Origin: Bacillota bacterium
Lineage (GTDB): Bacteria > Bacillota > SHA-98 > UBA4971
DNA: 64,000 nt
Assembly: GCA_012516125.1 (NCBI GenBank)
Contig: JAAYXB010000090.1
Coordinates: 62,001 to 126,000, forward strand
Direction of reading: 5' to 3'
Made by a program: the position numbers and the translations under genes. The notes under the pieces were generated by a model. That model ran no database searches. It had not been told where the DNA came from and saw nothing but the letters and a program-made list of their open reading frames with translations. This document shows, in pieces, positions 1-64,000 of the stretch. Numbering within the stretch: the stretch's first letter is position 1; every line of letters starts with the position of its first letter.

Positions 1-1055
1 GCAGTGTCCAGCGCCGCGATGTTGTTATAGTGCCAGGGGACGTTCCGCCCTTCGTCAGGGGTGATGGTGCTCTGGATGTCCGCGCTCGTGAGCCTCGACA
101 ACATGAGGTTCAGAGCATGGGTGACCGTTGCCTCGCGCGTGGAGGACTCGATGTACTTGGTGTTCATCTGCGCCCGGAACCTGTACCCTGCGAACAGCCT
201 GCGAAGGGCCACGGCGTAGGGAAGGTCGAGGCGCATCTCCGGGGCGGGCGGCGCCGTCGGGGGAACGGTGGACAGACATATGTTTTCCTTCGCCATGCCC
301 ACCTTCACCGAGTACACGCAGTTGATGGCGTGCTGGACCATCAGCTCGGGCATGACCTTCCACGCCTCGCGCGCGGTGGCGTTGGCGTTGTGCGCCCCGT
401 CGATCTGCGCCATCCCCGCCCATTGCATCAGGGTCTTGGCCACCGCGGCGTCTACGAAAGACCTGTACATGTTGACGTTCCTGTAAAGGACGTTGTACTG
501 CGGGTCCTGGTGGGCACCGTTCACGCCTTCCTCGGCGAAGAGGACGGCGATCTCCGGGCCTGCGACCCCGCTCACGTAGGAGTGGAAATTGATTGGCCGC
601 CCCACCTCGTCCTCGATGAGGTCGAGGGCCTTGCGCGTCGCGCGCACCTGCTTGCGCGTGATGGGGACCCCACCGACCCCTTCGGGCGTGCCCTCGATGA
701 GCCCGTCGAAGTGACTCTGGCCGGTGGTGCGGATGACCATTATGTGGTCCGCCCCGTGCCAGGCGGCCATCCTCATCCGCCTTATGTCGTCCTCGAAGCG
801 ACCGGACGCGATCTCCGTGGTTACCACCATCTCCGGCTGCGGGTCTATGCCGCGGAAGTGCTTGGCCGCAGGAAGCGGCACGGACCGTTCCAGGGGGCGC
901 GATATCTGCTGGTACTCAAACGGCCCGAGGCTCGTTCCCGGCGGCAGCTTCTCGCGCCAAACCCAGCCGCGTCGCCTCGGCCTGTAATGCTCGAGGTCCC
1001 GCAGGATTTCCCGCACATCCAGCTTCTCGTCGGGGCAAAGCTTCCTCCCGCCCAC
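1..1055 (-). CDS. oraE: D-ornithine 4,5-aminomutase large subunit, partial (cut by window edge)
   Basis: The reverse strand is open from a GTG at 1055 to the window edge, about 351 codons; the C-terminal part with the cobalamin-binding domain lies outside. The start follows GGGAGGTGA, which overlaps the oraS stop, with a 6-base gap. The reading begins MGGRKLCPDEKLDVREIL and continues with barrel-like sequence typical of the OraE N-terminal half. In the family this subunit binds PLP and adenosylcobalamin and moves the terminal amino group of D-ornithine to C4, giving 2,4-diaminopentanoate. It is the last visible gene of ord-ortA-ortB-oraS-oraE, and the context makes the call firm. The PLP-binding lysine cannot be checked because it should lie beyond the edge. 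Confidence 0.9.
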   Translation of the reverse strand, partial: MGGRKLCPDEKLDVREILRDLEHYRPRRRGWVWREKLPPGTSLGPFEYQQISRPLERSVPLPAAKHFRGIDPQPEMVVTTEIASGRFEDDIRRMRMAAWHGADHIMVIRTTGQSHFDGLIEGTPEGVGGVPITRKQVRATRKALDLIEDEVGRPINFHSYVSGVAGPEIAVLFAEEGVNGAHQDPQYNVLYRNVNMYRSFVDAAVAKTLMQWAGMAQIDGAHNANATAREAWKVMPELMVQHAINCVYSVKVGMAKENICLSTVPPTAPPAPEMRLDLPYAVALRRLFAGYRFRAQMNTKYIESSTREATVTHALNLMLSRLTSADIQSTITPDEGRNVPWHYNNIAALDT

Positions 1056-1061
1056 CCCGCC

Positions 1062-1427
1062 TCACCTCCCGGCCCCAAAGAGGCCCGCCACCTCATCCCA
1101 CATCCTGCCCTCGGCAAGGGCAACCCCGGCCTCGCGCACGCTCATCCCGCGGGCGCTGGCAAGCTTCCAGACCACATGGCCCGCACCCTTGCCGAGAAGG
1201 CCCTTCTCAACGCACTTATCCACGATGGCCTTCGCCTCCAGGCTCGAAAACCCCATCCGGAGGAGCACAGACCTCTCAATGGAAGGGGACGTGTGGGTGC
1301 GCGCGAGATCCACCAGGGGCTGCACCACCCTGTCGGCAAGCTCCCAAAAGTACCTTGCAAGCTCCTCATCGCTCATGCCGGCAAGATGCCGGCGCCTCTC
1401 CTCGAAATCATCTGGCCGCATCATCAC
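1062..1427 (-). CDS. oraS: D-ornithine 4,5-aminomutase small subunit
   Basis: This 121-residue protein has the OraS hallmark segment SPSIERSVLLRMGFSS near residues 48-63, followed by EAKAIVDKCVEKGLLGKGAGH. It is the usual size for the small subunit, which pairs with OraE to form the B12- and PLP-dependent aminomutase. The ATG overlaps the ortB stop in an ATGA, and a GGGAGGG site lies 7 bases upstream. The next gene, oraE, starts 7 bases after its stop. The operon order matches known clostridial ornithine clusters. Confidence 0.93.
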   Translation of the reverse strand: MMMRPDDFEERRRHLAGMSDEELARYFWELADRVVQPLVDLARTHTSPSIERSVLLRMGFSSLEAKAIVDKCVEKGLLGKGAGHVVWKLASARGMSVREAGVALAEGRMWDEVAGLFGAGR

Positions 1428-2851
1428 GCTCGGCCCTCCCCTCCCCCAAGCTCGCGCATAGTCTCCTCGACAAATGCCACGGTGGAGTTTGTGTCCTCGG
1501 CAAGGAACCTGATATCCTCCGTTGATATCTGCCGGCCTTTCGCGTGGGACAGGGCGTTTCGTATGTAGGACCTCCGGATGTCAACAAGGGGCACCTCCTT
1601 CACATGGATCTGCGAGGGGTGCTCCGGTATGACTATCCGTTTCCCGGGCACGTTCTCACGGGGATCGCCGCGCCTCACCTCGACTCCCATCTCTCGCGCG
1701 AACGAGAGCTGCGCGTACGGGTGCTTGCCGGCGCCTGTGTACTCGGTCTCCTGGACCACCACCACCTGGTCGCGGTCCATCTCGCGCGCGATGGCGATGG
1801 CGGCCGCAAGAGACGTGTTTCCGGCGGGGCCTCGCTCCATGCCTTCCAGCTTCGCCAGCATCTCGGTAACGTAGAAGACCTCCCCCTGCGTCACGGTGAC
1901 GTACCTGTCCATGTAGCGAAGGGGTCTCGCAGCGTTGCGAGGCACGTCCGCCCTATCGGGCCACGTCGCGAACGGAATGCCGAAGCCCGTGTGCCCGGTG
2001 GTGAACGATTTCCTGTTGAAGTCGGTGTCGCTCGCCATGTGAAGGCCGGCAAGGTCCACGCTCGCGGCGATGACCTGGGTGTGGCGGCATCCCGCCTTGC
2101 GGAGGCCGCGCGCCGTCCCGGTGACATTCCCGCCGCCCGCATGGGTCACTATGACTGCATCCGGGTACCGTCCCGTCGCTCGCAGCGTCTCCGTGCCCAC
2201 TTCGTACCCGAGCGTCTCGATGCCGGCGATGCTGAACGGGGTGTAAAGGGACGCGTTGAAGAAACCCGTCTCCTCGAGGAGCCTCAGGAACACGTAAAAG
2301 AGCTCGGGCCCCACCGTGAGCTGGTGTACCTCGGCGCCGTACGCCTCGCACGCCCGTCCCTTCTCGATGATCTCTGGCTGGCCGCGGCCCTTCGAGTCGT
2401 AGGTTTCCTGCACGATGATGCACTTGACGCCGCGCTTGGCCGCCTGCGAAGCCACCGCCGCCCCGTAATTGCCGCTCGTGGCGGCGATGACCCCGGGATA
2501 GCCCTTGTTCTTCGCGCAGTATACCGACACGGACGCGCGCCTGTCCTTGAAGCTGCCCGAGGGGTTCGCCGACTCGTCCTTCACGAGGATGCGCGCGCCT
2601 TTACCGGGATCGGATATCCGGCGCACCACCTCCGTGATGTTGCGGAGTTCGACGAGGGGCGTGCGCCCGACGCTGGTCTCTTCCTGAATGGCGTGGATCT
2701 CCTCGAGCGTGTAACCGACCTCGTCCATCATCCCCTCGTAGTCAAAGGCGATGGCGCCGGTCTCGAACTTCTCGTAGTCGATATCCACGGCTGACTTCAT
2801 GATGTCGTGGCGCCTGGCCATGACCTCCGCGTAGCTTGTGCCGGGTATCAT
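1424..2851 (-). CDS. ortB: 2-amino-4-oxopentanoate thiolase, beta subunit
   Basis: A 475-residue PLP enzyme of the threonine-synthase-like fold. The PLP lysine lies in NPSGSFKDRRAS (around residue 101-104), and glycine-rich phosphate-binding loops such as TSGNYGAAVASQ and THAGGGNVTGT are present. With OrtA it cleaves 2-amino-4-oxopentanoate with coenzyme A into acetyl-CoA and alanine, the last step of oxidative ornithine degradation. The ATG overlaps the ortA stop in an ATGA and the stop overlaps oraS in the same way, so translational coupling is likely. Family assignment is firm. Confidence 0.94.
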   Translation of the reverse strand: MIPGTSYAEVMARRHDIMKSAVDIDYEKFETGAIAFDYEGMMDEVGYTLEEIHAIQEETSVGRTPLVELRNITEVVRRISDPGKGARILVKDESANPSGSFKDRRASVSVYCAKNKGYPGVIAATSGNYGAAVASQAAKRGVKCIIVQETYDSKGRGQPEIIEKGRACEAYGAEVHQLTVGPELFYVFLRLLEETGFFNASLYTPFSIAGIETLGYEVGTETLRATGRYPDAVIVTHAGGGNVTGTARGLRKAGCRHTQVIAASVDLAGLHMASDTDFNRKSFTTGHTGFGIPFATWPDRADVPRNAARPLRYMDRYVTVTQGEVFYVTEMLAKLEGMERGPAGNTSLAAAIAIAREMDRDQVVVVQETEYTGAGKHPYAQLSFAREMGVEVRRGDPRENVPGKRIVIPEHPSQIHVKEVPLVDIRRSYIRNALSHAKGRQISTEDIRFLAEDTNSTVAFVEETMRELGGGEGRA

Positions 2852-3216
2852 GGCTCGTCACCCTCTCTGGCCTCTCTTACCTCTCTTACGCCCAGAAGGC
2901 GCCACAGTTCTTCGCCTATGTGGAGAAGCTCAGGCACGGGCCTTGCGAAGGAGTGCGGGTATGGAGGATTCACCGCGACGAGCCGCCCTTTCACCTTTCT
3001 GCCCAGCACCGTCGTAATGGTCACTTCGTCGCCGAGGAATGCGTCGTGATCGAGGTAGCCCTTGATCCGCAGCTCCAGGGGGACTTTCTGGGTATCCTCG
3101 GGCACCTGCGGAGCCCGTTCGCCCGGCTTCAGGATGACCGAATGTATCTGCACGTACTCCCCGGCCCGGACGCGCTCCGCACCTTCGGGCCTCGCCACGT
3201 CAAGCACCTTCGCCAT
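2848..3216 (-). CDS. ortA: 2-amino-4-oxopentanoate thiolase, alpha subunit
   Basis: A small subunit (122 residues from the ATG at 3216) with the conserved stretches VQIHSVILKPGERAPQVPED and GDEVTITTVLGRKVKG, as in OrtA. The start is uncertain. A TTG at 3237 extends the protein by seven residues. The ATG at 3216 has a purine-rich GAGAGGGG directly against it, closer than ideal. Either start overlaps the 3' end of ord (3200). Together with OrtB it forms the thiolase; on its own the protein has no other known job. Confidence 0.9.
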   Translation of the reverse strand: MAKVLDVARPEGAERVRAGEYVQIHSVILKPGERAPQVPEDTQKVPLELRIKGYLDHDAFLGDEVTITTVLGRKVKGRLVAVNPPYPHSFARPVPELLHIGEELWRLLGVREVREAREGDEP

Positions 3217-4267
3217 CCCCTCTCGCTGCCTGTGCAAGCCTCGTCATGTCCCCCATCATGCACGCAGGCACAGGCAGGTCCTTCATGGTCACGAGGCCCG
3301 GCTCCGCCGCCACCACGTGTGGTATCATGTTCACCGCAATGGCGATGGTGCCGATGCCGCCGGGAATCTCGGGTTTTATGGCGAGGTTCACCGGTGGGGT
3401 GCCCTCGATCCATATGTAGTCCCCGGTCTCGACCCCCTCGAAGCCGGGCAGCACCTGCTGCGGATGCTCGAGGGTGATTACCTCCTCGCCGTTCATGAAG
3501 GCATGGGCTGTGTGGTTGCAGCCCGCAACCATCCCCGGCTTGACGTCAACGTGCGGCGTCTGGCGCCTGGTGCTGGAGATAATCGGCTCCCGGGTCTGGG
3601 TGATCTCGTCGAGCTTCCACCCGAGGGCGTCTGCGATCATGCCACACGACTGGACAAACCCTATGTGGCCAACGATCGTGCCTTTCGCGATACCGTCTCT
3701 GAACTCCTCAACGGTGGTGCCGACGCCTTGAGTCCTCATGACAGTCGGGCCGAAAGGAGAGAGGTCGTTGACCCGCCTCGCCCTCACCCTCTTGACGTCC
3801 GTGCAAATGCCTGTGAGCGCGATGATAAGGGTATCCAGGACAAATCCGGGGTTGATGCCGGTGCCGAGGACGCTCACCCCATACTTGCGGGCAAGCTGGT
3901 CGATCTCCGCGGCGAGCTTGGGGTCGCTCTGCCGGAGGTAGGCCATCTCCTCCGCCACCGTGATGACGTTGGACCCCGCAGCCATGGCGGCGTCAAGCTG
4001 CGGGTAGATCTCTCTTGCAAACGACGAGGTGGCGTGAAGCACCACGTCAGCCCCTGCCTCCAGCGCCTCCTCGGGGTCGCTTGTGACCCGCACGCCGATC
4101 TCGCGCCCCACGCCGAGGACCTCCCCGAGGTCGCGTCCGGCTTTCTCAGGCCTCGTGGCAATCGCCCCAACGATCCTGACCCCTTTCCGCTCCAGGAGCA
4201 CCTTCGCCATGCCGGAGCCCATCGCACCAAGCCCCCAACATACCACTGTGATCTCGTCCACTGCCAT
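3200..4267 (-). CDS. ord: 2,4-diaminopentanoate dehydrogenase
   Basis: A 355-residue NAD(P)-dependent oxidoreductase whose Rossmann motif WGLGAMGSGMAKVLL lies near residues 9-23, as in dihydrodipicolinate-reductase-like enzymes. In the ornithine pathway it oxidatively deaminates 2,4-diaminopentanoate to 2-amino-4-oxopentanoate, the substrate of OrtAB. The ATG at 4267 sits about 4-5 bases after GGAGGGGGA; a GTG one codon upstream is too close to that site. It is the first gene of the leftward operon and is followed directly by ortA. A nested palindrome lies about 150 bases upstream. The product is predicted to be cytosolic. Confidence 0.93.
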   Translation of the reverse strand: MAVDEITVVCWGLGAMGSGMAKVLLERKGVRIVGAIATRPEKAGRDLGEVLGVGREIGVRVTSDPEEALEAGADVVLHATSSFAREIYPQLDAAMAAGSNVITVAEEMAYLRQSDPKLAAEIDQLARKYGVSVLGTGINPGFVLDTLIIALTGICTDVKRVRARRVNDLSPFGPTVMRTQGVGTTVEEFRDGIAKGTIVGHIGFVQSCGMIADALGWKLDEITQTREPIISSTRRQTPHVDVKPGMVAGCNHTAHAFMNGEEVITLEHPQQVLPGFEGVETGDYIWIEGTPPVNLAIKPEIPGGIGTIAIAVNMIPHVVAAEPGLVTMKDLPVPACMMGDMTRLAQAARGDGEGA

Positions 4268-4408
4268 CACTCCCCCTCCATAGTTGCCGCCGAGCTATAC
4301 AGCACCGTGCTAGCCGTCGAGATTTGTTGACCGCATAGTCCACCAGGCTGTGCAGGCGAACGCACGCCAAATCTCCTCATTAGAACCACGTGGCCTGGGA
4401 TAGGATAT

Positions 4409-4437
4409 ATGCAGTGGTGCATACTTATGCACTGCAT
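4409..4437. promoter_or_regulatory. Nested palindrome upstream of the ornithine operon, possible operator
   Basis: An inner 16-base palindrome at 4417-4432 (GTGCATA, 2-base centre, TATGCAC) is framed by perfect 8-base arms ATGCAGTG (4409-4416) and CACTGCAT (4430-4437). Such nested symmetry is typical of a dimeric regulator site. It lies about 140-170 bases before ord, where an operator for an amino-acid-responsive regulator would be expected. No regulator gene is next to it and no consensus was recognised, so the function is inferred from position and symmetry only. Confidence 0.45.
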
Positions 4438-4617
4438 GCATACAGCTGGGCGAAAAATGTGCCGCCTCCCCCACTTCGATGTTTGGCAGCCCGTCGGAGT
4501 TAGGTTCTGTAGTTCCTTCTAAAGTATTCTATTGACGAAGCGGGATTCCTGCCTCACCGGCGGAAGGAGCGTCGAGACTGCGCGGAATACCGGGAATACC
4601 GGTACGTGTCTGCGTAC

Positions 4618-4653
4618 ATGAATGGACCACCCATGCACGGGTGGTTCATTCAT
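4618..4653 (-). terminator. Hairpin downstream of lon
   Basis: The arms 4618-4632 and 4639-4653 pair over 15 positions with one G-T pair and a 6-base loop. The hairpin lies about 50 bases beyond the lon stop on the reverse strand, the expected place for a terminator. No clear T-run follows, so it may end transcription weakly or act as an mRNA-protecting stem. Confidence 0.55.
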
Positions 4654-4703
4654 CTAAGCGAGACCAGACTTCTCCTACACTTGCGGTTTGATCGGGCGCT
4701 CCC

Positions 4704-7172
4704 CTACTGGCAGGACCCGTAATAAATCTGGTTCGGCACCGGAGCGGGCGGCCCGTCGTGGACGATGGCCGGAAGCGCCCGCTCGTCTTCGTCATCTGCG
4801 CTCCGCTCACCTCCGCACAGCTCCTCCCTGCGCTGCAGAGCGACCCCGAGGACCTCGTCCATGTGGTCCACGAACACCAGCTTCATGCTATCGAGGACGC
4901 TCTTCGGCACCTCTTCGATGTCCTTCCGGTTCTCGCCGGGGAGCACCACGGTGAAAACGCCTGCCCGGTGCGCCGCGACGATTTTCTCCTTGACCCCGCC
5001 CACGGGCAGGATCCTCCCGCGCAGGGTGATCTCGCCAGTCATAGCAATGTCGCACCTCACCGGCCTCCCCGAGAGGGCGGACGCGAGGGCGGTCGCCATG
5101 GCGATCCCTGCAGACGGCCCGTCCTTGGGTATGGCACCCTCAGGCACGTGGATGTGCACGTCCCGGTCTTGGTAGAAGTTGGGGTCGATCCCGAGCTCGT
5201 CCGCGCGGGACCTGATGTACGTGAACCCGGCCTGCGCGGATTCCTTCATCACATCGCCCAGCTTTCCGGTGAGCGTGAGCTTCCCAGTACCCCTCATCAC
5301 CGAGACCTCGATGGCCAGGATGTCCCCGCCCACCTCAGTGACGGCGAGCCCGGTCGCGACACCGACCCTGTCCTCGGACTCCGCGACACCGTAGCGGTAA
5401 TGCGGTATCCCGAGGTATCCTTCGATGTCCGCGGCGTCCACGACCACGCGAGATGCGTCGGCGCCGGCCGACTCGCTCACCACCTTCTTTGCGATCTTCC
5501 GCAGTATCGAGGAGATCTCGCGCTCGAGGCCACGCACCCCTGCCTCGCGGGTATACTGCCTGATGATGGTCCTTATGGCACCCTCTGTGAACTCGATGTC
5601 ATACCGTTCGAGGCCGTTTTCCTTTATCTGTTTCGGCACGAGGAAGTGGAGGCCGATCTGAACCTTCTCTTCCTCGGTGTAGCCCGGTATTGCGATGATC
5701 TCCATGCGATCTGCAAGAGGCTTGGGGATCGCATGCAACACGTTTGCAGTTGTGATGAACATAACGTCCGACAGGTCGAACGGGATCTCGATGTAATGGT
5801 CGCCGAACGCAGCGTTCTGCTCCGGGTCAAGCACCTCGAGAAGCGCCGACGACGGGTCTCCCCGGAAGTCATAGCTCATCTTATCTACCTCGTCGAGGAG
5901 GATCACCGGGTTCTTCGAGCCGGCCTGTCGCATGGCCTGGATGATCTTGCCCGGAAGCGCGCCCACGTATGTGCGGCGATGCCCCCGGATCTCGGCCTCA
6001 TCCCTCACGCCGCCCAGTGAGAACCTGACGAACTTCCTGTCGAGCGCCCGCGCTATGGACTTGCCGAGCGAGGTCTTGCCCACGCCCGGGGGACCGACGA
6101 AACACAAGATCGGGCCCTTGAGCTTGCTCGTAAGCTGACGCACGGCCAGAAACTCAAGGATGCGTTCCTTGACCTTCTCAAGGCCGTAGTGGTCCTCGTC
6201 GAGAACCCTGGCAGCAGCCTCGATGTCAAGCCGGTCCTGGGTCTTGTACGTCCATGGCAGGGCTAGAAGCCAGTCAAGGTATGTCCTGACCACAACCGCC
6301 TCCGCCGCCATGGGGGGCATCTTTTCGAGCCGCTCCACCTCACGAAGCGCCCGCTCTTCGACCTCCTTCGGAAGCTTGGCTGCAGCGATCTTCTCTCGGT
6401 ACTCCTCGCCCTCCTGGGACCTATCGTCCCTCTCGCCAAGTTCCTTCTGTATGGCCTTCATCTGCTCGCGCAGGTAGTACTCCTTCTGAGTCCTTTCCAT
6501 CTGCTTTCGCACGCGCGAGTTGATCTTCTTCTCAAGCTCGAGGATCTCCATTTCCTTGAGGAGAATGGCGCACAGCCTCTCGAGCCTGAGTCTGGGCGAT
6601 GCGGCCTCCAGCACCTTCTGCTTATCCTCGGTACGGAGGGGCAGATGGGCGGCGATGTCGTCCGCAAGCCTCCCGGGGTCTTCTATGGCCTGAACGGATG
6701 CGAGGACCTCAGTGGGGATCTTCTTCCCGACCCTGACGTACGACTCGAAGTATCCAAGGACGCTGCGCATGAGCGCCTCGGTCTCCTTCGTCATGCGCTC
6801 CGAGACCTCCATGGGCTCGACCCTGACCTTGTAGAAGGGATCGACCTGGACGTACTCGGCGATCCTCGCCCGCTGGATGCCCTCCACGAGCACCCTGATG
6901 GTGCCATCAGGATACCTCGCAAGCTGCTTCACCTCGGAGATCGTGCCGACCTCGTGAATCTCCTTCGGCGTCGGCTCGTTCACTTTTGCCTGCTTCTGTG
7001 CGGCAAGCAGAATGAGCCTGTCGTTCATCATTGCGTCTTCGAGCGCGGCGACGGACCTGTCTCTGCCCACGTCCAGAGGAACCGTCATGTAAGGGAACAC
7101 GATCACGCCACGCAACGGGAGGAGAGGTATCAGGTCTGTTGCTCTTGCTGCTTTGGCTTCTTCCTTCGGCAT
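4704..7172 (-). CDS. lon: ATP-dependent protease Lon
   Basis: A full-length 822-residue LonA protease. In order it has the N-terminal substrate-binding domain starting near [15 protein letters not shown], a coiled helical region, an AAA+ module with Walker A GPPGVGKT at 360-367 and Walker [11 protein letters not shown], and the C-terminal protease domain with catalytic Ser687 in PKDGPSAG and Lys730 in GGVKEK. It is cytosolic and degrades damaged and regulatory proteins. The ATG at 7172 lies 11 bases after GAGGAGGT. It is the last gene of the tig-clpP-clpX-lonB-lon series but is separated from lonB by 608 bases with a repeat and its own likely promoter. Confidence 0.97.
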
Positions 7173-7510
7173 GCTGCATTCGTACCTCCTCGGCTACTCC
7201 AGCGGACTCGTCCCCGCTCCACACTGCGAACCACGCCGTGCGCTGCACCTGGATCCGCGGCAGGTCACGGCCACCCGCGCCGCTGTCACTAATCAGTGTA
7301 TTCGGCCCGGCCTGTCCGATTCCTGCCCTCGACTCAAGGGACGCGGGCGACCCCCGTACGCCGCCCTCGCCTTCGGGTCCCGTCGGTTCACGACCCACCA
7401 CGCCTGTTAGCGCGGACACGGTGAATCTGCGGCATGCAGTGGCAGGCAGAACGTAACGGTCAGGGAACAAGGAAAGCCCCGCCTCACACGCAAGGCTATC
7501 ACACCGGTCA
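7173..7510. other. Untranslated leader region upstream of lon
   Basis: About 340 bases between the likely lon promoter and its ATG show no reading frame with a good start and coding pattern on either strand. I see no known riboswitch or heat-shock operator in it. It may be a long 5' leader. Confidence 0.4.
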
Positions 7511-7539
7511 GTATTATGTCAACGTGCTCTGGCTGTCAA
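7511..7539 (-). promoter_or_regulatory. Likely promoter for lon
   Basis: On the reverse strand a perfect TTGACA (7534-7539) is followed 15 bases on by CATAAT (5 of 6 to consensus), or 17 bases on by TAATAC. A second TTGACA overlaps the spacer. This gives lon a start site of its own about 330 bases upstream of its ATG, just past the repeat that separates it from lonB. No CIRCE or CtsR-type direct repeat was seen nearby. The -10 assignment is unsure. Confidence 0.45.
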
Positions 7540-7561
7540 TTTCTGTCGCGAGGAGGAGGCG

Positions 7562-7784
7562 CCGAGTATGGATTCAGAAGTCAGCACGAGTTTTCCAGGG
7601 GGGTTCAGGTTGCCGGTGTTTGCGGGACGGGGTGTCGAATTCTCGCCATCTGCCTGCGTATGGGGTCTTCTCAAGGGGCCCCGCTTGGGGCACCATCCGG
7701 GACCGTCCCCGGAACGCGGGTACCCACAACCGCGAGTAGCCCGGACTCTGGAAAAGTGGCAGCGACTTCTGACGCTCCACTTAG
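7562..7784 (-). repeat. Palindromic intergenic repeat, copy A (long core, right end type II)
   Basis: On the reverse strand this copy reads from CTAAGTGGAGCG at 7784 through GGTGCCCCAAGCGGGG to GACACCCCGTCCCGCAAACA and CACCGGCAACC, ending near CATACTCGG at 7562. It aligns along its length with the copies at 9624 and 53984. The TAA inside its terminal CTAAGT is the stop codon of lonB (7781-7783). It is the most diverged full-length copy. Confidence 0.75.
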
Positions 7785-9472
7785 CAACCAGCAGAGAGGC
7801 TTGCAGCGGCTATCTGCGGATGGGTATTTGTGCCAAGGGACCCGGGCAGCGGGCCCGTGGCGGCCATGGCAGCCTGCACCACCTCCTCGATCCGCTCTAC
7901 GGGCACAACCAGGATGTCCTTCCTCTCGCCGAAGCTCTCCTGCCAGTTCTCACGCGGGATTATCACCCTGCTCGCTTCCGCCAGAGCCGCAGCCTCGACC
8001 TTCGCCACGATCCCACCTACGGGTTTCACGTAGCCGCGTATGGACACTTCGCCCGTCATGGCAAGCTTGTTGTCCACAGGAATCTGAGTAATCGCAGAGT
8101 AGATGGCGGTGACGATAGCCACCCCGGCTGACGGCCCGTCAAGCGGAATGCCGCCCGGGAAGTTCACGTGGATGTCGTAGTCTTCGGGCCTGACCGAGAG
8201 GAACCTCCGCAGCACCGTGATGACGTTCTCCACCGAGCCTCTCGCCATGCTCTTGCGCCTCATTATCCTCCCCGTCTCACCCATCTCCTCCTCGTCGATA
8301 AGACCGGTCGTTATGACTCTTCCCGTACCCCTTTCCACAGGCACGGCAGTGGCTTCGATCTCCACGAGCATCCCATTCATCGCTCCGTACACGGCAAGCC
8401 CGTTCGCATACCCTACCTGGGGCGTGCGGGGCACCTTCTTGAAAGGGCGGGGGGAGTACTGGCCGGAATTCACCACCCACTCCACGTCAGCCCTGGTCAC
8501 AGTCTGGCGGCCCAGCGTGAGCGCGGCCCCGCCCGCTATCTGAAGGATGTTCACAGCGTCGCGGCCGTTGGCTGCGTACTTCTTGATGACCTCAAGGGCT
8601 CCGTCCTCGAGGACGAAACCTGCCTTCTGAGCGGCATTCGCCGCGATGATCCCAACCTCGTCGGGGGTCAGAGCCCTGAAGAAGACCTCGATGCACCTCG
8701 ACCGGATGGCCGGCGGGATCTCCTCCGGGGACCTGGTGGTGGCCCCAACCAGCCGGAAATCGGCCGGCAGACCATTCTGGAATATGTCGTGGATGTGCTG
8801 CGGGATGTTGGGGTCCTCTGAGCTATAGTAGGCGCTTTCAAGGAAGACCTTCCTGTCCTCGAGCACCTTGAGCAGCTTGTTTATCTGGACCGGGTGAAGC
8901 TCTCCGATCTCGTCGATGAACAGGATGCCGCCATGGGCCTTGGTCACGGCACCCGGTTTGGGCTGCGGAATGCCGGCTATCCCCAGGGGACCCGCGCCCT
9001 GGTATATCGGATCGTGGACCGAGCCTATCAGGGGATCCGCTATCCCGCGATCGTCGAACCTGGAAGTCGCCCCGTCTACCTCGACGAATTTGGCCCATTG
9101 CTTGAAAGGCGAGCGAGGGTTCTTCTTGGCTTCCTCCAACACGACCCTTGCCGCAGCGGTCTTGCCCACACCCGGAGGACCATACATTATCACGTGCTGC
9201 GGGTTCGGCCCACACAGCGCAGCGCGCAGCGCGCGAAGGCCCTCCTCCTGCCCTATGATCTCCCTGAGCGTGGTAGGCCGGGTCTTCTCCGAGAGCGGTT
9301 CCGTCAGGGATATGCTGCGCAGCTTCTGGAGCTTCTCCATCTCCTTGCGAGACTCGCGGTCAACGGCGACCCTGTTCCCCTGCTGCGTTCTGAGGAGGTT
9401 CCAGAAGTACAGCCCTATGACGATCCCGAAGAACAGGTTTATGAGCCCGAAGATGTTGCTTGCAAAGTCCAT
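7781..9472 (-). CDS. lonB: Membrane-anchored Lon-type protease LonB
   Basis: A 563-residue protein with an N-terminal membrane segment (about residues 5-26), an AAA+ module with Walker A GPPGVGKT at 98-105 and Walker B GGILFIDEIGEL, and a Lon-type protease domain with Ser448 in LDGPSAG and Lys491. It lacks the long LonA N-terminal domain. In Bacillus, LonB is made in the forespore, so it hints at sporulation. The ATG follows AGAGGCGG by 7 bases. The C-terminus ends at a TAA that belongs to repeat copy A, so the last few residues (SLSAGC) may have been reshaped when the element inserted. Confidence 0.93.
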   Translation of the reverse strand: MDFASNIFGLINLFFGIVIGLYFWNLLRTQQGNRVAVDRESRKEMEKLQKLRSISLTEPLSEKTRPTTLREIIGQEEGLRALRAALCGPNPQHVIMYGPPGVGKTAAARVVLEEAKKNPRSPFKQWAKFVEVDGATSRFDDRGIADPLIGSVHDPIYQGAGPLGIAGIPQPKPGAVTKAHGGILFIDEIGELHPVQINKLLKVLEDRKVFLESAYYSSEDPNIPQHIHDIFQNGLPADFRLVGATTRSPEEIPPAIRSRCIEVFFRALTPDEVGIIAANAAQKAGFVLEDGALEVIKKYAANGRDAVNILQIAGGAALTLGRQTVTRADVEWVVNSGQYSPRPFKKVPRTPQVGYANGLAVYGAMNGMLVEIEATAVPVERGTGRVITTGLIDEEEMGETGRIMRRKSMARGSVENVITVLRRFLSVRPEDYDIHVNFPGGIPLDGPSAGVAIVTAIYSAITQIPVDNKLAMTGEVSIRGYVKPVGGIVAKVEAAALAEASRVIIPRENWQESFGERKDILVVPVERIEEVVQAAMAATGPLPGSLGTNTHPQIAAASLSAGC

Positions 9473-9623
9473 GGGAAAGCCGCCTCTGCCCGGTGGGATG
9501 AGTGTTTCTCAAGTCTATTATGTCCATGATGCCGGGGCTTAAGTGAGAGTTCACACATCAACACCGGGAACGCAACATGAAATGCCATCCCCATAGGCGG
9601 CGGCGCAGCGCTGTGAGCACCGA

Positions 9624-9826
9624 TTAAGTGCGGGTGCGTAGTCCCTCTCCCTTTCCCAGTAGTTGGCGGGTTGCCGGTGTTGCACTCGGGGACGGCGCCC
9701 CAAGCGGGGTGCGCTTTGCCAGAATCCGGCCCGTCGGGCAAGTGGCCGGATCTTGACACCCCTCGTGCAAGCACCGGCAACCCAAGACCGCGGAAAACGA
9801 GAGAAAACTAATGACCTCATACTTAG
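9624..9826 (+). repeat. Palindromic intergenic repeat, copy B (long core, right end type II)
   Basis: A 203-base copy between lonB and clpX. It runs from TTAAGTGCGGGTGCG through GGGTTGCCGGTGTTGCAC, a hairpin GCGCCCC-AAGC-GGGGTGC and a perfect ATCCGGCC/GGCCGGAT stem, to GTGCAAGCACCGGCAACCC, ending ACCTCATACTTAG. The inner arms GGGTTGCCGGTG and CACCGGCAACCC are complementary. The right end matches copies A and F. Confidence 0.85.
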
Positions 9827-9840
9827 GCGTGCGTAACAGG

Positions 9841-9867
9841 ACGGGAGGCCCTCGTCAGGCCTCCCGT
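9841..9867 (-). terminator. Hairpin downstream of clpX
   Basis: Perfect 10-base arms ACGGGAGGCC (9841-9850) and GGCCTCCCGT (9858-9867) enclose a 7-base loop. The hairpin lies about 80 bases past the clpX stop on the reverse strand. No T-run follows. Together with repeat B it suggests that transcription from tig-clpP-clpX is at least reduced before lonB. Confidence 0.55.
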
Positions 9868-9945
9868 TGAAATCCAGAGACAACGCTTCGCACCAGCCGG
9901 CGGGCACCCCGCATCCCGCTCGGCGCGACGCGCCGCACTGCCGCG

Positions 9946-11211
9946 CTACGCCGTCTCCTCTCGCTTCTTCGCGCCCTTGCGCTCCTGCAACACCATGGTA
10001 GGCTTTGCGAGGCCCTCCACCACTTCCTTCGTCACGACAACCTTCTTGACATCGCTGCGCGAAGGGATCTCGTACATGATGTCAAGCATGATCTTCTCCA
10101 TGATGGACCGCAGACCTCTCGCCCCGGTGTTCCGCGCTATGGCCTTCTTCGCCACAGCCACGAGGGCATCCTCGGTGATCTCAAGCTCCACGCCGTCCAG
10201 CTCGAACATCCTCTTGTACTGCTTGGCCAGGGCATTCCTGGGTTCCGTCAGTATCCTCACGAGAGCCTGCTCATCGAGGGCGTCGAGCGGAACCACAACC
10301 GGCAGCCTCCCGATGAACTCAGGGATGAGCCCGAACTTGAGAAGATCCTCGGGCATGACCTGCCTGAGTATGTCCCCGATGTTCGCGTCGATCTTCGGCC
10401 GCAGCTCAGCTCCGAAGCCAAGCATCTTCTTCCCTATGCGGTTCTGTATGATCTTCTCGAGCCCATCGAAGGCGCCTCCGCATATGAAGAGGATGTTCGT
10501 CGTGTCTATCTGGATGAACTCCTGGTGCGGGTGCTTCCGCCCACCCTGCGGAGGAACGCTCGCAATCGTCCCTTCAAGGATTTTCAGAAGAGCCTGCTGC
10601 ACGCCTTCACCGGACACGTCACGCGTGATCGACGGGTTCTCGGACTTGCGCGCGATCTTGTCGACCTCATCGATATAGACGATGCCCTTCTCAGCTTTCT
10701 CGATGTCGTAGTCCGCCGCCTGGATCAGCCGCAGCAGGATGTTCTCGACATCCTCGCCAACATACCCGGCCTCCGTGAGCGAAGTCGCATCGGAGATGGC
10801 GAAGGGAACGTTCAGGATCTTGGCCAAGGTCTGCGCAAGCAGAGTTTTCCCGACGCCGGTGGGACCAAGGAGCAGTATGTTGCTCTTCTGCAGCTCCACG
10901 TCGTCCACGCGGACGTTCGCACCGATACGCTTGTAGTGGTTGTACACCGCCACGGCAAGGGTCTTTTTCGCGTCTTCCTGGCCGATGACGTACTGATCCA
11001 GGATCTCCTTGATTTCCTTGGGCTTCGGGATGTTACCCAATTCGACATCTGCTTCTTCGCCCAGCTCTTCCTCGATGATCTCATTGCAGAGCTCGATGCA
11101 CTCGTCGCAAATGTAGACGCCCGGCCCGGCTATCAGCTTCTTGACCTGGTCCTGAGCCTTGCCGCAGAACGAGCACTTGAGCTGGCCTTTTTCATCGCCG
11201 AATTTGAACAC
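9946..11211 (-). CDS. clpX: ATP-dependent Clp protease ATP-binding subunit ClpX
   Basis: A full-length 421-residue ClpX. The N-terminal zinc-binding domain uses Cys13, Cys16, Cys35 and Cys38. Walker A GPTGVGKT and Walker [13 protein letters not shown] follow, with pore-loop region [26 protein letters not shown] and a C-terminal sensor-2 domain ([13 protein letters not shown]). The ClpP-docking loop reads MLGFGAE. It unfolds substrates and feeds them to ClpP, encoded 11 bases upstream. The ATG is at 11211. It is the third gene of the tig-clpP-clpX operon. Confidence 0.97.
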
Positions 11212-11222
11212 CCTACCACCCC

Positions 11223-11810
11223 CTACTTCTTCTTGGTCGTGAAGATCTCGTCTACGATCCCGTAAGCCTTCGCCTCCTCAGCCGACATGAAGAAATTCCT
11301 GTCCGTGTCCGCTGCTATCTTCTCTATCGGCTGCCCTGTGTGCTTCGCCAGGATCTGTTGGGTTATCTCACGCAGCTTTACGATCTCTCTTGCCTGTATC
11401 TCGATGTCGGTAGCCTGCCCCTGGGCGCCGCCGAGAGGTTGGTGGATCATAACCCTCGAGTAAGGAAGAGCGTATCTCTTGCCCTTCGCGCCCGCCGCCA
11501 GGAGGAGCGCGCCCATGCTGGCGGCCATTCCGATACATGTGGTGGCAACATCAGGCTTGATATACTGCATCGTGTCGTATATGGCAAGCCCTGACGTCAC
11601 TACGCCGCCGGGGCTGTTGATGTAGAGGTTGATGTCCTTGTCGGGGTCCTCCCCCTGAAGAAACAGCATCTGAGCAATGACGAGGTTCGCGACGTCATCG
11701 TCTATCGGGCCGCCGATGAAGATGATCCTGTCCTTCAGCAGCCTCGAGTATATGTCGTAAGCCCGCTCCCCACGGTTTGTCTGCTCCACAACGATCGGGA
11801 CAAGATTCAC
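11223..11810 (-). CDS. clpP: ATP-dependent Clp protease proteolytic subunit ClpP
   Basis: A 195-residue serine protease of normal length. The nucleophile Ser98 lies in GMAASMG and His123 in MIHQP. The third triad position, normally Asp in DTDRD, is Asn172 here ([14 protein letters not shown]), read from an AAT codon. Asn at this place is known from Listeria ClpP1, so the enzyme may still work but with changed activity. It starts with GTG at 11810 after GGGAGGAGGAG. It lies between tig and clpX in one operon and should form a tetradecamer with ClpX. Confidence 0.96.
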
Positions 11811-11862
11811 GATCCACTCCTCCTCCCTTGATCATCATGATCATATGCTGACCTAGCAGAAC

Positions 11863-13200
11863 TCACTCGCCCTTTGCGAGCTGAACCAGGCGGTCTATGG
11901 TTTTCTCCCTCACTATTGCGTCTTCTATACTGTGAATACGCCCTGTCTTTGCCAAGAGTTCCCGGACCTCGTCGGCGGTCTTGCCCTGCCTTGAGGCGAT
12001 CTGGGCGATTCGGGAACTTACTTCGTCGTCGGTGGCGGTAAATCCTTCCGCCTTGCTTATGGCATCGAGCACCAGGTCGGACTTGACCAGTGTCTGCGCC
12101 TCATCGCGATAACTCTTCTTGAGCGCCTCCTCGTCCAGGCCGCACGCCTCGAGGTACCCTTCCAGCGTCATCCCCTGCTGCGCGAGGCTCTCCGCGAGGT
12201 CGCGGATCATGAAGTCCACCTGTCGATCTACGAGAGGCTCGGGGACGTCCACCTCAGACTCCTGCGTGATTCTGTCCACGACGGCTTTCCTATATTCCGC
12301 CTCGGCCCGGCTTTCCGCCGATTTCTGCAGACGCTCGCGGATGTCCCGCCTCATCGCATCGAGGCTATCGTAGCCACCGACCGCCTTCGCAAACTCGTCA
12401 TTCACCTCGGGCAGCCTCCTTACGCGGATCTCCTTGACCACTACGCGCGCCCGGGCGGGTTTTCCCGCAAGATTCTTCTCGGGATAGGTCTCCGGCACGA
12501 TGGTTTCGATGACCTTCTCTTCGCCCGCCTTCAGCCCGATGAGGCCCTCGCCCAAGCCGGGAAGATCCTGCTTCGCAGCGGCCTCTATGACGAGACCCTT
12601 GCCGCCGCCCCTGACCTCAAGGGGCTTGCCACCTGAGGTGAGCTCAAGGTCCACTGTGACCAGGTCCCCCGCCTGCACGGTGTCGTGATCGGCAAGCTCA
12701 GCCGTGGCCCGGTTCCGTCTCAGGCTCTCGATGTAGCGGTCCACGTCGTCGTCGCCGATCTCGGAGGTCGTCTTCTCCACCCTGATCGCGCGGTAATCCG
12801 GGAGCTTGACTTCGGGCCTTACGAGCACCTTCGCCTTGAACCTGAGCGGCTTTCCCTCTTCGATCTGCTCTATATCAAAGTTGGGCTCGTCCATCGGGTC
12901 GATGCCCGTCTCTTTCACGGCCTCGATGTATCCCTGAGGTACGAGGCGCTTCAGCGCGTCCTCGTAGAGCGCTCCCTTGCCGAGCCTCATCTCAAGGACC
13001 TGGCGCGGGACCTTGCCCTTTCGGAAACCGGGCACCGTGACACGCTGAGCGAGCCTGCGATAACTCTCGTCGAGAGCCCGGCTCACCTGGGCCTCGTCCA
13101 CTTCAATATCCAGATGAGCGAAGTTCCCCTCTATTCTCTCCACCGCAGCCTTCACCATATTCGCCGCCGCGACGCCACGGGGTCTCATCGACCCGGGCAA
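11863..13200 (-). CDS. tig: Trigger factor
   Basis: A ribosome-bound folding chaperone and peptidyl-prolyl isomerase, 445 residues from the TTG at 13200. The ribosome-binding signature VPGFRKGKVPRQVLE is near residues 57-71, followed by the FKBP-like domain (GDLVTVDLEL onward) and the long C-terminal helical domain. The start choice rests on AGGAGGAGGGAGG, which sits 7 bases before the TTG. The ATGs at 13188 and 13158 lie too far from it, although the family's conserved sequence starts near 13158, so a 14-residue extension is predicted. It heads the tig-clpP-clpX operon. Confidence 0.95.
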   Translation of the reverse strand: MPGSMRPRGVAAANMVKAAVERIEGNFAHLDIEVDEAQVSRALDESYRRLAQRVTVPGFRKGKVPRQVLEMRLGKGALYEDALKRLVPQGYIEAVKETGIDPMDEPNFDIEQIEEGKPLRFKAKVLVRPEVKLPDYRAIRVEKTTSEIGDDDVDRYIESLRRNRATAELADHDTVQAGDLVTVDLELTSGGKPLEVRGGGKGLVIEAAAKQDLPGLGEGLIGLKAGEEKVIETIVPETYPEKNLAGKPARARVVVKEIRVRRLPEVNDEFAKAVGGYDSLDAMRRDIRERLQKSAESRAEAEYRKAVVDRITQESEVDVPEPLVDRQVDFMIRDLAESLAQQGMTLEGYLEACGLDEEALKKSYRDEAQTLVKSDLVLDAISKAEGFTATDDEVSSRIAQIASRQGKTADEVRELLAKTGRIHSIEDAIVREKTIDRLVQLAKGE

Positions 13201-13452
13201 ATGGCAGCCTCCCTCCTCCTGCTTTTCGTCCGCAGAACGATGTTATTCGAATGCCGGCCGCAGCAGCCTTACGCAGGCCGCCCGCCTCACCGGCCGGGAC
13301 CCCGTCGGGCTTCTTCTTCAGCAAGAGCCCTTGCACTTGCATGACTATTCCACCGCGATCACGGCTCGACACAACGCACAAAAACAATACCTCGGTAGGC
13401 GCCGATCCAGCGACTGCCGAGGCAGCGTCGTTCAAACCCTTCGGCCCATCGT

Positions 13453-13481
13453 ATTCTAACATGCACGCAAGACGTTGTAAA
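13453..13481 (-). promoter_or_regulatory. Promoter of the tig-clpP-clpX operon
   Basis: On the reverse strand TTTACA (13476-13481) and TAGAAT (13453-13458) are separated by exactly 17 bases, a good housekeeping promoter. The leader to the tig start would be about 245 bases. No CIRCE or CtsR repeat was recognised next to it. Confidence 0.7.
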
Positions 13482-13590
13482 GCCGCCTGAGGCGCCCTTC
13501 GTCACGCCGCTGCCCGCGCGCCAGGCCATGGTGCGACGCGGCCCGCTGCCGTGTATCGGCTGCTACGGGCGCCCTACCGGCGCAAACACG

Positions 13591-16236
13591 TCATCTACGG
13601 TAATGCGACGGGGTGCGGACCCACCTGGCGATCTCTCTCGAGTCCTCTTCGCGCCAGGAGTCGCCGATCAGCTTGAAATAGCGGCTGGGGCACCTGCTTT
13701 TACCGTTGTGGCACGCGTGTCCCGTCAGGAAAAGCGCCCTCCTCGCCCGCGTCACCGCCACGTAGAAGACCCGGCGCTCCTCAGCCTCCCTGCCCTCCCG
13801 CATCGCAGGGTACAGGGGGAACTCGTTCTCCGACAGCCCCGCCACGAACACCACATCGAACTCCAGTCCTTTTGCTTGGTGCACCGTGAGCACCCGCACC
13901 CGCTCGTCATCCGGATCAAGGCGGTCCACGTTCCTCGCCAGGGCCACGAAACCGAGAATGGACTCAAGGGAGGACAGGGCGTCAATCTGGGGATCATCGC
14001 AGTCCTTGAAGACCCGGAGGACCTCCTCCAGATTCTCCATGCGCTGTGCATCTTTGCTGTAGTAGCCTCGCAGGGCCGACTTATCGAGGACCCGCTCCAG
14101 CAGGTCGGGCGGCCGGAGCCGTCCCAGGTCTTCGCGCAGCACGCGCACCTCCTCGGCCAGGGGGACGAACGCGGCCGCCGCGTCCCCCACTACGCGCGTC
14201 CTTTCGGCAGCCGTCGCGCTCACACGCGGAGCGAGGTGAGACAGGAGGCCGCAAGTTGCCTCGACATCGTCCATCGCCCGATGCGTGGGCCGTGCCGCCA
14301 GGTTGAACCTCCGCGCCAGCGCTTCGAGGGAGAAGTCGTCGCCGTCCAGGAACCGCCGGGCGATCTCAAGGGTGTCCACGCACTCGGGGACCGCCACCTG
14401 AACCCCGAGCCGCCGCCCGTAGGCAGTCATCATCCGCACGTCGAAGCTCACGTTGTGGCCGGCGAGCAGGCTGCCGGACGCAAACCGGACGAAGTCCTCC
14501 AGCACCCGTCGTGGCTCCTCGCCGTTCGTTTCGAGGAACGAGTCGCTTATCCCGTGGATCTTCTCGGACTCTCCCACGCTGACCGTGTTCCGCAGATAAC
14601 GATGGAGACGCCCGACGGGCCTCCCCCGCTCCAGCCGGACCGCCGCGAGCTCCACGATTTCGTCCATCCCCGGGTTGAGGCCGGTGGTCTCCGTGTCGAA
14701 GACCGTAACGGCGCCGTCCTTGAGAGCCTGCAGGAACGCGCCAAAGGGGTCCCCTGTCCTGAGCGTAGACGGCGCGACCATGTCCACGAGCCGCAGCCCC
14801 GCCGCCTCGGCCTCCAGAATTCGGGCGATGGTCCGGTCGCCTATCCCGCGCGGCGGCCTCTGAAGAATGCGGCGGAAACTCCGCCCGTCCGCCGGGCTGC
14901 ACAGAAACCGCAGGTATGCGATGGCGTCCTTGACCTCCTGCCGGCGGAAGAACTCATAGGTCTCCACAGTGAGGTGAGGGATACCTTCCTCCTTAAACAC
15001 CTCCGAGATGGTGACTCCGCGGGCGTTGGTACGGGTGAGCACGCCTATGCGGCCGTACGGGACGCAGCCCCCGGCCCCGCCCACCACGCCGCGCGCAATC
15101 TCGCGGACTTTCCGAGCGATCCACCGGGCTTCGGCCTCGCCGTCGCGTGCGAAGTGGACGGTCGCGGGGTCGCCGGCCTCCGCCGTCCGCGCAGGGCGCG
15201 GTGGAGTGCGCCTGCTATACGAAGTCGCTACACACCCCGCCACGGCAACCAGCGTGCGCGTGGCGCGGTGGTTCTCGACGAAGGAGAAGGCCCGGACTCC
15301 CTGGAAATCGGCGTGGAACTTGCCGAGGACCTTCGCAGGTGTGGACCCCCTCCACTCGTAGATGGTCTGGTCGAAATCGCCCGCGAGGACGAGGTTCTTG
15401 CAGCGCCGGGCCAGCGTCCGCACGATCTCGTACTCGGAGAGGTGCGTGTCCTGCATCTCGTCCACCTGGACCATGGAAAAGCGCTCCTCCCAGCGGCGAC
15501 GGATATCCGGCGCGAGCGCCAGCATTGCCCGGGTGAAGTAGATGAGATCGCCGAAGTCAAGGGCGTGATGCGACGCAAGCTCTCGCTGGTATGCGATGGC
15601 GAGCCTGCGGCTGGTAGAGGGGAGGTGCTCGAAAACCTTATCGCGTACCCTTCTCATCGAAAGCGCCGTGTCCGGCGCCTCGGCCTTGGCCCGCTCGATG
15701 ATGCTATAGAGATCGGACGCACCGTCGGAGTGGCCGCGCCATGCGAGCGCAGCCTGGGCGGGACCCAGCCTCCCGGCCGCGACGTCCTCGCCCCGTCTCT
15801 GGATGGACCTGAGGATCTCAGCGGAGTCCTCGTCATCGAAGATGGTGAAATCCGAAGGAAGCCCGATCTGCTTCGCTTCAACCCGGAGCATCCACGCGCA
15901 CAGCCCATGAAAGGTGCGGACCACGACCTTCCTCGCCAGGTCGCCGCAATGGACAGCAATGCGCTGCCGTAGCTCCTCCGCGGCGCGGTTCGTGAACGTC
16001 AGGCACAGGATGCGCGACGGCCCCACGCCGCGCCGGATCGCCTCGGCCGCCCGCTCCGCCAGCGCGAGGGTCTTGCCCGTCCCGACCGGCGCGTGGAGCA
16101 CCGCGCAGCCCTCCTGAAACTCAACGAACCTGCGCTGCTCATCGTCGAGCTCGATGTCCCCCGGCCCGCTGCGCCCTGCTGGCGCGGCCGCCGCATACTT
16201 CGCCAGACCCCTCCCAGGAGCCCCTCGACCCGCCAC
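13591..16236 (-). CDS. UvrD/Rep-type DNA helicase with an inserted DEDDh 3'-5' exonuclease domain
   Basis: An 881-residue protein. The N-terminal superfamily 1 helicase part has Walker A APVGTGKT near residues 48-55, LTFTNRAAEELRQR, and motif II VDEMQDTHLSEYE. From about residue 508 to 690 comes a DnaQ/PolC-like exonuclease: VFDTETTGLNPG (first D and E), GHNVSFDVRM (second D), and HRAMDDVEAT (H and last D). The helicase then resumes with VLTVHQAKGLEFDVVF near 782 and VAVTRARRAL near 828. All key residues of both activities are visible. GTG start at 16236 after GGAGGTG. A role in DNA repair or replication restart is likely but inferred. It lies alone between tig and the exporter. Confidence 0.88.
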   Translation of the reverse strand: MAGRGAPGRGLAKYAAAAPAGRSGPGDIELDDEQRRFVEFQEGCAVLHAPVGTGKTLALAERAAEAIRRGVGPSRILCLTFTNRAAEELRQRIAVHCGDLARKVVVRTFHGLCAWMLRVEAKQIGLPSDFTIFDDEDSAEILRSIQRRGEDVAAGRLGPAQAALAWRGHSDGASDLYSIIERAKAEAPDTALSMRRVRDKVFEHLPSTSRRLAIAYQRELASHHALDFGDLIYFTRAMLALAPDIRRRWEERFSMVQVDEMQDTHLSEYEIVRTLARRCKNLVLAGDFDQTIYEWRGSTPAKVLGKFHADFQGVRAFSFVENHRATRTLVAVAGCVATSYSRRTPPRPARTAEAGDPATVHFARDGEAEARWIARKVREIARGVVGGAGGCVPYGRIGVLTRTNARGVTISEVFKEEGIPHLTVETYEFFRRQEVKDAIAYLRFLCSPADGRSFRRILQRPPRGIGDRTIARILEAEAAGLRLVDMVAPSTLRTGDPFGAFLQALKDGAVTVFDTETTGLNPGMDEIVELAAVRLERGRPVGRLHRYLRNTVSVGESEKIHGISDSFLETNGEEPRRVLEDFVRFASGSLLAGHNVSFDVRMMTAYGRRLGVQVAVPECVDTLEIARRFLDGDDFSLEALARRFNLAARPTHRAMDDVEATCGLLSHLAPRVSATAAERTRVVGDAAAAFVPLAEEVRVLREDLGRLRPPDLLERVLDKSALRGYYSKDAQRMENLEEVLRVFKDCDDPQIDALSSLESILGFVALARNVDRLDPDDERVRVLTVHQAKGLEFDVVFVAGLSENEFPLYPAMREGREAEERRVFYVAVTRARRALFLTGHACHNGKSRCPSRYFKLIGDSWREEDSREIARWVRTPSHYRR

Positions 16237-16259
16237 CTGTCAGTGCCACCTCCGGCAAT

Positions 16260-16285
16260 GCCCCGGCCGTGCTTGAAGCCGGGGC
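16260..16285 (-). other. Hairpin in the leader of the helicase-exonuclease gene
   Basis: Perfect 8-base arms GCCCCGGC (16260-16267) and GCCGGGGC (16278-16285) with a 10-base loop lie just upstream of the GGAGGTG site of the helicase gene. It could be a terminator for something upstream or a translation-modulating stem. No T-run is present. Confidence 0.4.
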
Positions 16286-16348
16286 GCATCCCATCAGCGG
16301 GAATTGGCTTTCGTGGATAACTTCGACGGATTCTGGAGCTATCCTTCC

Positions 16349-16542
16349 ATGGCAGGAGGAATCTGCCTATTAAGGAGTGTCGCGAGAGGAATCATCGCCG
16401 TCGGCGACATCACCGTCGGCGACATCGCCGTCGGCGCGGTACCACTGGGCGCAGCGTCCCTTGGGTGTTCGCCATGGGCGCACTCGCAGGAGGCGTCATG
16501 GTGCAAAGGGTCAGACGGCAGCCGTCCTCCGAACCGCCATAA
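16349..16542 (+). pseudogene. Frameshifted small glycine-repeat membrane-type protein
   Basis: From an ATG at 16349 the frame encodes MAGGICLL and then a glycine about every five residues: RGIIAVGDITVGDIAVG, then AVPLGAASLG. DNA here carries a 15-base tandem repeat (units of ATCGCCGTCGGCGAC type, about 16393-16437). At the GGG of 16463-16465 the pattern continues only in the -1 frame as VFAMGALAGGVMVQRVRRQ, ending at TAA 16540-16542. One missing G would explain this. It is either a recently broken gene, a sequencing error, or a frameshifted reading. The function is unknown; the repeat resembles small glycine-zipper membrane proteins. Confidence 0.4.
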
Positions 16543-16645
16543 TGGCGAGACCTACACGGCCTGCACTCCGCTTCCCGGGCACAGCGTACGGCATAGTGGG
16601 CCGGGGAGGTTCAGCGAGCAAGCAGCCGGTGCTCAGGAACAGACT

Positions 16646-17308
16646 CTACCTCACAACCATGGAGAACCCCGTCCACAGGAAATAGCCCGCGAGGACCACC
16701 AGGAAGAAGCCGCACACGAGCAGCAAGCCGCGGTACACCCGATCGCTCATGAACTGCCTCCCGGCCACTACTGCCAGGGACACCAGGAGGTACCAGGAGA
16801 AGTCGGAGCCGATGTGCCCCAGGTAAAACGCTCCCACGAGCCCGGGGCCGCCTCGCAAGGCCAGCGCCACATAAGTAGCCCCCACCGTTGCCCACCACAA
16901 AGTCCAATAAGGGTTTGATACCGTGGCAAGGCCACCCGCGACCACAGGCCCAAGCGAGCCCTGCCCGCCCGCGCTTCGTCTGTCGAGCGACGCCTCGTGT
17001 GCGCGCAACGATACTCCTCCGCGCCAGGCGTCCCGGATAATACCGCACGCCATCCACAGAAGCATGGCGCTGCCTGCAAGCCCGATGGCCCCAGCCACGT
17101 GTTTCCGCGCCAGCACGTCCCCCAGGCCGAAGACGAAACCAGCCACGACCACAAGTTCCAGCGCCGCGTGCCCGGTCACGCAGAGCACCCCTCCTGCGAG
17201 ACCGCGCCGGGACGTCTCGTTGACGTTCACGATGAGCAGGCTACCAGGCATCATGGCGCCCGACAGCCCAACAAGAAAGGAGCTTATGAAAGTGCTTGCG
17301 AAATCCAC
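16646..17308 (-). CDS. LysE/RhtB-family exporter
   Basis: A 220-residue polytopic membrane protein with about six hydrophobic segments. The family's N-terminal signature is visible as GLSGAMMPGSLLIVNVNE, with NPYWTLWWATVGATY in the middle. The family exports amino acids or related small molecules; the substrate cannot be told. The GTG at 17308 is chosen because GAGGTGA precedes it by 8 bases; a GTG at 17320 overlaps that site. It stands alone, convergent with or next to degraded genes. Confidence 0.8.
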   Translation of the reverse strand: MDFASTFISSFLVGLSGAMMPGSLLIVNVNETSRRGLAGGVLCVTGHAALELVVVAGFVFGLGDVLARKHVAGAIGLAGSAMLLWMACGIIRDAWRGGVSLRAHEASLDRRSAGGQGSLGPVVAGGLATVSNPYWTLWWATVGATYVALALRGGPGLVGAFYLGHIGSDFSWYLLVSLAVVAGRQFMSDRVYRGLLLVCGFFLVVLAGYFLWTGFSMVVR

Positions 17309-17429
17309 CGACCGGGTCACCTCGCAACACCAGATCGCCTTCTACTTTCATCACATCGGGGCAAAACCCTGCCGGTAGACGTACCGCCCGCCCGGGGCTT
17401 CGTGGTGGCATCGGCGAGGCAGGTGGGCG

Positions 17430-17576
17430 GTGCGATCTTTCCTGCGAAGAGCGAAGCGGTGGTGGCGCAGGCGGCTCATAGTCAACCCGGGTCGCATCGA
17501 TTCCTGGCTCGTGGGCCTCTTCGGCATTCTCGCAACGGTCGTCATCGTAGCAGTAGTCGTGCGCTTTATCGGATAG
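17430..17576 (+). CDS. Small single-pass membrane peptide, 48 residues
   Basis: GTG at 17430 to TAG at 17574-17576. The peptide has a very basic start (MRSFLRRAKRWWRRR) followed by LIVNPGRIDSWLVG and one strongly hydrophobic segment LFGILATVVIVAVVV. A GAGG element lies about 10 bases before the start. The arrangement of positive residues before one membrane helix fits a type II-oriented small membrane protein. I do not recognise a family. It stands alone, so expression is unproven. Confidence 0.45.
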   Translation: MRSFLRRAKRWWRRRLIVNPGRIDSWLVGLFGILATVVIVAVVVRFIG

Positions 17577-17921
17577 CCACCCGTCGCTGCACTGTACCCT
17601 CCTCGACCCTTCGACAATACCTTGAGGCCGCACAGAGTTTTCGGGTCCCACACCGGGGCTACTCTTGCCGTGTACGTAGCCTGGTCGAGGTGGCAAAGCC
17701 CAGGCCAGGTATGGTTGACGACGGGAGCTGGCTCCATCCCGCGGTGTCCGACAGTTCCGGCTGTAGAAATCCGCGTCATCCTTACCGCTGGTTCCCCACT
17801 TGTTCGTTCGGCACGGGGGCAGGTTTTCGTTCGGCATGCCCGCCGACGAGCCCGGGCCTTACTGATAGAACAGGGGTTCGCGGTCACACTCAGGTGCCCA
17901 CGATCCCCCCCAAAAAAAGAA
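17577..17921. other. Intergenic region without recognised genes
   Basis: No coding frame with a plausible start and composition is seen on either strand. The only clear signal is the T7 run (17912-17918, reverse strand) just past the tRNA-His 3' end. Confidence 0.5.
17912..17918 (-). terminator. T-run terminating tRNA-His transcription
   Basis: Seven consecutive T residues on the reverse strand begin 3 bases beyond the CCA end of the tRNA. The acceptor and T-arm stems just before it could act as the terminator stem. Confidence 0.5.
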
Positions 17922-17998
17922 TGGGGTGGATGATGGGATTCGAACCCACAGCCTCTGGAGCCACAGTCCAGCGCTCTCACCATTGAGCTACATCCACC
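17922..17998 (-). tRNA. tRNA-His (anticodon GTG)
   Basis: The reverse strand folds as a complete tRNA. The acceptor GTGGATG pairs with CATCCAC, the D-arm is GCTC/GAGC, the anticodon arm is CTGGA-CTGTGGC-TCCAG with anticodon GTG, and the T-arm is GTGGG-TTCGAAT-CCCAT. The extra 5' G (position -1) opposite discriminator C, the identity mark of histidine tRNAs, is present in the genome, and the 3' CCA is encoded. It is a lone tRNA with its own promoter. Confidence 0.96.
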
Positions 17999-18094
17999 AC
18001 GACACATCTGCAGTTTTCCGCGCACCCTATAGCAGTTCGATAGTTGGTGCGCACCCCAAAGCCTGATCCCGTGTTCCGGCTCCGGGACACTGAC

Positions 18095-18123
18095 AGAATA
18101 CCACATAAACGCGCAAGCGTCAA
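18095..18123 (-). promoter_or_regulatory. Promoter of tRNA-His
   Basis: On the reverse strand TTGACG (18118-18123) and TATTCT (18095-18100) are spaced by exactly 17 bases. The transcript would carry a leader of about 90 bases to be removed by RNase P. Confidence 0.65.
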
Positions 18124-18234
18124 GACCGCGCTTGCGCCGCGCTTTGGCGCTCTTGCTTCCTGCCGCTTGGCTTGCGCTTGGCGCGCTGAGGTTCGCAAGC
18201 GTCCGTGCCGACGTCTTCCGGTTCGGAAACCCCG

Positions 18235-18717
18235 CTAAAACAGCAGATGTTCTTTCTCGGCCTCGAACAGCTCTTCCGCCATCGCCCGGACTTGTGCCAG
18301 GGAACAGACGGCCGCGCTCAAGGCGTCGAGCGTCATGGCATGGATGGCCGCCTCCCGGTCGCGGTCCAGGGCCGCTTTGACCCCCAGTTCGTAGACGGCC
18401 ACGTTCGACTGCCAGAGCGCAGCAAGTTGCGCCGGCGGCTCGCCGAAGCGGCAGGGATGATGGCCCGTCCGGTGGGCGAGCACCCGCACCTCAACGACGC
18501 CATCGCCCGGCGAGTTCTCCATGAGGCCGCGGTTGAGGACGCTTGCGTGGATGACCGCCGGCCTGTTTGACTGGTGTGCCTCGATGACGACCGAGGTGAA
18601 CTCGTTGCTGCGCTTCAGCTCATACTGCTCCTCCCCCGATGCCAGGCGGGCGATGTGGAGGTCGCTGCCCTTCCTCCATTGCGGCCAATTCCTGGCGTAG
18701 AACCCGGAGCCGCCCAG
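18235..18717 (-). pseudogene. 3' remnant of a family 4 glycoside hydrolase
   Basis: About 160 codons are open, beginning just after an in-frame TAG at 18718-18720. The reading includes FYARNWPQWRKGSDLHIARL, LKRSNEFTSVVIEA, VLNRGLMENSPGDGVVEV and a tail with VYELGVKAALDRDREAAIHA. This is the usual C-terminal region of GH4 enzymes (NAD- and metal-dependent alpha-galactosidases and alpha-galacturonidases). The N-terminal NAD-binding half, about 300 residues, is missing and there is no upstream start or ribosome site. It is therefore a gene fragment. Confidence 0.75.
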
Positions 18718-18746
18718 CTAACCGTCGCGTGGCATGCTCGTCCTCC

Positions 18747-19526
18747 TTACTTCCCCTCTATGCTGGCGAGAAGCTTTCGCGCCTCCTCTTTCGACGCCTC
18801 GTCGGAGGCGGGATATTCGGGGTCGTTTGGCAGCGTCAACAGGTAGGCCAGGTGCTCGCGCGCTTTCGCGTAGTTCTTCTTCTTGATGAATGCCTTTGCC
18901 GTATCGAGACGCAGCCCGATATCGTCCGGGTTTAGCGAGACGGCTTTCTCGAAGTACTCGATCGCTTTGTTGATGTTGCCGAAGCTGATGACCCCCGGAA
19001 GCTCGCGATAAAGGACCCCAAGCACATGGTAGGATGGGGCGTGGCCCGGATCGATCCTGGTCGCCTTCTCGAGCGCGTCACGCATCGGTCCCGCCATGGA
19101 CAGGCTCTGCAGAATGCCGCGAGTCTCGCCCCAGCGGCCGATGGTAAGACCGTACCAGTACCAGCCGTCAAGGCCGTCGGGGTTTGCCTTCGTGGCCCGC
19201 TCAGCGTAGCCCTTTGCCTTCTCGAACAGCGGGAGCTTCTTCTCCTTGGCTGCTACCCCTCCCAGGAACTCGTACGCACGCGCGAGCCGCCACAAGATGT
19301 CGTAGCTCTCGGGGAAGGCCGCAAGCCCCTCCTCGAGCACCCTGACCTGCGCCTCCGCCTTGCTCGCATCGGCCCGCCCGCGGTGCAGCTCGTCAGCCTG
19401 TGCAACGTAATCCTGGATAGTTGCGGCAAGGGCGCCGCCGCCGACCACTGAGATGCTGCCGGCCGTGAGAGCTATCAGCACCACCACGCAAGCAACCGAA
19501 CGACGCGCGATACCCCTCACTTCCAT
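18747..19526 (-). CDS. Tetratricopeptide-repeat protein with signal sequence
   Basis: A 259-residue protein starting at the ATG 19526 after GAGGGGAGGAGAGGG. A signal peptide or anchor covers about residues 9-35 (ACVVVLIALTAGSISVVGGGALA), so export is likely. TPR units follow, for example YDILWRLARAYEFLGG, AERATKANPDGLDGWYWYG, GHAPSYHVLGVLYREL and NKAIEYFEKAVSLNPDD. The layout resembles RMD-like TPR proteins. Binding partner unknown. It sits between two sugar-utilisation remnants but shows no decay itself. Confidence 0.8.
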   Translation of the reverse strand: MEVRGIARRSVACVVVLIALTAGSISVVGGGALAATIQDYVAQADELHRGRADASKAEAQVRVLEEGLAAFPESYDILWRLARAYEFLGGVAAKEKKLPLFEKAKGYAERATKANPDGLDGWYWYGLTIGRWGETRGILQSLSMAGPMRDALEKATRIDPGHAPSYHVLGVLYRELPGVISFGNINKAIEYFEKAVSLNPDDIGLRLDTAKAFIKKKNYAKAREHLAYLLTLPNDPEYPASDEASKEEARKLLASIEGK

Positions 19527-19737
19527 CCCTCTCCTCCCCTCTCCTTCCAGCATATGGCCTGGCATAAGAGTTGTTCTATACTCCTGGCGAGCTTCCTCCT
19601 TGAGCTTTCCTCATGAGGATCGGTGCCTCCATGCTCCTTCACCTTCACTGACCAGCGGCCAGGCGCTCTCTTCACACCCTGCAGGCACCGCACGGCGCGA
19701 CCTCGCCGCCCCCGGTGAAGGCAAGGGTGCCAGGATG

Positions 19738-20028
19738 TCATCCCTTGAGCGCGCCGGCGAGAAGCCCCCGGATAAAGTAGCGCCCCAACAGCACGTAAAC
19801 CGCGACGGTGGGCAGGGCCGCCAGCACAGACCCCGCCATGGGCAGGTTCCAAGACACGGCCTGCCCGCCCGCCAGGTTCGCGAGGGCCACGGTTATGGGC
19901 TGAGAGGTCGGCCGCGCCAGGGTCACGGCGAAGAGGAACTCGTTCCAGACCTGCGTGAACTGCCAGATGGCTACCACGAGGAATGGCGGGCTCGAACGCG
20001 GCAGGACGAGCCACCTGGGAAGAAAGCG
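19738..20028 (-). pseudogene. 3' remnant of a sugar ABC transporter permease
   Basis: A MalG-type permease C-terminus is readable from just after a TGA near 20029: [45 protein letters not shown] and a final [19 protein letters not shown]. The EAA loop and earlier membrane segments are missing, so it cannot function alone. Just upstream, in another frame, [17 protein letters not shown] resembles the MalF-type partner, as if a deletion had joined remains of both permeases; this second part is less certain. Confidence 0.65.
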
Positions 20029-20209
20029 CGTTCACGCCGCCCCGGGGCTGAATAAGCGAGCGCCAGATGGTGCCGGTGACGCGGGCCGCGACGACGCATG
20101 GCCCAGGTCAAGAGGCAGCGCGAACCGCCCCGCAAGTTGCTCGTGATCTGGGTCGTCCTCGCTGTCCGCGTTTGGCTGCTGTGCAGAGACAATGGTTACA
20201 TGGGGCGCT

Positions 20210-22105
20210 CTATGGCCCGGTGATCCTCGACGACACCCTCTTGGCAACCGAGATGAACTCGTCCGTGAGCTTCTGGTACTCGGGGTCGTCCTGGCTGACC
20301 TCGGCGAGCCTTGACGCGAGGACGCTCAAGCGGTTCTCCAGCAACAACCGCTCGTCGTCGCTCAGCTCACCGGCTCTCGCTTCGCCCTTGTCACCTCTGC
20401 CCGCCCCAGCAGACGCCGCGTCCCGTTCACTCCGAGCCCTGAGATAATCCTCATAGCCCCCGAGGTAAACCCTCACCGTCCCGTTCTCGATGGCGAGGAT
20501 CCTGTTGCACACCCGACCGAGGAGGTACCTGTCGTGCGACACCAGGACGAACGTGCCGTCGTAGTTCTCGAGGGCCTCTTCCACCCGCTCCCGCGATGGA
20601 ATGTCTAAATAGTTCGTGGGCTCGTCAAGAAGGAGAAGGTTCGCCTTGGAAAGGAGCATCTTCAAGAGAGCGAGCCTCGCCTTCTCCCCCGCGCTCAGTG
20701 ACCCAACGCGCTTATGGACGGAGTCGCCTGGGAACAGGAAGCATCCGAGCAGCACGCGAAGCTGTTCCCGTTCGCCTCCCGCTGAGAGAGCCTCCTCCAG
20801 GACCGTCCTCTCGTCAGCCAGGCTGGCCAGCTCCTGGTCGAAGTATGCGACCCTCACCAAGGGCGAGACCCACATCTCGCCCCCGGAGACGCCTTCATGG
20901 CCGGCGATGATCCTCAGGAGCGTCGTCTTGCCGGCACCGTTTGGCCCCACGAGGCCCACCCTGTCGCCCCGCATCACCGCGAAGGACACTGCCGAGAAGA
21001 CGCAGCGCCCGTCGAAGAACTTGCTGACGTCGCTCGCGGTCACCATGCGCCGGCCCGACTTCCCGTCCGACCTCAACTGAAGCCGGATGGCCGGGTCGGC
21101 TTGCGGGCGATCGACCCGCTCCGCCTCCAGGCGCTCGAGCCTCCTGATGGTCGCCTTAGCGCGTCTGGCAAGCTTCTCGGCCCTGTGGCGGTAGAACACG
21201 TCGGAGGCCCTGATCTCGGTGTTCTTCCCCGCGTCGCGGTGAGCGCGGCGGAACCACTCCATCTGCCTCGCTATCATCTCCCTGAGTCTCCGGGATTGCT
21301 TCGCTTGTTCCAGGTATACGCGCATTTGGCGCTCGAACCGCTCCTCCACGGCCTTTCTATACGCTCTGTAGTTGCCCTGGAACGATTCGGCGCCGCCCGG
21401 ACCGAGCGCGATGACCCTGGACACGGTCTGGTCCAGGAAGTACCGGTCGTGCGAAACCACGACGACAGTGCCCGGAAACCCCTGAACGTACCTCTCGAGC
21501 CATCTCAGACCCCCCTCGTCCAGGTGGTTTGTGGGCTCGTCCAGGAGCAGACAATCCGCATCCTCGAGCCACAGCCTGGCAAGGGCAAGCCGCGTCTTCT
21601 CCCCGCCGCTCAGGGTGCTCACCGGCTGTTCCAGGCCATTTTCCGCAAGCTCGAACCGCGACAGCGCCTCCATGACCCTGCCTTCTGCTTCGAAGACCTC
21701 TTTCCGAGAGTGGGCGGTGCCGCCCCTTCCACCGACAATGGGGGCGCCAGACAAGGCCTGGACGGCCCCGTCAATGCGATCGGCATGGTCAGCCTGGTCA
21801 GTCTGCCCGGCATCAGGGTAGCGATAGCCCAGACCCTGGGCCAGCTCGGAGCCAACAGTCGCTCCGGGGGCGAAGCTCATGTCCTGGGGAAGGTACCCCA
21901 CCCGCACGCCTTCGCGAAAGAAGACGACCCTGCCCCAGTCAGGCTCGAGAGAGCCTGCGATGATCTTCAAGAGGGTGGTCTTTCCGGCGCCGTTTGCGCC
22001 CACAACCGCGACCTTCTCGCGCTCAACCACGCTGAAGGATACGTCCTTCAGGACATCCCTGGGCCCATATGACTTTCCCACGTGTTCAACGGCAAATAGA
22101 AGCAT
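20210..22105 (-). CDS. ABC-F family ATP-binding protein
   Basis: A 631-residue soluble protein with two ABC domains and no membrane segments. The first has Walker A GANGAGKTT, signature STLSGGEKTRLALARL and Walker B CLLLDEPTNHLD. The second has GPNGAGKTT, GSLSAGEKARLALLKM and LLLLDEPTNYLD. The charged linker between them (RLREMIARQMEWFRRAHRD) matches the P-site interaction motif region. A C-terminal coiled extension is present. Such proteins act on the ribosome as translation factors, and some give antibiotic resistance. ATG at 22105 lies 6 bases after GAGGAGGG. A Gln/Asp/Ala-rich insert follows the first Walker A region (about residues 93-130). Confidence 0.9.
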   Translation of the reverse strand: MLLFAVEHVGKSYGPRDVLKDVSFSVVEREKVAVVGANGAGKTTLLKIIAGSLEPDWGRVVFFREGVRVGYLPQDMSFAPGATVGSELAQGLGYRYPDAGQTDQADHADRIDGAVQALSGAPIVGGRGGTAHSRKEVFEAEGRVMEALSRFELAENGLEQPVSTLSGGEKTRLALARLWLEDADCLLLDEPTNHLDEGGLRWLERYVQGFPGTVVVVSHDRYFLDQTVSRVIALGPGGAESFQGNYRAYRKAVEERFERQMRVYLEQAKQSRRLREMIARQMEWFRRAHRDAGKNTEIRASDVFYRHRAEKLARRAKATIRRLERLEAERVDRPQADPAIRLQLRSDGKSGRRMVTASDVSKFFDGRCVFSAVSFAVMRGDRVGLVGPNGAGKTTLLRIIAGHEGVSGGEMWVSPLVRVAYFDQELASLADERTVLEEALSAGGEREQLRVLLGCFLFPGDSVHKRVGSLSAGEKARLALLKMLLSKANLLLLDEPTNYLDIPSRERVEEALENYDGTFVLVSHDRYLLGRVCNRILAIENGTVRVYLGGYEDYLRARSERDAASAGAGRGDKGEARAGELSDDERLLLENRLSVLASRLAEVSQDDPEYQKLTDEFISVAKRVSSRITGP

Positions 22106-22569
22106 GCCCAACCCTCCTCTGGAGCGAACGCCGGGTGAGTCGGAGGGCAGGAGTCAAGCGCGCCGGCCGCCGGCCATGCATGCCCGCGACACCGCGTGGC
22201 AGCGCGGCCATGGCTGGGCGATACAGCATGGGATGCCCGGCCCGCCATAGCGCGACAGAATGTGATAAGGTAGATCCAGGGAATAGGGCATCACGTGCTG
22301 AGGCGCGCCCCGGATACGAGGTCGTCGGGCGCCGCAACCGGCGCCTCACGGGGAAAGGCGAGCGGTTTCCTGCCCGCAAACACCGGAGACGTATGTGTGC
22401 GTATGGAAGGAAAAAGGCAACCCCCGAAAGACCTGCCCCGCAGGCTCCCTGACATTCGCCATGTATTGACGAAGTCTGCAAGTCGTATTCCGCTGGTTGG
22501 GGAGTCTACCTGTTCCTCATGGCAGTCTTCCTGGTTGACCTCCGTCACATCGATATGGGGTTCCGCAGA
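22106..22569. other. Intergenic region between lpdA and the ABC-F gene
   Basis: Neither strand holds a convincing gene in 464 bases. A short GGCGCC-GCAACC-GGCGCC stem near 22329-22346 is the only clear structure. No consensus promoter for the ABC-F gene was found. Confidence 0.45.
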
Positions 22570-23955
22570 TTATACATGGATCGCCATGTGATGGACGGCC
22601 TCGGCGGCCTCGCCCAGGGCCTCCGCAAGCGTGGGATGCGCGTGTACGGTCTTGGCGAACTCGCCCACGGTCATCCTCATCCTCACCGCCACCGTGGGTT
22701 CGGGAATGAGCTCCGTGGCATGCGGGCCGACGATATGGATCCCAAGAATCCTGTCAGTGCTCGCGTCGGCGATGATCTTGACAAACCCCTCGGCCTCTCC
22801 CATGGCAAGAGCCTTGCCGCTCGCCGTGAAGGGGAACTTCCCCACCCTTACGTCGAAGCCCTCCTCCTTGGCCTGCCGTTCGTTCAGCCCGACGCTCGCC
22901 ACCTCGGGCGACGTGAAGATGGCGCTCGGCACGGCCGCGTACGACATGCGCCTGTCGGCGCCTGCTACGTTGTGGGCGGCGACGATCCCTTGCGCCGACG
23001 CTACGTGTGCGAGCATTACCTTGCCCACGACGTCTCCGATGGCGTAGATGCCGGGGACATTCGTCGCCATCTGGTCGTTCACGACGACCTCGCCCCGCTT
23101 GCCGATCTCAACTCCCGCATCCTCGAGCCCGATGCCCTCGGAGTTGGCCTTTCGCCCGACCGACAGGAGCACTCGCGACGCCGCGAGGCGCTCGCCGCTG
23201 TCGAGGGAGGCCACAGCTCCGTCTCCTTCAACTGCGATGCGCTCGATCTTGGCGCCGGTCCGCACTACGACCCCCCGCTTCTTCAAGGAGGCCGCCACGG
23301 CCGCGGCTGAATCGGGGTCCTCCATCGGCAGTATCGTTGGCATTATGTCAACCACCGTCACCCGACTGCCCAGGCTCGAGAAAATGAACGCAAACTCGCA
23401 CCCGATGACGCCGCCACCCACAATGAGCAGGCTCTCGGGCACATCCTGAAAGTCGAGGGCCTCATCGCTGGTGATGACGGTTCGGCCGTCGTACCCAAAC
23501 GACGGGAAGAGCACAGGCTTCGAACCCGTTGCGATGATTATGTCGCGTGCCTTCACCTCGGCCGGCCCGTGCTTCGCCTCGACCTCGACCCGTCCGGGGC
23601 CGGCTATCCTGCCGACGCCCGCTATCACGGTGACCTTGTTCTTCTTCAGGAGAAAGCCTATTCCAGCCCGGAGCCTCGCTACCACCTGGTTTTTCCGCGC
23701 CACCATCTTGTCGAAGCGCGCCCGGACCTCGCCATCGCCGCCGACCTCCACGCCGAACTCGGCAAGGCGTCTCGCCATCTCGAAGGCCTGTGTGCTCGCG
23801 ACAAACGCCTTTGTGGGGATGCAGCCCCTGTTCAGGCACGTCCCGCCAAGCTGGTCCTTTTCAATAAGGCACACCGAGCGCCCGAGCTGCGCTGCCCTGA
23901 TGGCTGCGACATACCCGCCCGGCCCTCCTCCTACCACTGCCACATCGAATTCCAT
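22570..23955 (-). CDS. lpdA: Dihydrolipoamide dehydrogenase
   Basis: A 461-residue flavoprotein. It has the FAD dinucleotide fold VVGGGPGGYVAAIRAAQLG at the N-terminus, the redox disulfide GGTCLNRGCIPTK, a second NAD-binding fold LLIVGGGVIGCEFAFIF, the FAD site YAIGDVVGKVMLAHVA, and the C-terminal active-site HAHPTLAEALGEA. It reoxidises lipoyl groups of 2-oxo acid dehydrogenases or the glycine cleavage system. None of these partners is in the window, so the target complex is unknown. ATG at 23955 is chosen over an upstream in-frame start because GAAGAGGTG lies about 10 bases before it. Confidence 0.93.
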   Translation of the reverse strand: MEFDVAVVGGGPGGYVAAIRAAQLGRSVCLIEKDQLGGTCLNRGCIPTKAFVASTQAFEMARRLAEFGVEVGGDGEVRARFDKMVARKNQVVARLRAGIGFLLKKNKVTVIAGVGRIAGPGRVEVEAKHGPAEVKARDIIIATGSKPVLFPSFGYDGRTVITSDEALDFQDVPESLLIVGGGVIGCEFAFIFSSLGSRVTVVDIMPTILPMEDPDSAAAVAASLKKRGVVVRTGAKIERIAVEGDGAVASLDSGERLAASRVLLSVGRKANSEGIGLEDAGVEIGKRGEVVVNDQMATNVPGIYAIGDVVGKVMLAHVASAQGIVAAHNVAGADRRMSYAAVPSAIFTSPEVASVGLNERQAKEEGFDVRVGKFPFTASGKALAMGEAEGFVKIIADASTDRILGIHIVGPHATELIPEPTVAVRMRMTVGEFAKTVHAHPTLAEALGEAAEAVHHMAIHV

Positions 23956-24007
23956 CAACCCGTAACACCTCTTCCTCGACACCGATTTTCCCCGCTGCGC
24001 CTGTGCC

Positions 24008-25156
24008 CTACGGCTGCGACGAGTATACCCGCGGCACGCGCTTGCTTATGGCGCACACCACTTCGTAGCTTATCGTTCCCAGTTTGTCGGCGACCTCTTC
24101 AGCAGAGATCTCCTGGTCCCCCTGTCTACCTATGAGGACCGCCTCATCACCCACCTCGACCTCAAGGTTCCCGGCGTCCACCATGCACTGGTCCATGCAG
24201 ATCCGTCCGACGATGGGGAGCCTCCTCCCTCTTATCAGCACCTCGCCCCCGTTGGATAGGCCCCGCGAAAGGCCATCAGCGTATCCCACGGGAAGTGTGG
24301 CGATCACTGTATCCTCCCTGGTTACGTACGTAGATCCGTAACTCACCGGAGTGCCCGCAGGTACCCTCTTCACGAAGCTCACCCGCGTCTTCAGCGATAG
24401 GGCGGGGCGTATGTCCATCTCCCTCTTCACCTTTTGGAACCTCTCAGTGTTGAACGGCGACAGGCCGTACATCAGGATCCCCGGCCTGACAAGGTCCAGT
24501 CGGGCCTCGGGCATGTCCACGCAAGCCGCGCTGTTTGCCGCGTGGCGAAACTGGATCTGCACTCCCATAGTGCGCAGAGCCTCGATCACTTCCATGAACC
24601 TGGATAGCTGCTCGCGGGCGAACGACTTGTCGTCTGCGTCGGCGGTGGCGAAGTGGGTGTATATGCCCTCAATCTCGACGTTTGGGAGCATGGCGACACG
24701 GCGCACGAAGCTTGCCGCCTGTCGCGGCGAGACACCGATGCGCCCCATCCCTGTGTCCACCTTGATGTGGCACTTGCCCTTCTTGCCCTCCTGTGTTGCA
24801 GCCACGGACAACGCCTCAGCAAACTCGTATGTACTCACGGTGCAGGACAGGCTGTAGCGTAGAGCGCGCCGTGCCTGGCTCGGGAAGAGCTGCCCGAAAA
24901 CGAGAATCGGGGCGATGATGCCGCTTTTTCGTAGCACGACTCCCTCCTCCACAAGGGCGACCCCGAGCCACGTGGCGCCGCTCGTGAGAGCGGTGGTCGC
25001 CACCTGGACGGCCCCATGGCCGTAGGCGTCGGCTTTCACCACCGCCATGATCTCCGGCCCCGGCCCGACCCTCCGTCGGATCGCCGCTATGTTGCGGCCT
25101 ATGCTCGCCAGGTCTACTTCAGCTACGGTGGGCCTGTCTTGCTGGCCCTCCCACAT
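24008..25156 (-). CDS. alr: Alanine racemase
   Basis: A 382-residue fold-type III PLP enzyme with the PLP lysine Lys41 in AVVKADAYGHG and the C-terminal catalytic tyrosine region PVSYGSTYV. It interconverts L- and D-alanine for peptidoglycan. The ATG at 25156 lies inside the 3' end of the nnr gene (38-base overlap), so translation is likely coupled. It ends the leftward operon cdaA-cdaR-glmM-glmS-acpS-nnr-alr, which links wall precursor supply with c-di-AMP synthesis. Confidence 0.95.
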   Translation of the reverse strand: MWEGQQDRPTVAEVDLASIGRNIAAIRRRVGPGPEIMAVVKADAYGHGAVQVATTALTSGATWLGVALVEEGVVLRKSGIIAPILVFGQLFPSQARRALRYSLSCTVSTYEFAEALSVAATQEGKKGKCHIKVDTGMGRIGVSPRQAASFVRRVAMLPNVEIEGIYTHFATADADDKSFAREQLSRFMEVIEALRTMGVQIQFRHAANSAACVDMPEARLDLVRPGILMYGLSPFNTERFQKVKREMDIRPALSLKTRVSFVKRVPAGTPVSYGSTYVTREDTVIATLPVGYADGLSRGLSNGGEVLIRGRRLPIVGRICMDQCMVDAGNLEVEVGDEAVLIGRQGDQEISAEEVADKLGTISYEVVCAISKRVPRVYSSQP

Positions 25157-26738
25157 CCGTCTCCCCCCTCTCGCCTGCCAGGCCCTTGAGGCCTGCCAGT
25201 CTGACCAGCGCCTCGGGCACGCATTCCAGGATGTCTCCGGCGATCATGCCCATCTCGCCGCGCCTTGCCGCGGCGATGTCGCCCGCAAGCCCGTGCACGT
25301 ATGTCCCCAGTACGGCCGCCTCCAAGGCGCTGACCCCTTGCGCGAGAAGACCCGCGATAAGACCCGTGAGCACGTCTCCGCTTCCTGCCGTAGCCATACC
25401 GGAATTCCCGGTCGGGTTTATGTACGCCTCTCCCGAAGGGTCGGCGATTATGGTCCGCGCGCCCTTCAGCACGACGACCTTGCCCCACTGGGCCGCGGCC
25501 TTCATCGCAACCGACAGGCGATCCCGCTTGACCTCGTGCACAGAGAGCCCCGTAAGCCTGGCCATCTCGCCCGGATGCGGCGTGAGCACGATGGGGGCTT
25601 TGGACGTCCTCAATGTTCCCGGGTCCTGCGCTATCGCGTTGAGCCCGTCGGCGTCGATGACCGCCGGCACCGAGGTCGTCATCACTATGTTCCGCACGAG
25701 CTGCGCGGTCTCGCTGTGCATGGAGAGGCCTGGGCCTATGGCGAGCGCTTCCGCCCCTCGCAGGATGCCGTCGAGGAGCGCCTGAGCCTGCAGAGACACG
25801 CTCCCGGATTCGGTCTCGGGCAGCGCCCGGGTGATAACCTCAGTAAGCCTCGAGTGCATGATGTCCTGGAGGCTCTTCGGCACCGCCAGCGTCACAAGGC
25901 CGGCACCCGACCGGAGGGCTGCCAGGCTGGCAAGGGCCGCCGCTCCCGCCATGCCCTGCGAGCCGGCTACCACGAGCACCCTGCCGAACGTCCCCTTGTG
26001 AGAATCAGGGTCACGCGCGGGAAGGTGGCGCCTGATCTCCTCGGCTATAGAAAGGTTGAGCTTGAGCCGCTCATCCGTGAGATGCGCCCGGGGGATGCCG
26101 ATGTCAGCAACAACCAGCTCTCCGGCGCAAGCTGCGCCAGGATAGAGAAGGAGCCCGACTTTGGGAAGACCGAAGGTCACAGTATACCTTGCCCTGACGC
26201 AGCTGGCGGAGATCTTACCTGTACTTGCATCGACGCCGGACGGCACGTCCACCGCCACCACCGGCCGCCCGGACTCATTAATCGCGTCTATTATCTGGGC
26301 GGCATATCCGCCGACCTCGCCCTTGAACCCGGTCCCGAAGATCGCGTCCACAACCACATCCGACACGGATACGGCGACCCTTGCCCTGTGGATGTCCTCC
26401 GGGCCGATTTCCTCCACATCCACGCCCATACGCATCAGAATATCGAGGTTAACTCTGGCGTCGCCGCGCACCTCGTCGGTTTTGCCGATGAGAAAGGTCT
26501 TGACCCTGACCTGAGAGTTCACGAGATGGCGCGCCGCGACGAACCCGTCTCCGCCGTTGTTCCCCTTGCCGGCGAAGATGCACACACGGCGCCCGGCCAT
26601 GCCCTCGAGAAGCCGCTTCACGGTATCGGCCACGGCCCTCCCGGCGTTCTCCATGAGAACCACGCCGGGGATGCCCGCCTCATCGATGGCCTTTCTATCG
26701 ATCTCGCGCATCTCGTCAGACGTCACGACCTTCAACAT
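25119..26738 (-). CDS. nnr: Bifunctional NAD(P)H-hydrate epimerase and ADP-dependent dehydratase
   Basis: A 539-residue fusion. The N-terminal epimerase domain (YjeF-N) shows FAGKGNNGGDGFVAARHL and VVDAIFGTGFKG. The C-terminal ribokinase-like dehydratase domain shows KGTFGRVLVVAGSQGMAGAA, VLTPHPGEMARLTG and NSGMATAGSGDVLTGLIAG. Together they repair hydrated NADH and NADPH. The ATG at 26738 follows GGAGGTGG closely. It overlaps acpS at the start (23 bases) and alr at the end. Confidence 0.95.
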   Translation of the reverse strand: MLKVVTSDEMREIDRKAIDEAGIPGVVLMENAGRAVADTVKRLLEGMAGRRVCIFAGKGNNGGDGFVAARHLVNSQVRVKTFLIGKTDEVRGDARVNLDILMRMGVDVEEIGPEDIHRARVAVSVSDVVVDAIFGTGFKGEVGGYAAQIIDAINESGRPVVAVDVPSGVDASTGKISASCVRARYTVTFGLPKVGLLLYPGAACAGELVVADIGIPRAHLTDERLKLNLSIAEEIRRHLPARDPDSHKGTFGRVLVVAGSQGMAGAAALASLAALRSGAGLVTLAVPKSLQDIMHSRLTEVITRALPETESGSVSLQAQALLDGILRGAEALAIGPGLSMHSETAQLVRNIVMTTSVPAVIDADGLNAIAQDPGTLRTSKAPIVLTPHPGEMARLTGLSVHEVKRDRLSVAMKAAAQWGKVVVLKGARTIIADPSGEAYINPTGNSGMATAGSGDVLTGLIAGLLAQGVSALEAAVLGTYVHGLAGDIAAARRGEMGMIAGDILECVPEALVRLAGLKGLAGERGETDVGGPARQAHRS

Positions 26739-27108
26739 CTCCACCTCCGATGGCGACGGCAAAAGCTATGGCGATGTCGCGAGTGTGCGCGATGCTGACC
26801 TCAACCCGGACAACACCGCGCTGCGCGGCCACGTCGGCCGCCCGCCCGGTCAGGCGCGCGTACGGCTTCCCGCAAGGCCCCTCCGCGATCTCGATCTCGC
26901 TCCACCCGAAGCCGCGTATCCCGGTGCCCAGGGCCTTCGCCACGGCCTCCTTGGCCGCAAACCGCCCGGCAAGCCTGTCATAGCGGCCTCCTGCGGAGGA
27001 CTTGATCTCCTCGGACGTGAACACCCGCCCGTCGAGCCTGTCGCCCTTGCGCTCCATGAGCTCGCGGATGCGGGCCACCTCAACGATGTCCACGCCCACA
27101 CCCACCAC
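26716..27108 (-). CDS. acpS: Holo-[acyl-carrier-protein] synthase
   Basis: A 130-residue phosphopantetheinyl transferase. It starts MVGVGVDIVEVARI with the metal-binding Asp and contains RFAAKEAVAKALGTG with the catalytic Glu and Lys. It transfers 4'-phosphopantetheine from CoA to acyl carrier protein. The GTG at 27108 is inferred from family length and a GAGGTGGG site about 10 bases upstream; GTG codons at 27123 and 27105 are alternatives. It lies directly after the glmS stop and overlaps nnr by 23 bases. Confidence 0.93.
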   Translation of the reverse strand: MVGVGVDIVEVARIRELMERKGDRLDGRVFTSEEIKSSAGGRYDRLAGRFAAKEAVAKALGTGIRGFGWSEIEIAEGPCGKPYARLTGRAADVAAQRGVVRVEVSIAHTRDIAIAFAVAIGGGDVEGRDV

Positions 27109-27124
27109 GCCCGTTGGACCCACC

Positions 27125-28957
27125 TCACTCAACAGTAACGCTCTTCGCGAGATTCCTGGGTTTATCCACATCACAACCCCGGGCCACCGCTGCGTAGTAG
27201 GCAAACAACTGCAGCGGGATCACGGCCAGCACCGGCGCCAGGTAGGGGCTAGTCCGCGGGATATAGATCACGTGGTCCACAGACTTGCGGATCTCCTCAT
27301 CGCCGTCGAGGGCCAGGGCGACGACGGTGGCGTCGCGCGCCTTTACTTCTTTGATGTTGCTCAGCATCTTCTCATACACGTCGCCCTGGGTCGCCAGGGC
27401 GATGACCGGCACGCCCTTCACCACCAGGGCAAGTGTGCCATGCTTCAGTTCCCCTGCCGGATATGCCTGGGCGTTGATGTATGAGATCTCCTTGAGCTTG
27501 AGGCTCCCCTCCATGGAGACCGCGTAGTCCAACCCCCTGCCGATGAAGAACATCTGCTCCGCCCGGTGCAATTCCTGGGCAAGGTCCCGCACGACACTGT
27601 CCTGGCCAAGCAGGACCTCCTCGGCATACATGGGAAGCTTCTCCATCTCGCGCACGATCTCCTGCTCCTCTTCGAGATCAATCGTGCCGCAGCGTCTTCC
27701 CAGCCCCACCGCAATAAGGGCGAGCGCCACGAGCTGCGTGATGTATGCTTTCGTGGACGCCACGGCGATCTCCGGTCCCGCCCAGGTGTAGAGCACGTCG
27801 TCGGCCTCCCGCGCCACTGAGCTTCCCACGACGTTCGTTATGGCGACTACGCGCGAATCCCGCTTCTTCGCCTCCCTGAGCGCTGCCAGAGTGTCGGCTG
27901 TTTCCCCCGACTGGCTCACCACTATCGTAAGCGTCTTCGGGGAAACCATCGGATCCCTGTAGCGGAACTCGCTCGCAACGTCAACCTCCACGGGTATCCG
28001 TACCAAGCGCTCGATGAGCTTCTTGCCCACAAGGCCAGCATGGTAGGCGGTGCCGCACGCAACTATGAAGATCTTGTCGATGTTGTCGAGGTCGGCGGCG
28101 GTGATGGGCACCTCGTGCAGGGTGACCGTTTTGGCGTCTCTGTCGATCCGCCCGGTGAGCGTGTCCCGGATGGCCCTCGGTTGCTCGTGGATCTCCTTGA
28201 GCATGAAGTGATCGTATCCGCCCTTCTCGGCCATCACAGGGTCCCACCTGACGTGGACCAACTCTTTTTGCACCGCCCGCCCCTCGAGGTCCTGCACCGT
28301 CACGCTATCCCGGGTGAGGATCGCTACCTCCCCGTCCTCCATGACGAAGATCTCCCTCGTCGCCGCCATGACCGCAGGGATATCGGATGCGAGGAAATTC
28401 TCGCCTTTCCCAAGGCCGATGATGAGTGGGCTGTCCTTGCGGGCCGCAACGATCCTGTCAGGATCGCGCCGAGATATCACGGCTATGGCAAACGACCCGC
28501 GTGCCCGGGACAGAGCCTGCCGCACTGCGCCAGCCAGGTCTCCGTTGTAGTACTCTTCGATGAGGTGCGGAAGCACCTCGGTATCGGTCTCCGACTTGAA
28601 CACGTGGCCCCTCGCCTCGAGCCAGTCCCGCAGGGCAAGGTAGTTCTCGATGATACCGTTGTGGACCACGGCAAGCTGCCCCTTGCAGTCGCTGTGCGGG
28701 TGGGCGTTCACGTCGGACGGCCTGCCGTGGGTTGCCCAGCGCGTGTGTCCGATCCCAACGCACCCGGCAGGGGCCTCGCCGTTGAGCTGGGCCTCCAGCT
28801 TCGCCAACCTGCCTTCGGTCTTCCTGACCTCGATTGACCCGTTTCCCAGGACCGCGATCCCGGCCGAATCGTATCCCCGATACTCCAGCTTCTTCAAATT
28901 GTCAAGGAGGATAGGGGTCGCCTGGCGCGGCCCGATGTAGCCGACTATTCCACACAT
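27125..28957 (-). CDS. glmS: Glutamine-fructose-6-phosphate aminotransferase (isomerizing)
   Basis: A 610-residue enzyme. It has the N-terminal nucleophile Cys2 in MCGIVGYIG, the glutaminase motifs GHTRWATHG and HNGIIENY, two SIS isomerase domains with VSQSGETADTLAAL, and the C-terminal PRNLAKSVTVE. It makes glucosamine-6-phosphate for peptidoglycan. The ATG follows AAAGGAG. Only 53 bases separate it from glmM, so there is no room for a glmS ribozyme; control is more likely at the operon level. Confidence 0.97.
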   Translation of the reverse strand: MCGIVGYIGPRQATPILLDNLKKLEYRGYDSAGIAVLGNGSIEVRKTEGRLAKLEAQLNGEAPAGCVGIGHTRWATHGRPSDVNAHPHSDCKGQLAVVHNGIIENYLALRDWLEARGHVFKSETDTEVLPHLIEEYYNGDLAGAVRQALSRARGSFAIAVISRRDPDRIVAARKDSPLIIGLGKGENFLASDIPAVMAATREIFVMEDGEVAILTRDSVTVQDLEGRAVQKELVHVRWDPVMAEKGGYDHFMLKEIHEQPRAIRDTLTGRIDRDAKTVTLHEVPITAADLDNIDKIFIVACGTAYHAGLVGKKLIERLVRIPVEVDVASEFRYRDPMVSPKTLTIVVSQSGETADTLAALREAKKRDSRVVAITNVVGSSVAREADDVLYTWAGPEIAVASTKAYITQLVALALIAVGLGRRCGTIDLEEEQEIVREMEKLPMYAEEVLLGQDSVVRDLAQELHRAEQMFFIGRGLDYAVSMEGSLKLKEISYINAQAYPAGELKHGTLALVVKGVPVIALATQGDVYEKMLSNIKEVKARDATVVALALDGDEEIRKSVDHVIYIPRTSPYLAPVLAVIPLQLFAYYAAVARGCDVDKPRNLAKSVTVE

Positions 28958-29010
28958 GGTCCTGCTCCTTTCAGATGACCTGCCGCACGAAACGGGCAGC
29001 CTCTCGAAAC

Positions 29011-30387
29011 TCAGCCGAGAGCCTCACTTATCGCCCTGGCAACATCCTCGACGACCTCTTCCACACGCGCACGATCTGGTCCCTCTCCGAGCACCCTGAC
29101 GAGCGGTTCTGTGCCGGACGGGCGAACGAATATCCTCCCGTCAGGACCCAGGCGCTCGGCAGCGCGGGCAATGGCATCATCGATGATCCGGTTGCCTGCC
29201 AAGCCGTTCTTGTTGCGAATCCTTACGTTCACAAGGACCTGCGGGAAGGTTTGCATCCAGGAGGCCAGCTCAGAAAGACGTTGCCCGGTCTTGCGGACCA
29301 CCGAGAGGAGTGCGAGCGCCGTAATGGCCCCGTCCCCCGTTGTGCTGCGGTCGAGGAAGATGATGTGGCCGGACTGCTCTCCGCCCAGCATGATGCCTTT
29401 CTTACGCATCTCCTCGAGGACGTAGCGGTCGCCCGCCTTTGTGAGGACCACAGACCCGCCCTCACGCTCGAAGGCCTTCACAAGTCCGAGGTTGCTGTAC
29501 ACTGTAGCCACGATGGACCTGTGCGGCAGCTTTCCCTGGCGCAGGAGATGCAGTCCGCATATGGCCATGATGTGGTCGCCGTCCACCACCTGGCCCCTCT
29601 CGTCGACGGCGATAAGCCTGTCGGCGTCGCCGTCGTGCGCAAGGCCGATATCGGCCCTCGCCTCCAGCACGGCCCGGCACACGGCCTCAGGGTGAGTGGA
29701 ACCGCAACCCACGTTTATGTTCGTGCCGTCAGGCGCGTCGCTTATGGCAACAACGTCGGCCCCGAGTTCCCTCAGCAACCTCGGGGTGCAGGCAAATGCC
29801 GCGCCGTTCGCGCAATCCACCACGATCCGCAGGCCCTCCAGAGTAACGTCGCAGGTTCCCTTCACGAACTCGACGTATCTATCCTGTGCGTCCGTAACGT
29901 CCACAGCCCTCCCCACGCTGCACCCCATGGGCCTCGGCAGACCATCCTCCACCTCGAGCCGCATGTTGCCCGCGCCGTCGAGGACGTGCCTTTCGATCTC
30001 CTCCTCTTCCTCGTCGGACAGCTTGAAGCCGTCACGAGAGAAGAACTTGATGCCATTGTATTCGACGGGGTTGTGGGAAGCGGAGATGACAGCCCCTGCA
30101 TCGGCGCCGAGGTCACGCACAAGATAAGCCACGCCCGGCGTGGGCACCACCCCCACGCGGAGAACACGTGCCCCGGCGGACATCATGCCCGCCGCCAGGG
30201 CCGCCTCAAGCATGTCCCCGGAAAGCCTGGTATCCCGCCCGATAACGATCGCAGGCGCGCCGTTTTTCGCGCCCCGCTTTGCGGCGACGACCGCTGCGCC
30301 CGCCCGCCCGAGCCTGAAGGCCAGCTCAGGAGAAAGCGCACCGTTGGCTACCTCCCGCACCCCGTCCGTGCCGAAAAGTTTTCCCAT
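29011..30387 (-). CDS. glmM: Phosphoglucosamine mutase
   Basis: A 458-residue alpha-D-phosphohexomutase. The phosphoserine is Ser104 in ISASHNPVEYNG, the metal loop is DGDADRLIAVDE, the sugar-binding loop is GGEQSGH, and the C-terminal phosphate-binding loop is RPSGTEPLVRV. It converts glucosamine-6-phosphate to glucosamine-1-phosphate. It sits between cdaR and glmS as in many Bacillota, where GlmM also binds and restrains CdaA. Confidence 0.97.
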   Translation of the reverse strand: MGKLFGTDGVREVANGALSPELAFRLGRAGAAVVAAKRGAKNGAPAIVIGRDTRLSGDMLEAALAAGMMSAGARVLRVGVVPTPGVAYLVRDLGADAGAVISASHNPVEYNGIKFFSRDGFKLSDEEEEEIERHVLDGAGNMRLEVEDGLPRPMGCSVGRAVDVTDAQDRYVEFVKGTCDVTLEGLRIVVDCANGAAFACTPRLLRELGADVVAISDAPDGTNINVGCGSTHPEAVCRAVLEARADIGLAHDGDADRLIAVDERGQVVDGDHIMAICGLHLLRQGKLPHRSIVATVYSNLGLVKAFEREGGSVVLTKAGDRYVLEEMRKKGIMLGGEQSGHIIFLDRSTTGDGAITALALLSVVRKTGQRLSELASWMQTFPQVLVNVRIRNKNGLAGNRIIDDAIARAAERLGPDGRIFVRPSGTEPLVRVLGEGPDRARVEEVVEDVARAISEALG

Positions 30388-30418
30388 CCGCCATGTCCTC
30401 CCGGTCTCTCGTTACTCG

Positions 30419-31270
30419 TTAATGGAAACTCTCGATGTTTTTGAGATTAGGCCGTGTTCGCACCTCGCCGGACGCAGGTTCAGGGGCACGAGCAGCACCA
30501 GCGCCTGCGCCCGCACCAGCACCCCGCCCAGGAGGACCGCTGGCGCCCTGGCCGGACGATGGGCCAGGGCCGGCGCCCCCGCTCCCGGGTGTTGCGGGCG
30601 CGGGCTGGGCTTTCACCTGAACCGGAACAGTGACACGAACCGACGCGGGATACACGCTCACGCCTTCTACCGGGCTCCCGCTGCCATCAACGGGGATCAC
30701 TGCGACATCCCGCGAAACCCCTGCCGCAATCCCGGAAATATCTATCTGCGCGAGCGCGTTCCTCACCGCCTCCACCCTGCTCCTCGGCCCTGCTATCGTC
30801 ACGGACTTCGGCGTGGAGCTGGGCTGAAGGGGAACGTAGCCGTCGCTGGGAAAGCCCACAAGCGCCACGGCCACAGGCATGTCCTGTCCGATGACCGCCT
30901 CCACAGTCACGCTGGTGCTCGCGGGCATTACCTCGATGACGTTCACACCTTCGGGCGCAGATGCCTGCACCCTCACTCCGTGCTCGCCTTCTCCACGCCC
31001 CGCCACAGAAACGAAAGCCCTCACCTTGGATCCATCCAGGGGTTCCACCACCTGCCTGGGCCCGCGGACACGGAGTTCCACGTCTTTGGGCTTCGCCGTA
31101 ACTATGAGGTTTGAGGCTACCCCGCGGACCTCGAGGCCCACGGTGACGATCTTCTCCACCGTGTCCCCCTGGGTTCGCCTGATGTCGGCCCCCGCCACAA
31201 ACCATATAACAATAGCGAGGAGCAGCGCTGCTATTCGGAGGTGCAGGTCACGCGTTACCGGCAGCCTCAT
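30419..31270 (-). CDS. cdaR: CdaA regulatory protein CdaR (YbbR domains)
   Basis: A 283-residue protein with one N-terminal membrane anchor (RIAALLLAIVIWFVAG) and extracellular YbbR repeats, for example ELRVRGPRQVVEPLDG and VTIAGPRSRVEAVRNAL. The C-terminal tail, about residues 220-270, is rich in Pro, Gly and Ala. It modulates the diadenylate cyclase CdaA, encoded just upstream. Its ATG at 31270 overlaps the cdaA stop in an ATGA. The low-complexity tail is unusual and is probably a flexible linker. Confidence 0.9.
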   Translation of the reverse strand: MRLPVTRDLHLRIAALLLAIVIWFVAGADIRRTQGDTVEKIVTVGLEVRGVASNLIVTAKPKDVELRVRGPRQVVEPLDGSKVRAFVSVAGRGEGEHGVRVQASAPEGVNVIEVMPASTSVTVEAVIGQDMPVAVALVGFPSDGYVPLQPSSTPKSVTIAGPRSRVEAVRNALAQIDISGIAAGVSRDVAVIPVDGSGSPVEGVSVYPASVRVTVPVQVKAQPAPATPGSGGAGPGPSSGQGASGPPGRGAGAGAGAGAARAPEPASGEVRTRPNLKNIESFH

Positions 31271-32118
31271 GTCGCATGCCCCCTCAGCCACCCCGGGATG
31301 CCCTGCCGAGTACGGCCAGGCTCCAGCAATTCCCCAAGCTTATCTCTCAGGGCGCCTTCATCAAGGTAGCGTGTGAGCTTGCCGTTGAACGCCAGGGAGA
31401 TGACCCCAGTCTCCTCCGAAACGACCACGACTGCTGCGTCGGACTGTTCCGTGAGGCCCAGTGCAGCCCTGTGCCTCGTCCCAAGCCTTTTGCTTACGGC
31501 CGGGTTTTCTGTGAGCGGCAGGTAACAGCCTGCCGCCACTATCCTGTTCCCTTTGATGATGGCTGCGCCGTCGTGGAGAGGAGTATTCGGTGTGAATATG
31601 TTGACGAGTAGCTCCGCGGAGACCACGGCGTCGATCTTCGTCCCGGTCTCCATGAGCTCTGCGACGCCGGTCTCGCGTTCGATCACGATGAGCGCCCCGA
31701 CTTTTTCACGGGCCATCATCGCCGCAGCCCGCGCCACGTCGGAGATCAGCTTCGCTGCATCCTCCTTCCCGAGAAACCCGAGAGGGCCCGCGAAAAGGCC
31801 ACCGCGCCCGATCTGCTCGAGCGCCCTCCGCATCTCCGGCATGAAGACGATGGGCAGGGCCACAAACAGCATGGTGATGGTCTTCTGCAACAACCAATAT
31901 ACGGTCCGCAAGCCGAGGAGGTTACTGAGCATGGTGGCGACAAACAGAATGGCGATGCCCTTCAGCAGAGACACCGCCCTTGTTCCCCGGATGATCACAA
32001 GTATCTTATAAATGACGTACGCTACGATGAGGATATCAGCGACCGCGCTGACAGCCTGCCTGGCGTTTATCTTGGCAAGGTCCTCAACGAACCTTGCCAG
32101 GCTGATGTCGAACGGCAT
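31267..32118 (-). CDS. cdaA: Diadenylate cyclase CdaA
   Basis: A 283-residue membrane protein with three N-terminal hydrophobic segments followed by the DAC domain. The two catalytic motifs are intact: LHDGAAIIKG and GTRHRAALG. It condenses two ATP to c-di-AMP, which controls potassium and wall homeostasis. The ATG at 32118 lies just after GAGGGGGAGG; an upstream in-frame start has no better site. It leads the cdaA-cdaR-glmM-glmS-acpS-nnr-alr operon. Confidence 0.95.
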   Translation of the reverse strand: MPFDISLARFVEDLAKINARQAVSAVADILIVAYVIYKILVIIRGTRAVSLLKGIAILFVATMLSNLLGLRTVYWLLQKTITMLFVALPIVFMPEMRRALEQIGRGGLFAGPLGFLGKEDAAKLISDVARAAAMMAREKVGALIVIERETGVAELMETGTKIDAVVSAELLVNIFTPNTPLHDGAAIIKGNRIVAAGCYLPLTENPAVSKRLGTRHRAALGLTEQSDAAVVVVSEETGVISLAFNGKLTRYLDEGALRDKLGELLEPGRTRQGIPGWLRGHAT

Positions 32119-32169
32119 GGGCCTCCCCCTCGGCTCCGGTCCTGCTTGCAGCCTCCGCCACAACTATAT

Positions 32170-32196
32170 ACTATACGTTTGTACGCACTCGCGCAA
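32170..32196 (-). promoter_or_regulatory. Possible promoter of the cdaA operon
   Basis: On the reverse strand TTGCGC (32191-32196) is followed by TATAGT after 15 bases (32170-32175), or by TAGTAT after 17 bases. This AT-rich patch stands out in a GC-rich gap about 50 bases before cdaA. The match is moderate. Confidence 0.45.
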
Positions 32197-32331
32197 GGCT
32201 CGGCGGCTGGTATTGCATGGTACCGGCGAGGAGGAGCCCCGCCGCGTCGCCGCTCGGGGTCGGGGTCGGGCGACGCGGCGGGGGCGCAGGGGCACAGGGG
32301 TGCGGGGGCACAGGAGCCCAGGAGCCCTGCG

Positions 32332-33537
32332 CTACGCCCCGAACTTGGCCAGCTTGAGGGCGTGCGCCATGGCAAGGGGCAACGCGCCGAGGGACGGGAA
32401 CCTGCCGAGCGAGCCGCCCGCGCACGCTGTCTCGCCGAACTCCGAGACCCGGTCGGGCCTCACCCACTTCGACGAAATAAGGAAGGGCACCGGATGCCAG
32501 CTATGGGCTTTGAGGGTGGCCGGCGTGGAGTGGTCCCCTGTCACCACCAGGACGTCGGGCGCAAGCTCCAGAATAGCGGGGATCTGCCGGTCAAACTCCT
32601 CGAGCACCTCGACCTTGCGAGCGAAGTTGCCGTCCTCCCCAGCGCTATCGGTGTCTTTGACGTGCAGGTAGAAGAAGTCGAACTTTCCGAAGTTCTCGCG
32701 GAGAGTCTTTACCTCGTCCTCGACGGTCGCCCCCGTCTCGAGGACCTCCATCCCCACCAGCCTCGCCACGCCGCGATACATCGGGTAGGTTGCGATGGCT
32801 GCCGGGGTAAGCTTGAAGGTCTCCGACATGGTCGGTATGTCAGGGTGTTTCGCGAAGCCCCGGAGCAAGACCATGTTCGCAGGGTGCTGGTCGCGCAGCG
32901 CAACGCGCGCTCTGTCGAGCCACTCGTTGATGACCGCCGCGGTGCGCTCCGCCTCGGGAGCGCGGGGCACTGCGGGCTTTGGTCTTTCGCCCACATGCTG
33001 TGGGTCGGTGTCCTCTATGTCCCCGGATAGCCCCTCTCCCCGGAACACCGCCACGAACCGGTGCAGCTTGCCGGGCTCGAGGATGACCTCGGCGCCCTCA
33101 ACCCGGATCTCGCGGAGCATCTCGACAAGCTCGCGGTTCTTCTCAGTGGGAATCCTCCCTGCGCGCCTGTCGGTGATGACACCGGACTCATCCACGGTGC
33201 AAAAGTTGCCACGGGCGGCCACGTCGGTCCGCTCGAGCTCCACCCCCACCCCGAGGGCCTCAAGCACGCCCCTGCCTATCTCGTATTTTAGAGGATCGTA
33301 CCCGAACAGGGCAAGGTGGGACGGGCCGCTGCCGGGCGTGATCCCGATTCCCACCGGCTCCACCAGGCCGCAACTGGACTTCGCCGCGAGGGCATCGAGG
33401 TTCGGCGTGCGTGCCGACTCCAGGGCGGTTCGCCCGGTATCGGGATGGGGAAGGCCGCCGAGGCCGTCCACTATCGCCATGACGATCTTGGAATCAGTCT
33501 TCTGCGCCAGACTCTTGATGACTTCGATGTGTACCAT
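32332..33537 (-). CDS. apgM: Archaeal-type 2,3-bisphosphoglycerate-independent phosphoglycerate mutase
   Basis: A 401-residue ApgM-family enzyme of the alkaline phosphatase superfamily. Visible metal and catalytic motifs are MAIVDGLGGLPHP, ITPGSGPSHLALFGYDP, HVKDTDSAGEDGN and VTGDHSTPA. It interconverts 3- and 2-phosphoglycerate in glycolysis and gluconeogenesis. ATG at 33537 lies 8 bases after AAGGAGAG; the longer frame upstream lacks a site. A stand-alone gene, divergent from the penicillin-binding protein gene with repeat C between. Confidence 0.94.
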   Translation of the reverse strand: MVHIEVIKSLAQKTDSKIVMAIVDGLGGLPHPDTGRTALESARTPNLDALAAKSSCGLVEPVGIGITPGSGPSHLALFGYDPLKYEIGRGVLEALGVGVELERTDVAARGNFCTVDESGVITDRRAGRIPTEKNRELVEMLREIRVEGAEVILEPGKLHRFVAVFRGEGLSGDIEDTDPQHVGERPKPAVPRAPEAERTAAVINEWLDRARVALRDQHPANMVLLRGFAKHPDIPTMSETFKLTPAAIATYPMYRGVARLVGMEVLETGATVEDEVKTLRENFGKFDFFYLHVKDTDSAGEDGNFARKVEVLEEFDRQIPAILELAPDVLVVTGDHSTPATLKAHSWHPVPFLISSKWVRPDRVSEFGETACAGGSLGRFPSLGALPLAMAHALKLAKFGA

Positions 33538-33636
33538 CTCACGATCTCTCCTTCCGCAGGGGTCTAACAACTACGTGCCAATCTACGCGTGATTCTATAC
33601 GCGTCGCGCTTTTCCTCCTCAGAGTGCAGGGACATA

Positions 33637-33764
33637 CTAAGTAAGGGTGCGTTGGTCTTTGTCCCTTTTCCAGTAGTTGCCGAGTTGTGTCGGTGTTGCA
33701 CTCTCTCTTTGAGTCACCGGCAACCCCTCCCAAGAATCGGGGACATTTCTGCACCTCCACTTAG
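33637..33764 (+). repeat. Palindromic intergenic repeat, copy C (short core, right end type I)
   Basis: A 128-base copy between two divergent genes. It starts CTAAGTAAGGGTGC and ends GCACCTCCACTTAG, so the ends are inverted repeats with two mismatches in 14. The short core is GTGTCGGTGTTGCACTCTCT followed by GAGTCACCGGCAACC; an 11-base stem GGTTGCCGGTG/CACCGGCAACC is intact in copy F and slightly eroded here. A CTCCCAAGAATCGGGGA hairpin precedes the right end. Confidence 0.85.
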
Positions 33765-33845
33765 CTTTGCACCGAAGGCCGGGGTAGCGCCGGGGCCGGT
33801 CGCTCCCGGCGCGCCAGTTTACCCGGCGGGGGCGAGGCGCGGAGT

Positions 33846-35912
33846 TTGCGCGAAGGGCACGGCCAGCACAATCAACGTGGGCAGCACGCTCAGCGCGTTA
33901 GACACTGTCCGCAAGATGGACCCGGCAGGACGGGCGGGCGGCGTCCAGGCGCCTGGTGGCGGTCCATCGTGTTCGCGGCTGTTGCCACCATCCTGGTGGC
34001 CTTCGCGCTCGTCCGCGTGTTCCCGGTGCCAGGGAAGCAAGTCGGCAGCGTGTTCTACGACATTCGGGGTGAGGCCATCACGTCGACCGTTGCAGGCAAC
34101 CGCATCGAGGTGCCGCTCTCGGCCATCGCACCTCGACTGCGCCAGGCGGTCATCGCCGTGGAGGACGAACGCTTCTACAGGCACCCTGGCATCGACCCCA
34201 TCGGCATCGCGCGGGCGCTCGTGCGGAACATCCGGGCGGGACGCATCGTGGAAGGCGGCAGCACCATAACCCAGCAGCTTGCCAAGAACATGTTCCTGCC
34301 GCCGGAGCGGACCATCGGGCGGAAGGTGGCGGAACTTTTCCTGACGTTTTATCTCGAGCTGAAATTCTCCAAGGACGAGATCCTTGAGCGCTACCTCAAC
34401 CTCATATACCTCGGACACGGAGCGTACGGGGTCGAAGCCGGGGCGCGGCTGTACTTCGGCAAAAGCGCTCGAGACGTCTCGCTCGGGGAGGCCGCGATGC
34501 TCGCGGGCCTCACCAGGGGGCCGTTCTATTACTCGCCCTACCGGGACATGCAGGCCGCTGTAGATAGACGCAGGGTCGTGCTGGACAGAATGGTCTCGGC
34601 CGGGTACATCACGTGGGCCGAGGCTCGGGCGGCGGCGCGAGAGCCGCTGAGGCTCGCGGGGCTCGGCACCCGCGAGATCAGGGCCGCACCCTACTTCGTG
34701 GACTACGTCATGGAGGAGGTCCTCCGTCGCCTTGGCGATGGCGGGAACCTCCTGTACTCGGGCGGCCTGAAGGTGTACACCACCCTCGATATGTCCATGC
34801 AGAGGGCTGCAGAGAAGGCGTTCGGAGCAGGGCTCGACGCGCTCACCCCGGAAACGCCCGTCGGACCGGTCGTTCAGCCTCAGGGAGCGTTTGTCGCTAT
34901 CGACCCGGCGAACGGCCACGTGCGCGCACTCATCGGGGGGAGAAGCTTTCATGAGACCCAGTTCAACCGGGCGACCCAGGCAAGGAGACAGCCCGGCTCA
35001 GCATTCAAGCCCTTCTTCTACGCGGCAGCGCTGGACAGCGGCTTCACAGCGGCAACCACGCTCGCCTGCGAGCCCTTGACCTTCTGGTCGGCGGGGATGC
35101 CCTATGCACCCACGGATTACGGCCGGTTCGAGTATCACTTTCGTATGCTCACGCTACGGGAGGCCCTCGTGGTCTCGTGCAACGTGGTCTCGGTCCACCT
35201 CGCGAGCATCATCGGCCCTGAGAAGGGCGCCGAGTACGCGAGGCGACTCGGCATCGAGAGCCCTCTTCGGCCCCACCTCTCGCTCGTCCTCGGGACGTCC
35301 GAAGTCACGCCGCTCGAGATGGCCGCGGCGTTCGCACCGTTCGCCAACGGAGGCAAGCGCGTCGAGCCCATGTTCATCGTGTCGGTCAAGGACAGGCGCG
35401 GCCGCGAGCTTCTCCAAAACCGACCCCGCGTAAGGCAGGTGCTGGACCCGAGGACCGCCTTCATCGTAACCGACATCCTCAAGCAGGTTATAAGCAAGTG
35501 GGGGACAGCTGCGAGCATCGCGGACGAGGTTACCCGACCAGCTGCGGGCAAGACGGGGTCCACTCAGAACTACACCGACGCATGGTTCGTAGGATACACC
35601 CCCGACCTGGTGTGCTCCGCGTACGTAGGGTACGACGACCCCGCCACCCCTCTCGGGAGGTCGGGCGGGGCCGCCGCCGCACCCATCTGGGCCGATTTCA
35701 TGAGGGAGGCGCTGGCTGACAGGCCTCCCGCCACGTTTCGGCGGCCACCGGGGATAGTGTCACGGGAGATCTGTCATGAAACCGGGTGCCTTGCCACGCC
35801 GGCGTGCCCCAACACGCGGTGGGAGATATTCAAGGCGGAGGCCGTGCCCACTGAGACCTGCCCGTGGCACGGCGCCGCGCCGGTTGCGGGCGGGCATCTC
35901 CAGGGCCCGTGA
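33846..35912 (+). CDS. Class A penicillin-binding protein (transglycosylase/transpeptidase)
   Basis: A 688-residue bifunctional wall synthase. After a basic cytosolic tail comes one membrane segment (about residues 41-57). The GT51 domain has catalytic Glu106 in VEDERFYRHPGID, plus GGSTITQQLAKN and KDEILERYLNLIYLG. The transpeptidase domain has the nucleophile in PGSAFKP near 385, VSCN near 443 and KTGST near 568. A C-terminal Cys-rich tail (ICHETGCLATPACPN) is present. The TTG at 33846 has GAGG 8 bases before it; a GTG at 33970 would cut into the anchor. It is the only rightward gene between 17.6 and 41 kb. Confidence 0.93.
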   Translation: MREGHGQHNQRGQHAQRVRHCPQDGPGRTGGRRPGAWWRSIVFAAVATILVAFALVRVFPVPGKQVGSVFYDIRGEAITSTVAGNRIEVPLSAIAPRLRQAVIAVEDERFYRHPGIDPIGIARALVRNIRAGRIVEGGSTITQQLAKNMFLPPERTIGRKVAELFLTFYLELKFSKDEILERYLNLIYLGHGAYGVEAGARLYFGKSARDVSLGEAAMLAGLTRGPFYYSPYRDMQAAVDRRRVVLDRMVSAGYITWAEARAAAREPLRLAGLGTREIRAAPYFVDYVMEEVLRRLGDGGNLLYSGGLKVYTTLDMSMQRAAEKAFGAGLDALTPETPVGPVVQPQGAFVAIDPANGHVRALIGGRSFHETQFNRATQARRQPGSAFKPFFYAAALDSGFTAATTLACEPLTFWSAGMPYAPTDYGRFEYHFRMLTLREALVVSCNVVSVHLASIIGPEKGAEYARRLGIESPLRPHLSLVLGTSEVTPLEMAAAFAPFANGGKRVEPMFIVSVKDRRGRELLQNRPRVRQVLDPRTAFIVTDILKQVISKWGTAASIADEVTRPAAGKTGSTQNYTDAWFVGYTPDLVCSAYVGYDDPATPLGRSGGAAAAPIWADFMREALADRPPATFRRPPGIVSREICHETGCLATPACPNTRWEIFKAEAVPTETCPWHGAAPVAGGHLQGP

Positions 35913-36099
35913 GCGTGCCGCCATGCAGAGGCCAACAGGGTGTATGTACCGCGCGATCAGCGGCAACCTGGAGCCTGCCAACAGGCCAGAACAGACCCAT
36001 CAGATCGCCCTGGCTTGCCACACACAAGGTCCGGACGCACCTGCGCAGGCAGTACGCCGGCGTGCCCGTCCCAACACTCGCCGGGACCCACGTTGCCTT
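35913..36099. other. Gap after the penicillin-binding protein gene
   Basis: No gene, tRNA or terminator with a T-run is recognisable here. The following 200 bases are repeat copy D. Confidence 0.4.
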
Positions 36100-36302
36100 T
36101 GCTCCCGGAGGACGGTTCGTTAGCTCCTGCCGGTTTTTCAGCAGCCGCTCGGCTGCCGGCGTCGCGCTCCTGGACAGCGCTCCACGCGGGGCGCTCTTCG
36201 CCTGAGCCAGGCCCGCAGTGCAAGTGGCCGGGCTCTCACACTCCTTGTGAAAGCACCGGCACCTTCTCCCAACGTCGAGAGCATTTCTGCACCCTCACTT
36301 GG
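36100..36302 (+). repeat. Palindromic intergenic repeat, copy D (long core, right end type I, diverged)
   Basis: This copy aligns with G. GTTAGCTCCTGCC near the left corresponds to GTTAGTCCTTGTC. The core has CGCTCCACGCGGGGCGCTC, GGCCCGCAGTGCAAGTGGCC, TGAAAGCACCGGCAC, and the right end is TTTCTGCACCCTCACTTG. The left terminus has decayed, so the boundary is approximate. Confidence 0.65.
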
Positions 36303-36394
36303 GGTTTTCGGCGTCCGGTGCCGCACCACGCACAACGCCAGCCACCCGTCCGCACTGGGCGAATGCCCGTCAGACGAGCGCCGCGCTGAAGCGC

Positions 36395-37201
36395 CTAACC
36401 CAGCACGAATCGGGAGATGGCCTCCGCCACGCCGTCGCCGCTCTCGCCTTCCGCAACGTAGTCCGCAGCCTTTTTGACCTCATCGGCGGCGTTCCTGACC
36501 GCGACCCCAATCCAGGCGTACTCGAGCATCGATATGTCGTTCTCGCTGTCGCCCAAGGCCATTACCTCGTTCCGAGAAACGCCGAGGTGCCGGGCGAGGA
36601 TGGCGAGAGCCGACCCCTTGGACACCTCGGCAGCGGTGAACTCGACGTAGCGCGGCATCGAGCGGACCACATGAAGGCGATCGCCGAAACGCGCTTTGAA
36701 CTCGGGCAGGCGTCGGTCCACGTCCTCCTTCGACGCGATTATGAGGAGCTTCGTGGGGGCGCGATTCACGAAGGCGTCGAGGTCGCCGACGGCCACGGCC
36801 TCGACCTTCGCATGAGCCATGTACGAGAGCGCCTCTTCGTCGTAACGCTCGACGTACAGGGTATCATCCATATACACGTTGAGGTGAAGGCCCTCCTGCT
36901 GTGCGTAGGCCACGACCTCCCTTGCCTGCTCCAGGGACACGGGCCTGTGGCTTATGACTTCGTGCGTCTTTGCCGTCTTGATGAGCGCGCCATCGTACGT
37001 AATGAGAGGCGCATCGATCCCGAGTTCCTCCGCGAAGGGAGCCGTGGCCCGGAACATCCGCCCGCTTGCAAGGGTGACTATGCAGCCTGCCTCGGCGGCC
37101 GCCCGTATGGCAGCCCTGGTACGGTCCCCGATCTTAAGGTCGCTTCCTATGAGGGTGAAATCAACGTCGATCGCGACAAGCCTTATTCCGATTTCGACCA
37201 C
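36395..37201 (-). CDS. Cof-type HAD-superfamily phosphatase
   Basis: A 268-residue hydrolase. Motif I is AIDVDFTLIG (nucleophile and acid Asp; the usual Gly is Phe here), motif II is TLASGRMF, a Lys lies in the cap/core boundary (EVSKGSAL), and motif IV is ALGDSENDISMLE. Members dephosphorylate sugar phosphates, FMN or similar; the substrate cannot be given. The GTG at 37201 has only a weak GGCGGG before it, so the exact start is open. It lies 72 bases after the yvlD-like gene and may share its transcript. Confidence 0.87.
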   Translation of the reverse strand: MVEIGIRLVAIDVDFTLIGSDLKIGDRTRAAIRAAAEAGCIVTLASGRMFRATAPFAEELGIDAPLITYDGALIKTAKTHEVISHRPVSLEQAREVVAYAQQEGLHLNVYMDDTLYVERYDEEALSYMAHAKVEAVAVGDLDAFVNRAPTKLLIIASKEDVDRRLPEFKARFGDRLHVVRSMPRYVEFTAAEVSKGSALAILARHLGVSRNEVMALGDSENDISMLEYAWIGVAVRNAADEVKKAADYVAEGESGDGVAEAISRFVLG

Positions 37202-37273
37202 CCCGCCTGGGGCGAGCGGCCAGGTTGCGGCCCCGCCCCTGGTCCATTACCTGATTCGTCTTCTGTGCGTCTT

Positions 37274-37636
37274 CTATTCCTCAGATCGGTCGCGCACCAG
37301 GAAGCTCAGGACGCTGCTACCGATGGAAAGCAAGATCGAGGCCAGGACTGCGGGCCAGAAGCCGGCTATGTAAAAGCCCCCCACCAGGCTCGCAACGAGC
37401 CACAGCATGAGCCCGTTGATGACGAATGTGAAAAGCCCGAGCGTGAGCACCTGGATCGGCAGCGACAGGATGATGAGGACCGGCCGTATCAGGGCGTTTA
37501 CAATCCCGAGCACGAACGCGGCGACGAGCGCCGGCAGAACGCCACTCACCTGGACGGCCGGCCCCATGACGTATGGAATCAGCAGCAGTATGACTGCGTT
37601 TATGAGGCATCTCACAAGAAAGCCCTTCGCGGGCAT
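37274..37636 (-). CDS. YvlD-like phage-holin-family-4 membrane protein
   Basis: A 120-residue protein with about four hydrophobic segments and the family pattern LVAAFVLGIVNALIRPVLII and LPIQVLTLGLFTFVINGLML. The ATG at 37636 is chosen because GGAAGGAGG lies 9 bases before it; a closer ATG at 37645 touches the site. In Bacillus the yvlABCD genes belong to the envelope-stress response. Here it ends the DUF2089-DUF4097-SHOCT cluster. Confidence 0.87.
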   Translation of the reverse strand: MPAKGFLVRCLINAVILLLIPYVMGPAVQVSGVLPALVAAFVLGIVNALIRPVLIILSLPIQVLTLGLFTFVINGLMLWLVASLVGGFYIAGFWPAVLASILLSIGSSVLSFLVRDRSEE

Positions 37637-37759
37637 GGCTCTCATCCTCCTTCCGGCGTGCACCACAAGCGGGTTGCCCGAAAGCGGAACCGCAAACAGG
37701 GTCCGCATTCCGTCTCGTACCGCCGACACTGCATTCCGCACTGATCTCGCAACTCACAC

Positions 37760-38308
37760 CTAGACGAGCCGAACCGCTATTTCAGTTCCGCTGGACCCCT
37801 CAGACACCTCGACCAGTGTGAACCTCCCCTGGTACCTCAAGGTCCTAACAATCCTGGCGAGGGCGAAGAGCCATGAGGGACCGAATTCGATGGAAAACCG
37901 TTCCCTCTTTTGGCCATGTTCCAGAGTCGGGCCTGACGTATCAGCGCACAAGTCCTGGCCGTACGACCAATGGCCGCCCTCGGCTGCGGCACCGCGCAGG
38001 GAGCGCCCGCCCTTCCCCAAGTCCACCCGTGCTTTCTGGGAGAGGGCAGGGCACAGGAAGAAGAGCACCGACATAAGGTAGCCCGCCGACTCCAGCAGGT
38101 CCTCGAGCACGAAGAGCGGGAAGACGATAGGGATGGTCCCACGCCACCCGGGGAACCGCAGGGTCACCAGCAGGAAAAACGACGGGAGGCGGCACCCGGC
38201 GGCGCTCAGCCCCACCCTGCGCAACCCCGCTCGGCCCTCCTGCGGGGTGACCTCATAAACGCGGGTTGCCCCGCCATCCTTCACGTGTGGTTCAGAGTTA
38301 CTCGACAT
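37760..38308 (-). CDS. Hypothetical protein in the envelope-stress cluster
   Basis: A 182-residue reading frame that starts with an ATG overlapping the end of the SHOCT gene by 11 bases. It has two moderately hydrophobic stretches (CRLPSFFLLVTLRFPG and LMSVLFFLCPAL) with IVFPLFVLEDLLES between, and an extended-strand C-terminus (RFSIEFGPSWLFALARIVRT, then RFTLVEVSEGSSGTEIAVRL). I recognise no family. Position inside the cluster and coupling to the gene before it argue for a real membrane-associated partner. Confidence 0.65.
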   Translation of the reverse strand: MSSNSEPHVKDGGATRVYEVTPQEGRAGLRRVGLSAAGCRLPSFFLLVTLRFPGWRGTIPIVFPLFVLEDLLESAGYLMSVLFFLCPALSQKARVDLGKGGRSLRGAAAEGGHWSYGQDLCADTSGPTLEHGQKRERFSIEFGPSWLFALARIVRTLRYQGRFTLVEVSEGSSGTEIAVRLV

Positions 38309-38669
38309 AGACCTCTACCTTCGTCTCGTCGCTATCGATGTCCACGATCTTGCCCATCGTGGCATCGGTGATACTAGCGAGGATCTCATCCAGGTCGATA
38401 TCCTGTTCCTTGATCTCATCGGCCACATTCTTTGGTATGAACTTCATCGCCACCTTCGCAAGGGCGAGCGGGATGTTGACGTTCACCTTGGTGTTGTCCC
38501 CGGCATCAAACACGCGCACCCGCAGCATCTTCGCGGGCCTGCCCGCGCCCACCCCGCCGGCCTGCCCGGACGTCGAGCTTTCCAGGGCCTCGAGGAGCTT
38601 GAGCCCCTCGTCCACGGAGATCTTCCCTTCTCGAACCATCGTCAGTATCTGTCTCTTCTCATCGATCAC
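38298..38669 (-). CDS. SHOCT-like-domain protein (YvlB N-terminal type)
   Basis: A 123-residue protein. It opens MIDEKRQILTMVREGKISVD and continues EGLKLLEALE, the short helix-turn-helix SHOCT-like motif seen at the start of YvlB-type proteins. The rest (MLRVRVFDAGDNTKVNVNIP, then KVAMKFIPKNVADEIKEQDI) is a conserved partner domain of such clusters. GTG at 38669 follows GAGGAGG by 9 bases; the TTG at 38687 overlaps that site. Role in envelope stress is inferred from neighbours. Confidence 0.8.
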   Translation of the reverse strand: MIDEKRQILTMVREGKISVDEGLKLLEALESSTSGQAGGVGAGRPAKMLRVRVFDAGDNTKVNVNIPLALAKVAMKFIPKNVADEIKEQDIDLDEILASITDATMGKIVDIDSDETKVEVYVE

Positions 38670-38719
38670 CGTGATCGTCCTCCTCAACCTCTAGAATGGC
38701 TCCGGCTACCATCCGACGA

Positions 38720-40267
38720 TCAGCCTTGCGACTCCGACTCGGGCAGACCCGGCGTACCGGGCGCGTCGGGCGCACCCGGCGCGTCAGGCGTATCCGGAGG
38801 TGCGGCCTGCCCCGCGCCATCGGCGTCGGTGCCTGCTTTGACTACGCTTATGGAGCCGTTTGACGTCTCTGCCTTGATCCGCAACCTGTTGGCCTTCGCC
38901 TCGTATCTGGCGGTCGAGGCCACGATCTCCTTGTGCCCCATGGACCTTGTGTTCACCTGGTATACGAGGTTCGGCAGATCGACGTGAATACCTCCGTGTG
39001 ATGTCTCAGCTTCTATAGAATAGCCGACATCGCCAGATGCGGCAAGCTGAACCTCTATGGACCCGTTGGACGTCTCAAGCTCATAAACGGCGTCGCCCGC
39101 GGGACTGGCCGGAGCCACGAATATACTCCCGTTCGAGGTCTCTGCGACGAGCTTTTTCGCGGCTCCCCTGCACCGGATGCGACCGTTGGACGTCTCGAGC
39201 TCAGCGATGGCCGCGCTGGCACCGTCAAGATCGATTCGACCGTTGGACGTCTCCACGTCGATGGTCCCGCACTCCAGCGCGCCGACCTCAACCTTCCCAT
39301 TGGACGTCTCAAGCTTCAAGTCGTACTGAAAGCCTCGCGGAAGCTGAATCGTGAGCGCTGCCCCGCTCACCACCTTCTCGCCGCTGCAGTCGATCCTGAG
39401 CCGGCCTGGACCAGCCTCGTACTCGATGGCCTCCTCCAGCCGGGCCTGGGCAGCGCCGGGGTCGCTCGCCGCACCTCTCACTCGTGCCCGGATCTCCACG
39501 CGGAACCCCGGGCCGTCCCACGGCTCGATGGTGATGCCGCCGTTGGACGTGGTAGCTTCTATGGTCACCCTGTTGAGCTTAGCGTCGAAACTGCCCTCAA
39601 AGGTCTTCTTCACCCTAACCCCCGGGGCAAAAGCGCCCAGGAACGGCTCGGTGAAGGCCTCCGCCCAGGCCGATGGCTCACCCCATCTAAAGCGCCGATG
39701 GGGCTCGGAGATATCCTCACCGAGCTTCTCCGCAGCGCGTTCCTTCGCGCGCATGGCGCGCTCTATAGCGCGCCCCCTCTCCTCCATCGCCCTCTCCACA
39801 GTCTTCTCGATGCGTTCCGCGAGGCTCTCGAGGGCCGGGCCGTAGGAAGCTTCAGCGAGATGCGCCAGTTTGTGCGCGAGGGCGCGGATCTTGGCGAAGT
39901 CCGGCCCATGCCCGACGCTCTCCCACTCCCTGCCACCCTCGCCAGTCTCGCCGCCTTCCGTTCTGGCGGCATCCCCAGCAGCGCCTGCGTCTGCGCCAGC
40001 GCCTGCACCTGCGCCCGCACCTGCACGTGCGTGTGCACCTGCGCCAGCGCGTGCGAAGGCGCCAGCAGCGTCTTTTCGCTCTTCGCTGGTCTGCCCGGCT
40101 TCCCTGCCAGGCTCCCGAAGCCCAGGGCTGCCCTCCCCGCCTTCGCAAGGGACACCCTCCTCAACCTCCACCGCCTCGTCCAGGGCATCGATAAGAGCCG
40201 CGGCCTCCTCGCTCGTGATCTTGCCCTCTTCAAGCATCTTCAGGATCATCATGTGCTCTTCCCGCAC
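38720..40267 (-). CDS. DUF4097 beta-strand-repeat protein with N-terminal SHOCT-like motif
   Basis: A 515-residue protein. It begins with the SHOCT-like motif MILKMLEEGKITSEEAAALI. A low-complexity Ala/Gly region (about residues 66-95) and a helical, charged region follow. The C-terminal half has at least six repeats of the type LETSNGKVEV, VETSNGRIDL, AETSNGSIFV, LETSNGSIEV, the mark of DUF4097 beta-helix proteins such as YvlB. It ends with a Pro/Ala/Asp tail. GTG at 40267 lies 6 bases after AAGGAGGG. It is probably an adhesin-like or envelope-stress protein; no signal peptide is seen, so a cytosolic place is possible. Confidence 0.87.
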   Translation of the reverse strand: MREEHMMILKMLEEGKITSEEAAALIDALDEAVEVEEGVPCEGGEGSPGLREPGREAGQTSEERKDAAGAFARAGAGAHARAGAGAGAGAGADAGAAGDAARTEGGETGEGGREWESVGHGPDFAKIRALAHKLAHLAEASYGPALESLAERIEKTVERAMEERGRAIERAMRAKERAAEKLGEDISEPHRRFRWGEPSAWAEAFTEPFLGAFAPGVRVKKTFEGSFDAKLNRVTIEATTSNGGITIEPWDGPGFRVEIRARVRGAASDPGAAQARLEEAIEYEAGPGRLRIDCSGEKVVSGAALTIQLPRGFQYDLKLETSNGKVEVGALECGTIDVETSNGRIDLDGASAAIAELETSNGRIRCRGAAKKLVAETSNGSIFVAPASPAGDAVYELETSNGSIEVQLAASGDVGYSIEAETSHGGIHVDLPNLVYQVNTRSMGHKEIVASTARYEAKANRLRIKAETSNGSISVVKAGTDADGAGQAAPPDTPDAPGAPDAPGTPGLPESESQG

Positions 40268-40304
40268 GATGCTCCCTCCTTCTGGGTTGCCGATTGGCAG
40301 AACG

Positions 40305-40688
40305 TCATCGCTGCTTGAGAAGCTTGATCGCTTCTTCCGCATGGATCTCGCCCTTTGCGAGCGAGTCCAGGATTCCCTTACGCCTTGCGGCGGTCTGCGC
40401 CTCGTCCTCCTTCTCGCGCTCCACGGGGTAGCCGAGGGCCTGGATGATCGCGTCAAGCCGGCCCCGGACTGTAGGATACGACACACCGAGTTCCCTCTCC
40501 ACTTCCTTGATGTTGCCGCGGGACTTGATGAAGATCTCCACGAAGTCCTTCTGCTCGTTGGAAAGCTGACAGAACTTGCATGTCTCGAACCGGCCTTCTA
40601 TAGAGGTCTCGCACCTTGGACATGACAGCCTCGTCACGTCGAGGGCTTCCCCGCATACAGGGCATCTGCCCAGCGCCCTTCGTCTCAT
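40305..40688 (-). CDS. DUF2089-family zinc-ribbon and helix-turn-helix regulator
   Basis: A 127-residue protein. It has two N-terminal Cys pairs (CPVCGEA and CPRCETS), then CKFCQLSNEQKDFVEIFI and a sigma-like helix-turn-helix (GNIKEVERELGVSYPTVRGR), then a SHOCT-like tail (RKGILDSLAKGEIHAEEAI). Members head yvl-like operons and are presumed to control them. ATG at 40688 after AAGGGAG. It is the first gene of the leftward cluster and has a near-consensus promoter. Confidence 0.88.
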   Translation of the reverse strand: MRRRALGRCPVCGEALDVTRLSCPRCETSIEGRFETCKFCQLSNEQKDFVEIFIKSRGNIKEVERELGVSYPTVRGRLDAIIQALGYPVEREKEDEAQTAARRKGILDSLAKGEIHAEEAIKLLKQR

Positions 40689-40748
40689 GATCCCACTCCC
40701 TTCAATATCGTCAATAGGACCCTTAATCATATTGAGCTGTGTGTTAAC

Positions 40749-40777
40749 ATCATAAATCCACCTGGTTCACCTGTCAA
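40749..40777 (-). promoter_or_regulatory. Promoter of the DUF2089-DUF4097-yvlD cluster
   Basis: On the reverse strand a perfect TTGACA (40772-40777), a 17-base spacer and TATGAT (40749-40754) give one of the best promoters in the window. The region around it is unusually AT-rich. Start of transcription would be about 50 bases before the gene. Confidence 0.75.
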
Positions 40778-40905
40778 TAAGTCCCCTGATCTTTTTTCTC
40801 GTAATCCCCCTGGGCGTCCCTTGAGGCAGGCCGCACATTGCTGAATCAACGACACACCATACGAAAATGTCACGACGTGTTCGGCAGGAAATTCGGGGCA
40901 TGTAT

Positions 40906-40919
40906 CGAATGTATGTTCG
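40906..40919. promoter_or_regulatory. LexA (SOS) box-like site upstream of uvrB
   Basis: CGAATGTATGTTCG matches the Gram-positive SOS box CGAACRNRYGTTYG at all but one position. It lies about 60 bases before the uvrB promoter and about 130 bases from the divergent DUF2089 promoter. uvrBA is SOS-controlled in Bacillus, which supports the call; the distance to the promoter is larger than usual. Confidence 0.6.
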
Positions 40920-40980
40920 CGCAGCAAAAGGCAATACTGCTATATGCTGGGCACGCTCAAGTGAGGCATGGCCGATGACG

Positions 40981-41009
40981 TTGCGCATGCGGCACAGGTG
41001 TCTTAGAAT
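40981..41009 (+). promoter_or_regulatory. Promoter of uvrBAC
   Basis: TTGCGC (40981-40986), exactly 17 bases, then TAGAAT (41004-41009). The leader to the uvrB start would be about 140 bases. Confidence 0.65.
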
Positions 41010-41155
41010 TGTACAGGTGGGATGACGGAAGTTGGCGTGGGCGGCATTCGCACGATAGGTGCTTGACGGCCGCACGCGAGTGGCGGCTGAGTGCGGGGGC
41101 ACCGTCGACGGCCGGTTCGGAGCGCGAGCCACCGTGAGGGGGCAGTACGCTGGAA

Positions 41156-43201
41156 GTGAACGAGTTCAAGCTCAGAACCGATTTGAAACCCAAGGGTGAC
41201 CAGCCCAGGGCCGCGAGGGATCTCGCGGAGGGCATAAGGGCCGGCTACAGGTATCAGACGCTCCTTGGGGCCACGGGCACCGGGAAGACGTTCACGGACG
41301 CCCTCGTGATCCAGGAGGTGCAAAGGCCCACACTGGTGATCGCCCACAACAAGACGCTCGCAGCGCAGCTATGTAGCGAGTTTCGGGCCCTGTTCCCGGA
41401 AAACGCTGTCGAATACTTCGTGAGCTACTATGACTACTACCAGCCGGAGGCGTACATCCCACAGACCGACACTTACATCGAGAAAGACTCGTCCATCAAC
41501 GACGAGATCGACCGGCTGCGGCACGCCGCGACTAGCGCCCTGCTCGAGCGGCGCGACGTCATAATCGTGGCGAGTGTCTCGTGCATATACGGTCTTGGGT
41601 CGCCCGAAGACTATAAGGGCCTGACAGTCATGCTGCGTCGGGGCGGCAACGCCGACAGAGACGCGGTCTTGAGGAAGCTCGTAAGCATTCAGTACGCCCG
41701 GAACGACATCGGGTTCACGCGGGGCACCTTCAGGGTCCGGGGCGATGTCGTGGAGATAATCCCGGCTTACGGCGAGAACGCCATCAGGATAGAGTTCTTC
41801 GGAGACGAGATCGATCGCATCCTCGAGGTGGACGTGGTCACCGGCGAAGTGGTCCGAGACAGGGAGTCGGTGACCATTTTCCCCGCGACGCACTTCATCA
41901 CGAGCGATGAAAAGCTGAAGCGCGCGCTTGTCAGCATCGAGCAGGAGCTGGAGGAGCGGCTCGCCGAGCTTCGCGCTGCCGGGAAGCTGCTTGAGGCCCA
42001 GAGGCTCGAGCAACGGACCCGCTACGATTTGGAGATGCTGGCCGAGGTAGGCTACTGCCAGGGTATCGAAAACTACTCTCGCCATCTCACCGGAAGGCAA
42101 TCAGGCGAGCCGCCGGCTACGCTGCTCGACTACTTCCCCGAAGACTTTCTGGTGATCATTGACGAGTCGCACGTGACGCTGCCCCAGTTGCACGCGATGT
42201 ACGCGGGCGACCGGTCACGCAAAGAGAACCTCGTTGAGTACGGGTTCAGGCTGCCGTCGGCTTTCGACAACCGCCCGCTCACGTTCGAGGAGTTCGAGCA
42301 GCGCGTAAACCAGGTCATCTTCGCGTCGGCAACACCCGGGCCCTACGAGCTTCGCGTGAGCAGCCAGGTCGTGGAGCAGATCATACGTCCGACCGGGCTC
42401 GTCGACCCGGAGGTCGAGGTGCGCCCCGTGAGGAACCAAATAGACGACCTCCTCGCCGAGATCCGTGCGCGGGTGGACGCCGGCGAGCGCGTCCTGGTCA
42501 CAACCCTCACGAAGAAAATGGCCGAGGACCTCACCGACTACCTTGTGGACGTCGGTGTAAAGGCTCGGTACCTCCACTCCGAGATCGACACCCTGGAGCG
42601 CGTGGAAATCCTGCGGGACCTGCGCCTCGGGGACTTCGATGTCCTCGTCGGCATAAACCTGCTGCGCGAGGGTCTGGACTTGCCCGAGGTGTCCCTCGTA
42701 GCGATCCTCGACGCCGACAAAGAAGGCTATCTGCGCTGCGAAACGTCGCTCATCCAAACCATCGGGCGGGCCGCGCGCAACGTCCACGGCAAGGTGATCA
42801 TGTATGCCGACACCATCACCCAGTCCATGCGGCGCGCCATCGACGAGACCAACAGGCGGCGCAGGATACAGATGGAGTACAACGAGCTCCACGGCATAAC
42901 CCCCGAGTCCATCAAGAAGGCCGTCCACGACATCGCGGAGTTCGCGAGGGCCGCCGAGGAGAGGCCCGCATACGGGGCTACGGCCCACGCCGCGGCCGAG
43001 TCCGGAGCTCGGTCCACGTCAGAAGCTGGCGCTTCCAGGGCCGAGGCCGAAGCGGTGGAGAGGATGTCCGACAAAGAGCTTGCGGCGTTCATCCGCACCC
43101 TCGAGGACGAGATGCGCAGGGCGGCGCAGGCGCTCGAGTTCGAGCGCGCTGCAGAGCTGCGCGACAGGATTCGCGCCCTCAGGCGCCGGTTCGCGTCCTG
43201 A
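41156..43201 (+). CDS. uvrB: Excinuclease ABC subunit B
   Basis: A 681-residue damage-verification helicase. Walker A is LGATGTGKT, the beta-hairpin that probes DNA is [19 protein letters not shown], the helicase motif is [12 protein letters not shown], and the C-terminal UVR domain ([14 protein letters not shown]) contacts UvrC. GTG start at 41156; the nearest GAGGGGG lies 14 bases away, so initiation may be weak. The TGA stop lies at the edge of repeat E. First gene of uvrB-uvrA-uvrC. Confidence 0.97.
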
Positions 43202-43292
43202 GTGGGGGTGCAGAAATCCTCCCGACTTTTGGGAGGGGTTGCCGGTGACCCAAAGAGAGGGCGCAACACCGGCAGCCCACCAAGTGTGTTTT
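43199..43292 (-). repeat. Palindromic intergenic repeat, copy E (short core, right end type I)
   Basis: This copy fills the uvrB-uvrA gap. On the reverse strand it reads GGGCTGCCGGTGTTGCG, CTCTCTTTGGGTCACCGG, CAACCCCTCCC and ends TTTCTGCACCCCCACTCA. Its terminal TGAGTGGGGGTGC on the forward strand contains the uvrB stop. The opposite end, near 43290, has decayed (CACCAAGTG) and stops 4 bases before the GGAGG of uvrA. Confidence 0.75.
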
Positions 43293-43307
43293 CGGAGGCA
43301 ACGAAGA

Positions 43308-46148
43308 GTGGGCAAGCAACAGATAATCGTCAGGGGTGCGCGCCAACACAACCTGAAGAACATAGACCTTGAGATCCCCAGAGACAGGCTGGTGGTCATC
43401 ACCGGCCTTTCCGGTTCGGGCAAGTCTTCCCTGGCCTTCGATACCATTTACGCCGAAGGCCAGCGCCGCTACGTGGAGTCGCTCTCGGCGTACGCCAGGC
43501 AGTTCCTCGGCCAGATGGACAAGCCGGACGTGGACTACATCGAAGGCTTGTCTCCAGCCATCGCCATAGACCAGAAGAGCGGGAGCCGGAACCCCAGGTC
43601 CACCGTGGGCACGGTCACCGAGATATACGACTACCTGCGACTCCTCTTTGCCAGGATCGGGAAGCCCCACTGCCCGAAGTGCGGGAAGCCCATCACTCAG
43701 CAAACGGTGCAGCAGATCGTCGACCAGGTCATGGCGCTCGGCGAGGGCACGAGAGTGCAGGTCCTCGCCCCGGTCATCCGGGGCAAGAAGGGCGAGCACA
43801 AGAAGGTGATCGAGGACATACGGAAGGAAGGGTTCGTCCGCGTCCGGGTCAACGGGGAAGTGCACGGCGTTGATGAAGACATATCCCTCGAGCGCTACAA
43901 GATCCACACCATCGAGATCGTCGTGGACCGCCTCGTCATCCGGCCCGGTGTCGAGATGCGCCTCGCCGACTCACTGGAGCTTGCCATGAGACGCGGCGAA
44001 GGGATAGCCATCGTCAATGTGGTGAGCGGCGAAAACGGTCAGGATCTTGTTTTCAGCGAGAAGTTCGCATGCCCAGACTGCGGGGTGAGCTTTGAAGAGC
44101 TTGCGCCGAGGATGTTCTCGTTCAACAGTCCCTATGGCGCATGCCCCGAGTGCGCTGGCCTCGGCACCAAGGAGGAGATCGACCCCGAACTCGTCCTCGA
44201 CCTGGATAGGAGCATAGTCGAGGGCGGCATCGTACCGTGGGAGAGGTCCTGGCAGGGAACGCGCAGCGATTACTTCGCCAATCGGGTCATGGCGGTGTGC
44301 AAGCGGTTCGGAATAGACCCGTCCGTGCCCATCGGCCGCCTCCCCGAGGAACAACAGCGAATCCTCCTCTACGGCGCGGGCAGAGAGCGGTTCCGATACC
44401 AGTATCACAACTTCGCGGGCGAGCTCGTCTGGCACGAGAGCTACTACGAAGGCGTCGTGCCGTACCTTGAGCGCCGCTACAGGGAGGCCCACTCAGAGGC
44501 GGCGCGCGAAGAGATAGAGCAGTTCATCACGGCAAGGCCCTGCCCCGCATGCCGCGGCGCGCGCCTTAAGCCCGAGAGTCTCGCCGTGAAGGTTGGCGGC
44601 AAGTCCATTATGGAAGTGACCGCCATGTCGTGCTCCGACGCAAGGGAGTTTTTTGAGAAACTCTCACTGACTGAGCGCGAGGCCACGATAGCGAAGCAGA
44701 TCCTCAAGGAAATACGGGAGAGGCTGGGGTTCCTGGTGAACGTCGGCCTCGACTACCTCACCCTCGACAGGGCCGCGGGCACACTTGCGGGTGGCGAGGC
44801 ACAGCGAATCCGGCTTGCGACGCAGATCGGGTCGAGCCTGGTCGGCGTCCTTTACATCCTGGACGAGCCGAGCATCGGGCTACACCAGCGCGACAACAAG
44901 CGCCTCATCGATACCCTCAAACGCCTGCGCGACCTGGGGAACACCGTGCTTGTCGTGGAGCACGACGAGGAGACCATCCGCGCCGCGGACCACATTATAG
45001 ACATCGGTCCGGGTGCCGGTGCGGAGGGCGGTTATGTGGTCGCGTCGGGCACCATCGATGAAATCATCGCCTGCGAGAAGTCCATCACCGGTCAGTACCT
45101 CGCAGGTAAGCGGCGGATTCTCGTGCCGCCGCGCCGCCGCTCGCCCAACGGGAAGTCCCTCCTGATAAAGGGCGCGCGCGAGCACAACCTGAAAAACATC
45201 GACGTAGAGATCCCGCTGGGGGTGTTCGTCTGCGTCACGGGAGTCTCAGGATCCGGCAAGAGCACGCTCATAAACGAGATCCTTCATCGGAAGCTGGCCC
45301 ACGAGCTGAACCGGGCTGCGGTGAAGCCGGGCGCCCACGACGCCATCCTCGGGATCGAGCACCTCGACCGCGTCATCGACGTGGACCAGTCGCCCATCGG
45401 GCGCACGCCGCGCTCGAACCCTGCGACCTACACGGGGACATTCGACCTGATACGCGAGACCTTCGCCCTCACCCCCGAGGCGAAGGTGCGGGGGTACAGC
45501 CCGGGCAGGTTCAGCTTCAACGTGAAGGGCGGGCGCTGTGAGGCGTGCAAAGGGGACGGCATCATTAAGATAGAGATGCACTTCCTGCCAGACGTGTACG
45601 TGCCGTGCGAGGTGTGCAGGGGGAAGCGCTACAATCGCGAAACTCTTGAGATCAAATACAGGGGCAAGAGCATCGCCGACGTGCTCGACATGCGGGTCGA
45701 CGAGGCACTGGAGTTCTTCAAGAACCTTCCGAGGATCCGTCGCAAGCTGGAGACCCTTAACGACGTGGGCCTCGGCTACATCAAGCTGGGCCAGCCAGCC
45801 ACCACGCTCTCCGGTGGCGAGGCCCAGAGGGTCAAGCTCGCGACCGAGCTTAGCAGGCGGAGCAACGGACGGACCCTTTATATCCTTGACGAGCCTACCA
45901 CCGGCCTTCACTTCGCCGACATCGAAAAACTTCTGGACGTGTTGGGCCGCCTCGTGGACGCGGGAGACACCGTGATCGTCATCGAGCACAACCTTGACGT
46001 CATCAAGACGGCGGACTATATCATAGATCTTGGTCCGGAAGGCGGGGAGCGCGGCGGCACGGTCGTGGCGTGCGGCACCCCGGAGGAGGTCGCAAGATGC
46101 GAGTGGTCCTACACCGGACAGTTCCTCAGAAAGGTGTTGGGGATATGA
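43308..46148 (+). CDS. uvrA: Excinuclease ABC subunit A
   Basis: A 946-residue ABC ATPase that finds DNA damage. It has Walker [13 protein letters not shown] in the first half and [12 protein letters not shown] in the second, signature [12 protein letters not shown] and [12 protein letters not shown], and zinc modules CPKCGKP, CPDCGVS...CPECAGLG and CEACKGDG...CEVCRGKR. Both ATPase sites look intact. GTG at 43308 is chosen because GGAGG lies 9 bases before it and the protein then begins [18 protein letters not shown], as in the family; the open frame runs further back through repeat E. Confidence 0.97.
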
Positions 46149-48388
46149 GTGAAGTGCCCAACGCTGAGCTTACGGCTGCGACCGAAGGTCGGCCCACGGC
46201 GGGCCACACTGACAAGAACTCGGACATGGACATGGACATGGATACGAACGTGAACATGAACACGGACAGCGACAGGGACAGCGACAAGGCTACAGCGAGG
46301 AAGGGCCTTCACGACAGGGTCAAGGACCTGCCCGATAGGCCGGGGGTCTATATCATGAAAGACGCGACGGGGCGCGTCATCTACGTCGGCAAGGCGTCCT
46401 CCCTCAGGAATAGAGTGCGCTCGTATTTTCAGTCGCCGGAGGGGCTTGCCAGGCGCACGCGAGCGCTCATCGAGCACATCGCCGACTTGGAGTACGTGGT
46501 CACCGACTCCGAAGTTGAGGCCCTGATCCTCGAGAACAACCTCATCAAGCGACATCGCCCGCGGTACAACGTTCGCCTCAGAGACGACAAGACTTACCCG
46601 TTCATCAAGGTCACACTGGCGGAGCCATTCCCGAGAGCGGTCGTCACGCGCAGGGTCGAGGAGGACGGGTCGCGCTACTTTGGGCCATACCCAGACGTCA
46701 GTGGGATGCGCGACACCCTCGCCTTCCTCAGGCGCCTCTTCCCCGTCCGCGGGTGCTCGAAGAAGATCACCGAAGACTCGCGCGAGCGGCCATGCCTAAA
46801 CCACCATATCGGCAAATGCCTTGCTCCATGCGCAGGAGCCGTAACGCGCGAGGCCTATGCTGAGCTTGTGAGGCAAATCGTCCTGTTCCTGGAAGGGCGG
46901 CAGGACCAGCTTGTCCGGGAGATGAAGCGGCGGATGCACGCGGCGTCGGACCTGCTGGATTTCGAGACCGCGGCGGCCCTGCGCGACCGAATACGGGCAA
47001 TGGAGCGCGTCATGGAAAGGCAGAAGGTGGTGCTGAAGTCACCCCAGGACCTCGATGTCATCGGCTTCGCACGAAACGAAGACGGCGCTGAAGCGTGCGT
47101 GCAAATCTTCTTTGTGCGCGGCGGCAAGCTCGTGGGGCACAAGCGATTCTTCATGGCGAACTCCGATGACACGCCTGACGCGGAGATGCTCGCGGCCTTC
47201 GTCAAACAGTACTATGCGGCAGCCGCGTTCGTGCCCGGCGAGATCGTCGTGCAGTCAGGCCTCGGCGACGACGCCGGCTCCGTCGCCTCGTGGCTTGGCA
47301 CCCTTCGCGGCTCGAAGGTGCGCATCACCGTGCCGCACCGCGGCGAGAAGAAGCGTCTCGTGGACATGGTGCACGATAACGCCAGGCTCGGCCTGGAGGA
47401 GGCCCGGGCGCGCGCCATGCGCGCCACCGAGATGGAAGAGGGCGCCCTCGTGGAACTTCAGGAGGCGCTCGGGCTTCCGAGGCTGCCGCGCAGGATAGAG
47501 GCGTTCGACATATCCACCATCCAGGGCACCGATGCGGTCGGGTCGATGGTGGTCTTCGAAGGCGGGCGCCCGCTCAAATCCGCATACAAGCGGTTCAAGA
47601 TCAAGACCGTGGAGGGACAGGACGACTTCGCCATGATGCGCGAGGTGGTCGCAAGGCGATGCCGGAGAGCGCTGCACGAAGGGCAGGAGCGGCGCGAGGG
47701 GCAGGAGGCGCATCAGATTCGAGAGGAGCACGAACGGCAACAACGGCGCCCCGCGACTGCTGCCGCGCCCGGTGACACTGGTGCGGCCCATCCCCTCCCC
47801 GAAGGCGGAGGCCCGGCCGAAGCAGTGGGAAAGGGCGCCCCCGACCTGCCCGATAGGAGACGAGCCGAGGACGCGAGAGGTGCGAAGGTCTCGGGGGACG
47901 CCAAAGCCGCACGAGCACCGGGCGTACTGCCTGATCTAATGCTCATCGACGGCGGAAAGGGCCAGCTCAACGCGGCCCTAGAGGCGCTGCGCGAGTGCGG
48001 GCTGGCCGAAGAGATCCCGGCTGCGGGCCTTGCCAAGGAGCATGAGCTCGTGTTCCTCGAGGGCAGGCCCGACCCCATCGCCCTGCCCAGAGACTCGAAA
48101 GCACTCTTCTTGCTTCAGCGCGTGCGCGATGAGGCCCACAGGTTCGCCGTGTCGTACCACCGGCAGCTTCGCACGAAGCGGGCGACCCTCTCCATGCTGG
48201 AGGAGATTCCCGGCATCGGCGAAAAGCGTCTCAAGGCCCTCATAACGGCGTTCCGCTCGGTGCGAGCCATGCGCGAGGCGAGCGTCGAGGACCTGGCGAA
48301 AGTCCCCGGCATGACCCGCAAAGCCGCCGAGCGCGTGAAAGAAGCCCTGGGTGCTCTGACCCCGCCTCACGCAAACCCAGACGAATGA
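46145..48388 (+). CDS. uvrC: Excinuclease ABC subunit C, with two unusual inserts
   Basis: A 747-residue nuclease subunit, longer than the usual 600 or so. It has a GIY-YIG domain ([20 protein letters not shown]), a UVR region, an RNase H-like domain ([20 protein letters not shown] and [11 protein letters not shown]) and C-terminal helix-hairpin-helix motifs ([13 protein letters not shown]). The ATG overlaps the uvrA stop in an ATGA. Insert one is a Met/Asp/Asn-rich stretch at residues 21-48. Insert two is an 85-90-residue charged, Glu/Arg/Ala/Pro-rich segment at about 503-592 in the middle of the RNase H-like domain. Confidence 0.95.
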
Positions 48389-48401
48389 ACCGAGAGCGGG
48401 C

Positions 48402-48541
48402 CTAAGTAGATCGCCATAAGTAATCGCCGGTTCCAGAGAGCGCACGCGCCGTGCAGGGTTGCCGGTGTTGCACTCTCTCTTTGAGTCACCGGCAACCCAA
48501 GACCTCGGAAGACGAGAGGAAACTAATGACCTCATACTTAG
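48402..48541 (+). repeat. Palindromic intergenic repeat, copy F (short core, right end type II)
   Basis: A 140-base copy between uvrC and the FBP gene. The short core GGTTGCCGGTG-TTGCACTCTCTCTT-TGAGT-CACCGGCAACC has perfect 11-base arms. The right end, GAGAGGAAACTAATGACCTC then ATACTTAG, is almost identical to copy B. The left end CTAAGTAGATCGCC differs from the other copies. Confidence 0.85.
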
Positions 48542-48616
48542 ACTAAACCTATAAGAGGAACGTGCCCTCCCCTGGTGTATACATTCTGTGCATAATCCTG
48601 TGGGAGGGTGAGTGGT

Positions 48617-49705
48617 GTGGTAACCATTTCCGTCATCAAGGCCGATACGGGAGGGTTTGTGGGGCACACCTCAGTTCACCCGGACATGCTCAGTCGGGCC
48701 GAGGAGATCCTCGCGCCACAGAAGGGGTCGCTCCTCATCGACTATCGGGTGGCACATGTTGGTGACGACATCGCGCTCATAATGACCCACACCCGCGAGC
48801 TCGAAAGCAAGGACGTCCACCGCCTGGCCTGGGACGTCTTCCAGGGCACGACCGCCGTGGCGAAGGAGCTCAACCTCTACGGAGCAGGGCAGGACATCCT
48901 CGTGGACTCCTTCTCTGGAACCGTAAAGGGGCTCGGACCAGGCTGCGCAGAAATGTCCTTCGAAGAGAGGGCAAGCGAGCCTGTTATCGTCTTCCTCGCC
49001 GACAAGACCAGCCCCGGAGCGTGGAACCTGCCGATCTACCGCATGTTCGCCGACCCGTTCACCACGCCGGGGCTCGTCATAGACCCCAAGATGCACGGTG
49101 GATTCGTGTTCGAAGTGCTGGATCTCATGGAGAACCGGGTCGCCAGGTTCTCGTGCCCAGAGGACATGTATGACGCGCTTCTTTTCATCGGCGCGCCGTC
49201 CAGGTATGTCATACGCCGCGTGCTTCCACGGGGAAGCGAAGAGCCGGCGTGCGCCACGTCCACCCAAAGGCTTAGCCTCATCGCCGGACGCTATGTGGGG
49301 AAGGACGACCCGGTCATGATCGTACGCTGCCAGAGCGGCCTCCCGGCGGTTGGCGAGGTCCTCGAACCTTTCGCCCGCCCGATGCTCGTCACCGGCTGGA
49401 TGCGCGGGTCCCACTACGGTCCGCTCATCCCCGTGTCCGTTGACGACGCGACTCCCAGCAGATTTGACGGGCCGCCCAGGGTCGTCGCCCTCGGGTTCCA
49501 GATCGCCTCCGGAAAGCTGATCGGCCCAAGGGATCTCTTCGCCGACCCGGCTTTCGACCCTGCCCGCCGCACGGCCCTCGAGCTTGCGGACACAATGCGC
49601 TCGCTGGGGCCTTTCGAGCCGCACAGGCTGCCGCTCGGCGAGATGGAGTACACGACCATGCCTGAGGTTCTCAAACGGGTCGAAAAGCGTTTCACCAAGG
49701 TATGA
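48617..49705 (+). CDS. Fructose 1,6-bisphosphate aldolase/phosphatase (archaeal type)
   Basis: A 362-residue FBPA/P enzyme. It opens MVTISVIKADTGGFVGHTSV with the N-terminal metal-binding residues, has ALIMTHTRE and VFLADKTSPGAWNLP, and the Schiff-base region GRYVGKDDPVMIVR with Tyr and Lys. One protein carries both aldolase and phosphatase activity and drives gluconeogenesis in one direction, typical for thermophiles and autotrophs. The GTG at 48617 lies 9 bases after GGGAGG; a GTG at 48608 overlaps it. A bidirectional terminator follows. Confidence 0.92.
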   Translation: MVTISVIKADTGGFVGHTSVHPDMLSRAEEILAPQKGSLLIDYRVAHVGDDIALIMTHTRELESKDVHRLAWDVFQGTTAVAKELNLYGAGQDILVDSFSGTVKGLGPGCAEMSFEERASEPVIVFLADKTSPGAWNLPIYRMFADPFTTPGLVIDPKMHGGFVFEVLDLMENRVARFSCPEDMYDALLFIGAPSRYVIRRVLPRGSEEPACATSTQRLSLIAGRYVGKDDPVMIVRCQSGLPAVGEVLEPFARPMLVTGWMRGSHYGPLIPVSVDDATPSRFDGPPRVVALGFQIASGKLIGPRDLFADPAFDPARRTALELADTMRSLGPFEPHRLPLGEMEYTTMPEVLKRVEKRFTKV

Positions 49706-49835
49706 GCATGAGCCAGGCCAGTGCGGGGCGAAAGGTGTCCGTAATCGTGTGGGGGACAAGAGGAGGGAGAGCAGGTATACCAAAGTCCACAGGGCACCAC
49801 TTAAGCTCCACACGATGCATTTCGAACGAGCTAAC

Positions 49836-49873
49836 AAGCCCTTGCTCTCATCTGCAGGTCGGAGCAAGGGCTT
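49836..49873. terminator. Bidirectional terminator between the FBP gene and the minJ-like gene
   Basis: Perfect 12-base arms AAGCCCTTGCTC (49836-49847) and GAGCAAGGGCTT (49862-49873). On the forward strand it is followed by TTGCTCATTTCC. On the reverse strand it comes right after the minJ-like stop. The two converging genes share it. Confidence 0.75.
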
Positions 49874-49876
49874 TGC

Positions 49877-51166
49877 TCATTTCCTTCTGAGCCACCTTGC
49901 GAGAGGCCCTCCCACCGCGGCCACGGGGATGCTGACGTGGGCCTCGTCACCCGGACCCGGCACCGGGATGATGCCGAGCCTATCCACCTCGCCCGAAATG
50001 GACTTCGTGAAGCGCACCGGCCTGCCGTCGCCAGGCCCGCCGCCGTGTCCGCCGTCGGCCGCACCGGCGTCTCGCTCAGCCTCTATGTAGAACCATGGAG
50101 GAGACCCGCTCATGGCGTCCAGAAGATCCGCCGTGCTCTTAACTGGCTGGCCGTTTACGGCGATGAGGATGTCCCCGCTACGAAGGCCCATCCGCGCCGC
50201 CGGGGAGCGCGGCACCACATCGAGCACTTTCAGGCCGCGCGGGTCGGGCACATAGATCGCCTTCGACTTCGTTTCGGCGCGCCTGCCCGCCGCTATCACC
50301 ATCTCGTGCCCCAACGGCGAGAAAAGGGCGGCAAGCCAGCGCATCCAGGGGTAGACCGACGCGCCAAGCGCCAGCGCCAGCAGCACCACGCTGAACGCCA
50401 TCAGGCTGCGCGCCGTCCGGGCGCTCCTCTCTTTCGGCGCCCTGGCGACGGCGAAATCGCCGTACCCAAGCGCTGCGGGCAGAGCAAACATGGCGAAAAG
50501 CAGCTCGCGCCCCTCGGGCACCGCTATGTTGGGCTTGATTAGGGGCCACCAGTCGGGCATGTTTATGAGTCCGCGGGCTATGCTCTCGATCTCGCTCAAG
50601 TGTGGCGTAAGCAGCATCATGCCCACGAGCGGTATCGGCCAAAACTTCTGCAGAAGAAAGCCACCGACGACGCTTCCGTCGCGCGTTTTCATGTACAACG
50701 GCAGCGCTCCCTGGTCCCCCGTGGTCCAGATGAGAAGGCTCTCTAAAAGGTGCAGCACGGCCACGAGGATCATGATCTCAGGTATGCCCACCTTCGGAAC
50801 GCCGAAGACGAGGTTCGAGAGAGCGAGGAGCCCCCCGGCATACGAAAAGCACAGGAACCTGGGGTCGATGAGCATCAACACCAGGGCGACGGGCAGCAGG
50901 AACGCGACCCCCGCCCCTGTCACCGTGACGCCCACGAACACGAAGATGAGGCTTGCGACGAACCCCGCGGCAGCCCCGAGGAGAAGCGATGTGAGAACGA
51001 GGGAAGCAGGAGACTCGATAGCCTGACCGAACACGCGCTGTTCTATCCTGGCTATGCGCGCGTACTGCATCGCCACCAGCACGACCACCATCCAGAAGGC
51101 GGGATGCAGAAGCACCTGCGGGATCAACATGAGAATTGTCACGATCACCTTGCCGAAAGGAAACAT
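49877..51166 (-). CDS. Polytopic membrane protein with PDZ domain, MinJ-like
   Basis: A 429-residue protein with at least eight hydrophobic segments in the first 290 residues and a C-terminal PDZ domain (LKVLDVVPRSPAARMGLRSG, then DILIAVNGQPVKSTADLLDA). In Bacillus, MinJ of this layout links DivIVA to MinCD and is encoded close to ftsEX and ctpB, as here. ATG at 51166 lies 8 bases after AAGGAG; a GTG at 51175 overlaps that site. The MinJ role is inferred from topology and neighbours. The last segment after the PDZ domain is Gly/Asp-rich. Confidence 0.75.
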   Translation of the reverse strand: MFPFGKVIVTILMLIPQVLLHPAFWMVVVLVAMQYARIARIEQRVFGQAIESPASLVLTSLLLGAAAGFVASLIFVFVGVTVTGAGVAFLLPVALVLMLIDPRFLCFSYAGGLLALSNLVFGVPKVGIPEIMILVAVLHLLESLLIWTTGDQGALPLYMKTRDGSVVGGFLLQKFWPIPLVGMMLLTPHLSEIESIARGLINMPDWWPLIKPNIAVPEGRELLFAMFALPAALGYGDFAVARAPKERSARTARSLMAFSVVLLALALGASVYPWMRWLAALFSPLGHEMVIAAGRRAETKSKAIYVPDPRGLKVLDVVPRSPAARMGLRSGDILIAVNGQPVKSTADLLDAMSGSPPWFYIEAERDAGAADGGHGGGPGDGRPVRFTKSISGEVDRLGIIPVPGPGDEAHVSIPVAAVGGPLARWLRRK

Positions 51167-51250
51167 CCAGGCCACTCCTTGCCTGCGCGCAAATCGGACG
51201 CTTCAAGACCATTATACGCCAGCCTGCAAGTCCTATTGCCCTGTATCGCC

Positions 51251-52621
51251 CTATGCCGCCTTGCGCCCCTGGATCTTGGCCTTGAGGATCTCGATAGCCC
51301 TGTCAAGCTGCACATCGCGCGGAGCCTCCTGCGGCGACTCCTTCTGGGCATCCCCGGGCTTGGTCAGACCCACGACAACATCAGGCACTATGCCCTTCTT
51401 GTCGATGGAGTGGCCGCCTGCCGTGAGATACCTGGAAGTCGTGATGGAGACCGCGGCCCCGTCGGATAGCGGGTATATGGTCTGGACGAGCCCTTTGCCG
51501 AACGTCGTCACCCCGACGATAGTGGCGACCCTCATATCCTGAAGCGCCCCGGCCACGATCTCGGATGCGCTCGCGCTCGCTTCATTCACGAGCACCACCA
51601 CCGGGACGGTGACCTTGGGTCCACGGCCCGAGTAATAGGTGACCCTGCGACCGTCCCTGCCGACCACGTGCACCACCGGCGCACCGGCCGGAAGGAACCT
51701 GCTTGCCACCTGGATCGCAAGTGGAAACGAGCCGCCGGGGTTATATCGCAGGTCAAGGATAAGCCCCCGCATTTGTTGCCTGGCAAGAACGTCCAGCTCG
51801 CGGTTCAGGGCATCCATCGTATCGTCGCCAAAGAAGGACGAAATCTGCACGTAACCTATGCCGTCCTCCAGCATCTCCGAGACCACGTGAGGGACCCTTA
51901 TGGTATCCCTGATGATTTTCACCTCGAAGAAGCGTGTCTTGCCGTCTTCGTCGCGCTCGATGCCGAGCATAACCTCCGTGCCCTTCTTCCCCTTCATGAG
52001 GGATACAGCGTACTCAAGGGCCATATCTCTCGTGGACTTGCCGTCGATGAACTTTATCCTGTCCATGGACCGCAGGCCTGCCCGGTCCCCGGGCGTCCCC
52101 TTGAGCGGCGCCACGATCGTAAGCTGCCCGTCGCGGATGCCCACAGTGATGCCTATTCCGTCGAACGTGCCCCTCATGTCGTCTTGCATCGTCTGATACT
52201 GGGCCGGATCCATATAGCGCGTATAAGGATCATTCAGAACGGCAAGCATGTCGGCTATGCTGTGCTTCTCACCATAAGCCTCGAGCAGAGCACCCACGTC
52301 AACCTCCGAGACGTACATGTTCTTGAGAAGGTTGATCACCTCGAGAGCAACAAGGTCGTCCCCTTCGGCCGGCCCCGCGGAACTTTCCGCCGGGCTCGCA
52401 GGCCGCGTCTGTGTCTGCGTTAGGGTCTGGGCTTGGGCTTGGGTTTGGGTTTGCGTTTGCGTTTGCGTTTGGGTTTGGGTTTGGGCGAAATTCCCTGCCG
52501 GAATGTCTACCAGGGGGCCGGCGCAGCCCGCCGGCGCGTGAAGCCACCCGCAAAGACCAAGCGCAGCGATGACCGCGAGCACAGCCAGCAAGCCGCATAT
52601 TGCCCGCGCATATCTCCTCAT
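51251..52621 (-). CDS. ctpA: Carboxyl-terminal processing protease (S41A) with PDZ domain
   Basis: A 456-residue exported protease. The N-terminal signal anchor covers about residues 8-25. A run of Thr-Gln dipeptides covers residues 47-72. A PDZ domain (GIGITVGIRDGQLTIVAPLK) follows, then the S41 core with catalytic Ser near 350 in NEASASASEIV and Lys near 373 in TTFGKGLVQ. It cleaves C-terminal regions of envelope or sporulation proteins; the EnvC-like and MinJ-like neighbours suggest division or wall control. ATG at 52621. Confidence 0.92.
   Translation of the reverse strand: MRRYARAICGLLAVLAVIAALGLCGWLHAPAGCAGPLVDIPAGNFAQTQTQTQTQTQTQTQAQAQTLTQTQTRPASPAESSAGPAEGDDLVALEVINLLKNMYVSEVDVGALLEAYGEKHSIADMLAVLNDPYTRYMDPAQYQTMQDDMRGTFDGIGITVGIRDGQLTIVAPLKGTPGDRAGLRSMDRIKFIDGKSTRDMALEYAVSLMKGKKGTEVMLGIERDEDGKTRFFEVKIIRDTIRVPHVVSEMLEDGIGYVQISSFFGDDTMDALNRELDVLARQQMRGLILDLRYNPGGSFPLAIQVASRFLPAGAPVVHVVGRDGRRVTYYSGRGPKVTVPVVVLVNEASASASEIVAGALQDMRVATIVGVTTFGKGLVQTIYPLSDGAAVSITTSRYLTAGGHSIDKKGIVPDVVVGLTKPGDAQKESPQEAPRDVQLDRAIEILKAKIQGRKAA
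52407..52487. repeat. Hexanucleotide microsatellite inside ctpA
   Basis: The forward strand shows about ten units close to TTTGGG or TTTGCG in a row, with decayed units towards 52407. On the coding strand this gives CAAACC/CAAACG units encoding the Thr-Gln repeat. The length is a multiple of three per two residues, so unit gain or loss keeps the frame. Confidence 0.85.
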
Positions 52622-52766
52622 AATACCTCACCAGTCTCCACGCGCCTTCGAGCAACCTCGCGTCAGCCGAAACGCTGACCGCTCCCGTTCAGCCCGTTCC
52701 GCTGACGAAACCGACCGCCTTCCGCGAAGCCATTGAGGGCGCGCCGTGATTTGGAACTCGTCCTTG

Positions 52767-53969
52767 TTACTTCAGCCATTGCCAGGGGTTCACCGGGGTG
52801 CCGTTGTCCCGAACCTCGAAGTGAACGTGCGGGCCCGTAGAGAGCCCAGTGCTGCCTGCTCTTGCTATCCTGTCCCCCTGAAGCACTGACTGGCCGCTCT
52901 TTACGAGGAGCGATGAGTTGTGGCCGTAGAGAGTGGATAGCCCTCCGCCGTGGTCGATGATCACCGTGTACCCGTAACCGCTGATCCACCCGCTATATAT
53001 CACAACACCGTCAGCCGCTGCAAGCACCAGGGTACCCGACGGCACGGCTATGTCTATGCCCGAGTGGAACCTGGCCTTCCCGAGTATTGGATGGAACCGC
53101 ATCCCGAAATCCGACGATACCCGCCCCTTCACCGGCATGATGAATTTCCCGCTCCACCTGGGCAGAGCCCTCCCGGCTTTCGCCTCGCGCGCCTGCAGCT
53201 CGCGGATGGCCCGTTCAAGCTCGCGGCTCATTTCCTCGAGCTCATCGAGGGCCTGCTCATATCGGGCTCGCTCCTTCTGGATCCTGGCCAGAATGGCCTC
53301 CCTCTCCCGCACCCTGGCCGCAAGCTCAGCTTCCTGGACCTTAACCTGGGCCTGTACGCGCGCCAGGTCGTCGCGCTCCTTCTGCAACTTCGCTTTTCTC
53401 TTGGCGACCTCGGCCATCTTGGCCTCGATCACCGCAACCTCTGCCCTGGCCTCATCGAGGCACTGGACGTCGTGCTTCGCAAGGATCTCGACGTACTCGA
53501 ACCTGCTCACGAAGTCAGCGAAGTCAGTGGACGAGAACAGGACCTCGAGGTAGTCGGCGGGGCCCGACATGTACATGGCCCTGAGCCTTGCCCTCAGCAG
53601 GGAAAGCGTCCGGTCCAGGCGCTTTCTCGCCCCGGCAAGGTCGTCCTCGGCCGCTGCAAGGTCCCGCTCCGCTTGGGCGACAGCCTGGGCAAGACGCTTC
53701 GCCTGGCGCTCGAGCGAGGCCAGGTGCGTCCTGGTCCTTTCCAGCTCCATCTCGGCTTTCTCGATCTCTGCGAGAACGCCCTTCTCTTTCTGCTTGACGG
53801 TGAGAAGCTGCCGCCTGGCTTCCTGCATCTGGGCGTTTATGTCGCCGAGCTGGTTGCGTTTGCGGGACAGCTCGGAGGAAGGCTCTCCGGACACGAGAGG
53901 ACACAGTGCGAAGAGGGCTGTCAGCAGGGCGGATATCAAGAGATGTGCCAGCCTTACCCGGGTTCTCAC
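52767..53969 (-). CDS. EnvC-like M23 peptidase with coiled coil (FtsEX-associated)
   Basis: A 400-residue exported protein. A signal peptide (residues about 5-27) is followed by a long coiled coil to about residue 255 and a C-terminal LytM/M23 domain with HSGIDIAVPSG and GPHVHFEVRDNG, the zinc and catalytic histidines. Such proteins are activated by FtsEX, which lies just upstream, and cut wall peptides. The start is the GTG at 53969, 6 bases after GGAGGT. The frame stays open much further through repeat G, so longer models are wrong. Confidence 0.92.
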   Translation of the reverse strand: MRTRVRLAHLLISALLTALFALCPLVSGEPSSELSRKRNQLGDINAQMQEARRQLLTVKQKEKGVLAEIEKAEMELERTRTHLASLERQAKRLAQAVAQAERDLAAAEDDLAGARKRLDRTLSLLRARLRAMYMSGPADYLEVLFSSTDFADFVSRFEYVEILAKHDVQCLDEARAEVAVIEAKMAEVAKRKAKLQKERDDLARVQAQVKVQEAELAARVREREAILARIQKERARYEQALDELEEMSRELERAIRELQAREAKAGRALPRWSGKFIMPVKGRVSSDFGMRFHPILGKARFHSGIDIAVPSGTLVLAAADGVVIYSGWISGYGYTVIIDHGGGLSTLYGHNSSLLVKSGQSVLQGDRIARAGSTGLSTGPHVHFEVRDNGTPVNPWQWLK

Positions 53970-53983
53970 CGCTGCACCTCCGA

Positions 53984-54182
53984 CTAAGTGAGGGTGCGTT
54001 AGTCCTTGTCCCTTTGCGAGTAGTTGGCGGGTTGCCGGTGTTGCACTCGGGGACGGCGCCCCAAGCGTGGCGCGCTTCGCCAAAATCCGGCCCGTCGGGC
54101 AAGTGGCCGGATTTTGACACCCCTCGCGCAAGCACCGGCAACTCCTCCCACAAGTGGGGAGCATTCCTGCACCCTGACCTAG
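53984..54182 (+). repeat. Palindromic intergenic repeat, copy G (long core, right end type I)
   Basis: A 199-base copy, the best preserved. It runs from CTAAGTGAGGGTGCGTTAG through GGGTTGCCGGTGTTGCAC, GGCGCCCCAAGCGTGGCGC, a perfect AATCCGGCC/GGCCGGATT stem, CGCAAGCACCGGCAACTCC to GCACCCTGACCTAG. It fills the ftsX-envC gap: the TAG inside its last CTAG is the ftsX stop, and its other end is 2-3 bases from the GGAGGTG of envC. Confidence 0.88.
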
Positions 54183-55057
54183 ACCCGCAGGTATCTCTTT
54201 ACGAAGACACCGCCGGCCACGGCCCCCATGAGAACTCCCATGAGGAGAAGCGCGACGCACAGGGCGGCCACCGGTTCGGGCGCGGTGATGACGGGGATGA
54301 ACGGCGCCAGCCCGGTGATATACCGCACGGCGAGGTTATAGCCCGCAAACAGAAGGAGCCCAGATATAGCCGCGCCCACGAGTCCCAAGACCATCCCTTC
54401 CACGAGGAACGGCCACCTTATGAACCAGTCCGTGGCGCCCACCAGCTTCATGACCTCTATCTCGCGGGCGCGTGAGATGACCGTGAGCCTGATGGTGTTC
54501 CCAACAATGAAGACGACGGCCGCGACGAACAAGGCGGCGACCACCGCCCCTGCCACCCCCACCAGCCGCATCGTGGCAAGAAGCTTCTCCGTGAACCCCT
54601 GCCCGTAGTTGACGCCAAGCACTCCGGGGATCCGTGATATCCTCGCTGCCACCTGCGCGGTACGATCGGCATCCTCCACCCTCACGTCGAAGGCATCAGG
54701 GAGCGGGTTCTCCCCGACAACGTCCAGGATGCCGGCATGCTCGCCGAGCTGGCCCCGGAGTCTCCGCAATCCCTCATCCTTGCTCACGAACGTCACCTGC
54801 GCCACGCCGTCGGTCGCCTGAATCTGCGCCCTTATGGCCGCGACGCCCTCGGGTAACAAACCGTCCTCCAGGAACGCCCTGATCTCGATCCTGGCTTGCA
54901 GCAACTGGGAAACGTGGTTGAGGTTCATCAGGATGAGCGCAAGCGCTCCCAACACGAACAGGGAAGCAGCGATGGTCCCAAGGGATATGAGGCTGACGTT
55001 GCGCCTGGCTGAGCGCCAGCCCTCAGCCAGGAAGTACCATACCGTGGCCAGCCTCAC
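54179..55057 (-). CDS. ftsX: Cell division protein FtsX
   Basis: A 292-residue membrane protein with four predicted membrane segments and an extracellular domain between the first and second (IEIRAFLEDGLLPEGVAAIR, VSKDEGLRRLRGQLG). The cytosolic FtsE-contact region REIEVMKLVGATDWFIRWPF is clear. With FtsE it forms the complex that activates wall hydrolases such as the EnvC-like protein encoded next. GTG start at 55057 inside the 3' end of ftsE. The TAG stop is part of repeat G; the protein ends KRYLRV, normal for the family. Confidence 0.95.
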   Translation of the reverse strand: MRLATVWYFLAEGWRSARRNVSLISLGTIAASLFVLGALALILMNLNHVSQLLQARIEIRAFLEDGLLPEGVAAIRAQIQATDGVAQVTFVSKDEGLRRLRGQLGEHAGILDVVGENPLPDAFDVRVEDADRTAQVAARISRIPGVLGVNYGQGFTEKLLATMRLVGVAGAVVAALFVAAVVFIVGNTIRLTVISRAREIEVMKLVGATDWFIRWPFLVEGMVLGLVGAAISGLLLFAGYNLAVRYITGLAPFIPVITAPEPVAALCVALLLMGVLMGAVAGGVFVKRYLRV

Positions 55058-55739
55058 GCCTGTATGCTCCCCTCTCGTCGTCCCTTACGATCTTGCCGCC
55101 GTCCAGCTCAATGACCCTGCGCATCATGCCGTTGACTATCGACCTATTGTGCGTCGCCATGATCACCGTGGTGCCTCTCTTATTGATCCGCAGGAGCAAC
55201 TCCATGATGCCCCACGACGTGTCGAGGTCCAGGTTGCCCGTGGGCTCGTCGGCCAAGAGAATGGTCGGGTCGCCCACGATGGCCCGGGCAATGGACACGC
55301 GCTGCTGCTCTCCGCCGGAGAGCTCGCCGGGATATGCGCGCGCTTTGCACGCAAGGCCGACAAGCTCGAGAGACTCCATCACGCGCGTGCGAACCTGCCG
55401 CGGGTTCGCCTCGGTTACGCGGAGCGCGAACGCCACGTTTTCATACGCCGTTTTGTTGGGGAGGAGCTTGTAGTCCTGAAAAATCATCCTTACAGCACGG
55501 CGAAGGTACGGGACCTCCGAGGGCCTCATGCGGACGACGTTGCGGCCATCGACGATGACCTGGCCTTGCGTGGGGAGCACCTGCCTTGTAAGGAGGTTCA
55601 TAAACGTGGTCTTCCCCGCCCCGCTGGGCCCCACCAGAAACACAAACTCGCCCTGCCTGATATACGTGTCGACGTTGAGGAGCCCGACGGCCCCGTTCGG
55701 GTACACTTTCGACACGCTGTAGAGGCGAATCAACATCAT
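55023..55739 (-). CDS. ftsE: Cell division ATP-binding protein FtsE
   Basis: A 238-residue ABC ATPase with Walker A GPSGAGKTT, Q-loop MIFQDYKLLP, signature LSGGEQQRVSIARA and Walker B ILLADEPTGNLD. The start is taken as the ATG at 55739 after GGGAAG; the next codon (55736) is also ATG. The frame is open further upstream without a good site. Overlaps ftsX by 35 bases, so the two are coupled. Confidence 0.95.
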   Translation of the reverse strand: MMLIRLYSVSKVYPNGAVGLLNVDTYIRQGEFVFLVGPSGAGKTTFMNLLTRQVLPTQGQVIVDGRNVVRMRPSEVPYLRRAVRMIFQDYKLLPNKTAYENVAFALRVTEANPRQVRTRVMESLELVGLACKARAYPGELSGGEQQRVSIARAIVGDPTILLADEPTGNLDLDTSWGIMELLLRINKRGTTVIMATHNRSIVNGMMRRVIELDGGKIVRDDERGAYRREAGHGMVLPG

Positions 55740-55930
55740 CACTTCCCGGAGTTCCTGGAAAATCGAGTTTACTTGGTATACTTCGATAGCCCTCGGCAAA
55801 AACCTCCTCACTTCTCCAAGAAGTATCTTCCAGGCGGCTTCGAGACACAGTCGGGACGCCGTCTCCAGGGACCCATCATCTGGCATCCAGGTGCGAACCC
55901 AGAGATCGCTGCCCCTTCCCCCCCGGCGGG

Positions 55931-56007
55931 GCCCTTTCCCCCCGGCGGGGTGCCGGTGTTGTGCTCGCGAGGCGGCACCCCAAGCGTGGTGTCTCGACAG
56001 GACTTAG
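55931..56007 (+). repeat. Palindromic intergenic repeat, copy H (truncated)
   Basis: A partial copy just downstream of the deleted binding-protein gene. GGGTGCCGGTGTTGTGCTCG, then GGCGGCACCCCAAGCGTGG matches the left and central part of long-core copies. It then jumps to a short GGACTTAG-like end, so most of the right half is lost. Two copies of CCCCCCGGCGGGG-like sequence flank its left side. Confidence 0.6.
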
Positions 56008-56032
56008 GTGTTTGCGATGCCTCGTCTGGGCG

Positions 56033-56596
56033 CTATCGGGCACCTGTCGCGATGTGCAACAGGAGTGCCCAGGCCTCTTTTGGGTGTTTCGTCTGGACGC
56101 TGATGGTGTAAACAGTGCCGCCGTCCTTGACAAGGCCGTATATCCCACCGTGGACGCGCATCCCGTCGAGCAAGCCGGGGGCAAGCTTCTCCTCGCCGCC
56201 GCTCTCCTTGATGAACGGCTCGAGGTTCAGGAGCGCCCCCTTCTCCGCGTAGAACCCGTACCTCTCTCGCGGCAGATACATGATGTCAGGTGCGTCCTGG
56301 GCGGCGATGAGCACGATGAGCTTTTGCTCGTAGGCCGTGATTCCGCCGGCGATCTGCATAGCCGGCGCAGCCTCGACTTCGACCTCGACGCCGGGGTTCG
56401 CAGCCTCGAAGGCTTTTGCGGCCTCCTCGACCCTCTGCTGCTCCTCGGGGTCTCCCCACATCGAAAGCCTCAACGTCACCTCGGCGCTCCTGGGCCTCCC
56501 GCATCCTGCTGCAGAAAGCACCAGCACCATGCAGGCCGCCGCAATAACGCAGGCCCGCCGGCCGGCCGTCGCCGTTATCCGCGACATCCTGCCCAC
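56033..56596 (-). pseudogene. Internally deleted sugar-binding lipoprotein of an ABC transporter
   Basis: The frame starts at a GTG (56596), 5 bases after GGGGAGGTGA, and encodes a lipoprotein signal with lipobox LSAAGC. Then comes the N-terminal part of a family 1 solute-binding protein (LRLSMWGDPEEQQRVEEAAK, IMYLPRERYGFYAEKGALLN). After about residue 152 (VHGGIYGLV) it jumps to a segment typical of the C-terminus (GGTVYTISVQTKHPKEAWAL) and stops at 187 residues, against about 400 for the family. A central deletion of some 200 codons that kept the frame is the simplest reading. It might still be secreted but could hardly bind sugar. Confidence 0.7.
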
Positions 56597-56760
56597 CGCT
56601 GTCACCTCCCCTAATCCAGCCCGCCTCTGCCCCGGCCGCGACCACACTTCGCCTTGCTCCTTCGCCTTGCTCCGACGCGCTCCGGCCCGACCGGTCGCAC
56701 GTGACATCCAGGCGATGCCCGGGGGTTCCCGGTCCGGAGGCTACCTGGTCGTGCCACGCT

Positions 56761-57726
56761 TCACCTGGTCGTGCCGCGTTTTCTCTCGACTGCCCTGAGA
56801 GCCGCCTTCACAATGTCTTCAGGAAGAAGGCCGTACGCCCGAAGAAGCTCCTCCGGCGTCCCTGATTGGCCGAACGCGTCCCGGATGCCAACCCGCTCCA
56901 CAGGCACTGGGAAGCGCTCCGCCGTTATCTCGCACACCGCGCTCCCGAGTCCCCCTATAACGCTATGCTCCTCAGCTGTCACGATGGCGCCCGTTTCGCG
57001 CGCAGCCGCGATCACCGCTTCGTCATCGGCAGGCTTGATGGTGGCCATGTTCAGTACCCTCGCCGACACCCCGTTCTCTTCGGAAAGACGCGACGCGGCT
57101 TCGAGCGCGAAGGATACCAGAACACCGCATGCTATGATCGTGACGTCGCCGCCTTCCCGAAGAAGCGCCGCCCGCCCGATCTCGAAGTTGTAGTTGTCGT
57201 CGAAGATCACCGGCACTCCGCTTCTCCCGAGCCGTATATATACCGGCCCCTTGTGCTGTGCGGCTGCGAACACCGCCTTCTCCGTCTCCATGGCATCAGC
57301 CGGGACGATGACCGTCATCCCCGGGATCGCCCTCATGAGGGCGATATCCTCGACGGACTGGTGGGAAGCTCCGTCCTCGCCGACAGTGATCCCCCCGTGG
57401 CTCGCGCCTATCTTAACGTTAAGCCCCGGATACCCGATGACCTGCCGCACCTGGTCAAAGGCGCGACCCGCGGCGAACACCGCGAACGTGCTGGCGAAGG
57501 GGATCTTGCCCGATGCGGCAAGGCCGGCCGCCGTCCCCATCATGTCGGCCTCCGCGATTCCCATCTCGAAGAACCTGTCCGGGAACCTCGCAGCAAATTC
57601 GTCGGTTTTCGTGGATTTCGCAAGGTCCGCATCGAGGACCACGACATCGGGGTTTATCTCGCCCAGCCTCACAAGGGCTTTACCATATGCCGCGCGCGTC
57701 GCTATCTTCTTCGGTGCATCTGCCAT
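56761..57726 (-). CDS. Transketolase, C-terminal subunit
   Basis: A 321-residue protein with the pyrimidine-binding and C-terminal domains of transketolase: RFFEMGIAEADMMGTAAGLA, GASHGGITVGEDGASHQSVE and a C-terminal TAEEHSVIGGLGSAVCEI. It pairs with the N-terminal subunit encoded just upstream to make a split transketolase of the pentose phosphate pathway. ATG at 57726 after GGAGG (11 bases) and AAGGTG. A 17-18-base direct duplication (ACCTGGTCGTGCC) lies at its 3' end. Confidence 0.92.
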   Translation of the reverse strand: MADAPKKIATRAAYGKALVRLGEINPDVVVLDADLAKSTKTDEFAARFPDRFFEMGIAEADMMGTAAGLAASGKIPFASTFAVFAAGRAFDQVRQVIGYPGLNVKIGASHGGITVGEDGASHQSVEDIALMRAIPGMTVIVPADAMETEKAVFAAAQHKGPVYIRLGRSGVPVIFDDNYNFEIGRAALLREGGDVTIIACGVLVSFALEAASRLSEENGVSARVLNMATIKPADDEAVIAAARETGAIVTAEEHSVIGGLGSAVCEITAERFPVPVERVGIRDAFGQSGTPEELLRAYGLLPEDIVKAALRAVERKRGTTR

Positions 57727-57797
57727 CACACCTTCAGCCTCCGTTCCCTTCCAGATCGATCCCGTCAATCCCATGCTGTGCGGCCCGCCGGCAGCGC

Positions 57798-58667
57798 TCA
57801 CTCCGCTTCCTGCTCGATGCGGCGGACGGCCTCCTCCGCCTGATCGCGCGATGGCGCTTTCCCATGCCAGTCTACGACGTTCTCCATGAACGGAACTCCC
57901 CTACCCTTCACCGTGTGCGCCACGACCACTGTGGGCTTTCCCTTCGTGGCCTTCGCTTCCTCGCATGCAGCGAAGATGGCCCGGACGTCGTGGCCGTCTA
58001 TCTCCAGCACATGCCACCCGAAAGCCCGCCATCTTGCGGCAATGTTGTCGAGGGACTTGACATCCGTCACCGGGCCGTCGATCTGAAGGCCGTTGTAGTC
58101 CACGAACGCCGTGAGGTTATCCAGCTTCCGGTGGACTGACGTCATCGCGGCCTCCCACACCTGGCCCTCCTCGAGCTCGCCGTCGCCGAGGAGGACGTAC
58201 ACCCGCGTCGGGCGCCCGTCGAGCCTTGCCGCCAGGGCCATGCCATTGGCCGTGGAGAGGCCCTGCCCCAGAGAGCCTGTGGACATCTCCACGCCCGGCG
58301 TGTGCTTCATGCTCGGGTGCCCCTGAAGCCTGCTCCCGAATTTACGCAGGGTGAGAAGCTCCTCCACAGGGAAGAACCCTGCCTCGGCCAGCACCGCATA
58401 GAGCGCCGGTGCGGCGTGCCCCTTGGACAGCACGAACCTGTCCCTGTCGGGCCAGCCGGGGTCCTTCGGGTTGATCCTCATCACCTTGAAGTAGAGCGTG
58501 GCCAGGATCTCCGCGGACGACAGGGACCCACCGGGATGGCCCGACCCCGCTTCCGCGGTCGCCCTGAGCACGTGAACCCTCACCCGCCTCGCCCTCTCTT
58601 TCAACATGCGGACCTCGTCCTCCGCGAGGGCAGGCACCTGGCAACAGTGCACGTCACAACCAAGCAT
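57798..58667 (-). CDS. Transketolase, N-terminal subunit
   Basis: A 289-residue thiamine diphosphate-binding subunit with AGSGHPGGSLSSAEILATLY, FVLSKGHAAPALYA, STGSLGQGLSTANGMALAA and the ThDP motif LLGDGELEEGQVWEA through DYNGLQIDG. ATG at 58667 lies 8 bases after AAGGAG; a GTG at 58676 overlaps that site. The pair is 71 bases apart and surely forms one enzyme. Confidence 0.94.
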   Translation of the reverse strand: MLGCDVHCCQVPALAEDEVRMLKERARRVRVHVLRATAEAGSGHPGGSLSSAEILATLYFKVMRINPKDPGWPDRDRFVLSKGHAAPALYAVLAEAGFFPVEELLTLRKFGSRLQGHPSMKHTPGVEMSTGSLGQGLSTANGMALAARLDGRPTRVYVLLGDGELEEGQVWEAAMTSVHRKLDNLTAFVDYNGLQIDGPVTDVKSLDNIAARWRAFGWHVLEIDGHDVRAIFAACEEAKATKGKPTVVVAHTVKGRGVPFMENVVDWHGKAPSRDQAEEAVRRIEQEAE

Positions 58668-58692
58668 GTTCGTCACTCCTTACCTTGCTGCT

Positions 58693-59442
58693 TCACAGGT
58701 TCCTCCGCGAGAATTTCTCTGCGAAGACTCTAAGCATGAACTTCGGCAGGGCCAGTATCCTGACGAACCTCCTGGGCTCCCGGACCAGGCGGTACAGCCA
58801 CTCGAAGCCCATCTCCCCCATCCACTTCGGAGCGCGCGAGACCCGGCCCGCCAGCACGTCGAGGCTGCCGCCGACCCCAATGCATACCGACGGACGAAGC
58901 CGGGCCCTGTTGCGAGCGATCCACCTGTCCTGACGAGGCGCGCCCATGGCCACGAACACGAGGCTTGCGCCGCTCGCGTTTATCTTCTCCACTATACCCT
59001 GCTCGTCCCGATCCCCGAGGAACCCATGATGGGTCCCGGCGATCCGCAGGCCTGGCACGCGCGCCGTAAGCCGCGCGGCAGCCTCGTCCGCCACGCCGGG
59101 CGCCGCCCCGAGCAAGAAGACCGGCCACCCCTCCGCGCCCGCGCACGCGATAAGCTCTTGCATGAGGTCGAACCCTGCTACCCTCTCAGGAAGCGGAGTC
59201 CCGAGCACGCGCGACGCCCAGACCACGCCCGCGCCGTCGGGCACCACGAGGTCGGCACTATTGATGATGGAAACGAGATCGCTGTCGCGTTGGGCCATCA
59301 TGGCCATCTCGGAGTTCAGGGTCACCACCTGGTGCGCGCGGTCGTCCGCAACCAGCATATCGCGTACCCGTCGCACCGCTTCGGCCATGTCAACTTTATG
59401 CACCCGGAGGCCCAGAATCTCCACGAACCCGGTTTCGCCCAC
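58693..59442 (-). CDS. WecG/TagA/CpsF-family glycosyltransferase
   Basis: A 249-residue enzyme with the family core: VVTLNSEMAMMAQRD, NSADLVVPDGAGVVWASRVL, VFLLGAAPGVADEAA, VAMGAPRQDRWIARNR and GVGGSLDVLAGRVSRAPKWM. TagA-type members add N-acetylmannosamine to lipid-linked GlcNAc in wall polymer assembly. The GTG at 59442 follows GGGGTGA, which overlaps the stop of the pyruvyltransferase gene, so it is coupled to it. Linked with csaB it suggests secondary wall polymer synthesis. Confidence 0.9.
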   Translation of the reverse strand: MGETGFVEILGLRVHKVDMAEAVRRVRDMLVADDRAHQVVTLNSEMAMMAQRDSDLVSIINSADLVVPDGAGVVWASRVLGTPLPERVAGFDLMQELIACAGAEGWPVFLLGAAPGVADEAAARLTARVPGLRIAGTHHGFLGDRDEQGIVEKINASGASLVFVAMGAPRQDRWIARNRARLRPSVCIGVGGSLDVLAGRVSRAPKWMGEMGFEWLYRLVREPRRFVRILALPKFMLRVFAEKFSRRNL

Positions 59443-59446
59443 GGTA

Positions 59447-60577
59447 TCACCCCAGAAGAGTCCTGCCGCGACGGGCCGTCTCAGCTGCAAGATACGCCGC
59501 ACTCCTCGCAGCCTCCGCCAGGGCCGGCTTTGCAGCGGTAAGGGCGGCCCTCATGCTGTCGCGCCTCGCCCACACGTCCCTGACCTTTTGGGCGAGCGCC
59601 TCGCTGTCCACTTGCCGGCGGCTAGCTGATGCCACCGAGACGCCGGGCTCCTCGCCCACCACCCTGAGGAGGCCGTCTATCTTCGGATCGTACGACACCG
59701 CCACAAACGGCGTCGCACATGCCGCCGCAAACACGAGTGCATGGTACCTCATGCCGATCACGAGGTCAGCGCGGCTGATAAGCGACATTACCTCCCGAGG
59801 AGAGTAGTCTCCCTCAAGAACGTGCGACCTCCCGCGCATGAGTTCGGCCGCCGCCCGGCTCGCAACCACGTCACCGGGCTTATGGAACGGCACGTAGATG
59901 ATAGCCGCGCCGAGAGAGCGTTCCGCCTCGTCCGCGGCGCGGGCCACCGCCTCGAGGTATCCCGATTCGGTACCCCAGGGTCGCACGGAAACCACCACGA
60001 CCGGTGCCCCCGCACCCACCGGGACGCCCTCGGACGCGAGGATATCGGCGCTGTCCCGCACGGATGCGTCCAACTCAAGGCCGAAGACCGGGTCGGCCGT
60101 GACCCGGATAGGCGGGCGCCTCACGCCCACCGCCTCGAGGAGCTGGCGCGACTGCTCGTCCCGCACCGTGATAGCGCTCACCCTGTTCGCGACGAGCCTT
60201 ACGAGCCAGCGGCTCCAGGTGCGCTTGAGCGGGCCCACGCCATGGGAATAAAAGAACACGGGCTTCCCCATGAGCCTCGCCATGGCGACAAGCCCGAGGT
60301 AATATGCTAGCGATCGAAAACTGGTAACATCCTGAAGGAGGCTGCCGCTTCCGCTGATGAAGAGGTCCGCCCCGGCGAACTCGCGGATGACCTGCAGCAG
60401 GCTGGTCCTCTTCACCGCGCCGATGCCGTGCATCCGCCGCGTCAGTTCGGGCTCATCCGACAGGGCCACTACAGCAGCGTCGGGGACGACCGCCCTCAGG
60501 TGCTGGATCATTGCGGCCAGCATGGCTTCATCCCCGGTGTTTCCGAACCCGAAGTAGCCCGAGAGCACGAACTTCAT
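59447..60577 (-). CDS. csaB: Polysaccharide pyruvyl transferase, CsaB-like
   Basis: A 376-residue protein of the polysaccharide pyruvyl transferase family. It starts MKFVLSGYFGFGNTGDEAML, then FISGSGSLLQDVTSFRSLAY, FYSHGVGPLKRTWSRWLV, ITVRDEQSRQLLEAVG and GMRYHALVFAAACATPFVAV. CsaB adds pyruvate to the wall polymer that anchors SLH-domain S-layer proteins. The ATG overlaps the upstream stop in an ATGA; the longer open frame upstream is noise. No SLH protein is in the window. Confidence 0.9.
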   Translation of the reverse strand: MKFVLSGYFGFGNTGDEAMLAAMIQHLRAVVPDAAVVALSDEPELTRRMHGIGAVKRTSLLQVIREFAGADLFISGSGSLLQDVTSFRSLAYYLGLVAMARLMGKPVFFYSHGVGPLKRTWSRWLVRLVANRVSAITVRDEQSRQLLEAVGVRRPPIRVTADPVFGLELDASVRDSADILASEGVPVGAGAPVVVVSVRPWGTESGYLEAVARAADEAERSLGAAIIYVPFHKPGDVVASRAAAELMRGRSHVLEGDYSPREVMSLISRADLVIGMRYHALVFAAACATPFVAVSYDPKIDGLLRVVGEEPGVSVASASRRQVDSEALAQKVRDVWARRDSMRAALTAAKPALAEAARSAAYLAAETARRGRTLLG

Positions 60578-62637
60578 CCTTCGACTCTCTCCCCGTCCCC
60601 TGCCCCGGTACTGGCCGCCCGCCCGGTGGCGCGGCCCGCCGTAAAGTGCGCGTAAGCAGCGTAAAGAGCGTACGCGACGGCACCTATGGCTGCGCCGATG
60701 ACAAGCCCGTACGCTGTCCGCAGCACCGTCGCCAAGAGCGGGGTGTGCAGGTGGGAAAACGTGTTCACCATCGAGATCTGACCGATGCACCCGAGGAGTG
60801 CGAGCGGTAGAGCAAGCCGCCTGTTGCCCCGCAGCAGGGTCAGGGCTGCGAATATGAGCGCCGGATGGCCTATGAGGAACTCCTTTGTCCTGGGGCGAAA
60901 GACCAGCACCTTCTCGAGGAACACCCTCATGCCCTCGTCAAAGGATGGGATGGGAAGCCCGAAGTAGATGTTCCCCGTCCGCATGATGTACACGAGCCCC
61001 ATCGCCCCCACCACGGCCAAGACCAGTGCGTGCCAGACGCGGATTGGCTCCGAGAGTATCTCTCCCGCGGCCGCCACGAGGTTCCCGCCCTCCCTGCGCT
61101 GCTCCACCTGGTACCTCCAGTATAGCACCGCAACGATGATGAGCGGCAAGACGTGCGCGACCTTCACGCCGACGAACTGGTCGAGGTGCAACATGAAGCT
61201 GGTGCTTGACAGCGTGGCCGCGAGGAGCAGGCCGCCAAGGACGGACACACAAGACGCCTGGAGCCAGAGGAGGCACGCGTCGTGAAGCCCGGCGCCGTGG
61301 CTCCAGGACGCGCTTCGGGCGCGCCGCAACCTTACCAGGATGAGGCCGACCGCAAGCGCGGGAAACACGACCGCCGCGCCCAGAGCCGCAAGCTGCCGGA
61401 AGAGCGTCGCAAACCGGGTCGTGATGAGGCCGGCATATGCGAAAAGCCCAAGCGTAAACAGGCCAAGCTCGGCAATAGGCGGCGCGGAGGCCACCATGTC
61501 GAGAAGCATGAATGCCCCGGCCAGGATGCCGGCGGCCACCACCACAAGCGGAACCCTGGCAGGACTATACTGCGTGAAAGGCCGGGCCTCGTCGAGGGTG
61601 AACCCTGAGGCAGTCATCCCGCGCGCTATCGCCTCGATGTAGTCGAGGTTGTGGTTCACTACAGCAAGCTCTTCCCCACTCTTGGCGGGGAATGGGCGGA
61701 TGTACATAACTCTGATGTTCCGTTCGCGAGCGGCCCTGACAAACCTGTCCACAGCCGTCTGGACCTCGATCTTGTCCATCTCGCGCGCGGTTATGCTATG
61801 GACCCTCACGACCGCAGGGCTCATGAGCTCGGCGAAGGCCCTGTCCCCCTGCTGGACGGCGAACTCAACATGCCCGAACGCAAGTCCATGCGAGGTAAGG
61901 GCGTCCGCTGCCTCACGGACGTAGTCCGGGTAGCCGAGTACATCCTCACCCTCGAAAATGACCAGCCGAACCCCGTCGATCTCCGCGAGCCGGTCTACGA
62001 AGAACGCTATTTTCTCTGGCGTGACGCCGGGATAGTTCCTGAACCTTGCCACCACGCCAAGCCCGGCGCTTTGGGCCTCGCGCACCTCCGCAGGGTCAAG
62101 CCCGATGTTAACCTCCTCGACCTGCTTTATGCCTTTCGCCATCTCGATGAACGGTCCGAGGCGTCGGGAGTTGAATGTCGACACCCGCTCACCCGCGAGC
62201 CTCATGTTGAGCAGCGGAGCGATCTCGTTGTATGTGGACGCATCGCGTGGGAAGAGGTACGTGTTGCTCCCGAACAGGCGCCCTTCGTCTATCATCTGCC
62301 TGAGGACTGGATCAGTTGTGGGCACCAGCTTGTCGTAGTCGAGTATCTGCCTGCCGGTGAAAGCACGTACCTTGCCCTTCTCTATCATGTCGCCGATGGT
62401 ACGCTCATTCAGGGCAACGGAAGTGAGCCCTGCCATCTTCGCCCTGCGCATGAATGTATCCAGGGGATACCCGGCCGCGCGGCACACCTCGACCGCGGCA
62501 TCGTAGTCCATTACCAGCTCAACCTGGCGGTTGGACCGTTCCACGGTGATACGCCCGATTGCAATATACGCCGATGCCAGCACCGCCGCTATCAGCGTCC
62601 ACACCCACAGCTTCCTCGCCCGCCAGGGCCCTGCCAT
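60574..62637 (-). CDS. DUF5693 multi-pass membrane protein
   Basis: A 687-residue protein. One N-terminal membrane segment is followed by an extracellular region of about 340 residues (MAGLTSVALNERTIGDMIEK, VIFEGEDVLGYPDYVREAAD, RVHSITAREMDKIEVQTAVD). At least eight hydrophobic segments follow from residue about 365. This layout matches DUF5693, a family usually next to csaB in Bacillota and thought to take part in wall polymer export or modification; the function is not established. ATG at 62637 lies 5 bases after GGTGGAG. Confidence 0.83.
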   Translation of the reverse strand: MAGPWRARKLWVWTLIAAVLASAYIAIGRITVERSNRQVELVMDYDAAVEVCRAAGYPLDTFMRRAKMAGLTSVALNERTIGDMIEKGKVRAFTGRQILDYDKLVPTTDPVLRQMIDEGRLFGSNTYLFPRDASTYNEIAPLLNMRLAGERVSTFNSRRLGPFIEMAKGIKQVEEVNIGLDPAEVREAQSAGLGVVARFRNYPGVTPEKIAFFVDRLAEIDGVRLVIFEGEDVLGYPDYVREAADALTSHGLAFGHVEFAVQQGDRAFAELMSPAVVRVHSITAREMDKIEVQTAVDRFVRAARERNIRVMYIRPFPAKSGEELAVVNHNLDYIEAIARGMTASGFTLDEARPFTQYSPARVPLVVVAAGILAGAFMLLDMVASAPPIAELGLFTLGLFAYAGLITTRFATLFRQLAALGAAVVFPALAVGLILVRLRRARSASWSHGAGLHDACLLWLQASCVSVLGGLLLAATLSSTSFMLHLDQFVGVKVAHVLPLIIVAVLYWRYQVEQRREGGNLVAAAGEILSEPIRVWHALVLAVVGAMGLVYIMRTGNIYFGLPIPSFDEGMRVFLEKVLVFRPRTKEFLIGHPALIFAALTLLRGNRRLALPLALLGCIGQISMVNTFSHLHTPLLATVLRTAYGLVIGAAIGAVAYALYAAYAHFTAGRATGRAASTGAGDGERVEG

Positions 62638-62795
62638 GGCATCTCCACCCCACATTCCCGCCTGAACGGCGGGCGCTCTCTTGCGGCCTGCCCCCAGGCC
62701 GGATCCCCCCGCCTCCCGGCCGAAGGCTTTGGCCTCCGGACCGGACGCCTCGCCTTGAGACCAGAGGGCCCGGGCCCCGAACCCAAGGCCGTTGC

Positions 62796-63500
62796 TTACT
62801 TACCCGAGGGCGTACTCCCGAAGATGTAGACAACCCCGTCCTGAACGCTCACGTCGCGCAGCACGAGGGGAATGGGCAGCCCCGAGACGTCCACCGACAG
62901 ATCCACGCTCTTCAAGAGCCCGTTCTTGATGACCTCCGGGACTACGGCGTCTCCGACCCTGAAGCGGTCCACTACATATGCAAGGCGCGTGTCGCCCTGC
63001 ACCACGAACCTGCCGTCAAGAGCCAGGTCCACCTTTACACCAAGGACGCTTGCGCTGCCGGAGACCGTGGCGACATCACGTCGAAGCTTCACCGTGAGGA
63101 GCCTCAGGATTCCGTCGCGCGAGTGAAAGTAGGCGTTGAGGTCGTCCTCTGCAAGTATCACTGTGACGTCGCCCCTGCCGATACGTTTTACGTCGAGCTT
63201 GCCTTCGCGCAGCACGGAGCGCATGTCGACATCGGCGCGGCGCGCGTCGAGAAACAGGCGCTGCACACGCAGCCCGTCCACGATGATGTTGCGCGCGTCA
63301 ACCCGCAGGAAGTCGATCCTGCCGAGCGCAACCGCAAGAGCCGGAAAGGTCCTCACGTACACACGGACCGACTCGGCCTGGTCTACGCTTGCGACTATCG
63401 CCTTCTCCAGCCGTGTGCTCACGGCCCCCGGGATCGCCGCCTCCCCGACCACGAAGACGCAGGCGATCGCAAGGGCCGCGAGCGCTATCGGATACTTCAT
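62796..63500 (-). CDS. DUF2993 (LmeA-like) lipid-binding protein
   Basis: A 234-residue protein with an N-terminal signal anchor (YPIALAALAIACVFVV) and repeated beta-strand sequence: VYVRTFPALAVALGRIDFLR, NIIVDGLRVQRLFLDARRAD, RGDVTVILAEDDLNAYF. This is the DUF2993 tubular lipid-binding fold, placed outside the membrane. ATG at 63500 lies 5 bases after CGAGGG. It starts 53 bases after prfB and precedes the DUF5693 gene. Confidence 0.83.
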   Translation of the reverse strand: MKYPIALAALAIACVFVVGEAAIPGAVSTRLEKAIVASVDQAESVRVYVRTFPALAVALGRIDFLRVDARNIIVDGLRVQRLFLDARRADVDMRSVLREGKLDVKRIGRGDVTVILAEDDLNAYFHSRDGILRLLTVKLRRDVATVSGSASVLGVKVDLALDGRFVVQGDTRLAYVVDRFRVGDAVVPEVIKNGLLKSVDLSVDVSGLPIPLVLRDVSVQDGVVYIFGSTPSGK

Positions 63501-63553
63501 GGCATCCCTCGATACACGCACCACACGCGCCCCAACCGGGCGGGCGGGCAAGG

Positions 63554-64000
63554 CTAAGCCGACGCCCTGGCGGTGGCCCTCAGGTAGGCCTCGATGAACT
63601 CGTCGATCTCGCCGTCCATGACGGCCTGGACGTTCCCGGTCTCGAGCCCGGTCCGGTGGTCCTTCACCATCGTGTAGGGCTGGAACACATATGACCTGAT
63701 CTGGTTGCCCCAGGCGATGTCCTTCTGCTCGCCCCGTAGCTCACCTATCTTCTTTTCCTGCTCTGCCTTGTAGTGCTCGAACAGGCGCGCCTTGAGGATC
63801 CTCATGGCGACCTCGCGGTTCTGATACTGGGACCGCTCGTTCTGGCAGGCCACGACGATCCCCGTGGGAATGTGCGTTATCCTCACGGCGGACTCCGTCT
63901 TGTTGACGTACTGGCCGCCAGCCCCGCCTGAGCGGTATGTGTCGATCTTAAGGTCCTCCGGCCTTATCTCTATGTCCACATCCTCCGGCACCTCAGGGAT
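63554..64000 (-). CDS. prfB: Peptide chain release factor 2, C-terminal part (cut by window edge)
   Basis: The frame is open to the right edge and ends at 63554, showing 148 codons. The catalytic GGQ motif is in [19 protein letters not shown], followed by [20 protein letters not shown] and the family tail [20 protein letters not shown]. Release factor 2 ends translation at UGA and UAA. The SPF recognition motif and any programmed frameshift lie outside the window. Confidence 0.95.

Follow-up and report, generated by a model that had tools for sequence, protein, structure and literature searches.

Why does a UvrD-like helicase carry a 3'-5' exonuclease in its interior, and what might the two activities do in one chain? 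The question is raised by a gene at 13591-16236 (minus strand) of the window, i.e., the whole 64,000-nucleotide stretch of Bacillota DNA analyzed here. The gene is a single open frame with a GTG start and encodes 881 amino acids. A first-pass annotation described its product as a helicase with a DEDDh exonuclease lodged between the helicase motifs at about residues 508-690, with both active sites apparently complete. The open frame, the Pfam matches and an AlphaFold2 (AF2) model agree on this composition over the whole gene, and sequence and predicted structure together indicate that the product is almost certainly a PcrA/UvrD-type SF1A helicase with a DEDDh (DnaQ-fold) exonuclease in its 2B subdomain.

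The helicase starts with the UvrD-helicase N-terminal part (1A/1B; residues 30-304, 15325-16149, minus strand like all features of the gene; Pfam PF00580, 4.7e-55). This part contains the Walker A motif APVGTGKT (residues 49-56, 16069-16092), whose GxGKT is invariant in all 24 family members spanning the site. A UvrD_C domain spans residues 318-838 (Pfam, 2.3e-80), and the RNase_T/exonuclease domain (PF00929, residues 512-664, 4.5e-26) is nested inside it, which bears out the internal position first proposed. Residues 318-498 (14743-15285) comprise the first part of 2A, beginning with UvrD_C, and the first part of 2B; they align with PcrA up to PcrA residue 433. The GIG motif of 2B (residues 464-466, 14839-14847) was located by alignment with PcrA, UvrD1 and the family; in UvrD-type helicases it provides a duplex contact or a 2B-2B interface (PMC13238157). 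The exonuclease fold begins approximately 30 residues past GIG and extends over approximately residues 499-674 (14215-14742) in an exonuclease-only AF2 model, so the extent first given was roughly right and the fold is slightly narrower. Behind it, residues 676-838 (13723-14211) hold the second part of 2B and the remainder of 2A, with motifs V (TVHQAKGLEF) and VI (FYVAVTRA), as seen in the UvrD_C match and the family alignment. When the family is aligned to PcrA, the motor motifs I, Ia and II-VI are all present in order, and the chain ends approximately 40 residues past motif VI.

The exonuclease motifs (FDTETTG, HNVSFD and HRAMDD) had been read correctly, and the models confirm the fold. The ExoI motif D514-x-E516 (14689-14697) and the ExoII motif H594-N-x3-D599 (14440-14457) are the same in all 23 sequences, as are H652 and D657 of the ExoIII motif H652-x4-D657 (14266-14283); all five DEDDh residues (D514, E516, D599, H652, D657) are thereby covered. 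The ATPase residues are conserved throughout the family, and both active sites appear complete from the alignments. In an alignment with PcrA (1pjr; phmmer), the match stops at residue 476 (PcrA 433) and restarts at residue 688 (PcrA 462). Because 28 PcrA residues (434-461) face 211 residues here (477-687), the exonuclease is an addition to a 2B that is otherwise retained. The suggestion that it replaces part of 2B is ruled out, since 2B is retained on both sides of the insertion, including GIG; that it sits in 2B is upheld. A chance or mis-framed fusion is ruled out by the single frame, the recurrence in many genomes and the purifying selection described below.

A full-length AF2 model built from a 26-row family alignment (mean pLDDT 87.5, pTM 0.86) has UvrD, PcrA and Rep as its best PDB matches by Foldseek (2is1/2is6, 1pjr/3pjr, 1uaa; E-values down to 4e-37). 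DNA-bound forms of these helicases give a TMt of approximately 0.8, and the apo open forms 1pjr/3lfu give 0.66; in the model, 2B is positioned as in DNA complexes. For the exonuclease-only model (pLDDT 96.0), the best solved match is the PolC exonuclease (TMq 0.86, rmsd 1.7), with further matches to DinG (0.81), epsilon (0.81) and also ExoX. A sequence profile search of the PDB with the exonuclease also puts the PolC exonuclease on top (3.4e-37).

Is the protein simply a modified PcrA? No NCBIfam model reaches its cut-off, and the nearest, the PcrA equivalog TIGR01073, gives 380.8 bits against a cut-off of 911.2, which argues that it is not a PcrA ortholog proper. With PcrA, UvrD and Rep it shares all motor motifs, the 1A-1B-2A-2B fold and the GIG element. 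Unlike them, the family has an exonuclease in 2B, a clade of its own and a short pin loop, and the C-terminal domain present in the PcrA rows of the alignment is missing throughout. In PcrA this C-terminal region carries the domain that contacts RNA polymerase. Between motif VI and PSRF, the loop that bears the pin in UvrD/PcrA is four residues shorter and has no LYG/LFG motif, and strand separation may be weak as a consequence. We do not take the shortened loop as a loss of unwinding, because the role of the pin in UvrD-type helicases is under revision (PMC13238157). The host genome separately encodes a housekeeping PcrA (contig C2), AddA and MutL, so the exonuclease-helicase is an additional enzyme.

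The protein is not a single oddity. It proves instead to belong to an old family, with more than 20 diverged genomes sharing the arrangement. A search of genome contigs finds relatives in Bacillota, in Planctomycetota and on one contig labelled Cyanobacteria. The same arrangement is carried by at least 21 of 300 Bacillota genomes, from nine families, a lower bound from scoring the best three candidates per genome. Within the host class it occurs in six of 17 genomes, and this patchy presence shows that the exonuclease-helicase is dispensable. Both halves are under purifying selection: against four relatives, dN/dS is 0.16-0.26 for the exonuclease segment and 0.09-0.22 for the helicase parts. 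The copy in genome G301 carries a TGA. In the host's genus, G088 encodes a distant exonuclease-helicase elsewhere in its genome (42% identity in the best segment). The contigs of G206 and G088 break off 336-458 nt upstream of tig, the neighbor of the gene in the host, and the gene that is absent there could have been lost in the contig gap.

A phylogeny of the domain order, proposed by the annotation as a check, recovers the arrangement as one clade. A helicase-only tree, built without the exonuclease, separates the family from PcrA as a single clade (99/99). In the exonuclease tree, which has few outgroups and long branches, the helicase exonucleases form their own clade (95/96) with the PolC rows outside. 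Since the helicases group together and away from PcrA even when stripped of their exonuclease, the simplest history would be a single old insertion, with later loss and some transfer. Searches of open papers found no account of a UvrD-type helicase whose 2B holds a DEDDh domain; the family is apparently undescribed, though perhaps published beyond open papers, and automatic Pfam architectures surely show the arrangement.

Does the genomic context point to a pathway? The gene lies 0.4 kb from tig and 0.4 kb from a gene for a LysE-type transporter. The first reading had noted the proximity of tig and drawn no pathway from it. Both points stand, and the tig neighborhood is merely local, other lineages having other contexts. 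The tig/clpP/clpX/lonB neighborhood is common to the genus, and lonB-type housekeeping genes are found in the window. A promoter-like site between the gene and tig (TTTACA-17-TAGAAT, 13453-13481, minus strand; 10 of 12 matches, with one site found against 0.5 expected) weakly suggests that tig has its own promoter. A tRNA-His gene (gtg; 17922-17997, minus strand) lies 1.7 kb upstream of the exonuclease-helicase gene. In four genomes of family f31 (L056-L059) the gene stands downstream of comEA-comEC in the same orientation, with a gap of 30 nt in L057, and in another lineage recR is nearby. In G082 (L062, 3227-16725) the exonuclease-helicase is clustered with three other UvrD-like helicases, one of them with a long N-terminal extension, and with a 1452 amino acid SF1 helicase that has a DUF559/MTES_1575 nuclease domain, possibly a DNA-processing or defence cluster. 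Across the compared neighborhoods there is no common operon partner.

The reading that we favor, tentatively, over RNA processing, relocated proofreading, defence and DNA uptake is that the protein works in repair as a translocase, trimming DNA 3' ends where single- and double-stranded DNA meet. The role in end processing, mismatch repair or stalled-fork repair first suggested for it is plausible. Family membership points to 3'-5' translocation and to 3'-5' exonuclease activity, and the closest relatives point to DNA as the substrate, with RNA as a possible one. At a junction of single- and double-stranded DNA, the motor would move 3'-5' along the single strand with 2B gripping the duplex, and the exonuclease would thereby come near the 3' end of the junction, be it a recessed primer end, a nick or a gap. 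On a partial duplex, PcrA keeps 2B anchored at the junction and draws the 5' tail into a loop (PMC4737156), so a 2B-borne exonuclease would sit beside the recessed 3' end, a geometry that we infer. There it could trim mismatched, damaged or frayed 3' ends, and the motor could strip or peel away DNA or protein. A 3' exonuclease at the leading edge could not simply digest the displaced strand, since it is the 5' end of that strand that a motor moving 3'-5' encounters. One chain would in this way combine E. coli UvrD with a separate DnaQ-type 3' exonuclease (ExoI/ExoX), in repair or 3'-end maintenance, and would likewise do the joint work of the MrfA/MrfB pair of Bacillus subtilis. In UvrD-type helicases, 2B on the duplex keeps monomers inactive and activation proceeds via 2B-2B dimers (PMC13238157).

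Could the exonuclease serve another end? It is unlikely that the motor acts on RNA-DNA hybrids, as in R-loop or RNA processing, while the exonuclease degrades RNA from its 3' end: the PcrA region that contacts RNA polymerase is missing from the family, the nearest sequences and folds are exonucleases of the DNA type, and where the neighborhoods show any pattern the genes lie near DNA genes (comEC, recR). Such a role would agree with the presence of the ribonucleases RNase T and Orn among DEDDh domains (PMC10889028) and with Listeria ExoDinG, an exoribonuclease that degrades unprocessed rRNA (PMC12774634). Relocated proofreading, in which the family supplies a 3' exonuclease to cells with an exonuclease-less PolC or no PolC and edits primer ends at or behind the fork, we consider rather unlikely. 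None of the 17 genomes of the host class has a PolC over the cut-off, and only DnaE-type polymerases are found in them. All nine PolC-bearing carriers tested (L157-L165) are without the PolC exonuclease, with 0-11 residues in its place against 168 in two non-carriers. In a published survey, 6% of all PolCs lacked the exonuclease, nearly all of them in Clostridia and Negativicutes, and 16% in the PolC+DnaE1 replication class, a finding termed surprising there (PMC3919608). Nine of nine far exceeds this background and is a lead, but the survey and our set are different samples, our genomes are related to one another, and the four non-carriers make too small a comparison group. Two of these four also have an exonuclease-less PolC, and the association between carriage and exonuclease loss is not significant (Fisher test by hand, 0.08, among related genomes). 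The helicase exonuclease scores highest against PolC exonucleases, yet falls outside them in the tree. The host encodes two RNase_T proteins, the exonuclease-helicase and a 395 amino acid protein with a DEDDh exonuclease and an EVE domain (L148, 532-1719; contig C98 of host genome G000), which lies beside an apparent integrase fragment. In G181, G124 and G301 the exonuclease-helicase has the sole RNase_T domain detected. This, like the PolC state of the carriers, also counts for the favored 3'-end trimming. In several genomes of the host class no RNase_T protein was detected, which suggests that DnaE PHP proofreading may suffice.

An accessory nuclease-helicase acting against phage or plasmid DNA, or serving mobile DNA, would suit the patchy distribution and the company of helicases in G082, and the best PADLOC match is RTasHel of DRT systems (1e-164). 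RTasHel also matches ordinary PcrA (1e-120), the neighbors in the window are genus-conserved housekeeping genes, and a defence function is improbable. Membership of a DRT system was rejected, the sole RVT_1 match of the genome being on contig C12 and the window on C80. Gabija (GajB) was rejected too: the neighbors are tig and the LysE-type transporter gene, with no adjacent GajA, and the exonuclease insertion is present. So was a plasmid or phage origin, as there is no plasmid match, phage matches are confined to the N-terminal half of the helicase, and none of 80 viral-contig helicases has the exonuclease. Action on incoming DNA together with the competence channel is suggested by the comEA-comEC neighborhood in f31, which two other f31 carriers and all other lineages do not share; glutamate dehydrogenase lies on the other side of the gene, the order may be incidental, and we regard DNA uptake as very improbable.

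Related ideas are already known from AddA/RecB, ExoDinG and the MrfA-MrfB pair. AddA/RecB likewise have an SF1A motor and a nuclease in a single chain; their nuclease is C-terminal, of the RecB type and of a different fold, whereas Pfam finds no C-terminal RecB-type nuclease domain in the exonuclease-helicase. The exonuclease shares the DEDDh fold with PolC and epsilon/DnaQ, its closest profile match, and in PolC it is also an insertion within another domain (PHP). Unlike here, its host in PolC is a polymerase, and the helicase exonucleases keep to their own clade. ExoDinG (PMC11981726) is a one-chain DEDDh exonuclease and helicase of Bacillota, but its helicase is of SF2 and its exonuclease is N-terminal and not nested; by Pfam, the SF1 UvrD domains and the internal exonuclease set our protein apart from it. 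In MrfA-MrfB of Bacillus subtilis (PMC10889028), a helicase and a DEDDh exonuclease also cooperate in DNA repair, but as two proteins, with a different kind of helicase and an exonuclease that has TPR repeats.

What does the family mean for these bacteria? It may answer a question raised by the 2013 survey (PMC3919608), namely why loss of the PolC exonuclease was possible in some Clostridia and Negativicutes. A more specific proposal, which we think fairly improbable, is that it is a relocated 3'-end editor of Bacillota with exonuclease-less PolC or DnaE alone, which would couple proofreading or primer-end repair to a motor able to reach stalled junctions and whose insertion would also replace or control the 2B-2B contact by which UvrD-type helicases are activated. 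By the PcrA alignment, R472 is the equivalent of Cys451 of UvrD1, the residue of the 2B-2B disulfide, and the exonuclease is close by. UvrD-type helicases have the 2B subdomain as their regulatory arm, and its control of unwinding is debated (PMC13238157). The family is real, uncharacterized and well suited to experiment, and with a catalytic domain within 2B it offers a direct test of 2B function.
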